Shown: in pieces, positions 1-64,000 of the stretch | Numbering within the stretch: position 1 is the first letter of the stretch | Layout: each line of letters starts with the position of its first letter | NCBI RefSeq assembly: GCF_003387155.1 | Contig: NZ_QUMT01000007.1 | Coordinates: 1-64,000 of the forward strand | Source of the DNA: Roseateles depolymerans | Lineage (GTDB): Bacteria > Pseudomonadota > Gammaproteobacteria > Burkholderiales > Burkholderiaceae_C | Direction of reading: 5' to 3' | Length of the DNA stretch: 64,000 nt | Notes under the pieces: generated by a model | Seen by the model: only the letters and a program-made list of their open reading frames with translations | Databases searched by the model: none | Told to the model about the DNA's origin: nothing | Made by a program: the position numbers and the translations under genes

Positions 1-3000
1 GTGTCCAGCGCGTTCTCAAGCTTGACGTCCCGCCCCGCCTGCACGGCGGTGGCGGCGTCAGACACCACATTGGAGCCCTGCACCCGAATGTCCTGGCCGG
101 CCGTGATCGCAACGGTATCGCCGGAGATCGTCGTGCCGGTTGCGGTGGTGCGCTCCAGCTGCGTCTTGCTGGTGGTGGTCGTGGACTTCAGGAAACCCTT
201 GACCGTGTGTTTGGACGCCTCGTCCAGCGACTCGGTCGATTGCGCCGCCAGTAGTTGCACATCCCGCGCAGCGTTCAGCTGCATCGCCCCAGCGCTGTTG
301 ACCGAGGCCCCATGCGCCGTCAGGTCCTGACCGGCGCTGAGCAACACCGTGCCCTTCGCATCCAGAGAGGTACCCACCTGCTGGCTGTTGCCTTGGTAGA
401 GGTGGTTGTTGGCGTCGAAGGTGGCGCGGTCGCTGCTGGCGGTCTGGACGGTGGTGAGTTTCAGGTCCCGGCCGGCTTGCACGAACACGCCGCTTGGACT
501 GATGCCAGCGCCAGCGTTGGTCGCTGTGCCGTTGCCAGCCACAGCACCAGTGCCGGCATCCATCCCCGTCTGCCGGATCCTGGCTGCCTCCAGCACCACG
601 TCCTGGCCCGCCTGCAGCAACATCACCCCGCCCGCGGTCAGGCTGGCCACCCGATCCAGCACGGTCCGCTGGCTCGTGGCGGTCGTGCTGCTCGCCGTGG
701 TGGTGGTCACGATCAGGTCGCGGCCGGCCTTCAGGCTCATCGCGTCAGTCGCCGTGAGCGAGCCACCGATGTTGCGAAGATCGTCCGCCGCACTCAGCGC
801 CAACTGCGCGCCCCGCATGCTTCCGCTGTTGACGATGTTCTGCGCCGTGGCTCGCAGTCCCTCGGACGCCTGCAGGTCACCGCTGTTGTTCAGTGCGCCG
901 CTGAGCGCCAGGTCCACACGGCTGCCGGCAATCAAGGCACCGCTCGCCTGCAAATCGCCGTCACGCGGCAGCAGGTACACCTGCGGCACCAGCACACGCT
1001 GCGTACTTCCATCGGCCAGCGTGACCGATTGCTCCACCAGCCACACCAGGTCGGTGGTCAGTTGCGACATCTGCTCGGCCGTCAGCGCAACGCCTGGGCG
1101 AAGCTCATGGGCAGCTGCAAAGCTCGCGCCGTTGGTCAGCAAGGCGCGATACATCTCCTCATCGCTGGAATACCCCTGCAGGAACGTGGACCCGGTGAGC
1201 TGACCGATCTGCTCGCGCACCAGTCGCTGCTCATAGAAGCCGTCACCCAGACGCTTCTGCACCGTCGCCGGATCCACCGCCAAGGCCTGCAGCAGATAGT
1301 CGCTGGAGAGCCAGTTGCGGTAGTTCGCGTAACGCGGGTCCGTCTCGACCAGGTAGCCGCTGCTCGTGTCCGTGCGCAGTTTGAAGAGGCTGCTCGTGGG
1401 CAGACTCAGGGACAGCGGCACCGCGCGCAACTTCCCGCTGGCATCGAAGCCTTGGACACTCGCGGCTGAGCGCAGCGCAGCAGCCAACCCGCCGGACGCG
1501 GCCCGAATCGCCGCTGTTGCCCTCTTTGCTGTCACGTCACCGCCGCGGCCTACGGACTGGTCCAGCACCTCGGACAGACTGCCCAACCCGCCTCGGTCGC
1601 TGGCGTTCAAGGAGCCTGCCGAGACGATGCTTTGCACCTGAGCGCCTGAGCCGCCGCCGACCACACCGGCCTGTTGGCGTCCTTCCGGGGCTGTGCCCAA
1701 GACAGCGCCACCCACCCCCACCACCGGCAAGGTCAGCTTCACTGTGCCGTTGATGGCGGCATCGGTGGTGCTGTATTCGTAGTGGGTGTTGGGAACCCCG
1801 GAGCCGCCGTTGTAGGTCCGGTAGACATCCACATGCTCGGTGCCGGACACGGCCACGTCCGTGCTGCGGTTGTCGATGGAGTCGGATTGGATCTGCACCC
1901 CATCGCGCCCGATGATTCGGCTCATTTCGTTGACAATGCGCCCGCCTTGCACCGACAGCGTACCGCCCACGATGATCTGCCCCGCCGCGCTTTGCGTCAC
2001 CTTGGCCGATTCGGTGGTGCGGCTGTAGTTGAACGCGGTGAAGTCCCCCACGAGGCGACTGTTGGCGTCCGCGAAGAAGGCCGCGACGGCCGCATCCAGG
2101 GCGTTGTCGTCCCCCGGTGTCACGCCAAAGTCGGACCAGATGCGGTCCGAGGCCGGGTAATGGGCACCCGGCACCAGGATGATCTTGCAACTGTCATCCT
2201 TGTCGCAGACTTCGCGGTCATGGTCCGCGCTGGGGTGCCACTCGAAGCCGCGCATGGCAGAGCCCCTCACGTCGCCGCCAAAGCCGCCCAAGTACCGCCC
2301 AAAGACCTCATTGGGATACCGCTGCGAAGGCAGCAGCATCTTGCGGTTGTAGGTGTCCTTGGACCAGTTGGAGGTCTTGGGATGGAACTCCCACACAAAC
2401 GGCTCCAGCGACGCCTGCGCGTCACTGCCCCATTGGCTGAACCAGGTGCTGCCGTTGTAGGTCACCTCCCAGAGCACGCGGATCTGGTCCGGCGTGTAGC
2501 GCACCGTGCTGCCAGGTGCCTGGAACTCCCAACCGGTGGTGGTGGGGCCGCTAACCTTTTGCCACTGCAGATAGGGGTTCAGGTTCTGGATGTCAGCGGA
2601 TTGCAGCAGGAGATTGCCGCGTGCTTCGACCGTGGCGCCGCTGTTGATCAGTTGGCCCGTGCTCAGCCGCATGTCGCCACCGCTGCTGATGAAGGCCTTG
2701 CTGACCAGCACGCGCGGGGCGTTGGGGTCTTGCGGTAGGGAATCCGCGCCGTCGTGGACGCTGCGATTGGTGATGGCGCCGCCGACGTCCATCTGCAGGC
2801 TACGGGTGGCCTCGACCGTGGCGTTCTGGTTCACCACGCTGGCCGCTGTCAGGCGCAAGTCGCCGTCCGAGAAAATGAGCGCCTGGTCAGTGTTGGTGAC
2901 CCCGCCTGTCAGCGCAAGCGTCAGAGCGCCGCGAGAAGCGATCACGGCGGACTGGCCGCTCTCCGCGCCGTTGGTCAGTTGCCCGCCGCTGAGCGTCAGG

Positions 3001-6000
3001 TCACTGCCGTAGATTCGGCCGGTGCCCAGGTTGGTGATGGCCGCTGCATTCACACGGACTCGGTCACCGTCGATCAGGCCGCGGTTGGTGAGCGTGTCCG
3101 TCGCCGTCAGGCGTGTATCAGCGCTGCTGAGTTCACCGGCTGCGCGGTTGTCGATGGACTGCGCCTGGATGTCCAGGGAGCCGCCGGCCCGAAGGATGCC
3201 TTCATTGACGAAGCTGCCGGTGAGCGCCAGGGAGAGGTCGCCGCGTGCCTGGAGCAACGTGCCGGTGCCGTAGATCAGGTCCCCGCCCAGCGTCAGAGCC
3301 AGCGAGCCGCCGCTGGAGAACATGCCGCCGCCCGAGAGGCTGGCCGCGTTCACCGACACTGCCTTGCCGCCCCATACCGTGCCACTTTGATTGCTGAGAA
3401 TAAGGCCAGACGCTCGTCCGACGGGCTGGGTCGCCAGGGCGCTGGCATCGCTGGACACCGGGTTGGCCCCTGACGCTGCCCCTGGCGCACTGACCGGTTT
3501 GGCGGCTGAACTTGTGGGCAACGATTCAGCGCTGCGGTTGATCTGCAGGCTCGGATAGGAGCCGAGCTGCGCCATCGGGTCGGATCCGCGCAGCATTAAG
3601 GGGTCGGCGCCGGTCACCACTGTCTGACCCAAGCCGCTGAGGACCCCACTGCTGTTGTCCAGGCTCTGTGTCGCCGTCACAAGCAGGTCGGCGTTGGCTC
3701 GCACCTGGCCGTTGCGGTTGCCCAGGTTGGCGGCGTGAAGGGTGATCGCGCCGCCTTGCAGACCTTGGCTGGCCCCTGCGGTGCTGCGGTTGTCCAGCAG
3801 TCCGGCCGTTCGCACGTTCAGCGACTCACCGCCGTAAATGAGGCCGCCCTCGTTCAGGACATCCCGGCCGGTAGCTGCAATGGATTGAACGCCCACCAGT
3901 TGCCCGCCTTGGTTATCCAGTGCGCCAGAGATGCTCAGCGCGAGGGTCTGTCCAGAGACGGTTTGCCGGTTGGTCAGCGAAGTCGCATTGAGCGTGACCG
4001 CGGTGCCACCAATGCCTGCGCTGTTCTCAACGCTGCCCGCATCGATCAGCATCGCGCCTTGCGACCGCAGTCCCGTTGGCGTGCTGATGGAGGCATCCAC
4101 CGTGTTGATCAGCGCCTCCCCACCGGTGTTGATCGACAACGTCTGACCCGATTGCAACAAGCCCCCGAAGTTGTCCAGGGTGCCGCTTCGCAGCGTCAGG
4201 TTCTCGCCAGACAGCACCTTGCCAGCACGGTTGCTGAACGACTGGCCCAGAGTGTCCAAGAGGACCGTGGTGCCCGACAGCTCGCCGCGGTCGTTGATCA
4301 GACCGGCGGAGGTCAGCGCAATGCCGCTGCTTGCTAGGACGGCGCCCCCTGTGTTGTCGAGCAGCCCCGAAGTGGTGACCGAGACGCCATCACGTCCGCT
4401 GACAAGGCGCCCCGTCTGGTTCTCCAACGTGCCCGAGGTCACGGCAACCGCCTGCTGCGCCAGCAAGCTTCCCTGGCTGTTGCGCACCGCTCTGGCTGAC
4501 TGAATCGTCAAAGCGCCGTCGCTGCCCACCCAGCCGCCGCGGTTGTCCAGCGTGGCCGTATCCAGGCGCATGTCGCCGCCGCTGCGCAGTCGGCCGCCTT
4601 GGTTGTCCAGTCCATCGACCTTGCCCGGCGCTGTGGAAGTGTTGCGCTCGCCCGAATCGGGTGAACCGCCCGGGTGTATCGGCTCTGCTGAAACGGCAGT
4701 GGCGATGGCGGAAGCCGCGGCGGTCAGACCAGTCGTGTGAATCCACAGGGCATTCCCCGCCTGCATCACACCGCCAGCGGCGTTCGTCACCCGGCCAGCC
4801 TCAACGGTCAGCGACGTGCCAGCGGCAAGGGTGCCGCCTTGGTTGTTCAGCGCTCCCATCAGCGCCAGATGCGTGGCGTGAGCGCTGGCCATCTGCGCGC
4901 CGTCATGCGTCAGGCTGTCCGAACGAATCTGGATGCTGTCCGCTTGTGTGCTGGCACCGGTCAGCGCCAGATCCCGTGCCACGGTCCAGTCCAGCGCTCC
5001 AGATGCGAGAACCCGACCTTGCGCGCCATTCCACGTCGCGGCCTGAAGCTGGAGAGCCCCGCCAGCCTGGGCGATGCGACCGCCCGTGTTGTTGACCGCC
5101 GCTGCGCCGAGCGTCAGTTGGCGCCCAGCCGATTCAATCGTCCCGCCCTGGTTGTTCAGATCGCGGGAGAGCGACGACGCCAGAGCACCATCGGCCGAAG
5201 TCTGCGTGAGGCGTCCACCCGTGTTGATCCAGTCACGCGCGGTCAACTGAACCTGGCCAGCACCGATCTGTGCACGCGAGGTGATGAGGTCTTGTTGCGC
5301 GCTCATCGACAGATCGCTGGCTGCCAGGGCGGCGCGCTCTAGCGAGAGATCTCCCGCACTCGCACGCAGGCTGACTGTGCGTGCCTGCAACTGCGCGCCT
5401 TGCAGCTGCATTGCAGCAGCGCTGGCAGACAGCTCGCTGGCCGCCGTCATGGCGCCGCTGAACTGGAGCTGCTCGATGGCCGAGACCGTCAGACGCCCTT
5501 GCTGGGCCAGCGTGTTGTCGCGGCGAAGACCCGACGCCAATCCGCCGGAGCCACTGATCTGCAAGGCGGCGACGCTGAGATCCCCTTGCGACGCCAGCGT
5601 GCCTGGATTGATCACCTGCGCCGCACTGACCGCTGCTGCGCCCTGGGCGTAAAGCAGTCCGCCATTGCTGAAGGCATGACTGACGGCGATCTGAGTACTA
5701 CCGCTGCTCTGCAAAGCTCCCGTGTTGTTCAGTGAATCGGCCAGCAAGGTGAGCCTGCCGTCAGCCGCTTGCGGACGATCAATCTGGCTGGTGGCACCGG
5801 ACTGCCCTTCAGTGGCTGTCGCCAGCGTCCCGTCAGCGAGAAGTCCGGCTGCCACAAGGCCCGAGGTAGACAGCTGATCCGCCCGTACCGTGAGCGACTG
5901 GCCAGCGGCCAGCAAGCCTGAGGTTTGCAGCGTCCCCGCCTTGAGAGTGGCGTCGTCACGCGCGTAGACGGTTCCGCCGCCCTCCCACCGCGCTGCGTTC

Positions 6001-8729
6001 ACGGTCAAGGTGCCGGCCTCCAGCCGTCCTTCCCCGTGCTGCCATTGGCCCACGTCGAGTACCGCGTCATGCGCTGCCAGCACGGTGCCGCCCGCGTTCA
6101 GGACTTGCCCCGCGTACAGCGCCAGCTCAGCGGCGCCCACTTGGCCGCTCATGTTGTCTACCAAGGCCGGGCGTTGGGACGATCCCACGATCAGCCGCTG
6201 GTTGGACAGAAGCCATCCGGCCTGGTTGCCCAGCCTGTCGGCGTCCACATGCAGGTCACCGACCGACGACACCACCCCGCCGCCGTTCTCAATCGCTGAG
6301 GCCTGCAGACTGAGCAACGTGCTGTTCGATTCGATGCGGGCGGATCGGTTGTCGAGCACGCTCTGGGTAACGATGCGTGAAGCCTCGGCCCCCGCCATCT
6401 GCGTATGCGCCCCTCGATGCGACAGCTGTCCGGTCTGCCAGTCCACAGCCTGCGCGGCGACTTGCGACCGGTCCAGCGTAGCCTGGGTCGCAGCCAACTC
6501 AAACCGTCCACCGGACAGAACCTGGGTGCCACTGAGGTCCAACCCGCTGGTGGTGAGGGCGAGCGTTCCCGCGCCGTAGTGCTCAAGCCTGGCCTCACGG
6601 GCGCGGATGGATTCCGCGGTCAGCGTCAGGTCACTGGCATTCGTTGCGATACGCGCGCCATCGGCTGTCAGTGCGCTATCGAAGCCCAGCTTGAGCGTCT
6701 GCGTACCGGTCTGAAGGAACTCGCCGCCGCTCAGATCCGCTTGCCCGGCGGACAGCTTCAGCGCATCGGCCATCCAGGTTGCCTGGATCGCGGACAGACG
6801 GCCCATGGCTTGAACCTGAAGCGTCTGACCTGCATTCAACTGGCTGCCATCGGCAGTGACGGATGCGCCGGCGATCAAGATCCCGGGCGCTTCCGTCTGC
6901 GCTCTTGAGACGTCCGCCGCGCCGGTGGCGGTCACCGCAACATTCTCCGAAGCCACCAAGGTTGCGCCCCGCGCGTCGACTTGGTTCCCAGAGACTGCGA
7001 TGACGTTCGCCTTCGCCTGGGCCCCGCCGAGGTCGACAACGGGGGCCTGCACCTGGACCCGCTGCGATGCCAACAGCTGACCCGCTTGTGACTGCGACTG
7101 ACTGGCCGTCAGCACCAGCGATGCGGTACTCTCCACCGCGCCAGCAGCAATCTGCCCATCCGCCCCGACCCCCGCCGCCGTCAGGCTACCGCTCAGGCTT
7201 TGGAGCTGCGGCGCTCGAAGTTCCGCGGAGCCCCACGAAGCAATCTGCCCCGCATTGCGCACCCCTTGCGCCGACGTCATCACGAGCGGTGGCCGCTCTC
7301 CCGAACGAACGCCCGAAGCGTCTCCGTCCGTTGGGAGCGAAGCCTCCGCATCCGACCGCTGCGCATACACCGCGCCGGTGTTGTCCAACCACCCATCCGC
7401 ACGGAGCGTCAGGCGGCTGCCAACGATCTGTCCTGCCTGCCGGACGCCCAGTCCGGCCTCGGTACCCACCAGCGTGATCTGCTGCGCGTAGATCCCGCCC
7501 AGCGCCGTGCTGTCCAGCGCGTAGCGGGGCCGCTCGCCATGTGCAGCCAACGCTTCACCGGCGCCCTCTCCCGCACCGGCGGTCTGCGCAGACATCACTT
7601 GCGTCCCGGTCTGGACTCGCACGTCCTTGGCCCAGAGCCCGGCGTTGAGTTCCACCGCACGCGCCAGCAACGACGTGTAGTCGGTTGAGCGGGCATCGAG
7701 ACCTGCCCCGTCGATGCGAATCAGGCCCCCCTGCACCGCAAAGCCGCTGATATGCCCCGCTGCGTCAAACCGCGGCGTCCCCGTGGTCAGCGTCGCGCTA
7801 CTTGCATTGATGAACCCACCCCCGTCCACCTGGATGCCACTCGGGTTCGCAATGACCACCTCCGCACGGCGCCCCGCCACCTCCACATAGCCATGGAGCT
7901 GGCTCGGCGCGCTGCTGTTGACCTCGTTGAGGATCACCTGCGCCTCGCCCCGGCCCAGCCACGGATTGCCCTGCACCCAGCCTCCCAACTGGGTGCTCGT
8001 ATCCGTCCGCGAGTTGTTGAGGATGACGCCTGTCGCGCCGACATCGAACTGGCTGTAGGTGTTGCGGGACACACCCGCCACACTGGGGGTCTGGATATTC
8101 ACCAGCGTCGCGCCATTCGGTGCGGTCAACACCGTGGGACGCTGAGAGCCGGGGGCAGACGGATCCGCAATCACCCGAGAGGCCACAGACGATGCCCCGT
8201 CCCATGGAGCAGCCGCCCCCTGGAGCGCGTGGACACCCTGAACCTTCAAGGCTGCCCCTCCCTGCGGACCGGCAGCTCCCTGCGAATGGGCACCTCCTTG
8301 CGCCAGCACAGCAGACCGCGCCTCGTCGCGCACAGTGGCGACCTTTGCCTGCAGTTGTTTAATCGCAAGCTCGGCCCGGGCTCGCGCTTGCGACGCTTCA
8401 TCGCCCCGAGCTCCCCCGCGCCCGCTGCCCGGCGACTGGGCCGACATCGACGGCTCCGCACGCACCGTCAAGGGTTCGGCCACGAAGAGCGCCATTCCCG
8501 CCGCCACACCGACCGCCAGGGCGGTCACAGAAAGCCTCATCCCTTGAGGCGGCCGGCCACCGCCACCAACAGCCGCGTCGCAACGATCGCCCTGCGACGC
8601 AACGAGCGCCACGGCCGCCAACGCCCCGCTCTCCCCGGGCGCCTTCCCTCGAGACCGCACCGTCTCTGCCGCCGCCATGAACTGGCCGCGCCGCTTGTTG
8701 AAAACAATCCGGAAATGAAGTCGGTTCAT
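1..8729 (-). CDS. Filamentous-haemagglutinin/CdiA-type two-partner secretion exoprotein, 3' end outside window
   Basis: Open from an ATG at 8729 to the left edge, at least 2909 residues. Residues 1-25 (MNRLHFRIVFNKRRGQF) are a canonical extended signal peptide region; a hydrophobic signal core follows at about residues 64-93. A TPS/haemagglutination-activity domain starts near residue 185 (VNIQTPSVAGVSRNTYSQFD at about 200, then NPSGIQVDGGGFINAS). Next come long beta-helix repeats of the type LDNxGG...G.L.L to about residue 2050, a non-repetitive cysteine-containing stretch (about 2050-2250), a conserved block (YLVETDPRYANYRNWLSSDY, KRLGDGFYEQRLVREQ, about 2455-2580), and haemagglutinin repeats (AGQDIRVQGS, AGRDVKLENA) at the edge. 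This order matches surface adhesins and contact-dependent inhibition effectors exported by a TpsB/CdiB outer-membrane partner. No TpsB gene lies upstream in the window. Whether it ends as adhesin or toxin cannot be seen. Confidence 0.93.
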   Translation of the reverse strand, partial: MNRLHFRIVFNKRRGQFMAAAETVRSRGKAPGESGALAAVALVASQGDRCDAAVGGGGRPPQGMRLSVTALAVGVAAGMALFVAEPLTVRAEPSMSAQSPGSGRGGARGDEASQARARAELAIKQLQAKVATVRDEARSAVLAQGGAHSQGAAGPQGGAALKVQGVHALQGAAAPWDGASSVASRVIADPSAPGSQRPTVLTAPNGATLVNIQTPSVAGVSRNTYSQFDVGATGVILNNSRTDTSTQLGGWVQGNPWLGRGEAQVILNEVNSSAPSQLHGYVEVAGRRAEVVIANPSGIQVDGGGFINASSATLTTGTPRFDAAGHISGFAVQGGLIRIDGAGLDARSTDYTSLLARAVELNAGLWAKDVRVQTGTQVMSAQTAGAGEGAGEALAAHGERPRYALDSTALGGIYAQQITLVGTEAGLGVRQAGQIVGSRLTLRADGWLDNTGAVYAQRSDAEASLPTDGDASGVRSGERPPLVMTSAQGVRNAGQIASWGSAELRAPQLQSLSGSLTAAGVGADGQIAAGAVESTASLVLTASQSQSQAGQLLASQRVQVQAPVVDLGGAQAKANVIAVSGNQVDARGATLVASENVAVTATGAADVSRAQTEAPGILIAGASVTADGSQLNAGQTLQVQAMGRLSAIQATWMADALKLSAGQADLSGGEFLQTGTQTLKLGFDSALTADGARIATNASDLTLTAESIRAREARLEHYGAGTLALTTSGLDLSGTQVLSGGRFELAATQATLDRSQVAAQAVDWQTGQLSHRGAHTQMAGAEASRIVTQSVLDNRSARIESNSTLLSLQASAIENGGGVVSSVGDLHVDADRLGNQAGWLLSNQRLIVGSSQRPALVDNMSGQVGAAELALYAGQVLNAGGTVLAAHDAVLDVGQWQHGEGRLEAGTLTVNAARWEGGGTVYARDDATLKAGTLQTSGLLAAGQSLTVRADQLSTSGLVAAGLLADGTLATATEGQSGATSQIDRPQAADGRLTLLADSLNNTGALQSSGSTQIAVSHAFSNGGLLYAQGAAAVSAAQVINPGTLASQGDLSVAALQISGSGGLASGLRRDNTLAQQGRLTVSAIEQLQFSGAMTAASELSASAAAMQLQGAQLQARTVSLRASAGDLSLERAALAASDLSMSAQQDLITSRAQIGAGQVQLTARDWINTGGRLTQTSADGALASSLSRDLNNQGGTIESAGRQLTLGAAAVNNTGGRIAQAGGALQLQAATWNGAQGRVLASGALDWTVARDLALTGASTQADSIQIRSDSLTHDGAQMASAHATHLALMGALNNQGGTLAAGTSLTVEAGRVTNAAGGVMQAGNALWIHTTGLTAAASAIATAVSAEPIHPGGSPDSGERNTSTAPGKVDGLDNQGGRLRSGGDMRLDTATLDNRGGWVGSDGALTIQSARAVRNSQGSLLAQQAVAVTSGTLENQTGRLVSGRDGVSVTTSGLLDNTGGAVLASSGIALTSAGLINDRGELSGTTVLLDTLGQSFSNRAGKVLSGENLTLRSGTLDNFGGLLQSGQTLSINTGGEALINTVDASISTPTGLRSQGAMLIDAGSVENSAGIGGTAVTLNATSLTNRQTVSGQTLALSISGALDNQGGQLVGVQSIAATGRDVLNEGGLIYGGESLNVRTAGLLDNRSTAGASQGLQGGAITLHAANLGNRNGQVRANADLLVTATQSLDNSSGVLSGLGQTVVTGADPLMLRGSDPMAQLGSYPSLQINRSAESLPTSSAAKPVSAPGAASGANPVSSDASALATQPVGRASGLILSNQSGTVWGGKAVSVNAASLSGGGMFSSGGSLALTLGGDLIYGTGTLLQARGDLSLALTGSFVNEGILRAGGSLDIQAQSIDNRAAGELSSADTRLTATDTLTNRGLIDGDRVRVNAAAITNLGTGRIYGSDLTLSGGQLTNGAESGQSAVIASRGALTLALTGGVTNTDQALIFSDGDLRLTAASVVNQNATVEATRSLQMDVGGAITNRSVHDGADSLPQDPNAPRVLVSKAFISSGGDMRLSTGQLINSGATVEARGNLLLQSADIQNLNPYLQWQKVSGPTTTGWEFQAPGSTVRYTPDQIRVLWEVTYNGSTWFSQWGSDAQASLEPFVWEFHPKTSNWSKDTYNRKMLLPSQRYPNEVFGRYLGGFGGDVRGSAMRGFEWHPSADHDREVCDKDDSCKIILVPGAHYPASDRIWSDFGVTPGDDNALDAAVAAFFADANSRLVGDFTAFNYSRTTESAKVTQSAAGQIIVGGTLSVQGGRIVNEMSRIIGRDGVQIQSDSIDNRSTDVAVSGTEHVDVYRTYNGGSGVPNTHYEYSTTDAAINGTVKLTLPVVGVGGAVLGTAPEGRQQAGVVGGGSGAQVQSIVSAGSLNASDRGGLGSLSEVLDQSVGRGGDVTAKRATAAIRAASGGLAAALRSAASVQGFDASGKLRAVPLSLSLPTSSLFKLRTDTSSGYLVETDPRYANYRNWLSSDYLLQALAVDPATVQKRLGDGFYEQRLVREQIGQLTGSTFLQGYSSDEEMYRALLTNGASFAAAHELRPGVALTAEQMSQLTTDLVWLVEQSVTLADGSTQRVLVPQVYLLPRDGDLQASGALIAGSRVDLALSGALNNSGDLQASEGLRATAQNIVNSGSMRGAQLALSAADDLRNIGGSLTATDAMSLKAGRDLIVTTTTASSTTATSQRTVLDRVASLTAGGVMLLQAGQDVVLEAARIRQTGMDAGTGAVAGNGTATNAGAGISPSGVFVQAGRDLKLTTVQTASSDRATFDANNHLYQGNSQQVGTSLDAKGTVLLSAGQDLTAHGASVNSAGAMQLNAARDVQLLAAQSTESLDEASKHTVKGFLKSTTTTSKTQLERTTATGTTISGDTVAITAGQDIRVQGSNVVSDAATAVQAGRDVKLENALD

Positions 8730-9047
8730 GGCTCGCGTGCTGGTGGGTTCATCCCACGGCCCGCCAGCCTTTGCGCCAGCGGGCCACTTGGCCGCGAACT
8801 CTAGGGAGCGGTGCTGGGCTCAGATATGACCTATGCATGCCATCCCGCGCCGGCATTCCCAGGCGACAACGCCCCTCCGGGGGATTGCCACGCTCGACCC
8901 TGACCTCCAAAAAGAAACGGCCCCGAAGGGCCGTTGCTGTTGATCTGGCGGGGATGCTCACTGCGAAACCTCAGACGCTCCCCCACCGTGGCGATGCCGC
9001 TCGATGATGAGGGAGCGAGGCTACGCAGGCCCCGTGGCCACGCCCGC
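8730..9047. other. Intergenic region upstream of the exoprotein gene
   Basis: This 318-bp gap carries no credible gene. It holds the leader and presumably the promoter of the minus-strand exoprotein gene, and the terminator of the M2 peptidase gene at 8910-8935. An imperfect GC-rich hairpin (about 8759-8784, arms GCCCGC/GCGGGC) lies in the leader 30-55 bases upstream of the exoprotein ATG. I could not pick a convincing -35/-10 pair. Confidence 0.6.
8910..8935 (-). terminator. Intrinsic terminator after the M2 peptidase gene
   Basis: On the minus strand an 8-bp perfect stem, AACGGCCC/GGGCCGTT, closes a TTCG tetraloop and is followed by TCTTTTT. It lies about 112 bases past the stop of the M2 peptidase gene and before the leader of the exoprotein gene, so it should insulate the two. 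Confidence 0.85.
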
Positions 9048-10964
9048 TCAGCGCTTGAGCACCGCGTCGCTCTTGGCCAGCTGCGCGTTCTGCTGATCCA
9101 ACCACACCTTGAGCGGCTGGAAATACTCGATCAGCGCGCTGCCGTCGAGCTGCTGCTCACCGGTCATCGCCTGCAGCGCCTGCGGCCAGGGCTTGCTGGC
9201 GCCCAGCTTCAGCATGGCCTGGTATTTCTCGCCCGCCTTCTTGTTGCCGAAGATCGAGCAGCTGTGCAGCGGCCCGGTATAACCCGCCTCGCGGCACAGG
9301 GCGCGCTGGAACTGGAACTGCAACAGGTGGGCCACGAAATACCGCGCATAGGCCACATCGGCCGCGACGTGGAACTTGGCACCGGCATCAAAGCCGCCCT
9401 CCTGCATCGGCACCGGGCGCGAAATGCCCTGGTAGGTCTCGCTCAGCGACCACCACACCTTGTCGTAGTCCTGCGGCTGCACCTGGCCGCCATAGACCTG
9501 CCAGCGCCATGCATCCACCTTGTAGGCGAAAGGCAGGAAGGCCACCTTGCGCAGCGCCTGCATCAGCAGGTTGTCGATGTCGTCGCCGGGGCGGTCGGTG
9601 TCCTTCATCAAGCCCAGGCGCTTGAGGTAGTCCGGCGTGATGGACAAGGCCACCGTGTCGCCAATGGCTTCATGGAACCCGTCATTGGCGCCGTTGCGGA
9701 ACAGGGTGGGTTGATGCCGGTAAGCCAGGTCGTAGTAGATGTGGCCCAGTTCGTGATGGATGGTGATGAAGTCCTCTTCCGTCGGACGGATGCACATCTT
9801 CACCCGCACATCCTGCTGCTGGTCAATGTCCCAGGCCGACGCATGGCAGACCACTTCCCGGTCCTGCGGCTTGGTCAGCAGCGAGCGCTCCCAGAACGTC
9901 TCGGGCAGGGTCTCCATGCCCAGCGAGGTGTAGAAGCCCTCCGCATACTTCACCATCTCCTTGGCGGAGGTGCCGCGCTGCACCAGCACCTGGCTCAGGT
10001 CATAGTCCCCCGCCTTGGCGGCCGGCTTGACCAGGGGATAGATGTTCTCCCAGCTCTGGCTCCACATGTTGCCCAGCAGATGCGCCGGGATCGGGCCGGT
10101 GGCGGGCACCTGGTCCGGGCCGTAGGTCTGGCGCAGCTTGTAGCGCACGTAGGTGTGCAGCGACTCATACAGCGGACGCACCTGCTGCCACACACGGGCC
10201 ATGTCGGCGGAGAAGGCGTCCGGCGTCATGTCATAGCCCGAGCGCCACAGGGCGCCGGTGTCGGCGAAGCCCATCGCTCGCGAGCCCTTGTTGGACAGGG
10301 CCACGTAATCCACGTAGTCCTGCTTGTAGGCACGGGACTGGGCATGCCAGCCCACCCAGGCGTCCTCGAGCTGGGCCGGGTCACGGCTCTCGGCCATGAT
10401 CTTTTCCAGATCGTCCAGCGCCAGGCAGGCCGGTTTGGTGTCGCCGTGCTGCTGCGGGCAGTATTTGGCCGTGCCGTAAGCACTGGTCATGCGGGTGGCC
10501 AGACGGGTGAAGCGGGCGCGCTCCTGGTCGTCCGGAATCATCATCGTCAGCTGCATCAGCTTGAGCTTGCGGGCCGTGTCGGCCGGCAGCGTCAGGCCGT
10601 TGTAGCGGCGGGCGGCCAGGGCCAGTTCGCCGGTGGCCTTGAGCAGTTCTTCGTTCGCCTCAGCGGTGATCTGCTGGGTGTCGTCGGTGATGAAGTTCTC
10701 CGCCACCCATTCATTGCGCTGCGACTTAATCAGCAGCGCTTCCAGGCGAGATTCGGCGTCCTTGACGAAGCGCTCGGCCTCTTGCCGGGTCGGTGCGGAT
10801 CGGGCCGCCTTGGCCGTCTTGCCCGCCTTGACGGGGGTCGCCGCCTGGCTGGTCGGCGCGGCCGCATCGGCCGGTGTGGCGGCACCAGCCGCCAGAGCGG
10901 TGGCGCCCAGGACGGTGGCGAGCGCCAGCCGGGACAGGCGGGCGTTGGAAATCGATCGTTTCAT
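9048..10964 (-). CDS. Secreted M2-family (angiotensin-converting-enzyme-like) metallopeptidase
   Basis: 638 residues from the ATG at 10964; a much longer open frame continues upstream but would run antisense through the neighbouring gene. Residues 1 to about 29 form a signal peptide (basic start, hydrophobic core, AAGAATPADA region), so the enzyme is probably periplasmic. The zinc motif HHELGH lies at residues 403-408, followed by a downstream HEAIGD segment that supplies the glutamate ligand in gluzincins. Peptidase family M2 enzymes remove C-terminal dipeptides from oligopeptides. The gene stands alone, divergent from the SpmA-SpmB-like gene (210-bp shared upstream region), and ends before an intrinsic terminator. 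Physiological substrate unknown. Confidence 0.92.
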   Translation of the reverse strand: MKRSISNARLSRLALATVLGATALAAGAATPADAAAPTSQAATPVKAGKTAKAARSAPTRQEAERFVKDAESRLEALLIKSQRNEWVAENFITDDTQQITAEANEELLKATGELALAARRYNGLTLPADTARKLKLMQLTMMIPDDQERARFTRLATRMTSAYGTAKYCPQQHGDTKPACLALDDLEKIMAESRDPAQLEDAWVGWHAQSRAYKQDYVDYVALSNKGSRAMGFADTGALWRSGYDMTPDAFSADMARVWQQVRPLYESLHTYVRYKLRQTYGPDQVPATGPIPAHLLGNMWSQSWENIYPLVKPAAKAGDYDLSQVLVQRGTSAKEMVKYAEGFYTSLGMETLPETFWERSLLTKPQDREVVCHASAWDIDQQQDVRVKMCIRPTEEDFITIHHELGHIYYDLAYRHQPTLFRNGANDGFHEAIGDTVALSITPDYLKRLGLMKDTDRPGDDIDNLLMQALRKVAFLPFAYKVDAWRWQVYGGQVQPQDYDKVWWSLSETYQGISRPVPMQEGGFDAGAKFHVAADVAYARYFVAHLLQFQFQRALCREAGYTGPLHSCSIFGNKKAGEKYQAMLKLGASKPWPQALQAMTGEQQLDGSALIEYFQPLKVWLDQQNAQLAKSDAVLKR

Positions 10965-11174
10965 GAAAACCCCTGATCGGTGCAGCGGTGATGTCAGGCC
11001 GGCGGCCCGGGCCGCCACGCCCGCTGGATGGAAAGTGCGCGCACTATGCCGCAAAGCGCTTCCCTTCCTGAAAGTCAGCCCCGCAACCAGGTTATGACCC
11101 CTGTCGCGCCCGTCATGCTCGTCAACCCGCAGACCGCCCGATCCCGGCGCGAGGGCCAGGAATAATCCGCCCCC

Positions 11175-12422
11175 ATGGTGCTCAATATCATCTGGATCAG
11201 CTTCTTCCTGATCGGCTTCGCGGTCGCCCTGCTGCGGCTCCTTCAGGGCGACCTGACGATCTTCACCCAGGTGCTCACCGGCATCTTCGACACGGCCAAG
11301 ACCGGCTTCGACATTTCGCTGGGCCTGGTGGGTGTGATGAGCCTGTGGCTGGGCATCATGAAGATCGGCGAGCAGGCCGGCGTCATCCAGCTGTTTGCCC
11401 GGATCATGGGGCCCTTTTTTGCCCGGATCTTTCCGGACGTGCCGCGCGGCCATCCGGCGGGCGGCTCGATGGTGATGAACTTCTCGGCCAACATGCTGGG
11501 GCTGGACAACGCCGCCACGCCGCTCGGCCTGAAGGCAATGCGCGAGCTGCAGGACCTCAATCCGCAGAAGGACACCGCCAGCAACGCCATGATCATGTTC
11601 CTGGTGCTCAACACCGCAGGCATCACGCTCATCCCCACGTCGGTCATCGCCATCCGGCAGGCGATTGCGGTGGACCAGCACCTGGTCAACTTCAATGCGG
11701 CGGACATCTTCCTGCCCACCCTCATCGGCACCTTCATCTCCTTCATGGCGGGGCTGGTGGCGGTGGCGGTGTATCAGCGCATCAATCTCTTCACCGCGCC
11801 GGTGATTGCCCTGGTGCTGGGCTTCGTCGGGCTGATGGCCGGGGTCTTTGGCTGGCTGCACCAGTACCCGCCCGAGGTGATGTCCCAGATGATCGGCCTG
11901 CTGGGGAGCCTGGTCATCCTCAGCATCATCGTGACCTTCATCGCGGTGGGGGCGTGGCGGCGCATCAACGTGTATGAGAGCTTCGTCGAGGGCGCCAAGG
12001 AAGGCTTCGGCGTGGCCGTGCAGATCATTCCCTACCTGGTGGCCATCCTGGTGGCCATCTCGGTCTTCCGCACCACCGGCTGCATGGACTATGTGGTGCG
12101 CGGCATTGCCGCAGCCGTGGCGGCAGTCGGGCTGCCGACCGACTTCGTGCCGGCACTGCCGGTGGGCTTGATGAAGACGCTCTCGGGCAGCGGCGCGCGC
12201 GGCTTGATGGTGGACGTAATGAAGACCTATGGCGTGGACAGCTTCGAAGGCAAGCTGGCCGCCATCATTCAGGGCTCGACCGAGACCACCTTCTATGTGC
12301 TGGCGGTCTACTTCGGCAGCGTGAACATCCGCAAGACGCGTTATGCGCTGACCTGCGGGCTGATCGCCGATGCGGTGGGGCTGGTGGGCACCATCATCGT
12401 CGGCTACTGGTTCTTCAAGTAA
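11175..12422 (+). CDS. SpmA-SpmB-like fused nucleoside-recognition-domain membrane protein
   Basis: 415 residues with about ten hydrophobic segments, beginning MVLNIIWISFFLIGFAVALL. Two homologous 'gate' halves are visible: the first has the conserved GGSMVMNFSANMLGLDNAAT and a KAMRELQ segment typical of SpmA, the second has a SGSGARGLM element and IQGSTETTFYVLAVYFGSV typical of SpmB. In Bacillus the two halves are separate spore-maturation proteins; in non-sporulating proteobacteria a single fused protein is common and its role is unproven, probably transport or membrane homeostasis. It shares a divergent upstream region with the M2 peptidase gene and converges on the diguanylate cyclase gene only 9 bases away. 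Confidence 0.88.
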   Translation: MVLNIIWISFFLIGFAVALLRLLQGDLTIFTQVLTGIFDTAKTGFDISLGLVGVMSLWLGIMKIGEQAGVIQLFARIMGPFFARIFPDVPRGHPAGGSMVMNFSANMLGLDNAATPLGLKAMRELQDLNPQKDTASNAMIMFLVLNTAGITLIPTSVIAIRQAIAVDQHLVNFNAADIFLPTLIGTFISFMAGLVAVAVYQRINLFTAPVIALVLGFVGLMAGVFGWLHQYPPEVMSQMIGLLGSLVILSIIVTFIAVGAWRRINVYESFVEGAKEGFGVAVQIIPYLVAILVAISVFRTTGCMDYVVRGIAAAVAAVGLPTDFVPALPVGLMKTLSGSGARGLMVDVMKTYGVDSFEGKLAAIIQGSTETTFYVLAVYFGSVNIRKTRYALTCGLIADAVGLVGTIIVGYWFFK

Positions 12423-12431
12423 GGAAGGCGC

Positions 12432-14183
12432 TCAGTCCAGGGTGTCGCCTTCGCCGTCCGCCAGGTCCAGGGCGTGGCGCTCCCGCTTGGCGGCGTACAT
12501 GGCCGCGTCGCTGCGGGCCAGCCAGGTCTGGAGCGTGTCCCCGTCCTGACGCTGAGCCGCCCCGATGCTGATGCTGACGGCCAGACCCTCGGCGATGGCG
12601 CTCCAGTCGTGCTCCTGCACCGCGCTGGACAGGCGCTGGCAGGCTTGCTGGGCGATCTCCTCGGTGGCGCCCCGCAGCAGCAGCACGAACTCGTCGCCGG
12701 CCAGGCGGGCTGCGAGGTCGTGTTCCCGCACATGCTGGCGCATCAGTCGCGCAATCTGCGTGAGCACCTGGTCGCCGACCAGATGGGAATGCCGGTCATT
12801 GACCTGCTTGAAATGGTCCACATCGATGAGCGCCACGCTCACCAAGCCGCCGGCGCGCAGCAGCGATTCGGCCTGCGCCTCGAAGCTGCGACGGTTGGCC
12901 AGGCCCGTGAGCGGGTCTTCCATCGACAGCTTTTCGAGGCGCTGAGCCTGATCGGCCAGCTCGGCGCGGTCGCGTTCGCTGCGCCGGGCATCGAGTTGCC
13001 ATTGCACCGCCTCGGCGCGGCTGTCCAGGCTGGCAATGCGCACGCGGGCCTCACGCTCGCGCAGCGCGCGCATGCGTTGCAAGGCGCGTTGCGGCTGGCC
13101 TTGCTGTTCCTCGATCTGGCTGGCGATCAGCTCCCCCAGCTGCGCCAGCGGTTCGTGCTGGACCGCATCGGCCTGGGCCACCAGTTGGGAGGCCGCCCGG
13201 CGGGCCTGCGGCCACAGACGCCGCGACCAGGCCAGCTCCGCCTGCACCCAAGCAGCCAGGGCGGCGAGCCAGTGGCGGTCTCCCCCAGGCAGCAGGGCCA
13301 GGGCTTGCTGGAACTCGGGTTGAGCCAGGCCCGATGCACCCTTCCAGATCTGGGCCAGGGTCTGCATCAGGGTCCACCAGCACTGGGCTTCGCCGGCCAG
13401 CTCGCCGGTCACGCCGCCGACGGCGCCCTCCAGCACTTCCCCGAGCAGATGGCGGGCATTGATCAGATGCGCTTCCAGGGCGCCGAGCGTCGGCAACTGG
13501 CCGCGCTGTTCGCGCTCGCCAGCCAGCCGCAGGAGTTCAGCCGTGGCCAGCCACAGGCAGGCCGCCAGCGGGGTCTGGCGCGGCTTGCAGGCATTGGCCG
13601 CATCGGCCGCCTGACGCAGCACCTGCTGGGCGGGTTCGAAGCTGCGGGCCCAGACATAACAGGCGCCCAGATCCTGCAGGGCCACCACCTGGGCCACGCC
13701 GCCCTGCTGCGCCTGCGCCAGCCTCAGGCCGAGCAGCGCCGCCTCGATGGCTTCTTCATGATGGCCGGCCAGCGACGCGGTATGGGCCAGCACGGACAAG
13801 GCCCCCGCCTCGCCAGCGGCGTCGCCCACATGGCGGAACAGCCGAGCGGCCAGCTCGCTGCGCGGACGCGCCTCCCGTGGACGGTGCAGCGCCCGGTCGC
13901 AGCGGGCCAGATGCAGCAGCGCCTGCGCCTGCTGCGCCCGGTCGCCGGCCTCCATGGCCAGCAGCAGCCATTCCTCGCCCGGCGCCTGCGCCGATTGCGC
14001 ATCACCAGTCTGGAAGACGGCCTGGGCCTGTTGGGCCGCGTGAAGCAGGTCCAAGGCGGAAGCGGGAGGGCTGGGCACTGGCAGGTGATGCGGTTGAGGT
14101 GGCTGGGGTGTCAGGATAACGGGATCGGCGGGCCCGATGGGTTCATCGGCATCAGCCGCGGTGACATCAACGCCGCGAGCCAT
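12432..14183 (-). CDS. Diguanylate cyclase with N-terminal TPR-like helical region
   Basis: About 583 residues from the ATG at 14183, which overlaps the end of the upstream LysR gene by 73 bases; a GTG at 14078 just beyond the LysR stop is an alternative start. The N-terminal 400 residues are alanine/glutamine-rich helical repeats resembling TPRs, then a short coiled-coil, then a C-terminal GGDEF domain starting MEDPLTGLANRRSFE. The active-site loop reads AGDEF, an accepted variant, with an RxxD inhibitory site (REHD) five residues before it, and metal-binding DVDHFKQVND. It should make cyclic di-GMP from two GTP and be product-inhibited. No membrane segments are evident, so it is probably cytosolic, with TPRs sensing a partner protein. 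Confidence 0.88.
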   Translation of the reverse strand: MARGVDVTAADADEPIGPADPVILTPQPPQPHHLPVPSPPASALDLLHAAQQAQAVFQTGDAQSAQAPGEEWLLLAMEAGDRAQQAQALLHLARCDRALHRPREARPRSELAARLFRHVGDAAGEAGALSVLAHTASLAGHHEEAIEAALLGLRLAQAQQGGVAQVVALQDLGACYVWARSFEPAQQVLRQAADAANACKPRQTPLAACLWLATAELLRLAGEREQRGQLPTLGALEAHLINARHLLGEVLEGAVGGVTGELAGEAQCWWTLMQTLAQIWKGASGLAQPEFQQALALLPGGDRHWLAALAAWVQAELAWSRRLWPQARRAASQLVAQADAVQHEPLAQLGELIASQIEEQQGQPQRALQRMRALREREARVRIASLDSRAEAVQWQLDARRSERDRAELADQAQRLEKLSMEDPLTGLANRRSFEAQAESLLRAGGLVSVALIDVDHFKQVNDRHSHLVGDQVLTQIARLMRQHVREHDLAARLAGDEFVLLLRGATEEIAQQACQRLSSAVQEHDWSAIAEGLAVSISIGAAQRQDGDTLQTWLARSDAAMYAAKRERHALDLADGEGDTLD

Positions 14184-15058
14184 TGCATGAAGACCTGCAC
14201 GCGGCGCGGCAACTGGCGCCGGTGGGGATACAGCAGGTGCACCGGCATCGGCGCGGCCCGGAACTGGGGCAGCACCTCCCGCAGGCGGTTGGCCAGGACC
14301 TCCCCATCGTTGCCACGCCGGGGCACCTGCACGATGCCCAGGCCCGCCAGGCAGGCGCCGATGTAGGCCTCCGAATTGTTGACGGTCAGGCTGCCGGCCA
14401 TCGGCACGAGATGCTGCACGCCCTGCTCGTCCTGCCATTCAAAGCCGATGGGACGCTGGCCCAGCAGCGGCGCGTAGTGGATCAGCTGATGCTGCGCCAG
14501 ATCCTCGAGCGTGCGGGGCTCGCCCCTACGAGCCAGATAGTCGGTGCTGGCCAGATTCACCATGTCCAGGAAGCCCAGCGGCCGGGCGACCAGGCTGGAA
14601 TCGGTCAGCGGCCCCACCCGCAGCACGCAGTCGAAGCCCTCTCGCACGACATCGACCCGCCGGTCGGTGCTGCTGAGCTCCAGCTCCAGGCCCGGATGGG
14701 TGGCAAAGAACTCGGGCAGGGCCGGCGTGACCAGGTCCCGGGCCAGGCGCAGCGGGATGTCCACCCGCAGGCGGCCGGTCAGCCCGCTGGCGGAGGGCTG
14801 GAACATGGTCTGCAAGTCCCCCAGGTCCGACAGCAGGTCCAGGGAGCGCTCCAGGCAGGCCTGGCCGTCCTGCGTCAGCTGGACCCGCCGCGTCGTGCGA
14901 TGGAACAGCCGCGTGCCCAGCGCCGCCTCGAGCCGCTGCACCGCGGTCGACACGCTGGCCTTGGGCACCCCCAGGCTCAGCGCAGCCTGGGTGAAGCTGG
15001 ACAGCTCGGCCACCTTGACGAACACCTGCAAGGTTTCCAGGGAAGGAAGGGCATTCAT
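14111..15058 (-). CDS. LysR-family transcriptional regulator
   Basis: 315 residues. The N-terminal winged helix-turn-helix is clear (LETLQVFVKVAELSSFTQAA, GVPKASVSTAVQRLEAALG, FHRTTRRVQLTQDG), and the rest is a LysR substrate-binding domain of the CrgA/AaeR-like type. It is divergently transcribed from the short-chain dehydrogenase gene with a 107-bp gap, the usual arrangement when a LysR protein controls its neighbour. A dyad of T-N11-A form sits three bases upstream of its own start codon, consistent with autoregulation. The 3' end overlaps the likely start of the diguanylate cyclase gene. Inducer unknown. Confidence 0.93.
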   Translation of the reverse strand: MNALPSLETLQVFVKVAELSSFTQAALSLGVPKASVSTAVQRLEAALGTRLFHRTTRRVQLTQDGQACLERSLDLLSDLGDLQTMFQPSASGLTGRLRVDIPLRLARDLVTPALPEFFATHPGLELELSSTDRRVDVVREGFDCVLRVGPLTDSSLVARPLGFLDMVNLASTDYLARRGEPRTLEDLAQHQLIHYAPLLGQRPIGFEWQDEQGVQHLVPMAGSLTVNNSEAYIGACLAGLGIVQVPRRGNDGEVLANRLREVLPQFRAAPMPVHLLYPHRRQLPRRVQVFMQWLAALMSPRLMPMNPSGPPIPLS

Positions 15059-15060
15059 TT

Positions 15061-15077
15061 GTTCATTATGGATGAAC
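15061..15077. promoter_or_regulatory. Probable LysR operator dyad
   Basis: GTTCAT-N5-ATGAAC, a perfect 6-bp inverted repeat containing a T-N11-A core (15063-15075), lies in the AT-richer gap between the divergent LysR and short-chain dehydrogenase genes and abuts the LysR start codon. The T-N11-A form and position fit LysR autoregulatory sites. Binding is inferred. Confidence 0.5.
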
Positions 15078-15165
15078 AGTCAAATCAAACGCAGGCGATT
15101 TATCTGACTTCGATCGATCAATAGAGTGCCAGTCATTCCTTCACTCTGTAGCCCTGGAGACTGAC

Positions 15166-15942
15166 ATGAGTTTCTCGACCCCCACCGCCCACCCCATCGC
15201 CCTGATCACCGGCGGCAGCCGCGGCCTGGGCCGCAATGCCGCCCTGCACCTGACGCAAAAAGGCATCGACGTCATCCTCACCTACCGCAGCCGGCAGGAC
15301 GAAGCCCAGGCCGTCGTGCAGCAGATCGAAGCCCAGGGCGGGCGCGCCGCGGCGCTGCCGCTCGACGTGAGCCAGACCGCCAGCTTTCCGGCCTTCGTGG
15401 AATCGGTGAAGGCGCTGCTGGCGCGCCACTGGCAGCGCGAGCGGCTGGACCATCTGGTCAACAACGGCGGCACCGGACTGCACCTGCCGATCGCCCAGAC
15501 CACCGAAGCCCAGTTCGACGAGCTGATGGCCACCCACCTCAAGGGCCCGTTCTTCCTGACGCAGGCGCTGCTGCCGCTGATCCAGGACGGCGGCAGCATC
15601 CTCAACATCTCGTCGGGACTGACCCGCTTCTCGATACCGGGGTATGGCGCCTACGCCACGATGAAGGGCGGGCTGGAAGTGCTGTCGCGTTATCTGGCCA
15701 AGGAGCTGGGCAGCCGCGGCATCCGGGTCAATTCACTGGCCCCGGGCGCGATCGAGACCGACTTCAACGGCGGCGCACTGCGCAGCAATGCCGCGCTGAA
15801 CCAGTTCGTCTCCAATGCCACCGCGCTGGGGCGTGCTGGCCTGCCGGATGACATCGGGCCAGTGGTGGCGTCGCTGCTGTCGCAGGACAGCCACTGGATC
15901 TCCGGTCAGCGGATTGAAGCCAGCGGCGGCATGTTCCTGTGA
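15166..15942 (+). CDS. Short-chain dehydrogenase/reductase (classical SDR)
   Basis: 258 residues. The cofactor motif TGGSRGLG is at residues 15-22, the NNGG motif at 99-102, and the catalytic Ser150, Tyr163 and Lys167 (YATMK) are all in place, followed by the usual PGAIETD segment. An NAD(P)-dependent oxidoreductase of the FabG-like group; substrate cannot be assigned. It is the likely target of the divergent LysR regulator. After the stop there is a GC-rich hairpin (15945-15979) without a T-run. Confidence 0.92.
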   Translation: MSFSTPTAHPIALITGGSRGLGRNAALHLTQKGIDVILTYRSRQDEAQAVVQQIEAQGGRAAALPLDVSQTASFPAFVESVKALLARHWQRERLDHLVNNGGTGLHLPIAQTTEAQFDELMATHLKGPFFLTQALLPLIQDGGSILNISSGLTRFSIPGYGAYATMKGGLEVLSRYLAKELGSRGIRVNSLAPGAIETDFNGGALRSNAALNQFVSNATALGRAGLPDDIGPVVASLLSQDSHWISGQRIEASGGMFL

Positions 15943-16060
15943 GTCCGGCCCACCGCCGCTCTTGAGGCGGTCCGGCCGGCCACCACCCCCTTGGCGCCCG
16001 ATGCGTGCGGGGGCGGAATTCGGCTTTCGGGGTGCGGCTGCGGGTGGCCGCGCCTGGCCC

Positions 16061-16783
<723 letters not shown>

Positions 16784-16802
16784 GGCTGTGGGGTCCTCGC
16801 TG

Positions 16803-18725
16803 TCAGGCTGCCTGGCCGCCGAGGTAGGCCTCGATCACCTTGGGATCGGCCTGCACCTGGGCCGGCCGGCCTTCCGCAATCTTCTGTCCGAAGTCCAGCA
16901 CCGACACCGTGTCGCAGATGCCCATGACCACGTCCATGTGGTGCTCGATCAGGATCACGGTGATGCCGTGGTCGCGGATCTTGCCGATGATGCGCATCAG
17001 CTCCTTGATGTCGGGCGCGGTCAGGCCGGCGGCCGGCTCGTCCAGCAGCAGCAGCTGCGGGTCCAGCGCCAGCGCGCGGGCAATCTCCAGCAGGCGCTGC
17101 TTGCCGTAGGGCAGGTTGCGGGCCTCTTCCGTGGCCAGGCTGCCCAGGCCGACGAAGTCCAGCAGGCTTTGCGCGCGGGCCTGGGTGGTCTTGTCTTCGT
17201 GCAGGTACTTGGGCGTGTGCAGGGCCACGTTCAGGAGGCCGCTGCGGAAGCTGTGATGCAGGCCCACCATCACGTTGTGCAGCGCGCTCATCTCGCCGAA
17301 GAGCTGCACGTTCTGGAAGGTGCGGGCCACGCCGGACAGGGCGATGTCCGCGGAGGTGCGGCCCACCAGCGAGCGCCCCGCAAACTGCAGGCTGCCTGCG
17401 GTGGGCACGTAGATGCCGGTGAGCACATTCATCATGGTGCTCTTGCCGGAGCCATTCGGGCCGATCAATCCGTGGATGCTGCCGCGGCGCACCTGCAGGT
17501 CGACCTGGTTCAAGGCCTTGAGACCGCCGAACTGCATCAACACGCCCTTGGCATCCAGCAGCACCTCACCGTTGCCGGCGGCGGCTTGCGAGATCGCATC
17601 CGAGCCGGTCGCGGCCACGGCGCCAGGCACGCCCACCGGCTTGGCCTTGATCCGCAGCGCCTGGCGGACGAAGCCCACGATGCCGTCCTGCAGGTAGTAC
17701 ACAACAAAGAGGGTGATCAGCCCGAAGACGGACAGGCGCCAGTCGGTCATCGTCTGGAGCACGAACGACAGGCCGGCCAGCGCAATGCTGCCCACCACCG
17801 GGATCACCGCCTGGCCCACGGTGACCTTCTCCCGCTTGAGGGCCACGAGGGTGGCGGCGGTCACCACGATGGCGAAGATCACCGACACCCAGCGGAACAG
17901 CGACAGGTCATCCAGCAGCTTGGGCAGCAGCACGATGATGGCGGCACCCAGCAGCGCGCCGGTGCGGGTCTTGCGGCCGCCCATGATGATGGCCAGCAGG
18001 AAGAGCACCGTCAGCTCGAAGTTGTAGGTGTTGGGCGAGATGTATTGCTCGGAATAGGCATAGAGCCCGCCAGCCAGACCGGCCAGGCCCGCGCTGATCA
18101 CGAAGGCGTAGACCTTGTAGCGGTAGACCGACACCCCCATGCAGTCCGACGCTACCGGACTGCCGCGCAGCGCCTCGAAGGCACGGCCCAGATGGGAGCG
18201 CAGCACCCGGTGGACGAAGATCAGCGAAGCAATCAGCATCACCGCGACCAGCCAGTAATACTCGGTCTCGTCCATGGGATGACCGAAGAACGAGGGCTTG
18301 GTCAGCGTGATGCCCATCGGACCGTTGGTCAGGAAGTCCATCTCGTTGATCAGGATCTGCACGATGGTGCCGAAGGCCAGCGTCACCATCGCCAGATACG
18401 GCCCGGTCACCCGCAGGGCGGGCAGCGCCAGCAGGGCGCCGAAGCCCGCGGTCACGAGCACCGCGATGGGCAGCGTCAGCAGCACCGGCGCATCCATCTT
18501 CATGATGAGCACCCCGGCCGTATAGGCCCCGATGCCAAACAACCCGGCATGCCCCAGCGACACCTGCCCGGTATAGCCCACCACGATGTCCAGGCCGAAC
18601 AGCACGATCGCATAGATCATGATGGTCTCGACCAGGTGGATGTAATACGGGTTGCCCGAGACCAGCGGGAAGCCGAACAGCACGATCACGGCCACCAGGC
18701 CGGCGACAAGTTTCTTGGCGTTCAT
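16803..18725 (-). CDS. Fused branched-chain amino-acid ABC permease/ATPase (LivM-LivG)
   Basis: 640 residues joining two proteins that are separate in E. coli. Residues 1 to about 320 are a LivM-type permease (hydrophobic segments; GYTGQVSLGHAGLFGIGAY). A linker of about 60 residues with extra hydrophobic segments follows, then from about residue 390 a LivG ATPase with GPNGSGKST (Walker A), YGKQRLLEIARAL (signature region) and LLLLDEPAAGL (Walker B). The start ATG overlaps the livH stop as ATGA, so translation is coupled. The fusion enforces one permease to one ATPase; LivH and LivF supply the other half-transporter. Confidence 0.95.
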   Translation of the reverse strand: MNAKKLVAGLVAVIVLFGFPLVSGNPYYIHLVETIMIYAIVLFGLDIVVGYTGQVSLGHAGLFGIGAYTAGVLIMKMDAPVLLTLPIAVLVTAGFGALLALPALRVTGPYLAMVTLAFGTIVQILINEMDFLTNGPMGITLTKPSFFGHPMDETEYYWLVAVMLIASLIFVHRVLRSHLGRAFEALRGSPVASDCMGVSVYRYKVYAFVISAGLAGLAGGLYAYSEQYISPNTYNFELTVLFLLAIIMGGRKTRTGALLGAAIIVLLPKLLDDLSLFRWVSVIFAIVVTAATLVALKREKVTVGQAVIPVVGSIALAGLSFVLQTMTDWRLSVFGLITLFVVYYLQDGIVGFVRQALRIKAKPVGVPGAVAATGSDAISQAAAGNGEVLLDAKGVLMQFGGLKALNQVDLQVRRGSIHGLIGPNGSGKSTMMNVLTGIYVPTAGSLQFAGRSLVGRTSADIALSGVARTFQNVQLFGEMSALHNVMVGLHHSFRSGLLNVALHTPKYLHEDKTTQARAQSLLDFVGLGSLATEEARNLPYGKQRLLEIARALALDPQLLLLDEPAAGLTAPDIKELMRIIGKIRDHGITVILIEHHMDVVMGICDTVSVLDFGQKIAEGRPAQVQADPKVIEAYLGGQAA

Positions 18726-19600
18726 ACTTTCTTGATCGCAGTCTTGCCGAAGAGACCAGCCGGCTTGACGGCCAGCACGATGAGCAGCAGCACCAGGCCC
18801 GGCACGTCCTTGTAGCCGGTGGAGAGGTAAAAGCCGGTGGTGGTCTCGGCAATGCCGAGGATGATGCCGCCGACGATGATGCCCATGCCCGAAGTCAGCC
18901 CGCCGATGATGGCCACGGCAAAGGCCTTGAGGCCCAGCACCGCGCCCATGGTGGCGCCGGTCAGGGTCAGCGGCGCGATGAGCACGCCGGCGAACGCGGC
19001 CGTCAACGAGGACAGCGCATACGAAAAGGTGATCACCAGGCCGGTGTTGATGCCCATGAGCTTGGCGGCATCGCGGTCATTGAAGGTGGCCACCACGGCA
19101 CGCCCGTAGATGGAGCGGCGGTTGAACAGCTCCACCGCCAGCATCATCAGCAGCGCGCCCACGACCACCAGGATTTCCATCGGCAGCACATTCGCGCCCA
19201 GGAACTTGAGCGGGGCTTCGGGCAGCGGCGAGGGGAAACGCAGGTCGTCGCGGCCCCAGACGTTTTCCGCCACGTTCTTGAAGATGATGCCCAGCGCGAT
19301 GGTGGACATGATCCAGCCAAACTCGCTTTTGATCTTGATGGCGGGTCGCACGCCGATGCGCTCGACCACGGCCCCCTGCAGCGCGCCGAACAGGCACACC
19401 AGCGGGATCATCAGCCAGTAGTTGAGCCCCAGCTGGGTGACCAGGGTCAGGCCGACCAGCGCGCCCAGCATCAGGGATTCACCCTGGCCGAAGTTCAGCG
19501 TGTCGGAGGTGGAGAAGGTCAGCTGGTAGCCGAAGGCAATGACCGCATAGATCATGCCGAGCGCGATGCCGCTGAACACCAGTTGAGTCAGGATCTGCAT
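18722..19600 (-). CDS. livH: Branched-chain amino-acid ABC transporter permease LivH
   Basis: 292 residues, typical for LivH, with about eight hydrophobic segments and the signature GQGESLMLGALVGL near the N-terminus, plus a GAVLGLKAFAVAIIGG motif. Inner-membrane permease forming the channel with the LivM domain of the downstream fusion, to which it is coupled by a 4-base overlap. It is separated from the upstream binding-protein gene by about 100 bases containing a hairpin terminator. Confidence 0.95.
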   Translation of the reverse strand: MQILTQLVFSGIALGMIYAVIAFGYQLTFSTSDTLNFGQGESLMLGALVGLTLVTQLGLNYWLMIPLVCLFGALQGAVVERIGVRPAIKIKSEFGWIMSTIALGIIFKNVAENVWGRDDLRFPSPLPEAPLKFLGANVLPMEILVVVGALLMMLAVELFNRRSIYGRAVVATFNDRDAAKLMGINTGLVITFSYALSSLTAAFAGVLIAPLTLTGATMGAVLGLKAFAVAIIGGLTSGMGIIVGGIILGIAETTTGFYLSTGYKDVPGLVLLLIVLAVKPAGLFGKTAIKKV

Positions 19601-19671
19601 ACCGGGTCCGGGACTGCTGACGTCACGCCGGCTGCCGCCCTGCGGAGGCGGCCGGCGTCACGAGGGGACAA

Positions 19672-19696
19672 CAAAACGGCCGCTGAGGGCGGCCGT
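19672..19696 (-). terminator. Terminator/attenuator between livK-like gene and livH
   Basis: On the minus strand an 8-bp perfect stem ACGGCCGC/GCGGCCGT with a 5-base loop is followed by TTTTGTTG. It lies 8 bases after the binding-protein stop. A second imperfect hairpin (arms 19625-19632 and 19651-19658) follows. Partial termination here would yield more binding protein than permease, a common arrangement. Confidence 0.75.
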
Positions 19697-19704
19697 GGCT
19701 GGGG

Positions 19705-20961
19705 TCACTTCTTCTGGCTGAGGGCGCCCTTGGCGTTGACGTCCTTGACGCGCACCTCGGAGGCCTTCTTGAAGTCAGCCTCATAGGCGTAGACCACGCG
19801 CTGGCCCTTCACTTCGCCAAACACCGGGATGTTGGCGGTGATGGCTTCATGGTCGGTCTTGGAGAAGGGCTTGTTGTAGGTGGTGACCACGCCTTCCACC
19901 GGCGTTTTCAGGTCTTCCAGGGCGGCCTTGATCTTGGGACCTTCGGTGCTGCCAGCCTGCTTGATGGCGGCGGCCAGCAGGTAGATGGAGTCATACCCTT
20001 GAGCGGCCGACACCGGCGAGTCGATGCGGCTGTTCTTCGGATTGAAGGTCTTGAGGTAGGCGACGATGAAGGACTGGCGCTTGGGCGTGGTCGGTTCCTG
20101 GATGAAGGTCTGCGGCATGCGCGCACCCTCGCCGCCCGGGCCGGCGTTGTCGATGTAGTTGGCCATGGACAGGGTCCAGCTGCCGATCATCGGCACCTTC
20201 CAGCCCAGTTTGGTCATGCCGTTGGCGATCTGGGCGAGCTCGGGGCCGATGCCGTAGGTGAGGATGGCCTCCGCCCCGGCCTCCTTGGCCTTGAGCAGTT
20301 GCGGGGTCATGTCCACATCCTTGATGTTGAACTTCTCCACGGCCACCGGCTTGATGCCCTTGAGGTCCAGGGCCTTTTCCAGGTCCTGCCGGCCAAGCTG
20401 GCCGTAGTTGGTGGAGTCGGCCAGGATCGCCACCTTCTTGAAGCCGCGGCGGGTCACGGCTTCTTCCACGATCATCGGCGCCTGGATGCTGTCGTGGGCG
20501 GCGTTGCGGAAGATGTAGTTGTCCGGCTGATTGGCGAATTGCTGGGTGATGACCGAGCCGGTGGCCACGTTGTTCATCACCGGGATCTTGGCTTCCTGGT
20601 AGAAGCGCTGCGCGGCCAGGGCCACGCCGGTGTTGATGAAGCCGACCGTGGCGGCGACCTTCTCCCGGTTGATCAGCTCCTGGGCGATCTGGACGCCGCG
20701 TTCGTTCTTGGCCTCGTCATCCCGCTCCACCAGCTGGATCTGGCGCCCCAGCACCCCGCCGGCGGCATTGATTTCCTGGGCGGCCAGGCGCACGCCGTCC
20801 CGCATGCTCACCCCCATGGAGGAGGATCCTCCGGTGAAGGGCCCGGACACCCCGATCTTGATGGGATCGGCGGCCTGTGCACCAAAAGCGGTCAAGGCCA
20901 GGGGGAGGGCCATCGGAATGGCCAGCAGGGGAATCCCCATCCAACGCGCGCTGAACTTCAT
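19705..20961 (-). CDS. Periplasmic branched-chain amino-acid binding protein
   Basis: 418 residues from the ATG at 20961; an upstream in-frame extension exists but lacks a leader-like sequence. Residues 1 to about 33 are a signal peptide ending in AFGAQAAD. The mature protein is a Leu/Ile/Val-type periplasmic binding protein (PIKIGVSGPFTGGSSSMG at its start). It is the first gene of the liv cluster and hands ligand to LivH/LivMG/LivF. Family members also bind amides, aromatic amino acids or urea, so the exact ligand is open. Confidence 0.93.
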   Translation of the reverse strand: MKFSARWMGIPLLAIPMALPLALTAFGAQAADPIKIGVSGPFTGGSSSMGVSMRDGVRLAAQEINAAGGVLGRQIQLVERDDEAKNERGVQIAQELINREKVAATVGFINTGVALAAQRFYQEAKIPVMNNVATGSVITQQFANQPDNYIFRNAAHDSIQAPMIVEEAVTRRGFKKVAILADSTNYGQLGRQDLEKALDLKGIKPVAVEKFNIKDVDMTPQLLKAKEAGAEAILTYGIGPELAQIANGMTKLGWKVPMIGSWTLSMANYIDNAGPGGEGARMPQTFIQEPTTPKRQSFIVAYLKTFNPKNSRIDSPVSAAQGYDSIYLLAAAIKQAGSTEGPKIKAALEDLKTPVEGVVTTYNKPFSKTDHEAITANIPVFGEVKGQRVVYAYEADFKKASEVRVKDVNAKGALSQKK

Positions 20962-21309
20962 GTCTTGTCTCCGTCTTTGATCTCGTGAACATGAGGGCAC
21001 TGAAGACCGGGCGTCGCGCCGTTGCACACCGAACGAACGCACGCGGCGCGGGAAACCGGCCATCTTGGAAGATGGTGCATCAAACGGCGGCAAATGCACA
21101 CACACGAATACGTACTCGGAAACCCCAAGCGGGGGATTCAGCGTGGTGTCAGGGAAGACGCTTTTGTCGCCTGAAGTCGGGCAGCATGGAAGGAGGAGCT
21201 GCGTGGCAGCAGCACTGACTTGTTGAAGGTTGAAATGCGTCAGGCTGGGGGATGCGCGTCCAAGCTCAAACTTTTAGCATCACGTCATTGCAATTCGCGT
21301 GCAGGAGGT
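20962..21309. other. Intergenic region between liv operon and antitoxin gene
   Basis: This 348-bp gap contains the promoter region of the minus-strand liv operon and of the plus-strand antitoxin gene. An in-frame extension of the antitoxin could start at TTG 21220, but its composition is unlike the family. I see no gene and no clear operator. Confidence 0.5.
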
Positions 21310-21570
21310 ATGCACACGACGTCAGGCTCATCATCAGGCAAAAAACCAGGCGGCTCATCAGGCGGCTCTTCAGGTCGCCCTTTTCCTCTCACACTCACGA
21401 TCGACGCCTCGCTTTACGAAGAAGCGCTATCGTTCATCGACCCTCATCTTGACTCGTCGGCTCTGGTTCAAGAGGCTCTGCAGACTTTCATTCGCGTGAA
21501 GGTTGGCCAAAGGCTCAGTGCCCTCCACGGCGTAGCGCCTCACATGCCCTCGATTCCCCGGCGTTCTTGA
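21310..21570 (+). CDS. VapB-like (DUF2191-type) antitoxin, orphan
   Basis: 86 residues from ATG 21310. The core LTLTIDASLYEEALSFID followed by SALVQEALQTFIRVKVGQRLSAL and a final PRR is the standard VapB/DUF2191 pattern: a ribbon-helix-helix DNA-binding half and a short tail that would neutralise VapC. It carries an extra glycine/serine-rich N-terminus (residues 3-22). AGGAGG lies only one base before the ATG, so a slightly earlier start is possible. A VapC start codon follows 11 bases downstream, but that gene is truncated, so the antitoxin has no visible partner. Lower GC and A-rich codons than its neighbours suggest acquisition. Confidence 0.75.
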   Translation: MHTTSGSSSGKKPGGSSGGSSGRPFPLTLTIDASLYEEALSFIDPHLDSSALVQEALQTFIRVKVGQRLSALHGVAPHMPSIPRRS

Positions 21571-21581
21571 AGGTGAAGTCG

Positions 21582-21632
21582 ATGGAAACCGTGCTGGTGG
21601 ACACGTCAGTTTGGGAGGCCCCTACTGCTTGA
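21582..21632 (+). pseudogene. vapC toxin remnant (first 17 codons)
   Basis: ATG 21582 is positioned like a vapC start, 11 bases after the antitoxin stop. The peptide METVLVDTSVWEAPTA begins exactly like PIN-domain VapC toxins (VLVDTSVW, including the first catalytic aspartate) and then stops. The remaining 110-130 residues of a PIN domain are absent; the convergent MFS gene ends 7 bases later. So the toxin has been deleted and its ribonuclease activity lost. Confidence 0.75.
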
Positions 21633-21638
21633 AAGGGA

Positions 21639-22850
21639 TCACTGGGGGCGCGTCGAGGTCCGCCGCTTGAGCACCAAGGCGCCTGCCAGAGCCGCCACCA
21701 ACAAGGTCATCACATAGCCCACCAGTGCCGGCCACCCCTTGTGGTCCCAGAACCACCCGCCGAAGGCGCCCAGCGTGCTGGAGCCAATGTAATAGGCCAG
21801 CAGGTACAGCGACGCCGCATGCCCCTTGCTGCGGCCGCCCAGCGCGCCCACCCAGGCGCTGCTGACCGAATGGGCCACGAAGAAACCGATGGTCAGCAGC
21901 ACGATGCCCAGGATCACCACCGGCAGCGAGGTCGACAGACTGAGCAGCACCCCGCCGGCAGCCAGCCCGATGCCGGTCAGCAGCGCCGGTGCGCGCCCCA
22001 GCCGATCCGACAGTCCACCCGCCGTGGTCGAGGCCACGATGCCGAACAGGTAGGCGCAGAAGATCAGTCCGATCGCGCTCTGGCTCAGCGAAAACGGCGG
22101 GCGCAGCAACCGGAAGCCCACGTAGTTGTAGAACGCCACAAACGTTCCCATCATCAGGAAGCCCATGGCAAACAGAAAAGGCAATGCCGGATGCGCCAGG
22201 TGCGCCCGCCAGGCCGACACATGGTCGGACAGCTTCACACCTTGCCGCTTTACAAAATGCCGGGACGGCGGCAGCAACCACCAGAAGCCCGCGGCAGCCA
22301 GCAGGCCGATCAGGCTCACGATCAGCAAGGCCGGTCGCCAACCAAAGGCATCGCTCAGCACGCTCACGCCCACACGGCCCATCATGCCGCCGAAGGCCGT
22401 GCCGCCCACATATTGGCCCATGGCCCGCCCCAGCCCGCCGGGATGGATCTCTTCCGCCAGATACGCCATGGCCACAGCCGGCACGCCGCCCAGCACCAGC
22501 CCTTCCACCGCCCGGGCCGCGAGCAGGCCATGCCAACTGGGCAGCACCGATGCCAGCAGATTCAGCAGCGCGGCCAGCGTCATCGACGCAAACATGAGCC
22601 GCCGCCGGTCCATGGTCTCCGACAAGGCACCTGCGCACAGGATGGCGAAGGCCAGGCAGCCGGTCGCCAGGGACAAGGACAAGGCACTCGCGGCCGCGCC
22701 CACCTGGAATTCCTGCGCAAACAGCGGCAGCAGCGGCTGCACGCTGTAGAGCAGCGAGAAGGTGGTGAAGCCCGCGAGGAACAGCGCGATGGTGATGCGG
22801 CGATACGCCGGGGTGCCGGGCTGCGCCCAGTCACTGGCGGGCGCGGTCAC
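21639..22850 (-). CDS. MFS transporter (YnfM-like)
   Basis: 403 residues from a GTG at 22850 that overlaps the upstream hydroxylase stop as GTGA. Twelve hydrophobic segments, with the MFS loop motif after helix 2 ([17 protein letters not shown]) and its repeat in the second half ([11 protein letters not shown]). YnfM-like members of the drug:proton antiporter group export small molecules. Coupling to the UbiH-like gene is probably incidental to substrate. It converges on the vapC remnant. Confidence 0.88.
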
Positions 22851-24160
22851 CGGCGCCCGAACATCATCTGCTGGGCCAGCAGGCGCTTGACCGGCGGCAG
22901 TGCCTGCAGGGCGGCCAGACCCAGGCCCCGCGCGGCCGGCAGGCCCGGCCAGCGCCAGGCGAAGGTCCGCGCCAGGGCATCCGTGGTCACGATGGTGGCC
23001 CAGCGGTCCGGTGCACGCTGGAATTCCACGCGCCGCAGGGCCGACTCCACCGATGGCTGACGACGCAGCGATTCCACCAGCGAGAACGCATCCCGCAGGC
23101 CCAGATTCAGCCCCTGCCCCGCCACCGGATGAAGCGTCTGCGCGGCATTGCCGATGCGCACGCAGCGACCATCGACCAAGGTCCGTTCGGCATTCAGGCC
23201 CAACGGGAAACACTTCAGCGCGCTGATCTCCAGCAGCGGCCCCACCGATTCCGGCAGTTGCTGCTGGATGACCATCAGGCGCTGTGCATCGCTCAGGGAC
23301 GCGACATCATCCTCCGCCTGCGGCTGGCACCAGACCAGCGCGGCACGTCGGCGCCCCTGCTGTTCCGGCAGCGGCAGCAAGGCCAGCGGCCCGCGACGGG
23401 TGAACCGCTCATAGGCCACGCCGGCAGGACTGCCCGGCGACAAGGTCACCGTGCCGACCCAGGCATTTTGCTGATAGTCATGGCTCAGCGCCTTGCGGGC
23501 CTGCTCGGCGAACACCCCGCCTTCGGCCACCACCACCAGATCAAAGCGCTCGACGATGCCGGCGTCCACCTCCACCTCGCCGCCGTGCGGCTGCTGGATG
23601 GCTGCGACGGGCTGCCCAAAGCGGGTGAACAGCCGCGCCGGCTCCAGCGCCGCTGCGGCCATCCAGGCGGCTTGCAGCGGGGCCACGAGTTGCCCGTAGC
23701 TCAGCACGGCGCCCAGTTGTTCAACACCCTGCTCCTGCGCAGAGATATGTACTTCCGGTTCTCCGGCGGGACCGAACCAGGGGCTGCGCAGCGTCGGCGG
23801 CGCCTGGCTCACATGCACTTCGCGGATCGGCTGCGCCTGGGCTGCAGGCCAGACCTTCAAGCGCTGCAGCAACTGGATGCTGCCCAGCGACAGGGCCAGG
23901 GTGCGCGGGTCGGCGGACACGTCCCGCTCGGGCGGGCGGGCGTCGAAAAGACTGATTTGCGCCAGCGGCAGATAACGCGCGGCGAGCAGCGCCAGGGCCA
24001 GACCCGCCGGTCCGGCGCCGACCACCGCCAGCCTCAGCGACGACACACCGGCGCCACTGGCGGCAGCGGACCGCGCACGGGTGTCCTCATCGCGCATGGC
24101 ATCGCGGCGCGCGGCACCGAAGGGAAGATCAAACGAGTGGCTGGCAGTGGACTCAGGCAT
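22847..24160 (-). CDS. UbiH/UbiF/VisC-family FAD-dependent hydroxylase
   Basis: 437 residues from ATG 24160. N-terminal FAD-binding GxGxxG region [15 protein letters not shown] at about residues 45-60, the DG-like segment, and the C-terminal [23 protein letters not shown] motif that contacts FAD and defines the ubiquinone-hydroxylase family. It probably hydroxylates an aromatic-ring position of a ubiquinone precursor; which position cannot be told from sequence alone. An unusual 40-residue polar extension precedes the FAD domain. A TATAGT hexamer (24215-24220, minus strand) could be its -10. Confidence 0.88.
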
Positions 24161-24415
24161 GGCGGGGGACCCCGAACGACCGGTGCTGCCCGACAGCGGC
24201 AGCACACTGCAATCACTATAGCGCCGGGTCCGCGCGCCCGGCCCGCAGCGGCGCGGATGCCGCCCTCCGCCCAGTGGGCTCTCTGCGAAGAAGCAAGCTT
24301 GCGGCAACTCCGCTACGCTTGCCCGCTGTCCAAAGTCTCGCCGTTCGCGCTCGGCCGGCCTGCAGCGTCAGACGCGCAGCGCCACAAAAGCGCTTCACCA
24401 ACGAGGACCCCCATC

Positions 24416-25414
24416 ATGCCTCTCACGCAACCGATGCAATATCGCCGTCTTGGCCGCAGTGGCCTGCAAGTCTCTGAACTGTCCCTGGGTTCCTGGGTGA
24501 CGTATCACAACCAGGTCGACATCAGCGCCGCCGTCGAGATGATGGCCGCTGCACGCGACGCCGGCATCAACTTCTTCGACAACGCCGAGGTGTATGCGCT
24601 GGGCAAGAGCGAAGAAATCATGGGCCAGGTGTTCCAGAAGCTGGGCTGGGCGCGTCACAGCTACATCGTCTCGACCAAGTTCTATTGGGGCCTGGAACGC
24701 GAAGGCGTGACGGTCAATTTCCAGAACACGCTCAACCGCAAGTACCTGATGCAGGCCATCGACGGTTCGCTCAAGCGCATGCAACTGGACTTCATCGACC
24801 TGGTCTACTGCCACCGCCCGGACCCGCACACGCCAATCGAGGAGACCGTGTGGGCCATGAGCGACATGATCACGCAAGGCAAGGCCCTGTATTGGGGCAC
24901 CAGCGAGTGGAGCGCCGCCGACATCCGGGCCGCCTACGACATTGCCGACCGCCACCACCTGCACAAGCCCGTCATGGAGCAGCCGCAGTACCACCTGTTC
25001 CATCGTCAACGCGTGGAAAAGGAATATGCGCGGCTCTATGAGGACATCGGCCTGGGCCTGACCACCTGGAGTCCGCTGGCCTCTGGCCTTTTGACCGGCA
25101 AATACCGCAGCGGCATTCCCGAAGGCAGCCGCGCCTCGCTGGAGAGCATGAGCTGGATGCGGGACCAACTGCAGGACAAGGCCAAGAATGAAGCGGTGAC
25201 CCAGCTCGAAGCGATTGCCAGGGAGCTGGGCTGTACGCTGGCGCAACTGGCCATCGCATGGATCAATCGCAATCCGCATGTCTCCACCGTCATCCTGGGG
25301 GCGAGCCGTCTGTCGCAGTTGCAGGACAACCTGGGCGCGCTGGCGGTCACCCCCAAGCTCACGCCGGAACTGATCAAGCGCATCGACGACATCACCTCGC
25401 CGCTGGCGGCGTAA
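24416..25414 (+). CDS. Aldo/keto reductase, potassium-channel beta-subunit-like
   Basis: 332 residues, start ATG 24416 preceded by GAGGA. Catalytic tetrad of the AKR superfamily is complete: Asp55, Tyr60 (FDNAEVY), Lys88 (STKFYW) and His133 (YCHRPD). The [12 protein letters not shown] start and the [11 protein letters not shown] and PQYHLFHR segments resemble the Kv-beta/YghZ group, which reduces aldehydes with NADPH. Single gene between the hydroxylase promoter region and a 319-bp gap. Natural substrate unknown. Confidence 0.93.
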
Positions 25415-25733
25415 GGGCAGCATCAGGCCTGCATCGGGCCTGCATCGGGCCTGCATGAGGCTCGTACCAAGCCTGCATCCAGCACGCTCACGCTGCTTTC
25501 GGCGACACAACGGCAAGCGTCAATTGCCGATGGCCGCGTGAGTCCAAGCCGCGCTCTTCCACCGGCGGCTGCGAGGTTCAGTAAGGCCCGCTGCCATGGG
25601 CCTTCCCGCACACCGGGCACGCGGGTTGCCTACGTGCGCGTGAGCCGCCGGTGCCTGCATCCCTCGATCCATCGAGCCCGATCGACCCCTAGAATGGCCG
25701 GCCGCTCACCAACCGAAGAGACCCTCCGTTTTG
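25415..25733. other. Intergenic region with 11-bp tandem repeat
   Basis: No convincing gene in this 319-bp stretch. It begins with three 11-bp repeats (25425-25457) and, toward its end, contains TAGAAT (about 25691-25696), a plausible -10 element about 40 bases before the antiporter start. Confidence 0.5.
25425..25457. repeat. 11-bp tandem repeat, 3 copies
   Basis: Three consecutive units AGGCCTGCATC, GGGCCTGCATC, GGGCCTGCATG begin ten bases after the aldo/keto reductase stop; a further CCTGCATCC occurs about 15 bases on. Looks like recent slippage duplication. Confidence 0.8.
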
Positions 25734-26972
25734 ATGAACGACCTTGCGAACTTTCTTCAGTTCACCACCTGGCCCCCGCGGCTGGACTGGCTGTTCTGGG
25801 CCTCGCTGACCATGGTGGCCGCCGGGCTGCTGGGGGAACTTGTCAACCGCCGTCTGGGCCTGCCCCGTGTGGTGGGCTACAGCGTCGTGGGCATGCTGCT
25901 GGCTGCACTGGGTCATGGCATTTTTGCCAACGGCGCCATGGACCTGCGGCTGCGTCTGGTGGTGGACCTGGCGCTGGGCCTGCTGCTGTTCGAGATGGGC
26001 GCACGCGTCCACTTGCGCTGGCTGCGCAACAACAAGGCCCTGCTCTGGTCGAGCGCTGCGGAAGCGGTGGCGTCCTTTGTGGTGGTGGGTTATGGACTGA
26101 CCCTTCTGGGCGTCGCACCGCTGATGGCGCTGAGCTGCGCGATCCTGACCATGGCCTCATCGGCCGCAGTGATCGGCCGTGTCGGTTCCGAGCTCAAGGC
26201 CGCCGGCCAGGTCAGCGAGCGCATGGCGGCGCTGGCGGCGCTCAACACCATCTATGGCGTGCTGGCCCACAAGCTGATGATGGGCTGGCTGCAGCTGGAC
26301 CAGCGCGGTGACTGGCTCGAAGCGATTGCGCAGCCGCTGTATGCCTTCATCGGCTCCATCGTCGTGGCCATCGTGCTCGCGCGCCTGACCGCGTGGCTGA
26401 TGCGCCGCCTGGACCTGCGCAACGAGAACTCGGTGCTGATGCTGCTGGGCCTGGTGCTGGTGGCGCTGAGCGTGGCGCGGGTGCTGAACCTCTCCACCCT
26501 GCTCGTGCCGCTGCTGGCGGGCATGGTGCTGCGCAACACCACCGAGCGGCCGTGGGTCTGGCCGCGCCACTTTGGCACGGCCGGTGGCGTGCTGGTGCTG
26601 ATGTTCTTCGTGGTGGTCGGTTCTGCATGGACCCTGCAGGCCCTGGCCACAGGGGCCGTGCTGGCGCTGGCGCTGCTGCTGCTCCGCTTGCTGGGCAAGA
26701 CGGTGGCGCTGGTCGGACTGGCCCGGGTCAGCGGCATCGATGCGCGGCAGGGCATTGCGCTGGCGGTGTGCCTGAGTCCGCTGTCCGGCACGACGCTGGT
26801 GCTGTACAGCGAGGTGCAGATGCGGCATCCGGATATTGCCGCGGTGCTGGCGCCGGTCATTCTGTCCACCATTGCGCTGATGGAGCTGGTGGGGCCGATT
26901 GCCGTGCAGTGGGCCTTGCGCCTGGCCGGTGAACATCAGCCGCACACCTCGCATTCGGAGCCCAAGCGATGA
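25734..26972 (+). CDS. Kef/CPA2-type cation:proton antiporter
   Basis: 412 residues from ATG 25734. About twelve hydrophobic segments of the Na+/H+ exchanger (CPA2) fold, with [16 protein letters not shown] (helix 3 region), the MASSAAVIG element and [14 protein letters not shown] near the end. No C-terminal TrkA-N regulatory domain is present, so it is a membrane-only antiporter. It ends in ATGA overlapping the start of the YbdK-like ligase gene, so the two are translationally coupled. Glutathione-gated Kef systems offer a loose parallel for a pairing with a gamma-glutamyl ligase-family enzyme; this is inference. Confidence 0.9.
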
Positions 26973-28093
26973 GTCTGGAACCTTTTGCCACCTCACGCCC
27001 CTTGACGATGGGGGTGGAGCTGGAGCTGCAGATCGTCAACCGTCACGACTACGACCTCACGCCGGGCTCCAAGGACCTGCTGCGGGTGATGAAGGGGGTG
27101 GCCTTGCCGGGCGATGTCACGCCGGAGATCACCGACAGCATGATCGAGCTGTGCACCGGGGTGTGCGACAGCTACGAGCAGGTGCTGGACCAGCTCACCG
27201 TCACCCGCGACGCGCTGGTGCGCAGCGCCGACAAGCTCAATCTGGGGCTGTCGGGCGGCGGCACGCATCCCTACCAGCACTGGAGCAAGCAGCGCATCTT
27301 CGACAAGCCGCGCTTCCAGGAGATCTCGGGGCTGTACGGCTACCTCAGCAAGCAGTTCACCGTCTTCGGGCAGCACGTGCACATCGGTTGCGAAGGGCCG
27401 GACCAGGCGCTGCGGCTGCTGCATGGCCTCTCGCGTTTCATTCCGCATCTGATTGCGCTGTCGGCCTCTTCGCCGTATGTGCAGGGCAATGACACCGGCT
27501 TTCACTCTGCCCGCCTGAATTCAGTGTTTGCCTTTCCGCTCAGCGGGCGTGCGCCGTTTCTGCTGACTTGGGACGACTTCCTCGTCTTCTTCGAGAAGAT
27601 GACCCGCACCGGGGTGGTCAAGAGCATGAAGGACTTCTACTGGGACATCCGCCCCAAGCCCGAATACGGCACGATCGAGGTCCGGGTGCTGGACACGCCG
27701 CTGACCATCGAGAAGGCCTCGGCGCTGGCGGGGCTCATCCAGTGTCTGGCGCGCTGGATCAGCCAGGACCAGCCCTTTGCGCTGGCCGAGGACGACTACC
27801 TGCCCTACACCTTCAATCGTTTCCAGGCCTGCCGGTTCGGGCTGGACGGCACTTTTGTCGATCCCAAGACGGGGGAGCACCGCAGCCTGCGCGAGGACCT
27901 GAACGTCACGCTGCATGCGCTGGAGCCGCATGCAGCGGCCTTGCGGGCCGAGCCGGCGCTGCGTTTCATCCGTGAGGAGATGCGCTGGCAGGGCAACGAC
28001 GCCACCTGGGCACGCGGCGTGGTGGAGAAGGAACAGTTGCTCAACGAACTGGTGCGGCAGCAATGCGAGCGTTGGGCGGGGCGGGCGGCCTGA
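26969..28093 (+). CDS. YbdK-type carboxylate-amine ligase (glutamate-cysteine ligase family 2)
   Basis: 374 residues, close to E. coli YbdK (372). [11 protein letters not shown] at the start, [15 protein letters not shown] and [12 protein letters not shown] are hallmark GCS2 motifs for ATP/metal binding. E. coli YbdK has weak gamma-glutamylcysteine ligase activity; the true role is uncertain. The start overlaps the antiporter stop by four bases. Confidence 0.93.
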
Positions 28094-28247
28094 CGCAAGC
28101 CAGCGGCCCCTGCGCCACCGGGGGCGGGTGATGACGCCTGTGGAGGGCGAGTGACTTTTGGCCAATGAATCGGCCGGCGGCGTCGCCACAATCGGGCACG
28201 GCCCTGCAACCCTGATTCCGCGGGGCCACGTCACCAGGAGCCCAGCA

Positions 28248-29204
28248 GTGATCAGCATCGACCCGGATCTCGACCAATTGGCGACCGACCTGTCCTCCAG
28301 GGTCGTCGGCGACCCTGCTGGGGCGCTATCGACGTGGACCGAGGGCCTTGCGCTGCTGGACCCGCCGATGAAAGCCGCTGCCCATCGGATGGCGGCCGCG
28401 GCATTGGCGTCCCGGTGGCCGGCCCGTGAGGCGCTGGCCCGGGCGCCGGGCGGGGCCGCATTGCTGCGTGAATGGAGCGAGGACCGGCTGTATCGGCCCG
28501 CGCTGCCGCGCCTGCCGTTCCTGTCGAAGCGGGCGGCGTACCAGTACTGTGCCAGTCTGGTCCTTCAACGGGCCTCGGCGCCGGCGGTGAACGCCTTCAA
28601 GCAGGGGCGCCTGCTGGTGCTGGGTCTGCGGCGCGACACCTCCACGCTCGTCAATGACGGACGGGGGGCCTACGACGACCATATCGTGGTCCTCAACGGC
28701 TGGCGCCGCCGCGGCAGTGTGGCCTTCTTCCCGGGCAACACCGAGCCCTCGGCGCAATATGCCCACCGCGCGCAGAAGCAGGGTGGGCAGTTGATCGATG
28801 CACGCTACAAGGGCGTCGCGGCCAAGCCGGCTTCTCATGTGGCGGGGGAGGACGTCAATCAGGACGGCATCAAGGATGCGGGCCGCCTGCGCGCGGGCAC
28901 TTATTTCTTCCGGGAGAAGCCGGACGGTTTCCTGGGCGCCCGCGCCTTCCGCTCGGCGGAGAACCAGACGGTGGAACGTGACACCGACGGTGATGGCCGC
29001 TTCCTCTTGAGTGACCCGTCGCGCATCGACGCCAAGCATGTCGGCCGCACGATGTACATCCATTGGGGAGGCGCAGACGATGCGCCGGTGGTGAACACCT
29101 GGTCGGCGGGCTGCCAGACGATCCCCAAGAACCACTTCGCCGGCTTCCTCTCGGCGGTGGGACCACGCCCGTCGTTCTACTATGTGCTGATTGATGGCGA
29201 ATGA
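28248..29204 (+). CDS. Unrecognised protein with YkuD-like His...SAGCQ motif
   Basis: 318 residues from a GTG at 28248 preceded by AGGAG; the open frame extends 30 codons upstream. The N-terminal 130 residues are alanine/arginine-rich. The C-terminal half has HIVVLNGWR, FFPGNTEPSAQ and, at residues 272-289, IHWGG...WSAGCQ, which resembles the His...SxGC active site of L,D-transpeptidase (YkuD) folds, with Cys289 as candidate nucleophile. Two Asp-rich loops (DVNQDGIKD and DTDGDG) look like EF-hand/dockerin calcium loops. No signal peptide is visible. It overlaps the next gene, which encodes a secreted SH3-like protein, suggesting a cell-wall-acting pair. Function not established. Confidence 0.7.
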   Translation: MISIDPDLDQLATDLSSRVVGDPAGALSTWTEGLALLDPPMKAAAHRMAAAALASRWPAREALARAPGGAALLREWSEDRLYRPALPRLPFLSKRAAYQYCASLVLQRASAPAVNAFKQGRLLVLGLRRDTSTLVNDGRGAYDDHIVVLNGWRRRGSVAFFPGNTEPSAQYAHRAQKQGGQLIDARYKGVAAKPASHVAGEDVNQDGIKDAGRLRAGTYFFREKPDGFLGARAFRSAENQTVERDTDGDGRFLLSDPSRIDAKHVGRTMYIHWGGADDAPVVNTWSAGCQTIPKNHFAGFLSAVGPRPSFYYVLIDGE

Positions 29205-30024
29205 ACGCACCATGACTCCCCTTCGATCCTTGCGACCCCTGCGACCCCGGCCAGCGCTAACTCCGGCGAAGGCCCTGTGCGCACTGAGCCTGACTTTGTC
29301 TGTGGGCCTCGCGATGGCGGGGACGGGTGCAGGGGCGGCCTTGGGGACGGACAAAATGTCTGCCGCGCCTGCAAAGGCAGCGGCCCAGGCACTGAGCGCA
29401 ACGCCCGCTGCACCGAGCCAGTCCTGCTCGTTCACGGCATTCGTGGAGGATCAGGACCCTGCGGGCCTGCGAGTGCGCGAAGCGCCGGATGCCAAGGCCC
29501 GCATCTTGGGCACCCTGCCGCCGGTCTGGACGGATGGGGACGGCATGCGGGTGCGGGTGTCGGTGAAGGTCACCGAAGCGGCCCACGGCTGGTTCAAGGT
29601 TCGTGATGCCTTCGAGGACACCTCGCTCACTGGCCAGCCGGCGCGACCGTTGTACGCCGGGGAGGGATGGGTCAGCGGACGCATGCTGGTGGTCAAGTCC
29701 CAGGCGCAGGTGGGCCGGCAGCGTCCGGATGCCAAGGCGCCGGTGAGCGTGCGGCTGCAGGAGGATGCGAGCTTTGACGGCAACAGCACCATCCGGGCGG
29801 GACGGCTGGTGGGATGCCAGGGCCAATGGGCGCAGGTGGAGTTCGATGAGTCGCGGCTGTCGGACGAGATCAAGCCCTTGGTGCAGGTCTTGCCGGCGGC
29901 CCGGGCGGGTCAGCCGCGGGGACGTTTCCGCACCTGGCTGGACCAGATCTGCGCGATCCAGGAAACCACCTGCGACGGTGATCCCTCGACGGCAGGAACG
30001 GCTGGGCAGATGCCGTCTCGCTGA
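29194..30024 (+). CDS. Secreted protein with SH3-like segments
   Basis: About 276 residues from ATG 29194; ATG 29212 is an alternative giving a better signal peptide (basic start, then LCALSLTLSVGLAMAG). The mature part begins with a low-complexity alanine stretch; residues about 85-170 (GLRVREAPDAKARILGTLPP ... GWVSGRML) and 180-230 (PVSVRLQEDASFD) resemble two bacterial SH3 modules, which bind peptidoglycan or other ligands. The start overlaps the end of the YkuD-like gene by 11 bases. Probably periplasmic or surface. A nine-unit 14-bp repeat array follows from its last codons. Confidence 0.7.
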   Translation: MANERTMTPLRSLRPLRPRPALTPAKALCALSLTLSVGLAMAGTGAGAALGTDKMSAAPAKAAAQALSATPAAPSQSCSFTAFVEDQDPAGLRVREAPDAKARILGTLPPVWTDGDGMRVRVSVKVTEAAHGWFKVRDAFEDTSLTGQPARPLYAGEGWVSGRMLVVKSQAQVGRQRPDAKAPVSVRLQEDASFDGNSTIRAGRLVGCQGQWAQVEFDESRLSDEIKPLVQVLPAARAGQPRGRFRTWLDQICAIQETTCDGDPSTAGTAGQMPSR

Positions 30025-30140
30025 TTCGGTCTTGCTGAGGCCGCCTCGCTCACTCCGTCGCGCTGTTCTTGTCTCGCTGAGGCCGTACCGCCAAGTCCGT
30101 CTTGCTGGGGCTGTCTGGCTCCGCCTGCCTGCGTGGCCTC
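30015..30140. repeat. Degenerate 14-bp tandem array, 9 units
   Basis: Nine consecutive 14-base units in strict register with consensus GTCTYGCTGAGGCC, from the last codons of the SH3-like gene to just before a TACACT hexamer upstream of murU. Units 2, 5 and 7 are closest to consensus; 3, 6 and 9 are most diverged. No reading frame across it looks protein-like. Confidence 0.75.
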
Positions 30141-30181
30141 TACACTCCAACGCCGATGTTTTGCGATTCTGGACGGACCTG

Positions 30182-30883
30182 ATGCGAGCGATGATTTTGG
30201 CGGCTGGGCGCGGAGAGCGCATGCGGCCGTTGACGGACCACACCCCCAAGCCTTTGCTGGTGGTGCGCGGCAAACCGCTGATTGAGTGGCACATCGAGGC
30301 CTTTGTCGCGGCGGGTATTCGCGACATCGTGATCAATACGGCGTGGCTGGAAGAGCAGTTCACCGAGGTGCTGGGGGATGGCAGCCGCTGGGGCATCCGC
30401 CTGCACTACAGCCATGAGGGCCGGCGGTTTGGTGGTGCGCTCGAAACGGGCGGCGGCATTGCGACGGCGCTGGACCTGCTGTGCGCGGACGGAGACGACT
30501 GTTTCTGGGCGGTCTCTGCCGACATTTTCATTCCGGAGTTCCGCTACGACCCGGCGTTGGCGACTGCCTTTGCGGCGAGTCCTCACCTGGCGCACTTGTG
30601 GTTCGTCCCGGTCCAGCCGTTGCATCCGAAGGGCGACTTCGGCATTGACGGGCAGGGTTACGCGACCTTGGACGGCGACTTGCAGGTGTACAGCAACATT
30701 GGCCTTTACCGCCGCGCCTTTTTCGATGGCGTGCCGGCGGGCCAGCACCAGCGCATCCGCTGGAGTCTGGACCGTGCCATTACCGCGCGTGCGGTCACTG
30801 CTGAGATGTACACCGGCCCGTGGGCCAACGTGGGCACGCCTGAGCAGCTTGAGGCCTTAAACGCACCTTCTGAACTGGCATAG
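30182..30883 (+). CDS. murU: MurU-type N-acetylmuramate-1-phosphate uridylyltransferase
   Basis: 233 residues, typical MurU length. Nucleotidyltransferase signature AAGRGERMRPLT followed by HTPKPLL, then INTAWL, ALETGGGI and a metal-binding SADIF. MurU joins UTP and MurNAc-1-phosphate in the peptidoglycan recycling bypass that confers fosfomycin tolerance. Its usual operon partner amgK is not adjacent here. Other sugar-1-phosphate nucleotidyltransferases share the fold, so the exact substrate is a family-based inference. Confidence 0.85.
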   Translation: MRAMILAAGRGERMRPLTDHTPKPLLVVRGKPLIEWHIEAFVAAGIRDIVINTAWLEEQFTEVLGDGSRWGIRLHYSHEGRRFGGALETGGGIATALDLLCADGDDCFWAVSADIFIPEFRYDPALATAFAASPHLAHLWFVPVQPLHPKGDFGIDGQGYATLDGDLQVYSNIGLYRRAFFDGVPAGQHQRIRWSLDRAITARAVTAEMYTGPWANVGTPEQLEALNAPSELA

Positions 30884-30975
30884 CCCACACCACTCATCAA
30901 CCACGACCGACACCAGCCTCTCGCGCACCGCTCGCCCCGCCCAACGCTCATTGTTCTCCGCAAACCAAGCCTCGA

Positions 30976-31070
30976 GGGAAGCGCTGGCCGGGGGCCTTTC
31001 CCGGAAGTAAGAGGGGGAGCCCCGCAGGGGCGGAGGACATGAAGGGAAAGGCCCCCGGCCGGCGCTTCCC
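30976..31070. repeat. 95-bp hairpin repeat, copy 1
   Basis: A 27-base arm (30976-31002, starting GGGAAGCGCTGGCC) pairs with 31044-31070 at 26 of 27 positions, the exception being a T/C difference that still allows G-U pairing. The 41-base loop contains a small inner hairpin GCCCC-GCA-GGGGC. Resembles REP/BIME or a miniature inverted-repeat element. Confidence 0.9.
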
Positions 31071-31166
31071 GAGCGCAAGCCACCCACCACGCAGCCGCTG
31101 CCCCCACCCGAGCCCTCGGAATCGTCAATTCCCGCGCCAAAGGATGCCCCGCCCACCACGATCCGA

Positions 31167-31261
31167 GGGAAGCGCTGGCCGGGGGCCTTTCCCGGAAGTA
31201 AGAGGGGGAGCCCCGCAGGGGCGGAGGACATGAAGGGAAAGGCCCCCGGCCAGCGCTTCCC
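31167..31261. repeat. 95-bp hairpin repeat, copy 2
   Basis: Same orientation as copy 1, 96 bp downstream. Arms 31167-31193 and 31235-31261 are perfectly complementary over 27 bases, and the 41-base loop is identical to that of copy 1. The perfection suggests recent movement or gene conversion. Confidence 0.92.
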
Positions 31262-31332
31262 GGGCGCAACCCCCCCCTCCCCCTCACGGGCTTTAGAATC
31301 CGGGTTTTCCGCCAACCCGACCGATTTTTGCC

Positions 31333-33393
31333 ATGGCTGAGTCCACCAGCGCTGTTGCCGTTCCTTCCACTTCCACGCTGATGGCCAATGCCATTCGCGC
31401 CTTGGCCATGGACGCTGTCCAGCAGGCCAATTCGGGTCATCCGGGGGCACCCATGGGCATGGCGGACATCGCTGTGGCGCTGTGGAACCGTCATCTGCGT
31501 CACAACCCCGGCAATCCGCTGTGGGCGGACCGCGACCGTTTTGTGCTGTCGAACGGTCATGGTTCGATGCTCATTTATGCGCTGCTGCATCTGACGGGGT
31601 ATGACCTGCCGATCGAGCAGCTCAAGGCGTTCCGCCAGTTGCACAGCAAGACGCCGGGCCACCCGGAAGTGGGCATCACCCCGGGGGTGGAGACCACCAC
31701 GGGTCCGCTGGGCCAGGGCATCACCAATGCGGTGGGTCTGGCGCTGGCGGAAAAGCTGCTGGCCAAGGAATTCAATCGGGACGGCCACACCATCGTGGAC
31801 CACCACACCTATGTCTTCCTGGGCGATGGTTGCCTGATGGAGGGCATCAGCCACGAAGCCTGCTCGCTGGCCGGTGCGTGGAAGCTGAACAAGCTGGTTG
31901 CCATCTACGACGACAACGGCATCTCCATCGACGGCCAGGTCGCCCCCTGGTTTGCTGACGACACCGCCCGCCGCTTCGAAGCCTACGGCTGGCGCGTGGT
32001 CGGCCCCGTGGACGGCCACGACGTGGACGCAGTGGATGCCGCCATTGGCCTGGCCAAGACCAGCACCGACAAGCCCACCCTGATCATCGCCAAGACCCAC
32101 ATCGGCAAGGGCAGCCCCAACCGGGCCAACACCGCCAAGGCCCACGGCGAGCCGCTCGGTGCGGAAGAAATCAAGCTGACCCGCGAAGCCCTGGGCTGGA
32201 GTCACGAGCCCTTCGTCCTGCCCGCGGAAGTGTATGAAGCCTGGGACGCCAAGGCCGCTGGCGAAGCCGCCGAGAAGGCCTGGGACGAACGCTTCGACGC
32301 CTACGCCACCGCCTTCCCCGAACAGGCTGCCGAATTCTCCCGCCGCATCGCCGGCGTGCTGCCCCCCAACTTCGCCGATGTCGCTGCCCAGGCCGCCATC
32401 AGCGCGCATGACAAGGCCGAGACCGTCGCCACCCGCAAGGCCAGCCAGATCGCGCTGGAAGCCTTCACGGCCGCCCTGCCCGAGCTGATCGGCGGTTCCG
32501 CCGACCTCACCGGCTCCAACCTCACCAACACCAAGAGCACGCCCGCCTTCCGCCTGGAAGAGGACGGCAGCAGCAACGGTGGCCGCCACATCAACTACGG
32601 CGTGCGTGAATTCGGCATGGCCGCCATCATGAACGGCCTGGCGCTGCACGGCGGCTTCATCCCCTACGGCGGCACCTTCCTGACCTTCAGCGACTACAGC
32701 CGCAATGCCATCCGCATGGCCGCGCTGATGAAGCAGCGGGTCATTCATGTCTTCACCCACGACTCCATCGGCCTGGGCGAAGACGGCCCGACCCACCAGT
32801 CGGTCGAGCATGTCTCCAGCCTGCGCCTGATCCCGGGCCTGGACGTCTGGCGTCCGGCCGACACGGCTGAAACCGCCGTGGCCTGGACCATGGCCATCGC
32901 CCACCACAACCGCCCCAGCGTGCTGGCCCTGAGCCGCCAGAACCTGCCCTACGCCGCCAAGACCGGCCAGGCGGTGGACGACATCACCAAGGGCGGCTAC
33001 GTGCTGTCCGAGCCGGCTGCCGTGGGCCTGAAGAAGAAGGCCCAGGCGGTCATCATCGCCACCGGCTCGGAAGTGCAACTGGCCCTGCAGGCCCAGCAGC
33101 AACTGGCCGTGGCCGGCATCGCGGTGCGCGTCGTGTCCATGCCCAGCACCACCGTCTTCGACCGCCAGGACGTCCGCTACAAGAAGTCGGTCCTGCCGGA
33201 CGGTCTGCCGCGCGTGGCCGTGGAAGCCGGTGTCACTGATTTCTGGTGGAAGTACGGCGTCTCGGCCGTGGTGGGCCTGGACACCTATGGCGAGTCCGCG
33301 CCGGCCAACGTGCTGTTCAAGTACTTCGGCTTCACCGCTGAAAACGTCGCCGACACCGTCAAGGTGGCCATTGGCGAAGCACGGCTGAAGTAA
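31333..33393 (+). CDS. tkt: Transketolase
   Basis: 686 residues, full length. Thiamine-diphosphate motif [18 protein letters not shown], early substrate histidines ([19 protein letters not shown]), the pyrimidine domain ([20 protein letters not shown]) and transketolase motif [13 protein letters not shown]. Catalyses two-carbon ketol transfer in the pentose-phosphate and Calvin pathways. Followed by a hairpin and then gapdh, a cluster of carbon-metabolism genes common in Burkholderiales. Confidence 0.97.
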
Positions 33394-33400
33394 GACCGAC

Positions 33401-33424
33401 GAAGGGGTGCCCAGGCACCCCTTC
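33401..33424 (+). terminator. Hairpin after transketolase
   Basis: Near-perfect stem GAAGGGGTGC/GCACCCCTTC with loop CCAG, starting 8 bases after the stop. No T-run follows (TGCATTCC), so termination or transcript-end protection are both possible. Confidence 0.6.
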
Positions 33425-33444
33425 TGCATTCCGGTTTCGCCTGA

Positions 33445-34515
<1,071 letters not shown>

Positions 34516-34816
34516 GGCGAGGGCCTCGCGGCCCAAGTCTGCGGGTACCTGCTGGCCTGCCAGCATGACCCGGCCCCAACAAGCCCCGCTCTGCGGGGCT
34601 TTTTCATGCGCGGACCGCGAAGCCTTTTTGAAGTGGGTTCGCAGCGCCGCGGCCCTTTGGGGGACCTGTGTGGGTCTTGGGTGGGCTTCCCGGGCTTTCC
34701 TTTTTTCCGGCGATGGAGGTTTAATCCAGAGACAGCAGGCGTGTGTCCTGCGTCGGCAGCGCCAGCACGGCCGACGCGATGGATGACACCTGACCCCTTC
34801 TGCTTCTGGAGCCGAC
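34516..34816. other. Intergenic region between gap and subtilase gene
   Basis: 301 bp holding the gap terminator (34582-34604) and then 210 bp leading to the subtilase gene. No gene seen. Confidence 0.6.
34582..34604 (+). terminator. Intrinsic terminator after gap
   Basis: Eight-base-pair stem AGCCCCGC/GCGGGGCT with a TCT loop followed by TTTTC, 66 bases after the gap stop. Confidence 0.9.
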
Positions 34817-36742
34817 ATGTCCGTCAGGAGACTCGACGCGGGCCGCGTCCATTCCGTGCCAAGCACTGGCCGCAACAAGGCCCTCACCGGGGCCGACGCT
34901 GGCCGCGCAGCGGTGACCGGCCTCCTCAAGGCCGCCTCGACGGCGCTGCTGCTCGGCGCAGCAGTGCTCGGCCCGACCGGTGCCTCCGCAGCCGCCACCG
35001 TCCCCTCGACACCTGCTGCGGGTTCCGTCAGCCGTCCCATGGGCGTTGTCACCACGGCGCGCGCCCAGGCCGCACCCGACCAGCGCGGCGACTATGCTCG
35101 TGTCATCGTCCGGTTCAAGAGCGATGCCGCCTCCGTCCGTGCCCGACCGCTGCAGGCCCGGGCCACCGCCGACGAGGCCCGGGACATCAGCCAGGTCCGC
35201 GCCACCGCGCTGGGCCTGCGCCAGGGCCACCGCCTGACCGCCCGCCGCAGCCTGGACGGCCGCACCCATGTCTTCACCGCCACCGGCCTGAGCTCCGCCG
35301 CGCTGGCCCGCCAGCTGGCCGCCGACCCGGAGGTGGACGCCGTCGAGCCGGACCGCTGGTGGCGCCCGTACGCAGTTCCCAACGACCCGCTCTACGCTAC
35401 CGCCTCCGACGCCGGCGTGACGGCGGGCCAGTGGTATCTCAAGACGCCGGACAGCACGCTGCTCTCGCCGGTCAATGCCCCTGCCGCCTGGGATGTGAGC
35501 ACCGGCGCCGGCGTGGTGGTGGCCGTGATCGACACCGGGGTGCGGTATGACCACCCCGACCTCAGCGGACAACTGCTGCCCGGCTACGACGTGATCGGAT
35601 TCGCCAGCGCCAGCAGCACATCCACCGCCACGGCCAATGATGGCGACGGGGCCGACAGCGATGCCAGCGACCCCGGCGACTGGGTGGATCAGGCCGACAT
35701 CAACTCAGGCCGGCTGGGCAGTTCCTGCACGTCGGATGACATTGGCCCCAGCTCCTGGCACGGCACGCGGGTCAGCGGCCTGATCGCCGCCAGCACCAAC
35801 AACGGCCTGGGCATGGCGGGCCTGGCCTATGGGGCCAAGGTGCTGCCGGTGCGGGCCCTGGGCAAATGCGGCGGCTGGCAGTCTGACATTGAAGCCGGCA
35901 TGCGCTGGGCGGCCGGCATTCTGGTGCCGGGGCTGCCCACCAACCGCAATCCGGCGCGGGTGATCAATCTGAGCCTGGGAAGCGACGGGAACTGCTCCGC
36001 CAGTTATCAGTCCGCAGTCAATGCGGTGGTGTCGCAAGGCGCGGTGGTGGTGGCTGCCGCCGGCAATGGCAACGACAGCGGCGGCATTGCCGTCGGCAGT
36101 CCGGCCAACTGTCGGAACGTGGTGGCCGTGGCCGCAGTGCGCCATTCCGGCACTAAGGTCGGTTTCTCCAATCTCGGGCCGGAGGTCTCCGTCAGCGCGC
36201 CGGGCGGCAATTGCGTGACTGACACCGGATGCCTCTACCCGATCCTGTCCACCTCCAACAGCGGCAGAACCACACCGGTCGCGGCGGACAATGCCTACAA
36301 CTACGCCGGGACCGGCACCAGCTTCGCCACGCCCCTGGTGAGTGCAACGGCGGCGCTGATGCTGGCTGCGGACAGCAGCCTCACACCGGCCCAGGTCAAG
36401 GGCTTCTTGATGAGCAGCACGCGGCCCTTCCCGACCACGGGCGCGCAGGCCGCCAATGCGCAGCAATGCCAGGACCCTGCGTCGGTCGGGACCAGCGCGC
36501 AACTGGAGTGTTATTGCACCACCAGCACCTGCGGAAGCGGCATGGTGGACGCGTACCAGGCGGTGCGGTCGGTGCTCGCGTCGCGGTCCGGTGGCACACC
36601 GGCACCGGCACCGGCTCCGACGACGGACACGAGTAGTGGCGGCGGCGGAGGTGGCGGTGCGATGTCCGCAGGATGGTTGCTGGCGCTGCTGGTCGCGTGC
36701 GCGTTGCTGGCGCGGCGGCAGGAAGCGGTGCGCCGCCTGTAG
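34817..36742 (+). CDS. S8-family subtilisin-like serine protease with GlyGly-CTERM-like tail
   Basis: 641 residues. A signal region lies at about residues 35-60 (ALLLGAAVLG), then an I9-like propeptide (YARVIVRFKSDA, VDAVEPDRWWRPY). Catalytic Asp239 (VIDTGVRYDHPDL), His315 (SWHGTRVSG) and Ser502 (GTGTSFATPLV) are all present; an acidic insertion of about 45 residues lies between Asp and His. The C-terminus is a Pro/Ala/Thr linker, a run of seven glycines, one hydrophobic helix (AGWLLALLVACALLA) and a basic end RRQEAVRRL, like GlyGly-CTERM sorting signals cut by rhombosortase. Probably an exported or surface-retained protease. It converges on the SPOR-like gene with one base between stops. Confidence 0.92.
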   Translation: MSVRRLDAGRVHSVPSTGRNKALTGADAGRAAVTGLLKAASTALLLGAAVLGPTGASAAATVPSTPAAGSVSRPMGVVTTARAQAAPDQRGDYARVIVRFKSDAASVRARPLQARATADEARDISQVRATALGLRQGHRLTARRSLDGRTHVFTATGLSSAALARQLAADPEVDAVEPDRWWRPYAVPNDPLYATASDAGVTAGQWYLKTPDSTLLSPVNAPAAWDVSTGAGVVVAVIDTGVRYDHPDLSGQLLPGYDVIGFASASSTSTATANDGDGADSDASDPGDWVDQADINSGRLGSSCTSDDIGPSSWHGTRVSGLIAASTNNGLGMAGLAYGAKVLPVRALGKCGGWQSDIEAGMRWAAGILVPGLPTNRNPARVINLSLGSDGNCSASYQSAVNAVVSQGAVVVAAAGNGNDSGGIAVGSPANCRNVVAVAAVRHSGTKVGFSNLGPEVSVSAPGGNCVTDTGCLYPILSTSNSGRTTPVAADNAYNYAGTGTSFATPLVSATAALMLAADSSLTPAQVKGFLMSSTRPFPTTGAQAANAQQCQDPASVGTSAQLECYCTTSTCGSGMVDAYQAVRSVLASRSGGTPAPAPAPTTDTSSGGGGGGGAMSAGWLLALLVACALLARRQEAVRRL

Positions 36743-36743
36743 A

Positions 36744-37526
36744 TCAGCGGCTGGCGGCCCGTGCTGCGGCCCGACTCGCGGCCGGCTGCGGCGCCACGGC
36801 GCCCCCGACCGTGCCGGCAGCGCCGGAAGCAGACGTGGCAGGCGCGGGAGAAGACGCTGATGCCGACGGCACCGCAGCAGCGGCCCCAGCAGCAGGCGCC
36901 ACCTCACAGCTCTTGCGCCGCTCCCCCCAGGGCGGATTGGCCACGGCATCCAGCCGGGACAGCTGCAAGCCGTCCAGTCGCGGCACCCGCAGCGTCGTTT
37001 GCTGGCTGGGCGACTGCAGCCGCAGCACGCGCAAGCCCTTGTAGTTGCGCTTGCTCATCGCGTCCAGCGCGGCCTCGGCGGCCGCTTCACTGTCATGCCG
37101 GCTCAGCACCAGCGTCGGCTGCTCGTCCGGGAATCCCTGCAGCGGCTCGAAGGCGATGCGCGCATTGCGATAGGTTTCTTCCTTGCGGGCCTGGAATTCC
37201 TTGCTGGGCATCTTGATGGTGGCCAGCGCCCAGGTGCCGCCGGTGGCGGTCGTCTGCGCCTGCCACGACGCCGCCGTCAGACCCGCGCGCGTCAGCACGG
37301 CAATGGTCTGGCGCAGCGCTTCGTCGGTCTCGAGCGGTCCCAGTTCCACGCAGGCCAGCTTGTTCAGCTGACTGGCGGCCTGCTGCCCCAGCAGCTTGAG
37401 TTGTTCGGGCCGGACCTGCTGCTCCAGCCGGGACGGTGCCGTGGCACCGGTATTGATCCATCCGCCCCGCCACGCCAGCAGCAGCAGGTTGACCAGCAGA
37501 AGCAGAACCACCAAGGCGCGCAACAT
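36744..37526 (-). CDS. Membrane-anchored SPOR-like protein
   Basis: 260 residues from ATG 37526, 7 bases after the birA stop, so probably co-transcribed. N-terminal hydrophobic anchor ALVVLLLLVNLLLLAW at residues 4-19. The body has the SPOR-like pattern ACVELGPLETDEALRQTIAVL and TWALATIKMPS; the last 65 residues are low-complexity Ala/Ser/Pro/Arg. SPOR domains bind denuded septal peptidoglycan. In many Burkholderiales a coaX gene sits between birA and this gene; it is absent here. Assignment rests on weak motif similarity and context. Confidence 0.65.
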   Translation of the reverse strand: MLRALVVLLLLVNLLLLAWRGGWINTGATAPSRLEQQVRPEQLKLLGQQAASQLNKLACVELGPLETDEALRQTIAVLTRAGLTAASWQAQTTATGGTWALATIKMPSKEFQARKEETYRNARIAFEPLQGFPDEQPTLVLSRHDSEAAAEAALDAMSKRNYKGLRVLRLQSPSQQTTLRVPRLDGLQLSRLDAVANPPWGERRKSCEVAPAAGAAAAVPSASASSPAPATSASGAAGTVGGAVAPQPAASRAAARAASR

Positions 37527-37533
37527 CAGCGGC

Positions 37534-38544
37534 TCACCCCTTGCTGGCGCTGGAATCGCCGTTCGCCGCGGCACCAGGCGCCGCCCCTGCGGACAGACGC
37601 ACACTCACCTCGCCGCCCGTCACCGGCGTGGTGCCCGCCGGTGTGTGCACCAGCAGTTCGCCGCGTTCACTCACGCCGGCCGCGGTGCCTTCCAGCATGC
37701 CGGCCGTCACCGACTGCCCCAGCAGCAGGTCCCGCCGCGCGAAGCGCTCCCGCCAGGCGCCAAAGCCTTCCTTCGGGAAACCCGCCAGCGCCTTGAGCAG
37801 GGCCGGCGCCAGACGGGCCAGGGCCTGCGGCGGCGTGATGCCGGGCAGCAATTCCTGCAGGGCCGAAAAACCGGTGCTCAGCTGCGAATCGGCCACCCGC
37901 GCGCGGTCCGACACATTCAGGCCCACCCCGATGATCGCCATGCGGGAACTGCCTGCCGGCACCGTCTCGATGAGGATGCCGCCCAGCTTGCGCTGGTCCA
38001 GCCAGAGATCGTTGGGCCACTTCAGTTGCAGGCGCTGGCCGTCCGGGTCCAGCGCATCGGCGATGGCCGTCCCCACCACCAGGGACAGTCCCGACCAGTC
38101 GGCCACGTCCAGCGGCAGCGAGATGGAAAAGGTCAGCGAGGCGCCCGCCGTGCTGTGCCAGGCCCGACCCTGACGGCCGCGACCGTGGGTCTGGTGCTCA
38201 GCCACCAGCAGGCAGGGCTGCAGGTCATGCTGCCGACGGCCGTAGGGGCGGTTGTCGCCGGCGCGGCTGAAGGCGCGTCCTTCAGAGCGACCGTCAAGGC
38301 GACCTTCGGTCCGGCCATCCGCTCGGCCGTCCGCTCGGCCATCCGCGCGACCATCACCACGTCCATCAGCCGTGCGAGCATCGCCCGCTTGATGAGCGGG
38401 TGAGGCGTTCTCGCGTCGCACCCGGTCCACCAGCATGGCATTGGTCGATTCCACCCGGGCCAGCACTTCAATGCTCAGGCCGGGCAGCAGCGGCTCCAGG
38501 TCTTGCCACAGGGCTTCAACGCCCCACTGTTGATGTTCTTGCAT
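37534..38544 (-). CDS. birA: Biotin-[acetyl-CoA-carboxylase] ligase with repeat-encoded insertion
   Basis: 336 residues from ATG 38544; the open frame continues upstream but lacks homology. The catalytic domain has ESTNAML (substrate), the biotin/AMP loop GRGRQGRAW, LKWPNDLWLDQRKLGGIL with the catalytic lysine, and GVGLNV. No N-terminal winged helix, so it is an enzyme only and not the biotin repressor. An Asp-Gly-Arg-Ala-rich insertion occupies residues about 55-90, between the STN motif and the biotin loop, encoded by seven 12-bp repeats. It attaches biotin to the BCCP subunit of acetyl-CoA carboxylase. Confidence 0.92.
   Translation of the reverse strand: MQEHQQWGVEALWQDLEPLLPGLSIEVLARVESTNAMLVDRVRRENASPAHQAGDARTADGRGDGRADGRADGRADGRTEGRLDGRSEGRAFSRAGDNRPYGRRQHDLQPCLLVAEHQTHGRGRQGRAWHSTAGASLTFSISLPLDVADWSGLSLVVGTAIADALDPDGQRLQLKWPNDLWLDQRKLGGILIETVPAGSSRMAIIGVGLNVSDRARVADSQLSTGFSALQELLPGITPPQALARLAPALLKALAGFPKEGFGAWRERFARRDLLLGQSVTAGMLEGTAAGVSERGELLVHTPAGTTPVTGGEVSVRLSAGAAPGAAANGDSSASKG
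38289..38372. repeat. 12-bp tandem repeat inside birA, 7 units
   Basis: Seven in-register 12-base units; units 3-5 read GGCCATCCGCTC, GGCCGTCCGCTC, GGCCATCCGCGC and outer units are diverged. On the minus strand they encode tandem ADGR/EGR tetrapeptides in BirA. Twelve-base steps keep the reading frame. Confidence 0.85.
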
Positions 38545-38650
38545 CGCCTCGAGAAGGAGTCTTGGTCGTCCCGGTCCTGGGCCAGCGCCGCCGGTCAGCG
38601 GTGCGGTCCAGGCCCGGTGCTGGATGGAGGAAGTCGCTGCCCCGGCCGCT

Positions 38651-39193
38651 TCAGCGCTTGGGCGCGAGCATCGTGCCACGACAGCTCGGGCTGCCGCAAC
38701 GGCACTCGAACCGCTTTTTCACTTTGGCGGTGTAGCGTTCGTCGATGATCAGACCATAGTCGTAAAACAGCTCTTCGCCGGCCGAAATATCCGTCAGGGC
38801 ATGGATGAAAACCCGCCCCTGTTCTTCCCGGGCCTCGCAATTGGGGGCGCAGGCATGATTGATCCAGCGGGCATTGTTGCCATTCACCGCTGCGTCAATG
38901 ACGCCGCCCTCCTCCAGATGGAAGAAGAACGTATGGTCCGGTTGGGAGGGATCATGCGGATGACGGCGCAGGGCCTCGTCCCAGTCGATACGCTCGCCCT
39001 TGTATTCGATGATGCGTTCACCGGCCTGGATGTCGGTCAGGGCATACACGCCGCGGCCATGCACGCCCGAGGCCCGCACCTGAATCCGGGACCGGCCGGA
39101 CGACGCGGCCTGGGCCCGGTTACCCTTGCGGGGGGCTTCATCCGCCTTGGGGGTGGAGCGGGGCGGACGCGTGTCGGGGCTTTGTTGCGGCAT
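38651..39193 (-). CDS. SET-domain protein with post-SET motif
   Basis: 180 residues. The SET core is complete: GRGVYAL (start), NNARWINHACAPNCEA (cofactor/pseudoknot), GEELFYDYGL (catalytic Tyr), and a C-terminal CRCGSPSCRG post-SET zinc motif. The first 35 residues are a basic, disordered tail. Such lysine methyltransferases using S-adenosylmethionine are best known on eukaryotic histones; bacterial versions methylate nucleoid proteins or host histones, or have unknown targets. It precedes birA by 106 bases on the same strand and is divergent from topB. Confidence 0.9.
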   Translation of the reverse strand: MPQQSPDTRPPRSTPKADEAPRKGNRAQAASSGRSRIQVRASGVHGRGVYALTDIQAGERIIEYKGERIDWDEALRRHPHDPSQPDHTFFFHLEEGGVIDAAVNGNNARWINHACAPNCEAREEQGRVFIHALTDISAGEELFYDYGLIIDERYTAKVKKRFECRCGSPSCRGTMLAPKR

Positions 39194-39311
39194 GGAGCGA
39201 GTCCGTTACATTGAAATCATGGGTGCGCGCGCGTGTACGCGCGAGGCCGGATTGTAGGCAGGCGTTTTGATCCTTCAGACGCTGTCTTCGACAGGAAAGA
39301 AGCAAAAGCAC

Positions 39312-42116
39312 ATGAGCAAGGCATTGGTGATCGCGGAGAAGCCCTCGGTGGCGCAGGACATCGTCCGTGCCCTGACCCCGCAGTCGGGCAAGTTCGACAA
39401 GCATGACGAGTACTTTGAAAACGACCAGTACATCGTCAGCTCCGCCGTGGGCCATTTGGTGGAGATCAAGGCACCGGAGGAATTCGACGTCAAGCGCGGC
39501 AAGTGGAGCTTTGCCCACCTGCCGGTGATCCCGCCGCATTTCGACCTCAACCCGATCGACAAGAGCAAGGGCCGGCTCAATGCACTGGTCAAGCTGATCA
39601 AGCGCAAGGACGTGACCTCGCTGATCAATGCCTGTGACGCGGGCCGCGAAGGGGAGCTGATCTTCCGCCTCATCGTGCAATACGCCGGTTCGGCCAAGGC
39701 GCCGGTGAACAAGCCGGTGTCGCGCCTGTGGCTGCAATCGATGACGCCGCAAGCCATCCGCGACGGCTTCGACGCCCTGCGCAGCGACCAGCAGATGCTG
39801 CCCCTGGCCGATGCCGCCCGCTGCCGGTCGGAAGCCGACTGGCTGGTGGGCATCAACGGCACCCGCGCCATGACCGCCTTCAATTCCCGCGATGGCGGCT
39901 TCTTCCTCACCACCGTGGGCCGCGTGCAGACGCCCACGCTGTCCATCGTGGTGGAGCGGGAAGAAAAGATCCGCAAGCACGTCTATCGGGACTACTGGGA
40001 AATCCGCGGCACCTTCGATGCCGTGGCCGGTCAGTACGAAGGCAAGTGGTTCGACCCCGCCTGGAAGAAGAACGAGCAGGACCCCGAGCAGCGGGCCGAC
40101 CGCGTCTGGACCCAGCAGGAAGCCGACGCCATTGCCGCCGCGGTGCGCGGCCAGCCGGCCACGGTGACCGAAGAGTCCAAGCCCAGCACCCAGGCCAGCC
40201 CCGGCCTGTATGACCTGACCACGCTGCAGCGGGAGGCCAACTCGCGGTTCGGGTTCTCGGCCAAGACGACGCTGTCGCTGGCGCAGGCCCTGTATGAAAA
40301 GCACAAGGTTCTGACCTACCCCCGGACCGACTCCCGCTATCTGCCGGAAGACTACCTGAGCGTGGCCAAGCAGACCGCGCAGATGATTGCCACGTCCGAC
40401 ATGCCCGGCCCCTTGCGTGCCCTGGCACCGCATGCGCAGACGGCCCTGTCCAACGGCTACATCAAGCCCACCAAGAAAGTGTTCGACAACAGCAAGGTGT
40501 CGGACCACTTCGCCATCATCCCGACGCTGCAAACCCCGTCCAGCCTGACCGAAGCCGAAGCCAAGCTGTACGACATGGTGGTCAAGCGCTTCCTGGCGGT
40601 GTTCTTCCCGCCAGCGGAATTCCAGGTCACCACCCGCATCTCGACGGTCAAGGCGGCCGGCAAGTCCTTCAGCTTCCAGACCAACGGCAAGGTGCTGGTC
40701 AAGCCGGGCTGGCAGGCGGTGTATGGCAAGGAAGCCACCGACGAGAACGCCGAACCGGGCACCAGCGGTGCCATGCTGGTGCCGGTGGCCGCCGGTGAGC
40801 TGGTGCGCACCGAAAGCGCCGACGTGAAGGCGCTGCAGACCAAGCCGCCGGCCCGCTACACCGAAGCCACGCTGCTGTCCGCCATGGAAGGCGCCGGCAA
40901 GCTGGTGGACGACGATGAACTGCGCGAAGCCATGGCCGAGAAGGGACTGGGCACCCCGGCCACGCGCGCGGCCATCATCGAAGGCCTGCTGGCCGAGAAG
41001 TACATGCTGCGCGAAGGCCGCGAGCTGATCCCCACGGCCAAGGCCTTCCAGCTGATGACGCTGCTGCGCGGCCTCGGCGTGGAAGAGCTGACCAAGCCCG
41101 AGCTGACCGGCAACTGGGAATTCCAGCTCTCCGAAATGGAGAAGGGCCGCCTCAAGCGCGAGGCCTTCATGGCCGAGATCGCCGCCATGACGCAGCGCGT
41201 CGTGCAAAAGGCCAAGGAATACGACCGGGACACCATTCCCGGCGACTACGCCACCCTCAAGACGCCCTGCCCCAAGTGCGGCGGCGTGGTGAAAGAGAAC
41301 TACCGGCGCTTCACCTGCGTGGGCAAGACCGGGCACGGCGACGAATGCGGTTTCTCCATCCCCAAGATCCCGGGGGGCCGCAGCTTCGAACTGCCCGAGG
41401 TCGAGACCTTCCTGCGCGAGAAGAAGGTCGGCCCCCTGGAAGGATTCCGGTCCAAGGCCGGCTGGCCCTTCACGGCCGAACTGGCGCTGGTCTTTGACGA
41501 CGAGATCAACAACTGGAAGCTGGAGTTCGACTTCGGCGAGGACGCCCGCAAGGCGGAGGAATCCGGCGAGCCGGTGGACTTCAGCGCCCAGACGCCGCTG
41601 GGCCACTGCCCCAAGTGCAATGGCCGGGTGTTCGACCACGGCTCCAACTACGTCTGCGAGCATGCGGTGGGCAGCCACATCGCCTGCGACTTCAAGAGCG
41701 GCAAGATCATCCTGCAGCAGCCGATCGAGGCGGCGCAGATGAGCAAACTGCTGGAGCACGGCAAGACCGACCTGCTGGAGAACTTCGTCTCCAACAAGAC
41801 ACGGCGCAAGTTCAAGGCCTACCTCACCTACGACCGCAAGGAAGGCAAGGTGGTGTTCGAGTTCGAGCCACGTGCCGCCAAGGGCGCGCCTGCGGCTCGC
41901 AAGTCGGCCACGGTCGGGCGTGCGGGGGCTGGCGCAGCGGCGGAGGACGGCGCCGAGGGGGCTGGGGCCAGCGCTGCCGCCAAGCCCGCCAAAACAGCGG
42001 CCAAAACTGCGGCCAAGGCCCCCGCCAAAGCCGCCAGCAAGACCGCCGCCAAGGCCCCGGCCAAGAAGACCGTGGTCCGCAAGGCGGCCGCGAAGAAGGC
42101 CACCGCCAGCTCCTGA
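39312..42116 (+). CDS. topB: DNA topoisomerase III
   Basis: 934 residues from ATG 39312, longer than E. coli TopB (653). N-terminal TOPRIM domain (ALVIAEKPSVAQDI, then DAGREGELIF), active-site tyrosine in LTYPRTDSRYLPEDY, and two C-terminal zinc-finger-like segments (CPKCGG...CGF; CPKCNG...CDF). The last 60 residues are a histone-H1-like Ala/Lys/Pro tail (KTAAKAPAKAASKTAAKAP). Type IA enzyme that decatenates and relaxes single-stranded-region DNA. The lysine tail probably adds non-specific DNA binding. Confidence 0.95.
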   Translation: MSKALVIAEKPSVAQDIVRALTPQSGKFDKHDEYFENDQYIVSSAVGHLVEIKAPEEFDVKRGKWSFAHLPVIPPHFDLNPIDKSKGRLNALVKLIKRKDVTSLINACDAGREGELIFRLIVQYAGSAKAPVNKPVSRLWLQSMTPQAIRDGFDALRSDQQMLPLADAARCRSEADWLVGINGTRAMTAFNSRDGGFFLTTVGRVQTPTLSIVVEREEKIRKHVYRDYWEIRGTFDAVAGQYEGKWFDPAWKKNEQDPEQRADRVWTQQEADAIAAAVRGQPATVTEESKPSTQASPGLYDLTTLQREANSRFGFSAKTTLSLAQALYEKHKVLTYPRTDSRYLPEDYLSVAKQTAQMIATSDMPGPLRALAPHAQTALSNGYIKPTKKVFDNSKVSDHFAIIPTLQTPSSLTEAEAKLYDMVVKRFLAVFFPPAEFQVTTRISTVKAAGKSFSFQTNGKVLVKPGWQAVYGKEATDENAEPGTSGAMLVPVAAGELVRTESADVKALQTKPPARYTEATLLSAMEGAGKLVDDDELREAMAEKGLGTPATRAAIIEGLLAEKYMLREGRELIPTAKAFQLMTLLRGLGVEELTKPELTGNWEFQLSEMEKGRLKREAFMAEIAAMTQRVVQKAKEYDRDTIPGDYATLKTPCPKCGGVVKENYRRFTCVGKTGHGDECGFSIPKIPGGRSFELPEVETFLREKKVGPLEGFRSKAGWPFTAELALVFDDEINNWKLEFDFGEDARKAEESGEPVDFSAQTPLGHCPKCNGRVFDHGSNYVCEHAVGSHIACDFKSGKIILQQPIEAAQMSKLLEHGKTDLLENFVSNKTRRKFKAYLTYDRKEGKVVFEFEPRAAKGAPAARKSATVGRAGAGAAAEDGAEGAGASAAAKPAKTAAKTAAKAPAKAASKTAAKAPAKKTVVRKAAAKKATASS

Positions 42117-42139
42117 GCGATCCGGAAAGCGGGTTGGGC

Positions 42140-42175
42140 TGACTGAGGGGTTTCACCTTTGGTCAGCCGCGATGA
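42140..42175 (+). pseudogene. Remnant of the 3' end of an array-type gene
   Basis: After a TGA at 42140 the frame reads LRGFTFGQPR and stops at 42173-42175, overlapping the ATG of the first array gene as ATGA. This matches LRDFLFGEPP, the end of the second array gene, which overlaps the third gene's ATG in the same way. Over 45 bases the two junctions are identical at about 35 positions. It looks like the end of a lost upstream paralogue. Confidence 0.55.
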
Positions 42176-42891
42176 GCTTTCCCCTTCCTTCCGCCTCCGG
42201 ATTTGTGCCGTCCGCCGCCCACCACGCGGACGGCACCGACAGCGACCCCGTTCCGTCCGGGAGGCGGCGGACAAGTTTGGCCAAGCTGGACTTCAGCGCA
42301 CTGCCGGATCCCACCCCGGCCATCATCACGCGTGAGACGGTCGAGTATTGGCATGAAAGGGCGATGTCGCTCAGGCTTCGACTGGAGACGCACATTGCTC
42401 AGCACGAACCCACCCTGACGCCGCACCTGACCGCGCGCTTCCATCGTTGCAAGGAACTCGAGAACTCCATCTTCGAGGCGCGGAACGGCCCCTTCAAGAG
42501 CCGCTTTGAAACGACCGAAGACGTGCGCGCTCGTAATGACTTCAATCAAATCAAGGCCAATCTGGGGGCGATCTGCGGGATTCTGCGAGACCATCCGGTG
42601 GCGGATGCGCTGATCCTGTTCCGCGACATGGCCCAGGGTGTGGATGAGGCCTCTGCCGTGACCCGGCACCTCTCGCGCCGGGGCGACGACCCCTCGACAA
42701 GGAACCACCTGACCACCATCAACGGTCTGATTCTCAAAATGGACAGGGCGGCCACGCTGGACGATGGCCGCCGGTCACTGGCGCAATTGCGGACCTACCT
42801 GGAGCCGTTGACCTATTCGTCTTCCGGAGTGCTACCGGCGCTGGCGCGCTTCCCGCTTCCCCGGTCACGCCAGGGTGGCATGCCCCTTTGA
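42172..42891 (+). CDS. Tandem paralogue array, gene A: unrecognised helical protein
   Basis: 239 residues, not recognised. Starts MSFPLPS like the other two array proteins. A polar N-terminus (1-50) precedes a helical region (55-170) and a second helical segment (175-212: RNHLTTINGLILKMDRAATL ... RRSLAQLR) that matches gene C (MRHQLEHLLFSLDRCSTLES ... CRSAMAALD). No signal peptide, membrane helix or enzymatic motif. It has no long low-complexity tail, unlike B and C. Preceded by topB with a 55-bp gap that carries an apparent remnant of another copy. Gene B starts 13 bases after its stop. Confidence 0.75.
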   Translation: MSFPLPSASGFVPSAAHHADGTDSDPVPSGRRRTSLAKLDFSALPDPTPAIITRETVEYWHERAMSLRLRLETHIAQHEPTLTPHLTARFHRCKELENSIFEARNGPFKSRFETTEDVRARNDFNQIKANLGAICGILRDHPVADALILFRDMAQGVDEASAVTRHLSRRGDDPSTRNHLTTINGLILKMDRAATLDDGRRSLAQLRTYLEPLTYSSSGVLPALARFPLPRSRQGGMPL

Positions 42892-42904
42892 CACCCCGAC
42901 CCTC

Positions 42905-43990
42905 ATGAGCTTCCAGCCCTTGAGCAGCAGTCCCGACATCTTCTCGGACTTGTCCTTGTTGGACGACCTCCTGTTCGGGAAGACCTCGTCGGCGCCGGCG
43001 AGCAGGACCTTCGAGCTCCCTCCGGGTGGCCCGGCCCCGACCCGTCTGCAGGGTCCGATCACCGTCAGGCAAGCCGCATCGGCGCTTGCGGAGGCGAACG
43101 AGGCGCTCAATGGGCTCGAAAACTACGTACTCGATCAGCGACGGTGTCTCTATGACTACGTGAAGGTTCGTGTCGAGCGCTACCACCTCCTGAAAGCGGC
43201 TCTCGTAGACGTGCTGGACCGCAAGCCGTTTGACCTTAGGTGCCAGCAGCGGATGATCGAGGGCCTCTTGCAGTTTCAGCGCGCCAACTGGGCGCTGAGG
43301 GAGTTGCTGGCGCACGAGCATGATCAACATCTCCAACCGGTTTTTTCGGAGTGCTTCAACTGGATCAAAGTGGCGCGATATTTAAAGCGTCAGGCCAGCA
43401 GTGCGCAACAGGAGTCCAGTGCCAGTGCCAGTGCCAGTGCCAGTGCCAGTGCCAGTGCCAGTGCCAACGCCAGTGCCAGTGCAATCCACGACTCGTTGTT
43501 CTGCCGCTTCGAGCGCAGTTCAAGCTGCCAAGACTGTCAGGACGTCCTGTTGGAGATCCGGGCTCGCTTGTCCCCCGACGCGACGGCCGCCGGCGCCGCA
43601 CTCGGTCTGAGCCCGCCGCTGGCCGTCCAGGCCCGGCCAACGACCGTTGCGGGCCCGCTGGTGCTTGGCTGCTCGCCAGACCGCAAGCGCCCTTTGCAAG
43701 GCCCGTCTCCTGACGCTGGCCGCCAAGGGCTTGCCAGCCATGGGCTTGCCGGTGGGAGCGGTGATCCGTGCCCCGCCCCCTCCGTCAAGCGACGGCTGGC
43801 GGAACGACTGAGCGAGAGGTGGGGAGAGACCGGGGGAGGGGCCGGGGGCGGCGCCGAGGCTAGGCCGGCACCCGCTCGACCAGGCCTTGAGAGCTTCCGT
43901 TCGGCGCAGGCAGGCTCGCAGGCGTTGAGGGGCGACCCAGATTGGTCCATGGGCCAACTGAGGGATTTCCTTTTCGGTGAGCCGCCATGA
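42905..43990 (+). CDS. Tandem paralogue array, gene B: unrecognised protein with Ser-Ala repeat
   Basis: 361 residues, not recognised. MSFQPLS start; helical domain residues about 55-163 (YDYVKVRVERYHLLKAAL ... QFQRANWALRELL) aligning with gene C at nearly identical residue numbers. Then a (Ser-Ala)n run at 172-193 from an AGTGCC microsatellite, a second short helical piece (HDSLFCRFERSSSCQDCQDV), and a Gly/Pro/Arg-rich disordered tail. The motif D(L/F)LFG occurs at both ends (DDLLFGK at 20-26, RDFLFGE near the C-terminus). The stop overlaps gene C's ATG (ATGA). Confidence 0.75.
   Translation: MSFQPLSSSPDIFSDLSLLDDLLFGKTSSAPASRTFELPPGGPAPTRLQGPITVRQAASALAEANEALNGLENYVLDQRRCLYDYVKVRVERYHLLKAALVDVLDRKPFDLRCQQRMIEGLLQFQRANWALRELLAHEHDQHLQPVFSECFNWIKVARYLKRQASSAQQESSASASASASASASASANASASAIHDSLFCRFERSSSCQDCQDVLLEIRARLSPDATAAGAALGLSPPLAVQARPTTVAGPLVLGCSPDRKRPLQGPSPDAGRQGLASHGLAGGSGDPCPAPSVKRRLAERLSERWGETGGGAGGGAEARPAPARPGLESFRSAQAGSQALRGDPDWSMGQLRDFLFGEPP
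43418..43483 (+). repeat. AGTGCC hexanucleotide microsatellite in gene B
   Basis: Eight perfect AGTGCC units, then AACGCC, AGTGCC and AGTGCA: eleven hexamers in register encoding alternating Ser and Ala. Copy-number change would alter linker length without a frameshift. Confidence 0.95.
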
Positions 43991-45891
43991 GCTTCTCCCT
44001 CACATCCTCCGCGGGCCCCTCTCAGGAAGCCCTCGTGATGTCGCCGGACTTCCCCGACGCACCCGACGTCGCACCGCCTGATCCGCAGATGACCTCCGAC
44101 ATCCTGGCGCAGGAGCCGCCCGAGCCGGTGAACTACGGCTCGGATTCACGCGAGTGGAGGCGCTGTCTCGCCGACGTCATGGACGCCCAGCACAGGCTGC
44201 AGGATGCGCTCCTGCGAAAGAACCCGTGGATCTATTACGTGGTGAGCGATCGCTTCCAGCGCTATGACGCCCTCACTGCCGCACTGAGCAAGCTGCTCCC
44301 TGGCACCTTCGGCAAGGACAAGGAACGCTTCTTCGTCGAGAAGATTCACCAGTTCCGCATCGCCCTCTGGTCGCTGTCACAGCTGCTGCGCCAAGCCCAC
44401 GATCCCTCCATCCCTGTCCTTCTGCAGGAGATCAGCGCCAGCGTGAACTTGGCAAGACGGCTGCTGCGGCAACTCGAAGATGAACAGCCCCCCAGTGCCA
44501 GCACGCTGGCGATGCGCCACCAGCTGGAGCACCTGCTGTTCAGCCTGGATCGCTGCAGCACCCTGGAATCCTGCCGGTCGGCCATGGCGGCGCTGGACAC
44601 CCGTCGGAGACATCTGCAACAGGAGTACGTGACGCAACGCCTCCTTTCAGGCTCGCCCAGCATTGCCCCTGCCTCCATCCGCCCTGCGCCATGGGAACGA
44701 GCCTCGGCCCCGCAAGATGTCCAGACCATGCAGTCGACGTATGGCGCACCCCGTCCCTCTTCGTCCACCCCACCGCATCTGTCGCGACATCCCTCGCCCT
44801 ATTTGTCGCTCCATTCGTCGCCACATCTGCCACCACATCTGCCGCCATGGCTGCCGCCACCCTATTCGCCGGCGCCGTATGTCCAGCCCTCTCCCGTGCT
44901 GCCAGCCGCGCTATCTGCCGCGCCAGATGACTCATCCCGCGGCCCATCCGGTGCCCGAGCGTATGCCCTGCGCGATGGCGGGTCTTCGGGCGCCGCCCCT
45001 GTGCGCTCCTGCGGCACACTGCGATCTCCCCCCGATGGTCCAGCCCGTGGGTACACCGATGCTCGAACTGCGTCAGGTCGGCTGCCCTCTCCCGAGGACG
45101 GCCGGGTCCCGTCGCCGCAAACCGTCCGGCTCCCAGCGCCCCAAGCAGACCCGCATCCGACATTCCTGTTTCGCGCGGAAGAGGCGGTCCCGCTGGAATC
45201 GCTGCCAATGACCGTGCGGGGCTCACCGACCTGGATGTTCCAGCCGGATGTGGGGGATGGAGGGACCGGCGCCGTTGCCGGTGCTGGCCAGCGTGACGGG
45301 GAAGCCGGCGCACCGCAGTCTGGCCCTGCCCCTTTGCAACTCCCAGCCGATGCGCAGGCGCCGGGGAAACGACGGGCCCGACGTTCGCAGTTGCCTGACG
45401 CCGCGCGGCTGCAAGGCACAACCGCGGGCACGACCGCGGGCAGAAGCGCAGGCAAAAGCGCAGGCAAAAGCGCCGACAAGCACACCAGCACGAAGGTCGA
45501 CACGAAGGTCGACACCGACTCGGGCACGGAATCCACCAAGCTTCCCCCCCGGCGCAAGCGCCCCGCGGGTGAGGTGCCTGGCCTTTCCACGCGCCTATCC
45601 GCTCACACGGTCATCAGTACCGTGAAACGCCTGGACGTCCGTACCGTGGTGCAGCGCACGAGTACCAGTACCAGTACCAGTACCAGCACCACTCGGCCGC
45701 GACACGCCTCTTCGTACCCGCCAACCGGGTGGGACCCGGACATGGTGACCCTGGTGTTTCCGAGGTCCGTGGCGGTGCCGCTGGAGCCGTCGCCCCTGGA
45801 GGACGAGCCCCTGGTGATGGAGGTCTTTGAGGAGCCCATCCCGGTGGAGGATGAGTGCTCGTCTTCGTCGACCTCCAGCCAGGGGACGTGA
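43987..45891 (+). CDS. Tandem paralogue array, gene C: unrecognised protein with long disordered tail
   Basis: 634 residues, not recognised. MSFSLTS start; helical domain about 55-162 (YYVVSDRFQRYDALTAAL ... HQFRIALWSLSQLLRQAHD) and a second helical segment 175-212. From about 225 on the protein is a Pro/Ser/His/Arg-rich disordered tail with short internal repeats (SAGKSAGKSADK, TKVDTKVDT, STSTSTST) and basic clusters (KRRARR, PPRRKRP) that resemble nuclear-localisation or nucleic-acid-binding patches. Ends acidic (EPIPVEDE). Coupled to gene B by a 4-base overlap. No secretion signal or enzymatic motif seen. Confidence 0.75.
   Translation: MSFSLTSSAGPSQEALVMSPDFPDAPDVAPPDPQMTSDILAQEPPEPVNYGSDSREWRRCLADVMDAQHRLQDALLRKNPWIYYVVSDRFQRYDALTAALSKLLPGTFGKDKERFFVEKIHQFRIALWSLSQLLRQAHDPSIPVLLQEISASVNLARRLLRQLEDEQPPSASTLAMRHQLEHLLFSLDRCSTLESCRSAMAALDTRRRHLQQEYVTQRLLSGSPSIAPASIRPAPWERASAPQDVQTMQSTYGAPRPSSSTPPHLSRHPSPYLSLHSSPHLPPHLPPWLPPPYSPAPYVQPSPVLPAALSAAPDDSSRGPSGARAYALRDGGSSGAAPVRSCGTLRSPPDGPARGYTDARTASGRLPSPEDGRVPSPQTVRLPAPQADPHPTFLFRAEEAVPLESLPMTVRGSPTWMFQPDVGDGGTGAVAGAGQRDGEAGAPQSGPAPLQLPADAQAPGKRRARRSQLPDAARLQGTTAGTTAGRSAGKSAGKSADKHTSTKVDTKVDTDSGTESTKLPPRRKRPAGEVPGLSTRLSAHTVISTVKRLDVRTVVQRTSTSTSTSTSTTRPRHASSYPPTGWDPDMVTLVFPRSVAVPLEPSPLEDEPLVMEVFEEPIPVEDECSSSSTSSQGT
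45661..45690 (+). repeat. AGTACC hexanucleotide microsatellite in gene C
   Basis: Four AGTACC units and one AGCACC, encoding Ser-Thr repeats in the tail of gene C. Same 6-base period as the microsatellite in gene B. Confidence 0.9.
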
Positions 45892-45948
45892 ACACGTCCG
45901 TAAGCCCCCGTTTTTTTGCGACACTGCGCCCAGGCATAGGGAGAGTGC

Positions 45949-47784
45949 ATGGGTCGGTCGACGCTGAGCATCCAGACACGGTTGGTGGCCGCGCTCAGCC
46001 TGAGTGCGACCATCCTGGTGGGTCTCATCGGCCTGTATTGGGTGAACCGCCACGAACGCGAGCTGGACGCGGAATTGCTGGAACGCCAGCGCCGCATGGC
46101 CCAGTTGGTGGCCCGAGGCTTTGCCGAACCGGTCTGGAATCTGGACAGCGCCGCCCTGTCCGAACTGCTGGATGCGGTCATGGCCGATCCGGAGGTCCAT
46201 GCCATCACCCTCACCGCTCCCGGCCTGGAGACCCTGCGCCGCGAGCGGACCGACCCGCCGGTGCGGCCCGAGACCATGGAGTTCGAGCTCAGCCACCGCT
46301 CCAGCGTGGACAGCGGCCCGGCCGGTGCGCTGGGCCGGGCGACCCTGGTCTACACCCGGGCCTACATCGACCAGCGGGTCGGGGAAACCCGGCGCTTGGT
46401 GGCCAGCCTGCTGGCCACGGTGCTGCTGGCCATCGGCCTGACCAGTTATGTGCTGGTGCGCCGGCTGGTGGAGCGGCCCGTCTCGCGCCTGCGGGGGCTG
46501 GCCCAGCGGGTGGCCAGCGGCGAACTGGGGGCTCAGATCGCGCCCGAGCATGCGGACGAGATCGGCGACCTCACCGACCAACTCAACGCCATGAGCGCCA
46601 AGCTGCAGGCCTTTGCCGAAGGCGTGCGCAGCAGCGAGCAGCGCTACCGCAGCCTGTTCGAGAACGCCGCCGAGGGCATCTTCCAGGCCGACGGCCACGG
46701 CCGCCTGCTGCGCATCAACAAGGCCCTGGCCCACATGCTGGGCCTGCCGCATCCCGAGCAGGCGCAAGGCCTCACCCTGCGCCGCGTGGTGCGCATCGAA
46801 CCCGACGAATACCGGCGACTGGCCCGCGCGCTGGGTCGGCATCGCCTGCTGCAGCAGGTGCCGCTGCTGGTCACCACCCGGGACGGCCGTGACCTGTGGA
46901 TGGAACTGAGCCTGCACCTGGTGCAGGACGGCGGCGCCTCCCGGGTCGAGGGCCTGGTGAGCGACATCACCCAGCGCCGACTGGCCGAGCAGGAGCTGAC
47001 CCAGCACCGGGACCATCTGGAAGAGCTGGTGACCGAACGCACGGTGGAGCTGTCCCAGGCCAAGCAGCGGGCCGAGGCGGCCAACCAGGCCAAGAGCCGC
47101 TTCCTGGCCACGATGAGCCATGAGTTCCGCACGCCGCTCAATGCCATCCTGGGTTTTGCGCAACTGCTGCAGATGGACAAGTCGCTGACCGAAAGCCAGC
47201 AGTCCAAGATTCGGCTGATGCGGGAATCGGGCGAGCATCTGCTGGTGCTGATCACCGACCTGCTGGATGTGGCCAGCATCGAGGCCGGCAAGCTCACCCT
47301 GCAGCTGAATCCGCTGGACCTGCGGGCGCTGCTGGAAATGTGCAGTGAGTCGATGCGTCCCCGGGCCGCTGAAAAGAGCCTGGCCTTTGACGTGTCGCTG
47401 GACCCTGAACTGCCCGCGCGGGTGCGGGCGGACGGGCAGCGGCTGCGCCAGGTGCTGCTGAACCTGCTGTCCAACGCCGTCAAGTTCACCGACCGGGGCC
47501 GGGTGGGCCTGATGGTGGACCTGATGGCGCGCGGCCCCAGCAGCATCGTGCTGCGCTTCAGCGTCACCGACACCGGCATCGGCATGGAGCCGCAGCAGGT
47601 GCAGCGGCTGTTCCAACCCTTTGAACAGGTGGCGGACCAGTCCCGCCGCGCCGGCGGCACCGGGCTGGGCCTGGCCATCAGCCAGCAACTGGTCAAGCTG
47701 ATGGGCGGCATGATCGATGTGGAGACGTTGCCGGGCCACGGCAGCCGCTTCAGTTTTGCGCTGGAGCTGCCGCTGGCCTCTTAA
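45949..47784 (+). CDS. Membrane sensor histidine kinase (HAMP-PAS-HisKA-HATPase)
   Basis: 611 residues. Two hydrophobic helices (about 12-32 and 146-166) flank a periplasmic sensor loop of about 110 residues. HAMP linker follows (RPVSRLRGLAQRVASGELGA), then a PAS domain (RYRSLFENAAEGIFQADGHG), coiled-coil, HisKA with phospho-acceptor His391 (MSHEFRTPLNAILGF), and HATPase with N box (NLLSNAVKF), DTGIGM and GTGLGL. No receiver domain and no adjacent response-regulator gene, so its partner is elsewhere. Immediately downstream of the paralogue array but with its own 57-bp leader; a link to the array is not demonstrated. Confidence 0.92.
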   Translation: MGRSTLSIQTRLVAALSLSATILVGLIGLYWVNRHERELDAELLERQRRMAQLVARGFAEPVWNLDSAALSELLDAVMADPEVHAITLTAPGLETLRRERTDPPVRPETMEFELSHRSSVDSGPAGALGRATLVYTRAYIDQRVGETRRLVASLLATVLLAIGLTSYVLVRRLVERPVSRLRGLAQRVASGELGAQIAPEHADEIGDLTDQLNAMSAKLQAFAEGVRSSEQRYRSLFENAAEGIFQADGHGRLLRINKALAHMLGLPHPEQAQGLTLRRVVRIEPDEYRRLARALGRHRLLQQVPLLVTTRDGRDLWMELSLHLVQDGGASRVEGLVSDITQRRLAEQELTQHRDHLEELVTERTVELSQAKQRAEAANQAKSRFLATMSHEFRTPLNAILGFAQLLQMDKSLTESQQSKIRLMRESGEHLLVLITDLLDVASIEAGKLTLQLNPLDLRALLEMCSESMRPRAAEKSLAFDVSLDPELPARVRADGQRLRQVLLNLLSNAVKFTDRGRVGLMVDLMARGPSSIVLRFSVTDTGIGMEPQQVQRLFQPFEQVADQSRRAGGTGLGLAISQQLVKLMGGMIDVETLPGHGSRFSFALELPLAS

Positions 47785-47797
47785 GCGACGCGCAGAC

Positions 47798-47843
47798 TGC
47801 TGGCAACTGTCGAGGGTGCTGGCAACTGCCGAGGCTGCTGGCA
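47798..47843. repeat. 19-bp tandem repeat, 2.4 copies
   Basis: TGCTGGCAACTGTCGAGGG, TGCTGGCAACTGCCGAGGC and a partial TGCTGGCA directly after the histidine kinase stop codon. Intergenic, no stem-loop. Confidence 0.8.
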
Positions 47844-47987
47844 CGTGGGGCCACGGGCGAGTGTTCGGGCTTCTGGCCAGTGCCGGCGCCGCTGGCGTGA
47901 GCCGGCGTTTCCCGGGATTGTGCGGCGCACGCACCCGCGCACCCGGCTGCGCACGGACGCCTGCCCTGCCCCGGCATACTCGCCGCC

Positions 47988-48959
47988 ATGACAGGCATCT
48001 TGTTTTCCAAGCTGCTGGCGATCTTCATCGCCGCAGCGATGGGTTGGTTCGTCGGCCACATGCGCTGGCTCGGCAAGGCCGGCGGTGAGACCGACCCCGC
48101 CCGTGTGCTGTCCAATCTGGCCTTCTATCTCTTTGTCCCCGCGCTGATGTTCCGCACCACCGCGCGGGTGGACTTCCAGACCCTGCCCTGGCTGACCATT
48201 GCCGCCTTCTTTGCACCGGTGGTGCTGGCGCTGCTGGGCGTCTACCTGTGGCAGCGCTCGCGCCGGCCGGACAACCCTGCCGTGCCGGCCGTGCGCAGCA
48301 TCACGGCCTGCTTCGGCAATACCTTGCAGGTGGGCGTGCCGCTGGTGGCCGGCGTCTTTGGCGAAGACGGCCTGGCGGTACACATCACCATCGTCAGCCT
48401 GCATGCCCTGACGCTGCTGAGCCTGGCCACGGTACTGGTGGAGTCGGACCTGGCACGTCATCATGCGTCCGGCGCCAGCCTGCTCTCGACGCTGGGGGTC
48501 ACCATGCGCAACACCATCATCCATCCAGTCGTGCTGCCGGTGCTGGCAGGGTTCGCCTGGAACCTGACCGGTCTGGCCCTGCCCCGGGTGCTGGACGAAG
48601 TGCTGCAGATGCTGGGCAGCGCGGTGGTGCCGCTGTGCCTGGTGCTGATCGGCATGTCGCTGTCGTATTACGGATGGCCACGGGCCTGGCGCGACATGAT
48701 GGGCCTGCTGGCCGTGAAGCTGCTGCTGCTGCCTGCGCTGGTGCTGGTGGTGGCCCATTGGGTCTTTGGCCTGTCGGGACTGGGCCTTGCCGTCATCGTC
48801 ATGATGGCCGCCCTGCCGCCCGGCTCCAATGCCATGATGTTCTCGCAGCGCTATCGCACCCTGGAGCAGGAAGCCTCTGGCGCGGTGGTGGTGGCCACGC
48901 TGCTGTTTGCCGTCACGGCGCCGCTGTGGCTGGCGATACCGGTGTGGCTGGGACGTTGA
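47988..48959 (+). CDS. AEC-family permease
   Basis: 323 residues with about ten hydrophobic helices and the AEC pattern: ILSKLL-like start, RVLSNLAFYLFVPALMF, CFGNTLQVGVPLVAG in the middle, and a duplicated half beginning RNTIIHPVVLPVLAGF. Auxin-efflux-carrier-family proteins of bacteria export or take up small organic acids such as malate. Inner membrane. A 14-bp tandem repeat lies between it and the GNAT gene. Confidence 0.88.
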   Translation: MTGILFSKLLAIFIAAAMGWFVGHMRWLGKAGGETDPARVLSNLAFYLFVPALMFRTTARVDFQTLPWLTIAAFFAPVVLALLGVYLWQRSRRPDNPAVPAVRSITACFGNTLQVGVPLVAGVFGEDGLAVHITIVSLHALTLLSLATVLVESDLARHHASGASLLSTLGVTMRNTIIHPVVLPVLAGFAWNLTGLALPRVLDEVLQMLGSAVVPLCLVLIGMSLSYYGWPRAWRDMMGLLAVKLLLLPALVLVVAHWVFGLSGLGLAVIVMMAALPPGSNAMMFSQRYRTLEQEASGAVVVATLLFAVTAPLWLAIPVWLGR

Positions 48960-48960
48960 G

Positions 48961-49002
48961 CATGAACCGAACCGCATGAACAGAACCGCATGAACCGAAG
49001 GA
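48961..49002 (+). repeat. 14-bp tandem repeat spanning the GNAT start codon, 3 copies
   Basis: CATGAACCGAACCG, CATGAACAGAACCG, CATGAACCGAAGGA, each with an ATG. Because 14 is not a multiple of three, the ATGs at 48962, 48976 and 48990 are in three different frames; only 48990 opens the GNAT gene. Confidence 0.9.
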
Positions 49003-49943
49003 CCCACGTGCCCAGCCTGGATCTGCGCCCCGGTGACCAGGTGCCGGCCGACGTGCTGCATGCCCTCTTCCGGGAGGCCTTTGCGGACTACCTCATCGGG
49101 CCGTTCGAAGTCCCGCTCAGCCAGTGGCCGGCCTTTCTGGCGCGCCAGGGCGCGGACCTGGGCTTGTCGCGGGTGGCGTTTGACAGCCAGGGTCAGGCAC
49201 TCGCCTTTGCCCTGGTGGCACAGCGGCCGCTGCACCGGCGCTGGCGACTGGCCACGATGGGCGCTCGTCCGCAGGCCCGGGGCACCGGCGCTGCGGCGGC
49301 ATTGCTCGATGACGTCCTGGCCCGTGCGGCGGCGAATGGTCAGCAAGCCGTGGAGCTGGAAGTGTTCGCGCAGAACGAGCGCGCCCGGCGGCTGTACGAA
49401 AGCCGGGGGTTCGAGGCGGTGTACCCCTTGCATGGATGGCAGGCGGATCTGGCTGACCTGGCGGTGGGGGGCGGCACTGGCGACAAGCAAGCCGCCGCGC
49501 CGCAGGCGGTCGATCTTGCAACAGCGCTGGAGTGGCTCGATGCGGCCGAACATCGTTGGCCTGACCTGCCGCTGCAGGTCACGCGGGCCTCGCTGGGTCA
49601 CCTGACCGGCGGCCATGCGTGGCAGATGCGCCCCCTTCAAGCTGTGGAGGCGGCCGTCGCCTCCGGCACGACCGGCACCGGTACCAGCGGGGCCACCGCC
49701 CAGCTCATCTTCACCCTCCCCGACGAAACGGTGATGGTGAACAGCTTCATCGCCCCCGATCCGGGGGACGCGCAGGCGCTGCTGCAGGCGCTTGCCCGGG
49801 TCTATCCACAGCGCCGTCTGCGGGTGCCGCAGTTGCAGCGGGACGACCTGGGCGGCCAGTCACTGCGGGCCCTGGGCGCCTCGCAGATGCCACTGCATCA
49901 GCTCTGGATGCAGCGCACCCTGACCCCGGACACTCCCCGCTGA
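48990..49943 (+). CDS. GNAT-family N-acetyltransferase
   Basis: 317 residues. The first half is a recognisable GNAT domain (GARPQARGTGAAAALLDDVL acetyl-CoA pyrophosphate loop at about 95; NERARRLYESRGFEAV). The second half (about 170-317) looks like a diverged second GNAT-like lobe. Substrate unknown. The start is set within a tandem repeat that offers competing ATGs; the downstream GTG at codon 7 is an alternative. Confidence 0.85.
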   Translation: MNRRTHVPSLDLRPGDQVPADVLHALFREAFADYLIGPFEVPLSQWPAFLARQGADLGLSRVAFDSQGQALAFALVAQRPLHRRWRLATMGARPQARGTGAAAALLDDVLARAAANGQQAVELEVFAQNERARRLYESRGFEAVYPLHGWQADLADLAVGGGTGDKQAAAPQAVDLATALEWLDAAEHRWPDLPLQVTRASLGHLTGGHAWQMRPLQAVEAAVASGTTGTGTSGATAQLIFTLPDETVMVNSFIAPDPGDAQALLQALARVYPQRRLRVPQLQRDDLGGQSLRALGASQMPLHQLWMQRTLTPDTPR

Positions 49944-50059
49944 CCCCACGGCCAGGGGCTGTCCGGTCAAACCTCTTGCTTCCCGCACTTGTGAGCCGGC
50001 GCCCACCTGTGTAGGGTGCGGCCTTCCACAACATGTCCGCGTCCCGCGGGATCCCTGTC

Positions 50060-52966
50060 ATGCGCATCAAGACTTTGACCCTGGCCGTCTGGGCCGCCCT
50101 GAACGTGGGCGGCCTGGGTGCCGCCTCCGCCTGGGCCGCCGCCCCCGCCCAACCCGGCAGCGCGATCACCGCCGACGGCGGCACGCTGCAGGTCAAACTG
50201 GAGAAGGTCAAGCTGGCCAATGGCTTTGAAGTGATCCTGGTGGAGGACCACCGCCTGCCCCTGGTGGCCTTCAACCTGTGGGTGCATGCCGGCCCCCGCA
50301 ACGAGGCCAAGGGCCAGACCGGCTTTGCCCATCTGTTCGAACACCTGATGTTCGCCGGCACGCGCCACATCCCGCGCGGCCAGGCGGACCAGATCATCGA
50401 CGCGGCCGGCGGCACCGACTCCAACGGCAGCACCGACTTCGACCGCACCAACTACTTCTTCACCCTGCCGTCCAACCAGTTGGAGCTGGGCCTGTGGCTG
50501 AAGTCGGACATGCTGGGCTACATGATCGACGAGGTCGACTCGGTCGCCCTGGCCAACCAGCAGGACGTGGTGCGCAACGAGCGTCGCCAGTCGGTGGAAA
50601 ACCGCCCCTACGGCATCGTGGAAGAAGCGCTGTTCCATGCGCTGTATCCGGAAGACCATCCCTACTACGCCTCGGTCATCGGCTCGCATGCCGACATCCA
50701 GTCCATCAAGCTGGAAGACGTGAAGGCGTTTGCCCGCCGCTACTACCGTCCCAACAATGCCACCCTGGTGCTGGCTGGTGACTTCAACCCGGCCGAAGCC
50801 CGCAAGCTGGTGGAAAAGTATTTCGGTCCGCTCAAGGCCGGTGAGGCCGTGCCGCCGGTGCAGGTGCCGCAACCCAAGATCACCGAGGAAAAGCGCATCG
50901 CCGTCACCGACCGGATCGAGCTGCCCCGCCTGAACATCGCCTGGCAGACCCCGGCGGTGTTCCAGCCCGGAGACGCCGAGCTGGATGTGGCCTCGCACGT
51001 GCTGGGCGGCGGCAAGTCCAGCCGTCTGTACAAGACGCTGGTGTATGACAAGCAGCTTGCCCAGTCGGTGTCGGTGCAGCAGTATTCGCTGTCGCTGGGC
51101 TCGGTCTTTGGCATCGAGGTGGTGGCCCGTCCCGGCAAGTCGCTGGAGGAGATCGAGAAACTGGTGGACGACGCCGTCGCCGAACTCTCCCAGAACCCGC
51201 CCACTCCGGAAGAAATGGGCCGCGCCCGCGCCGCCATCGAGACTGGCTTGCTGTCCCGCCTGGAAAAACTCCAGGGGCTGGCGGACCAGATCAACTACTA
51301 CAACCAGCAGGCCGGCGACCCGAACTACATCGCCAAGGACCTGGGCCGCTACCAGAGCATGACCGCCGCCCAGGTGCGGGATGCCGTGGCCCAGCAGCTG
51401 AAGAAGCAGTCGCGAGTGGTGCTCTACGCCACGCCGGGCGAGCAGAAGCTGGCCCCGGAAGTGCCGACGCCGCCGATGCCCACCAAGGCCGCCAAGGGCG
51501 AACGTGAATCGCTCAATGCGGACGCCGCCTGGCGCAAGACCCAGCCCAAGGGCACCAAGGCCAAGCCGCTGACGCTGCCGGAAGGCCATCGCTTCACCCT
51601 CGCCAACGGCCTGACCGTGATCCAGGTGGCCAATCCCGGCCTGCCGCTGGTCAGCGCCTCGCTGGTGGTGCGCGCCGGCCAGTCGGCCAACCCGGCGGAC
51701 AAGCCGGGCCTGGCCAGCTTCACCGCCGCCATGCTGGAGCAGGGGACGCAGTCGCGCGGCGCGCAGCAGATCGCCGACGAGGCCGGCAGTCTGGGCGCCA
51801 CGCTGACCAGCAGCTCCAGCCGCGATGAGGCCCGCGTGGAGGTGAGCAGCCTCAAGCGGAACTTTGCGCAGAGCCTGGCCCTGCTGGCCGACGTCACCCA
51901 GAACCCGGCCTTTGCCGAGGACGAGGTGACGCGACTCAAGGGCGTGCGGCTGGCCGCACTCGCGCAGCAGCGCGAGCAGGCCCCGGCCGTGGCTTCGCTG
52001 GTGGGCAACCGGGTGGTGTATGGCGAGGGTCATCCGCTGGCTGCCAACGGGCTGGGCACGGAAACCTCCATCCAGGCCACCGACGCCACCCAGCTGCGCC
52101 AGTTCTGGCAGACCCATTACCGTCCGGACCAGGCCGCGCTGGTGGTGGCCGGCGACCTGACCGAAGCCGAGCTCAAGCCGCTGGCCGAGAAGCTCTTCGG
52201 CGGCTGGGTCAAGCCCACCTCCGCCGCGCCGGTGCCCAGCACCGCGGCGCCCAAGCCGGTGGCCGCCCGCGTGGTGCTGGTGGACAAGCCCAATTCCCCG
52301 CAGACCGCCCTGGCGGTCGTCGCACCGGGACCGAAGGCCGGCGTGCCGCAGGCCGCCGACATCAAGGTGATGAATGCGGCCATGGGCGGCCTGTTCACCT
52401 CCCGCATCAACACGCAACTGCGTGAGGTCAAGGGCTACACCTACGGCGTCTATTCGGGCTTCTCGATGAACCGCGACAGCGGCAGCTTCGGCATCCGCGG
52501 CAGCGTCCGCACCGATGTGACCGGACCGGCCCTGAGCGACATGTTCAAGGAGATCGAAGGCATGCGCGCCAAGCCGATGGGCGCCGCCGAACTGAACCGG
52601 GTGCGCAATGCCCAGCTGCTGGCGCTGCCGGGGCTGTTCGACACCAACCGCGTCATGGCGTCGAGCTATGCCAGCGAGTGGGCAGTCGGCCAGCCGCTGG
52701 ACAGCATCACCAGCCTGCCGCGCAAGTACAACGCGGTGACAGCGACCAGCGCCCTGCAGGCCGCCCGCAGCTATGTGGACCCGGCCGGCCTCATCGTGGT
52801 GGCGGTGGGCGACCAGGCCAAGGTGTTGCCGCAGCTGCAGAGCTGGGGACGCAAGCCGCTGGAGATCCGGGACGTGAACGGGGCGCTGCTGCCGGTGGCG
52901 GCTCCTGCGGCCCCGGCTACTCCTGCGGCTCCGGCGGCTCCTGCCTCCGCGCCGGCCAAGCCCTGA
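50060..52966 (+). CDS. M16-family zinc peptidase, two tandem domains
   Basis: 968 residues from ATG 50060; an ATG at 50033 would add nine residues before the signal peptide. Signal peptide about 1-27 (LTLAVWAALNVGGLGAASAWA), so periplasmic. Inverted zinc motif HxxEH at residues 91-95 (HLFEH) with downstream ENRPYGIVEEALFHALYP carrying the distal glutamate. A second, inactive M16 half starts around residue 510 (FTLANGLTVIQVANPGLPLV) and lacks HxxEH, as in other two-domain (pitrilysin-like) proteins. C-terminal Ala/Pro tail. Degrades peptides; probably periplasmic quality control. Confidence 0.93.
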   Translation: MRIKTLTLAVWAALNVGGLGAASAWAAAPAQPGSAITADGGTLQVKLEKVKLANGFEVILVEDHRLPLVAFNLWVHAGPRNEAKGQTGFAHLFEHLMFAGTRHIPRGQADQIIDAAGGTDSNGSTDFDRTNYFFTLPSNQLELGLWLKSDMLGYMIDEVDSVALANQQDVVRNERRQSVENRPYGIVEEALFHALYPEDHPYYASVIGSHADIQSIKLEDVKAFARRYYRPNNATLVLAGDFNPAEARKLVEKYFGPLKAGEAVPPVQVPQPKITEEKRIAVTDRIELPRLNIAWQTPAVFQPGDAELDVASHVLGGGKSSRLYKTLVYDKQLAQSVSVQQYSLSLGSVFGIEVVARPGKSLEEIEKLVDDAVAELSQNPPTPEEMGRARAAIETGLLSRLEKLQGLADQINYYNQQAGDPNYIAKDLGRYQSMTAAQVRDAVAQQLKKQSRVVLYATPGEQKLAPEVPTPPMPTKAAKGERESLNADAAWRKTQPKGTKAKPLTLPEGHRFTLANGLTVIQVANPGLPLVSASLVVRAGQSANPADKPGLASFTAAMLEQGTQSRGAQQIADEAGSLGATLTSSSSRDEARVEVSSLKRNFAQSLALLADVTQNPAFAEDEVTRLKGVRLAALAQQREQAPAVASLVGNRVVYGEGHPLAANGLGTETSIQATDATQLRQFWQTHYRPDQAALVVAGDLTEAELKPLAEKLFGGWVKPTSAAPVPSTAAPKPVAARVVLVDKPNSPQTALAVVAPGPKAGVPQAADIKVMNAAMGGLFTSRINTQLREVKGYTYGVYSGFSMNRDSGSFGIRGSVRTDVTGPALSDMFKEIEGMRAKPMGAAELNRVRNAQLLALPGLFDTNRVMASSYASEWAVGQPLDSITSLPRKYNAVTATSALQAARSYVDPAGLIVVAVGDQAKVLPQLQSWGRKPLEIRDVNGALLPVAAPAAPATPAAPAAPASAPAKP

Positions 52967-53044
52967 CGGGGTGATCCGGGGACGGCGGCCATGAGGTCGC
53001 CATTCCCGGGACGCCTGCCACGGCCGCCCCGGTCCTCCCCTCGG

Positions 53045-53111
53045 CCCCTGGCCCTCATCCTGACGAAGCCTGCTCTGCCGGCTTTCGATGGATGCGGGCC
53101 AGGGGCTTTTT
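53045..53111 (+). terminator. Possible long-loop terminator after the M16 gene
   Basis: Ten-base arms CCCCTGGCCC (53045-53054) and GGGCCAGGGG (53096-53105) are perfect complements with a 41-base loop, followed by CTTTTTG. The loop is long for an intrinsic terminator, but the T-run position fits. Confidence 0.5.
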
Positions 53112-53154
53112 GCTGCGCGGTCGCGGGCGGCGCGTGATGGTTCAGAATCCCGTC

Positions 53155-54429
53155 ATGACCGATCTCGTTGCCTACATGAACGGCGTGGGCGAGGCCGCGC
53201 GTCGCGCCGCGACGCAGATGGCTGCCGCGCCGACCGCCGCCAAGAACCAGGCCCTGCTGGCCCTGGCCCGCCGTCTGCGCGACAGCGGCCCGGCCCTGGC
53301 CGCCGCCAATGAACGCGACCTGGCCGCCGCCCGCGAAGCCGGCCTGGACGCGCCCCTCGTGGACCGCCTGAAGCTCGATGCCAAGACCCTGGAGACGGTG
53401 GCCCTGGGCTGCGAGCAGATCGCCGCCATGCCGGACCCGATCGGCGAGATCACCGGCGTCAAGCGTCGCCCCACCGGCATCAGCGTCGGTCAGATGCGGG
53501 TGCCGCTGGGCGTGTTCGGCATGATCTACGAGAGCCGGCCCAACGTGACCATCGAAGCGGCGTCGCTGGCCATCAAGAGCGGCAATGCCTGCATCCTGCG
53601 CGGCGGCTCCGAGGCGCTGCACAGCAATCTTGCGCTGGCCGCGCTGGTGGGGCAGAGCCTGGAGGAGGCCGGCCTGCCGGCCGAGGCGGTGCAGCTGATC
53701 AACACCACCGACCGGGCGGCCGTGGGGCTGCTGATCGCCATGCCGGCCTTCGTGGACGTCATCATCCCGCGCGGTGGCAAGGGGCTGATCGAGCGCATCA
53801 GCCGTGACGCCCGCGTGCCGGTCATCAAGCATCTGGACGGCAACTGCCACTGCTACGTGGATGCCCAGGTGGACCTGGCGCAGGCGCTGGTGGTGGTGGA
53901 AAACGCCAAGACGCAAAAGTACAGCCCCTGCAACGCCACCGAATCGCTGCTGGTGCATGCGGACCAGGCGGCCGAATTCCTGCCGCGCATCGGCCGCCTC
54001 TTCGCGGCCAAGGGCGTGGAGATGCGGGCCTGCCCCCGCGCCTTCGCAGCGCTGCTGGAAGTGCCGGACGCCAAGCTCGCGCTGGCCACCGAGGCCGACT
54101 GGAGCACCGAATACCTGGCGCCCATCATCAGCATCAAGGTGGTGGACAGCCTGGACGAGGCCATCGCCCACATCAACCGCTATGGCTCCCACCACACCGA
54201 CGCCATCCTCACCACACTGCATGGGAACGCGATGCGCTTCCTGCGGGAAGTGGATTCGGCCAGCGTCATGGTCAATGCCAGCACCCGGTTCGCTGACGGA
54301 TTCGAATACGGCCTGGGCGCGGAAATCGGCATCTCGACCGACAAATTCCATGCCCGCGGCCCGGTCGGCCTGGAGGGCCTCACCTCGATGAAATGGGTGG
54401 TGCTGGGCCAGGGAGAAATCCGTCAGTAA
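53155..54429 (+). CDS. proA: Gamma-glutamyl phosphate reductase
   Basis: 424 residues from ATG 53155; in-frame ATG 53137 is possible. Aldehyde-dehydrogenase fold with catalytic Cys259 ([12 protein letters not shown]), [16 protein letters not shown], and C-terminal [12 protein letters not shown] plus [16 protein letters not shown]. Second step of proline biosynthesis: NADPH reduction of glutamyl-5-phosphate to the semialdehyde. proB is not adjacent. Confidence 0.96.
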
Positions 54430-54517
54430 CAAGGCGGATGGGGGGCTGCCGGTACACTGACGGCCCTCTTGCCCTGGGCGCAGGGAGCGCCGCCCGCTCC
54501 CCGTGCCCCTTGCTGCC

Positions 54518-55288
54518 ATGTCCGACCATTCGCCTGCTTCCTCGCTCCCGTCCCCGCTGCCGCCGGCCGTCAATGCCTCGAGCCGCAAGGCCCTGGTGCT
54601 GTTCTCGGGCGGCCAGGACTCCACCGCCTGCCTGGCCTGGGCGCTGGATCGGTTCGCTGAAGTGGAAACGCTGGGCTTTGACTACGGGCAGCGCCACCGC
54701 ATTGAACTGGACTGCCGGCAGGTCGTGCGCCAGCGGATCCGCGAGCAGTTTCCGGCTTGGGCCGGAAAGCTGGGCGAAGACCATCTGCTGGACCTGAGCC
54801 TGCTGGGCCAGATTTCCGACACCGCCCTCACGCAGGAGCGGGCCATCGAGCTGCAGGCCAACGGCCTGCCCAACACCTTTGTGCCAGGACGCAACCTGCT
54901 GTTCCTGACCTTCGCCGCCACCCTGGCCTACCGCCGCGGCGCCTCGGTGCTGGTGGGCGGCATGTGCGAGACCGATTTCTCCGGTTATCCGGACTGCCGG
55001 GACAACACGCTCAAAGCGCTGCAAGTGGCCTTGAGCCTGGGCCTGGACACGCCGATGACGCTGGAGACGCCCCTGATGTTCCTGACCAAGGCCCAGACCT
55101 GGGCCTTGACCGAGGGGCTGGGCGGTGCGCCGCTGAACGAGCTGATCATCGAGCACACCCACACCTGCTACCTGGGCCAGCGCGAGACCCGCCATGCGTG
55201 GGGCTGGGGCTGCGGCCAGTGCCCCGCCTGCGAATTGCGGGCGCGGGGCTACCAGGAATTTGTGCAGGCCCGGGCCGGCGGTCGTTGA
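54518..55288 (+). CDS. queC: 7-cyano-7-deazaguanine synthase
   Basis: 256 residues from ATG 54518. PP-loop LFSGGQDST at residues 29-37, [32 protein letters not shown], and a zinc-binding Cys cluster near the C-terminus (CYLG ... CGQCPAC). Makes preQ0 from carboxy-deazaguanine and ammonia with ATP, for queuosine in tRNA. The N-terminus has a 20-residue Ser/Pro-rich extension. TACACT (about 54452) is a possible -10. No preQ1 riboswitch was recognised in the leader. Confidence 0.95.
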
Positions 55289-55297
55289 GGAGTCAGC

Positions 55298-55846
55298 GTG
55301 ACGGTGTTCTGGGAGCGAGCCCTGTGGGTGATCGGTGCGGTGCTGCTGTTCTGGGGCATCGGCGCCTACAACCGCGTGATGCTGCTGCGCAATGAGATCG
55401 GCAAGGCCTTCGCCCAGCTGGATGAGGCGCTGACCCGGCGCGCGACGCTGGGCGACGCCCTGCTGGGTCATCTGCGTGAGCGCCTGCCCAGCGAGCAGGC
55501 CAGCATCGACGCCCTGGCGGCCGCCCAGGCCGAAGCCCAGGCGGCCGCGCAAGCAGTGCGGGCCCGGCCGCATGCGGCGGACCCGATTGCCCAACTGGCC
55601 ATCACCTCGGCCGTGCATGGGGCGGCGCTGACCCGGCTGATCTCGCTGGTGGAGCATCACTCGGAGCTGGTGTCGGACGCCGAGCTCTATGGCGTGGTGG
55701 ATGAACTCAAGCTGGTGGACCGGCAACGCGCCTTCGCGCGGCAGGTCTTCAACCAGGCGGTGCAGAACTACAACGAGGCGGTGCGGCAGTTCCCGACGCG
55801 GGTGCTGGTGAGCTTTTTCGGGTTCTCGGAGTCGCGCAGCCTGTGA
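55298..55846 (+). CDS. LemA-family protein
   Basis: 182 residues, GTG start at 55298 with GGAG nine bases earlier. One N-terminal membrane helix (about 7-22), then helical bundle with the LemA pattern AYNRVMLLRNEIGKAFAQLD and the terminal YNEAVRQFPTRVLVSFFGF. Outer-face membrane protein of unproven function. Only nine bases after the queC stop, so co-transcribed. Confidence 0.9.
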   Translation: MTVFWERALWVIGAVLLFWGIGAYNRVMLLRNEIGKAFAQLDEALTRRATLGDALLGHLRERLPSEQASIDALAAAQAEAQAAAQAVRARPHAADPIAQLAITSAVHGAALTRLISLVEHHSELVSDAELYGVVDELKLVDRQRAFARQVFNQAVQNYNEAVRQFPTRVLVSFFGFSESRSL

Positions 55847-55940
55847 GGCTTCGTGGGACCTCGGTCGCGCCGGCGATCGTGTCTCGCTGAACTGGCCGCT
55901 GAGCGCCGGTTTCCCTACACTCAGCCCCGCGGCGCCATGG

Positions 55941-56000
55941 ATGGCGCTCTACATGGTGGTCTACGCGGTGCTCTATACGGCGCTCTATATGGGGCGCCAT
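55941..56000 (+). repeat. 12-bp tandem array, 5 units, upstream of the cytochrome gene
   Basis: ATGGCGCTCTAC, ATGGTGGTCTAC, GCGGTGCTCTAT, ACGGCGCTCTAT, ATGGGGCGCCAT in register, 72 bases before the cytochrome start. One frame opens a 68-codon frame (MALYMVVYAVLYTALY) that overlaps the cytochrome gene; not credited as a gene. Confidence 0.8.
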
Positions 56001-56071
56001 ACACAGCGCCCAATACGTCGCCACTACGTCGCCACACACATCGCCCAACACGGCCATGCGGGAGGACAGGT

Positions 56072-56569
56072 ATGCGGGAATCCGAGTCCATCAGGCTCCA
56101 GCTTGCAGATCGGGGTCGGACCTCCATCCGTGCCACCGGACTTCTAGGGCCATGGGTGCTGTGCGCCGGGCTCATCGTGGCGACCACCGTACGGGCCGCG
56201 CCTGAACCGGCCGCGTCCGCCTTGGTACCGCCAGCCGCCGACCTCAGGATGCGGGCCCTCGCCGCGACCTGCGCGGCCTGCCACGGCACCGACGGACGCT
56301 CCACGGCCGATGATGCGTTGCCGCGTTTGGCAGGCCGACCTGCCGAGGAACTGGCGCAGACGATGCGCGCCTTCAAATCCGGCGCCCGGCCAGGCACGGT
56401 GATGCCGCAGTTGGCCAAGGGCTATGACGACGCCCAGATCGACCTGCTGGCGTGTTACTTCGCTGCACAGTCGGCCGCCCCCGCCACCAAAGCCACCAAA
56501 GCCGCCAACGCCATGAATGCCGCGGATGCCGCAAATGCCGCGCATGCCGCCAAGAGAGGCCAGCCATGA
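56072..56569 (+). CDS. Monohaem class I cytochrome c, probable FccA-like subunit
   Basis: 165 residues from ATG 56072 with GGAGG upstream. A hydrophobic helix at about 22-40 could be a signal or anchor (cleavage near VRAAP). Haem motif CAACH at 67-71 and a distal Met ligand in GTVMPQL near 112. The last 25 residues are Ala/Asn/Lys repeats. The stop overlaps the flavoprotein start (ATGA). In flavocytochrome c sulfide dehydrogenase this subunit takes electrons from the FAD subunit; only one haem is seen here. Confidence 0.85.
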   Translation: MRESESIRLQLADRGRTSIRATGLLGPWVLCAGLIVATTVRAAPEPAASALVPPAADLRMRALAATCAACHGTDGRSTADDALPRLAGRPAEELAQTMRAFKSGARPGTVMPQLAKGYDDAQIDLLACYFAAQSAAPATKATKAANAMNAADAANAAHAAKRGQP

Positions 56570-57891
56570 TGCGCCGCCGTGACTGGCTGCGGGCCGGCGC
56601 TTACGCGGCGGCCTTTCCCGCTGCCGCCCTTTCGGTCCCCCATGCTGCAGAGGCTGCGCAGCCCCAGCCCCAGCCCGGCTGGCGACGCGCCCGGGTCGTG
56701 GTGGTGGGCGGAGGCATCGGCGGTGCGACCGCCGCGCGTTATCTGCGGCTGTGGTCCGGACATTCCCTCGAGGTAGTGCTGGTCGACCCGCAAGACGCGT
56801 TTGTGTCCTGCCCGATGTCGAACCTGGTGCTGGGCGGCTTCACATCGATGCAGACGCTGACCCGCCCCATGTCGACGCTGGACGCATCCGGTGTGCGACG
56901 GGTCCGGGACACCGTCACCCACATCGACACCGAGCGGCGGCTGGTGCTGCTCGCGCGAGGCGATGCCATGCGCTATGACCGGTTGATCGTGTCGCCCGGC
57001 ATCGACCTGGACTGGCGCAGTGTGGCGGGCCTGGAGGCCGCGCATGACAGCGGCCGCATTCTGCAGGCGTGGAAGGCCGGCCCCGAGACGCTCGCCCTGC
57101 GACAACAGCTCGAAGCCATGCCGGACGGCGGCGTCTTCGCCCTGACCATCCCGGAGGCGCCGTATCGCTGCCCGCCAGGCCCTTATGAACGCGCCAGCGT
57201 GGTGGCCGCCTGGATGAAGAAGGCCCGGCCCCGCAGCAAGCTGTTGGTGCTGGATGCCAACCCGGACATCACCTCCAAGGCGGCGCTGTTCCGCAAGGTC
57301 TGGGCGGAGCGTTATGCCGGGCTGCTGGACTATCGCCCGCTGCACAAGGCGGTGGCGGTGGAGACCGGCTCAGGTCCGGGCGGGACGGTGCGGTTTGAAC
57401 TGCAGTCGCCGGAGCGGGCGGACGTGCTGAATGTGCTGCCGGCCATGCAGGCCGGCGCCATCGCGCGGGAAGCCGGGCTGGTGGGGCGCATCGGCGCCGC
57501 CGGTGGACGGTGGTGCCCGGTGGAGTATCTGACCTTCGCGTCCTCGCAGACGCCTGGCGTTCACGTGATCGGTGATGCCATTCAGGTCGCCCCTGCGATG
57601 CCCAAGAGCGGCCACATGGCCAATGCCCATGCCAAGGTGGCCGCCGCGGCCATCCTCAGCGAGCTGGCGGGCCTGCCGCCGGACACGCAGCCCATGCTGA
57701 CCAACACCTGCTACAGCCATGTGGACGGCAGCCAGGTGATCCACGTGGCCAGTGTGCACCGCTATGTCGCGCAGGAGCGCACCTACCGGACCGTGCCGGG
57801 CTCCGGCGGTGTCTCCGACGAGCCCAACGAACTTGAGTCCCGTTACGCCTGGCACTGGGCCCGGACGCTCTGGCAGGACATGCTGGGTTGA
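56566..57891 (+). CDS. FccB-like flavoprotein, probable sulfide dehydrogenase subunit
   Basis: 441 residues. Twin-arginine-like start (MMRRRDWLRA) and signal to about residue 30, so likely Tat-exported. FAD-binding VVVVGGGIGGATAARYLRLW at about 44-63. Conserved Cys82 (FVSCPMSN), Cys202 (YRCPPGPYERA) and a later cysteine in GGRWCPVEY match positions expected for the FCSD flavin/disulfide cysteines. IGDAIQVAPAMPKSGHMAN near the C-terminus. Transfers electrons from sulfide to the paired cytochrome c. Other pyridine-nucleotide-disulfide-type enzymes are less likely given the cytochrome partner. Confidence 0.88.
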   Translation: MMRRRDWLRAGAYAAAFPAAALSVPHAAEAAQPQPQPGWRRARVVVVGGGIGGATAARYLRLWSGHSLEVVLVDPQDAFVSCPMSNLVLGGFTSMQTLTRPMSTLDASGVRRVRDTVTHIDTERRLVLLARGDAMRYDRLIVSPGIDLDWRSVAGLEAAHDSGRILQAWKAGPETLALRQQLEAMPDGGVFALTIPEAPYRCPPGPYERASVVAAWMKKARPRSKLLVLDANPDITSKAALFRKVWAERYAGLLDYRPLHKAVAVETGSGPGGTVRFELQSPERADVLNVLPAMQAGAIAREAGLVGRIGAAGGRWCPVEYLTFASSQTPGVHVIGDAIQVAPAMPKSGHMANAHAKVAAAAILSELAGLPPDTQPMLTNTCYSHVDGSQVIHVASVHRYVAQERTYRTVPGSGGVSDEPNELESRYAWHWARTLWQDMLG

Positions 57892-57994
57892 GGCAGGTCA
57901 CCGGGCCCAATCCCCCGGGGGCGCTTGGAGACTCCGGGCGGGGCGGTTAGAGACCCCGCGCGCAGCTCCCAGAAACCCCGGTGAACGGCACCGC

Positions 57995-58417
57995 TCAGTG
58001 GCACTCGATGGCGCCAGCGGTCACCAGTTCTTCGAACAGGGTGGTCAGGGCACGGCCGGTCATGCGGAACGGATCGAGTTTCTGCGTCTCTCCGTACTTG
58101 AGCAGCAGCGCCGGATTGAGCCGATGCAGATTGACTTGCCCCATCGACCAGCCAGCAAACCGCCGCTCGCCGATTTCCTCATAGGCGATCAGGGTGCACT
58201 GGTCATGGCGCTCGTCCGCAACGATGCGCTTGTAGCGGACGTTGACCGCTTCCCGCGACCCTTCCAGCACCTGGATGAAGACACCGTCGGTATGGCAGAG
58301 CAGGCCGGTGATGCCTTCCACGGTGTTGTGCTCCCGGGAGCGGCGCACGATGTCTTGCAGATCGTGCGGGCTCAAGTCCCGACGGGCACGGCTGGCGTAA
58401 ACGAGGCGAACAAGCAT
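57995..58417 (-). CDS. BLUF-domain blue-light sensor
   Basis: 140 residues, a stand-alone BLUF domain. Flavin-switch residues Tyr7, Asn31, Gln49, Trp90 and Met92 fall in the same order and spacing as the AppA reference set (each offset by 14). FAD-binding photoreceptors of this type change a partner's activity on blue light. No output domain here, so it acts in trans. It lies 11 bases after folE on the same strand and is probably co-transcribed. Confidence 0.93.
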   Translation of the reverse strand: MLVRLVYASRARRDLSPHDLQDIVRRSREHNTVEGITGLLCHTDGVFIQVLEGSREAVNVRYKRIVADERHDQCTLIAYEEIGERRFAGWSMGQVNLHRLNPALLLKYGETQKLDPFRMTGRALTTLFEELVTAGAIECH

Positions 58418-58428
58418 GGGGAGTCCTC

Positions 58429-59145
58429 TTAGCTCTTGCTGCGCACCAGTGACAGGAATTCCCGTCGCAGGTTCGGATCCTTCAGGAAGGCGCCGCGCAT
58501 CACACTGTTGATCATGGTGGATTCCATGTCCTTCACGCCGCGCCAGTGCATGCAGAAATGGTCCGCATCCATGACGATGGCCAGACCGTGGGGACGCACA
58601 CGGTCCTGCAGTTCATTGGCCAGCATGGTGACGGCTTCTTCCTGGATCTGCGGACGGCTCATGATCCAGTCGGTCAGCCGCGCATATTTGGACAGGCCGA
58701 TCAGGTTGGAATGCTCATTGGGCAGCAGGCCGATCCACACCTTGCCGATGATCGGGCACAGGTGGTGCGAACAGGCGCTGCGCACGGTGATCGGGCCAAC
58801 GATCATCAGCTCGTTCAGCCGCTCGACATTGGGGAACTCGGTGACGGCGGGGGCCTGCGCATAACGGCCGGCGAACACTTCCCGCACAAACATCTTGGCC
58901 ACCCGCTTGGCGGTTTCCTGGGTGTTGTGGTCACTGACGGTATCGATCACCAGGGCCTGCAGCACATCCTGCATCTTGGCCTGGACCTCCGCCTGAATCT
59001 GTTCCAGTTCGCCCGGTTCGAGAAAGTCGGCAATGTTGTCGTTGGCGTGATAGCGCTTCTTGGCGTGGACCAGCCGGTAACGGACGCGTTCGGACGCCGG
59101 CAGGGCCGCCAGGGACTCGGCGCTCAAGGTGGGGGTGCCTGTCAT
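58429..59145 (-). CDS. folE: GTP cyclohydrolase I
   Basis: 238 residues. Zinc ligands Cys125, His128 (ACSHHLCP) and Cys198 (DHFCMHWRG), plus GLSKYARL and MRGAFLKD. First enzyme of tetrahydrofolate synthesis, making dihydroneopterin triphosphate from GTP. The first 25 residues are an extra N-terminal extension. Upstream of the BLUF gene. Divergent from rsmB with a 178-bp gap. Confidence 0.95.
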   Translation of the reverse strand: MTGTPTLSAESLAALPASERVRYRLVHAKKRYHANDNIADFLEPGELEQIQAEVQAKMQDVLQALVIDTVSDHNTQETAKRVAKMFVREVFAGRYAQAPAVTEFPNVERLNELMIVGPITVRSACSHHLCPIIGKVWIGLLPNEHSNLIGLSKYARLTDWIMSRPQIQEEAVTMLANELQDRVRPHGLAIVMDADHFCMHWRGVKDMESTMINSVMRGAFLKDPNLRREFLSLVRSKS

Positions 59146-59323
59146 GAATGAAGGGGGCGCGATGAAGCGTATCCCGAAGGTAAAGGTCGGTCGAATGGAA
59201 AGCGCAGATGCGCTCCGCCGTGGGAGAGTCTGCCCGGTAATTGTCTGCGTGGGGCGATGTCATTGTGATCCGTAGGGCGTACAGGCGGCCCGGTGCGGGA
59301 CAGCCACCCCTTAAACTTCACCA

Positions 59324-60706
59324 GTGTCTACCCCCCATTCCTCCTCTCCTCCGTTGCACCGGCTGCTGAGCGCCAGCGCTGATGCGGTCCAGGCCGTGCG
59401 CGACGGCCATTCCCTCACCGACTGGCTGGGCCGCTGCGCCACCGAATTGCGTCCCGGCGCCCAGGCGCTGAGCTTTACCGTGCTGCGCCGCCTTGGGGCG
59501 GTACAGGCCGTGCGGTCCCGTCTGGCGCCCAAGGCGCCGCCGCCGCGGGTGGATGCGCTGCTGGTCACCGCCCTGGCCTTGCTCTGGCCGGGTGAGACCT
59601 CATACGCAGAACACACCCTGGTGGATCAGTGCGTGGAGGCGGCCCGTCGCCGAACGCCCAAGCAGGCCGGTTTCGTGAATGCGGTGCTGCGCCGTTTCCT
59701 GCGGGAGCGCGAGGCGCTGGTCGAGGCCCTGAAGGACGATCCGATCGCCACCTGGAACCATCCCCGCTGGTGGCAGGAACAGTTGCAGAAGGACTGGCCC
59801 GATCACTGGCAGGCCCTGCTGGCCGCCAATCAGCAGCGTCCGCCGATGACGCTGCGGGTGAATCCGGCCCAGGGCAGCACGGAGCATTACCGCCAGCGCC
59901 TGGAAGACGTCGGCATCGCCGCCGGGCCGGCGGGTGACCTGTGGCCGCAGGCCCTGGTGCTCGACGAACCCCGTCCGGTCCAGGCCCTGCCCGGTTTTGC
60001 AGACGGCGATGCGTCGGTGCAGGACGCGTCGGCCCAACTGGCGGCACCGCTGCTGCTGGGCCTGATGAAGCCGCAAGACCTGGCGCCCGGTGAGGACTGG
60101 CCGGTGCTCGGGAGTGGGGCGCGGGTCGTGGACGCCTGCTCGGCGCCGGGCGGCAAAACCGCGCATCTGCAGGAACTGGCAGGCAACCGGCTGGATCTGC
60201 TGGCGCTGGACACCGACGCCAAGCGGCTGGAGCGGGTGAGTGAGAACCTCGCCCGGCTGCATCTGGACGGCCGGGTCAAGGCCGCCGACGCCCGCCACAC
60301 CAAGGCGTGGTGGGACGGCCAGCCGCTGGACGCCATCCTGCTGGACGCGCCCTGCAGCGCCTCCGGCATCGTGCGCCGCCACCCGGACGTGCGCTGGCTG
60401 CGCCGCGCCACCGACATCCCGGCACTGGCGCAGATCCAGACCGAGCTGCTGGAGGCGCTGTGGCCGCTGCTCAAGCCGGGCGGCCGGCTGCTCTATGCCA
60501 CCTGCTCGGTCTTCAAGGCCGAAGGTCAGGATCAAATCGACGCGTTTTTGCAACGCCATGGCGATGCGCGGTTGCGTCTGTTCACCCGTGGAGCCGGTCA
60601 CCTCCTTCCGCTCGCTGACAATGCTTCGCAACACCCACTGCGAGGCGACGCGGCCGTGACCGACGGCTTCTTCTACGCCTTGCTCCAGAAGTTGCCGTCC
60701 GCGTGA
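59324..60706 (+). CDS. rsmB: 16S rRNA m5C967 methyltransferase
   Basis: 460 residues, GTG start with TTAAACT about 10 bases upstream (a possible -10, so the transcript may have a very short leader). N-terminal NusB-like RNA-binding domain, then class I methyltransferase with SAM loop DACSAPGGKTAHLQEL, the two catalytic cysteines in DAPCSASGIVRRHPDV and YATCSVFKAEGQDQ. The stop overlaps the next gene (GTGA). Confidence 0.95.
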   Translation: MSTPHSSSPPLHRLLSASADAVQAVRDGHSLTDWLGRCATELRPGAQALSFTVLRRLGAVQAVRSRLAPKAPPPRVDALLVTALALLWPGETSYAEHTLVDQCVEAARRRTPKQAGFVNAVLRRFLREREALVEALKDDPIATWNHPRWWQEQLQKDWPDHWQALLAANQQRPPMTLRVNPAQGSTEHYRQRLEDVGIAAGPAGDLWPQALVLDEPRPVQALPGFADGDASVQDASAQLAAPLLLGLMKPQDLAPGEDWPVLGSGARVVDACSAPGGKTAHLQELAGNRLDLLALDTDAKRLERVSENLARLHLDGRVKAADARHTKAWWDGQPLDAILLDAPCSASGIVRRHPDVRWLRRATDIPALAQIQTELLEALWPLLKPGGRLLYATCSVFKAEGQDQIDAFLQRHGDARLRLFTRGAGHLLPLADNASQHPLRGDAAVTDGFFYALLQKLPSA

Positions 60707-61317
60707 GCCTGTTGAGTCCGTTCGTTCTGCTGCGTGCCTGGTCGCGGCGCCTGACCCTGGTCGGCGCCCTGCTGACCCTGCACGCCTGGGCGCTGGCCCA
60801 GGGCGTGACGCTGCAACAGCTGAATGCGGAACGGGTCGAGGACGGACTGGCCCTGAGTTTCAGCAGCCGCTTCGAGCTGCCGAGGCCCGCGGAAGATGCA
60901 CTGCTCAAGGGCGTGGCCATTTATTTCGTGGCCGAGGTGCAGGTGCTGCGCAACCGCTGGTACTGGCGTGACGCCCGCGTCGCCCGGGCCACCCGCACCT
61001 GGCGCCTGACCTGGCAACCCCTGACCCGCCAGTACCGGGTGAGCACCGGCGGGCTGCACCAGAGCTTTGACACGCTGGGCGAAGCGGTGGCGTCCTTGCG
61101 CGGCGTGTCCGGCTGGCGAGTGGCGGACGCCAAGGAGATCGAGGACGATGGCAACTATTACCTGGAGTTCAGCTACAAGCTGGACACCAGCCAGCTGCCC
61201 CGCCCGATGCAGATCGGCCTGGGGGCCGGACAGGGCTGGGCGCTGTCGGTGGAGCGCAATCTCCAGCTGAACCTGGACGCGCCTTCCACACCGCCGCCCA
61301 ACCGGCCCCAGCCGTGA
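60703..61317 (+). CDS. DUF4390 protein
   Basis: 204 residues; a signal or anchor at about 15-33 (LTLVGALLTLHAWALAQG) precedes a beta-rich body with ALLKGVAIYFVAEV and WYWRDARVARATRTWRL, a pattern recognised for DUF4390. It sits between rsmB and ntrY in many betaproteobacteria. The GTG start overlaps the rsmB stop, so it is translationally coupled. Probably periplasmic; function unknown. Confidence 0.88.
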   Translation: MSLLSPFVLLRAWSRRLTLVGALLTLHAWALAQGVTLQQLNAERVEDGLALSFSSRFELPRPAEDALLKGVAIYFVAEVQVLRNRWYWRDARVARATRTWRLTWQPLTRQYRVSTGGLHQSFDTLGEAVASLRGVSGWRVADAKEIEDDGNYYLEFSYKLDTSQLPRPMQIGLGAGQGWALSVERNLQLNLDAPSTPPPNRPQP

Positions 61318-61396
61318 GACCCGCCTGCGGACGACGCCCTGCGGCTTCCCCCTTCCGATCGACCCCTGAGGCACTGACCCTGAAGGACTGCTCCCT

Positions 61397-63640
61397 GTGA
61401 CCAAAGCGGCACGCCTGGCCTGGCTGGTATCGGTGACGGCGATCGCGGGCGCCAGCGGCATGCTGGCCTTCCTGCTGTCGATCAGCACCACGGCCCAGCG
61501 CGGCTTCCTGGAACGGCACTACCTGTGGCTGTTCTGGGTGAACGTGGCGGTCGCCACCGCCTTGATCATCGTCATCGGCGTGGCCGGCACCCGGCTGGCG
61601 CTGCGGGTCAAGCGCGGGCGCTTCGGCAGCCGACTGCTGCTGAAGCTGGCCTTCATCTTCGCCTTCGTCGGGGTGGTGCCGGGCCTGCTCATCTACACCG
61701 TCTCCTACCAGTTCGTGAACCGCAGCATCGAGAGCCTGTTTGACCAGCGGCTGGCCAGTGCCCTGGAAGCCGGCCTGGCGCTGGGCCAGGACACGCTCGA
61801 CAACGCCCGCAGCGAACTGAGCGCCCGCACTCGCAGTGCGGCCGAGCGCTGGGAAGACGGCGCCCTGGCCCCGCTGGCGCTGGAGCGGCTGCGGGACCAG
61901 CTCTCCGCGCGCAGCGTCGCGCTGCTGGGGGGCAATGGCCAGGTGTTGCTGACGGCTGGTCCGGACAACGACAGCATTCCGGAGCGGCCCACCGCCAGCA
62001 TGCTCAGCCAGGCACGCAGCAACGGCGTGTCGTCGCGGCTGGAGGGCCTGGAGGATGAACAGAAGGCGGTGCAAGGCGAAGCCCGCATCCGCGCGGTGGC
62101 CCTGCTGCCCAGCAGCGCACTGCAGCTGACCAACAGCGACCGCTACCTCATGGTGGTGCGGACCATCAGCGGCAAGGTGGTGAGCAATGCGCTCAATGTG
62201 CAGGCCGCCAACCAGGAGTATCTGCAGCGCTCCTTGCTGCGGGACGGCCTGCGGCAGATGTACCTGGGCACGCTGACGCTGGTGCTGATCCTGGCGGTGT
62301 TTGCGGCGCTGCTGCTGGCGGTGGCGCTGTCCAACCAGTTGGTCCAGCCCCTGCTGCTGCTGGCCGAAGGCATGCGGGAGGTGGCCACCGGTGACCTCAA
62401 GGCCAAGCCGGTGTTCCGGTCACGCGACGAGCTGGGCGGCCTGACGCGGTCCTTTGCCGACATGACCGAGCAATTGGCCGATGCACGGGCGCAGGTGGAC
62501 TTGAGCGTGGCGCAGGTGGAAAGTGCGCGCACCCACCTGCAGACCATCCTGGACAACCTGACCGCCGGCGTGATGGTGTTCGGCGCGGACCGGCGCATCG
62601 AGTCGGTCAACCCGGGCGCGACCCGCATCCTGCGGCTGCCGCTGTCGGCCTATGTCGGCCGCCATCTCGATGAGCTGGAGCCGCTGCAGGAGTTTGCGAA
62701 GTCCATCTGGCAGCGCTTTGAACTGCAATCCCCGGAGGCGGGCGAGCGCGATCACTGGCAGGACTCCTTCGAACTGCGCCTGACCGAGGAGATCACCGTC
62801 ACCCTGCTGGTGCGCGGCGCGGCGCTGCCGCATGACGCGCGACTGCTGGTGTTCGACGACATCACCGAAGTGGTGTCGGCCCAGCGCTCCGCCGCCTGGA
62901 GCGAGGTGGCGCGGCGCCTGGCGCATGAGATCAAGAATCCGCTCACGCCGATTCAGCTGTCGGCGGAGCGTCTGCAGTTCAAGCTGGAATCCAAGCTGGA
63001 GGGGGCGGACCAGGCCATGCTGGTGCGGTCGGTGGGCACCATCGTCAACCAGGTGCAGTCGATGAAGCAACTGGTCAACGAATTCCGGGACTATGCGCGG
63101 CTGCCTGCGGCCAAGCTGGCGCCGCTGGACGTCAATGCGCTGGTGGCCGAGGTGCTGACGCTGTACGCGGAGGCGCAGGAAGCGGGCCGGCTGGTGGCGG
63201 ATCTGGCGCAGGACCCCCCTTTGATCCTGGGAGATGCGCCGCAACTTCGCCAAGTCATCCACAATCTGGTCCAGAACGCGCTGGATGCAGTCAGTGAGCG
63301 GCCGGACGGACGTGTGACAGTGCGGACTCAAAAGGCGACCAATGAAATGGGCGAATTGCGCGCCTTGCGGCTGGTCATCCTGGACAACGGGCCTGGCTTT
63401 GCGGAGAAAGTGCTGAACCGGGCCTTCGAGCCATACGTCACAACCAAGAGCAAAGGCACCGGCCTGGGACTGGCCGTGGTGAAGAAAATTGCGGATGAAC
63501 ATGGGGCGCGGATCCGTTTGGTCAATCTTCAGCCGGCAGGTCACCCCGAACAGGCACCGATAGGCGCGCAAGTTTCGTTATCATTTTCAAAACTCGCGAC
63601 TGCACCGAGCCCTGCGCCAGACGCGCCTCGGCCCGCGTGA
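61397..63640 (+). CDS. ntrY: NtrY-type nitrogen-sensor histidine kinase
   Basis: 747 residues, GTG start. Several N-terminal hydrophobic helices (about 10-30, 40-62, 75-100 and 287-313), the NtrY long sensor region, HAMP (EGMREVATGDLKAKPVFR), PAS (ILDNLTAGVMVFGADRRIES), HisKA with His510 (RLAHEIKNPLTPIQLSAERL) and HATPase (NLVQNALDAV, DNGPGFAEK, GTGLGLAVVKKIADEHG). Phosphorylates the NtrX-like regulator encoded next, coupling nitrogen or redox state to sigma-54 promoters. 79 bases after the DUF4390 gene. Confidence 0.95.
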   Translation: MTKAARLAWLVSVTAIAGASGMLAFLLSISTTAQRGFLERHYLWLFWVNVAVATALIIVIGVAGTRLALRVKRGRFGSRLLLKLAFIFAFVGVVPGLLIYTVSYQFVNRSIESLFDQRLASALEAGLALGQDTLDNARSELSARTRSAAERWEDGALAPLALERLRDQLSARSVALLGGNGQVLLTAGPDNDSIPERPTASMLSQARSNGVSSRLEGLEDEQKAVQGEARIRAVALLPSSALQLTNSDRYLMVVRTISGKVVSNALNVQAANQEYLQRSLLRDGLRQMYLGTLTLVLILAVFAALLLAVALSNQLVQPLLLLAEGMREVATGDLKAKPVFRSRDELGGLTRSFADMTEQLADARAQVDLSVAQVESARTHLQTILDNLTAGVMVFGADRRIESVNPGATRILRLPLSAYVGRHLDELEPLQEFAKSIWQRFELQSPEAGERDHWQDSFELRLTEEITVTLLVRGAALPHDARLLVFDDITEVVSAQRSAAWSEVARRLAHEIKNPLTPIQLSAERLQFKLESKLEGADQAMLVRSVGTIVNQVQSMKQLVNEFRDYARLPAAKLAPLDVNALVAEVLTLYAEAQEAGRLVADLAQDPPLILGDAPQLRQVIHNLVQNALDAVSERPDGRVTVRTQKATNEMGELRALRLVILDNGPGFAEKVLNRAFEPYVTTKSKGTGLGLAVVKKIADEHGARIRLVNLQPAGHPEQAPIGAQVSLSFSKLATAPSPAPDAPRPA

Positions 63641-63653
63641 ACAGTAGGCATAC

Positions 63654-64000
63654 ATGGCAACCATTCTTGTTGTTGACGACGAACTGGGCATTCGTGCCCT
63701 GCTCTCAGAAATCCTCTCGGACGAGGGGCACACCATCGAACTGGCTGAGAACGCACAACAGGCTCGGGCGGCGCGTGAGCGCTCGCGTCCGGACCTGGTG
63801 CTGCTGGACATCTGGATGCCGGACGTCGATGGCGTGACGCTGCTGAAGGAATGGGGCAGCACCGGGCAGTTGACGATGCCCGTCATCATGATGAGCGGCC
63901 ACGGCACGATCGACACGGCGGTGGAAGCCACCAAGTTCGGCGCCATGGCGTTCCTGGAAAAGCCGATCACGCTGCAGAAGCTGCTGCGGGCGGTGGAGCA
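63654..64000 (+). CDS. ntrX: NtrX-type response regulator (5' part)
   Basis: First 115 codons, cut by the right window edge. Receiver domain with acidic pair ILVVDDELG, phospho-acceptor Asp52 (LVLLDIWMPDVDG), switch MMSGHGTIDTAVEAT and Lys in FLEKPIT. The AAA+ sigma-54 activator and HTH domains expected of NtrX lie beyond the window. Only 13 bases after ntrY. Confidence 0.9.
   Translation, partial: MATILVVDDELGIRALLSEILSDEGHTIELAENAQQARAARERSRPDLVLLDIWMPDVDGVTLLKEWGSTGQLTMPVIMMSGHGTIDTAVEATKFGAMAFLEKPITLQKLLRAVE

What the first reader, a model, noticed from the sequence alone, without database searches (positions are those of the whole stretch)
42172..45891. Tandem array of three uncharacterised paralogues with disordered, microsatellite-bearing tails
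Three consecutive plus-strand genes encode proteins that all start MSF and share a helical domain of about 110 residues, then diverge into low-complexity tails. Genes B and C align almost without gaps: Y83, V86, R89, R92, Y93, L96, A98, A99 and L100 are identical at the same residue numbers, followed by matching QF..A.W.L..LL...HD and AR.L.RQ segments. Gene A shares the second helical segment with C (LDR..TL...RS...L). B and C overlap by ATGA. No family comes to mind. Tail length and content differ strongly, and basic patches in C resemble nuclear-localisation signals, which would suit translocated effectors or nucleic-acid binding, but that is speculation.
Basis: partly seen in the sequence, partly recalled or inferred. 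Interest (0 to 1): 0.85.

Follow-up and report, generated by a model that had tools for sequence, protein, structure and literature searches.

The report
Fast-diverging candidate injected-protein gene cluster
Three neighbouring genes in a Roseateles bacterium belong to an undescribed, very fast-changing protein family that, in the genomes compared, goes together with one particular molecular syringe (a type III secretion system), so they are probably proteins injected into eukaryotic cells, although injection itself has not been shown.

Summary
The three genes are real and homologous (B-C BLASTP E 4e-12, A-C 2e-5) and match no family in Pfam, NCBIfam or PADLOC. AlphaFold2 gives a confident six-helix domain of about 170 residues, between a disordered N-terminus and, in C, a roughly 414-residue disordered tail. 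The genus is Roseateles. The family sits in one slot, between topB and a sensor kinase: 3 genes here, 4, 2 or 1 in relatives. The flanking kinase is 97% identical between close species, but slot proteins only 23-32%. Slot proteins occur in 11 of 16 genus genomes; one more (G010) is unresolved because of an assembly gap. [quoted passage not shown] The other system, T3SS-1, disagrees in three resolved genomes. N-termini are rich in Ser/Thr/Pro and poor in early acidic residues. Tails recurrently carry an RKRP-like basic motif and an acidic C-terminus. Best reading: T3SS-2 effectors of a new, genus-restricted family; nuclear action possible. Export, host and activity are untested. Membership of four divergent proteins rests on weak profile matches plus position.

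The parts
42137..42168 (+). hairpin between the topB stop and the ATG of gene A (leader; may be a topB terminator or a control element)
   Evidence: fold z -5.8, 0 of 200 shuffles as good; similar leaders in G008, G001, G011, G002, G007, G009
42172..42891 (+). gene A, 239 aa, family member with almost no tail
42325..42816 (+). helical domain of A (approximate limits)
   Evidence: alignment A3
42905..43990 (+). gene B, 361 aa, family member
43058..43588 (+). helical domain of B (approximate limits), with the repeat inside it
   Evidence: alignment A3
43416..43482 (+). (CCAGTG)11 microsatellite coding Ser-Ala repeats, in a loop of B's helical domain
   Evidence: place in the domain
43673..43702 (+). 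basic motif DRKRP in B's tail
43987..45891 (+). gene C, 634 aa, family member; overlaps B by ATGA
44146..44646 (+). six-helix domain of C (residues 54-220)
   Evidence: AlphaFold2 pLDDT 92 on the core; the confident part of full-length C
45541..45570 (+). basic motif RRKRP in C's tail, kept in the homologue P0002
45661..45691 (+). (AGTACC)5 microsatellite in C's tail
45769..45888 (+). acidic C-terminal 40 residues of C; of the last 34 residues 27 are identical in P0002

Best explanation
A, B and C are members of a new, Roseateles-restricted family of proteins exported by one of the genome's two type III secretion systems (T3SS-2) into eukaryotic cells. The disordered Ser/Thr/Pro-rich first 40-60 residues act as the export signal. 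The six-helix domain is the conserved functional or target-binding module. The disordered tails carry localisation and interaction motifs: basic patches that may be nuclear-localisation signals and an acidic C-terminus. The array grows and shrinks by tandem duplication in one chromosomal slot and diversifies quickly, as expected under pressure from hosts. Shown: homology, slot, divergence, co-distribution with T3SS-2, predicted order and disorder, N-terminal composition. Inferred: export, entry into a host cell, nuclear destination, target.
For: Co-distribution: slot protein in 11 of 16 genus genomes; T3SS-2 SctC orthologue (51% identity or more, nearly full length) in the same 11 and in none of the other 5. 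G010 is left out as unresolved (assembly gap in the interval), so 15 of 15 scorable genomes agree; by my arithmetic 1 in 1365 for random labels, before allowing for phylogeny. Tree of 16 genus genomes plus 3 outgroups: the resolved negatives are G006 (outgroup of the rest), G014, G005 and G003, so three joint losses after one gain, two if the moderately supported placements of G005 and G003 are wrong. Specificity: T3SS-1 SctC is in 13 of 16 and disagrees with the slot in G002, G005 and G014 (12 of 15 agree). N-terminus: S/T/P in residues 2-26 is 0.396 in 19 family proteins versus 0.205 in 166 crudely called background ORFs (p 4e-9); no acidic residue in the first 12 in 15 of 19 versus 73 of 166 (p 0.004); MSF start 11 of 19 versus 1 of 166. 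Non-flagellar T3SS-2: SctC, SctJ and SctR over the NCBIfam cut-offs, SctN over a broader FliI/YscN cut-off, SctU below its cut-off; SctQ over, SctI and SctD below Pfam cut-offs; SctV and SctT by my reading of the ORFs. Tails: [RK]KR[PVA] in 6 of 20 versus 0.12 expected in shuffles (0 of 500). C-terminal 40 residues more acidic than the rest of the tail in 9 of 9 (p 0.004), 49 of 116 in background. GC3 0.75-0.78 against 0.86-0.90 in four neighbours.
Against: No export data. The slot is not next to T3SS-2 (contigs C7 and C1). No hrp, PIP or tts box (patterns recalled) was found upstream of A on its strand. Confident members lie in one slot and its edge, whereas effector genes are usually scattered (general knowledge). 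Co-distribution within one genus cannot exclude loss of both for a common lifestyle reason. The RKR and acidic-end tests were chosen after looking, and C and P0002 are close homologues, so the six are not all independent. The lower GC3 is not extreme: the 5th percentile of 34 window ORFs is 0.743. Ser/Pro-rich N-termini are also common in disordered proteins generally. T3SS-2 parts SctS, SctL, the needle and a translocon were not identified.
Confidence: 0.6

Rival explanations
1. The slot proteins serve T3SS-2 inside the bacterium, as regulators, chaperones or assembly/export-switch proteins, rather than being exported as effectors.
For: Same co-distribution with T3SS-2. All-helical fold, which is common in T3SS-associated cytoplasmic proteins (general knowledge).
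Against: Extreme divergence (23-32% against 97% for the flanking kinase), copy number 1 to 4, and long disordered tails, up to about 414 residues, with a disordered Ser/Pro-rich N-terminus are unlike conserved machinery parts. T3SS-2 SctC itself is 51-85% identical to that of G000 across the same species.
Confidence: 0.16
2. The family acts without any secretion system, for example in competition, phage defence or surface biology, and its distribution matches T3SS-2 only because both were lost in the same lineages.
For: Only 16 genomes in one genus, 15 scorable; the losses fall on few branches. The slot is physically separate from T3SS-2.
Against: 15 of 15 agreement with T3SS-2 but 12 of 15 with T3SS-1 in the same genomes. 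No PADLOC match for the 8 of 19 proteins scanned. No match in plasmids with C or in phages with C's domain.
Confidence: 0.19
3. The ORFs are largely non-functional, fast-drifting sequence, perhaps recently born, with helical character by composition.
For: Genus-restricted as far as searched; microsatellites; very low identity between species.
Against: The helical core is recognisable across species above 972 decoys (7 of 12 held-out proteins); AlphaFold2 pLDDT 92; between C and P0002 the core and the last 34 residues are conserved while the middle of the tail is less so; frames stay open in up to four tandem genes in different species.
Confidence: 0.05

Closest known systems
Type III effectors of plant-associated bacteria, as a functional kind
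   Same: Co-occurrence with a specific T3SS, Ser/Thr/Pro-rich N-terminus with few early acidic residues, modular domain plus disordered tail, rapid diversification, somewhat lowered GC3.
   Different: No profile match in Pfam (A, B, C) or NCBIfam (8 of 19 proteins). Genes lie in one fixed slot in tandem, away from the T3SS locus. Export is not shown.
TAL/AvrBs3 effectors (recalled, for logic only)
   Same: Possible order of parts: N-terminal export signal, structured module, basic nuclear-localisation-like motif, acidic C-terminus.
   Different: No 34-residue repeats; the structured module is a single six-helix domain; DNA binding and transcriptional activity are unknown.
De novo designed helical repeat proteins (such as DHR76, DHR79) and BAR-like long helical bundles
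   Different: No shared function implied; most high-Z rows cover about half of the domain.

Membership tests
Type III secretion effector | the genome encodes a non-flagellar T3SS | tested here: met
   two SctC loci in G000 over the TIGR02516 cut-off; most T3SS-2 core parts by profile or by reading, several below curated cut-offs, some parts not identified
Type III secretion effector | presence follows a particular T3SS across strains | tested here: met
   15 of 15 scorable genomes agree with T3SS-2, 12 of 15 with T3SS-1; G010 unresolved
Type III secretion effector | N-terminal export-signal composition | tested here: met
   as a group; 4 of the 19 (G000B, G001E, G009a, G015a) have an acidic residue in the first 12
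Type III secretion effector | T3SS-dependent export or translocation | not testable with these tools
   needs a secretion or translocation assay
Type III secretion effector | T3SS regulator box in the promoter | tested here: inconclusive
   recalled hrp, PIP and tts patterns: none upstream of A on its strand; the box used by Roseateles is not known to me
TAL/AvrBs3 | tandem 34-residue repeats | tested here: not met
   no Pfam match over cut-off in A, B, C; single six-helix domain in C
Any described protein family (Pfam, NCBIfam) | profile match over the curated cut-off | tested here: not met
   Pfam for A, B, C (for 16 cores lists only weak matches up to E 0.008), NCBIfam for 8 of 19 proteins
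Anti-phage defence system | match to a PADLOC model | tested here: not met
   8 of the 19 proteins scanned, none matched at E 0.01
BAR / long helical bundle folds | shared fold over the whole domain | tested here: inconclusive

The most novel reading that the evidence does not exclude
A new class of nuclear-acting effectors. A helical-bundle module delivered by T3SS-2 is steered to the eukaryotic nucleus by an RKRP-type signal and uses a conserved acidic-hydrophobic C-terminus, or SUMO-interaction-like motifs (EFIDLTSSDSD in a G008 paralogue, PIVVEDESSSSS in P0002), to engage host transcription or SUMO-dependent complexes. The chromosomal slot would act as a diversification site that renews this repertoire between species whose neighbouring genes are 97% identical.
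Probability: 0.15. Interest if true: 0.85.

Novelty: new member of a known kind. Interest (0 to 1): 0.6.

Why it matters
I found no description of type III effectors in Roseateles or Mitsuaria in the held library (searches; I saw listings only). If right, this gives the genus a first effector family, points to eukaryotic partners for bacteria that I recall as soil, water and root inhabitants, and offers a compact natural experiment: one chromosomal slot in which an effector-like array is rebuilt while its neighbours hardly change.

Tried and rejected
Weak hits outside the slot were checked and rejected: G026 (inside a hybrid kinase ORF), G007:C1:760839 (inside an unrelated hydrolase ORF) and G448 (a chemotaxis receptor). 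Single-protein scans gave no member in genome contigs, plasmids or phages. No Foldseek match at E 0.001 or better in PDB or in viral structures; solved-structure profile matches were marginal, best E 0.008, mostly designed or coiled proteins.

Leader hairpin as a T3SS control element: nine leaders fold well (eight first genes that directly follow topB, and G008 paralogue 2; z -1.9 to -7.7), against four other upstream regions of the same clusters (z -0.9 to 0.2). But six further upstream regions, three of them of first genes that do not directly follow topB (G012, G015, G004), gave z -1.5 to 1.25, and strong hairpins also follow topB in four of eight genomes where no family gene sits directly there. 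The core pattern was not found in the T3SS-2 locus. It may be only a topB terminator, and is left as an observation.

G010 was first counted as lacking the gene. On re-check its kinase lies 182 bases from a contig start and its topB contig ends inside the gene that precedes the kinase in its relatives. In G004 the family gene lies exactly in that stretch, so G010 is now unresolved; my confidence fell from 0.62 to 0.60 for this.

The G002 protein beyond about residue 190 reads antisense over a LysR gene (by eye), so its tail was left out of the final acidic-end test and its basic motif is not used; it is still among the 20 tails but not among the six with [RK]KR[PVA]. The 399-genome search outside the genus scored only 8 candidates per genome and missed the divergent G004 member, and the protein search scored only the 7998 candidates sharing most words, so genus restriction holds only as far as these searches reach.

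Full report
WHAT IS THERE. Genes A (42172-42891), B (42905-43990) and C (43987-45891) lie head to tail on the + strand, all begin MSF, and B and C overlap by ATGA. BLASTP supports B-C (E 4e-12) and A-C (E 2e-5) but not A-B (best E 0.32). No Pfam family reaches its cut-off. A search of the window's own genome with C found only C itself and B.

THE FAMILY AND ITS SLOT. A search of 100 related genomes with C's domain gave a cluster of four paralogues in one same-genus genome, G008, and a weak hit that proved to be a single gene in G001. All of them lie between topB (topoisomerase III) and a HAMP/PAS sensor kinase, as in the window. I then fetched the topB-kinase interval of the other genus genomes. 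Members: G000 3, G008 4, G011 2, G012 2, G015 one gene with two domains plus one gene beyond the kinase, and one each in G001, G002, G004, G007, G009 and G013: 19 proteins in 11 of 16 genomes. G003, G005, G006 and G014 have none. G010 is unresolved: its topB contig runs through LysR, GST and part of an oxidase gene and ends, and its kinase starts 182 bases into another contig; in G004 the family gene lies in just that stretch.

IS IT ONE FAMILY? A profile from A, B, C, the four G008 proteins and the database homologue P0002 was tested on the 12 held-out proteins mixed with 972 decoys (shuffled or reversed) and 132 other ORFs. Seven of 12 ranked above every decoy and ORF, E 3e-15 to 0.017; the best decoy had 0.098. 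After five were added, three held-out proteins reached E 4e-7 to 2e-4, better than the best control (0.014). G007, G004 and G009 (E 0.1 to 0.6) fell among the controls and G002 was not listed. For these four, profile-profile comparison gave E 3e-4 over 140 columns (G004+G002, probability 40%) and 6e-5 over 135 columns (G007+G009, probability 66%); scores were 29.7 and 33.6 against a best of 19.8 in 60 column shuffles each, but the two pairs did not match each other (E 0.07). BLASTP links G002-G004 (4e-8), G007-G009 (4e-10), G004-G001 (0.004) and G007-G015 (0.001). So 15 of 19 are well supported, and four rest on weak profile matches plus position. A genus-wide search with the core alignment found no confident copy outside the slot and its edge (its 16 hits at E 1e-39 or better are the model's own rows, the next is 0.0165). 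In 399 genomes of the wider family only G000, G001 and a chemotaxis receptor matched, with only 8 candidates scored per genome. In 11 genomes of other genera the kinase follows topB closely (G166, G043, G139, G045, G028, G198) or other genes precede it (G022, G049, G132, G051, G130) by a crude gene call. A six-frame profile search of these 11 loci and of the five G003, G005, G006, G010 and G014 loci gave nothing better than E 1.1, while it found the G008, G001 and G013 genes put in as positives; it would miss very divergent members. Two searches of the 5.8-billion-protein database gave three homologues.

WHO. G010 is R. chitinivorans HWN-4, by the same kinase position at a contig start. The window comes from an unnamed relative of R. 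terrae (tree support 77).

SHAPE. AlphaFold2 on the core of C, with 16 aligned rows, gives pLDDT 92 and six helices. Full-length C is confident only from about residue 40 to 220; nearly all of the rest has pLDDT below 50. No clear structural relative was found.

LINK TO A TYPE III SECRETION SYSTEM. G000 has two SctC-type secretins over the family cut-off. One locus (C1, about 682-700 kb; 'T3SS-2') carries SctC, SctJ and SctR over NCBIfam cut-offs, SctN (over the FliI/YscN cut-off, under the SctN one), SctU (under its cut-off), SctQ (over its Pfam cut-off), SctI, SctD and an HrpF-like ORF (under theirs), and SctV and SctT by my reading. SctS, SctL, a needle and a translocon were not identified. 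T3SS-2 SctC orthologues at 51-100% identity occur in G000, G001, G002, G004, G007, G008, G009, G011, G012, G013 and G015 and in none of G003, G005, G006, G010, G014. That is the slot distribution in all 15 scorable genomes. T3SS-1 SctC occurs in 13 of 16 (48-59% in G012, split over two frames; 59% in G005 and G010) and disagrees with the slot in G002, G005 and G014. On a tree of topB, kinase and a transporter, with genes missing in several genomes and only topB for G010, the negatives are G006 at the base, G014 beside the positive G015 (support 98), G005 with G010 (63) and G003. One gain and three joint losses is the simplest account on this tree. The agreement is strong for so few genomes but is not a functional test.

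SEQUENCE SIGNALS. Against 166 crudely called background ORFs, the 19 proteins have more S/T/P in residues 2-26 (0.396 versus 0.205), more Ser in the first 50 (0.128 versus 0.064), fewer early acidic residues (none in the first 12 in 15 of 19 versus 73 of 166), and 11 of 19 start MSF against 1 of 166. Such N-terminal features are used to nominate T3SS effectors; [quoted passage not shown] that their absence is meant is my recollection. In 20 tails (19 plus P0002), [RK]KR[PVA] occurs in six (B, C, G008D3, G012a, G004a, P0002) against a shuffle mean of 0.12; any three basic residues in a row occur in seven against 2.2. In the nine long tails of the final test (G002 and P0002 left out), the last 40 residues are more acidic than the rest in all nine, versus 49 of 116 background proteins. 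These tests were devised after seeing the sequences. Between C and P0002 the last 34 residues are 27 identical, while residues 251-350 are 33 of 99 aligned. SUMO-interaction-like strings in G008D3 and P0002, not in C itself, matched a pattern of mine in 2 of 20 tails, against 0.03 in shuffles; this too is post hoc.

PACE. Between G000 and G001 or G008 the flanking kinase is 97% identical, while the best slot-protein matches are 23% and 32%. GC3 of A-C is 0.75-0.78 against 0.86-0.90 in the four neighbours measured and a 5th percentile of 0.743 among 34 window ORFs.

JUDGEMENT. The best-supported account is a set of T3SS-2 effectors that diversify in a fixed chromosomal slot (0.60). The nuclear reading is attractive but rests on short motifs (0.15).

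Noticed in passing
window 42117-42171; L012:8610-8665 and 9886-9940; L014:7383-7444; L026, L030, L031, L032 just after topB: Hairpin between the topB stop and the first family gene, with ACTGA in all eight aligned leaders and outer stems that pair with different letters in different species; a similar leader recurs before the second G008 paralogue. Function unknown; some topB genes without an adjacent family gene also have hairpins.
   Followed up: partly
L028:964-2403 and L028:4727-5497: In G015 two helical domains are fused in one gene, and another family gene sits on the far side of the sensor kinase.
   Followed up: partly
L031:7276-8301 (- strand): The G002 slot ORF runs on antisense over the neighbouring LysR gene (by eye), which may mean a lost original end.
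   Followed up: no
G011:C34:584018 and G012:C1:1774386: An additional SctC-type secretin, only 30-39% identical to those of T3SS-1 and T3SS-2, in two of the 16 genomes.
   Followed up: no
window 39982-40069: ARAGORN calls a tRNA-Glu inside the topB coding sequence; probably a false call.
   Followed up: no
G002, G003, G004, G005, G007, G010, G013, topB-kinase interval: A LysR-GST-oxidase gene trio occupies the same interval in these genomes, with or without family genes (read by eye, LysR on the other strand).
   Followed up: no
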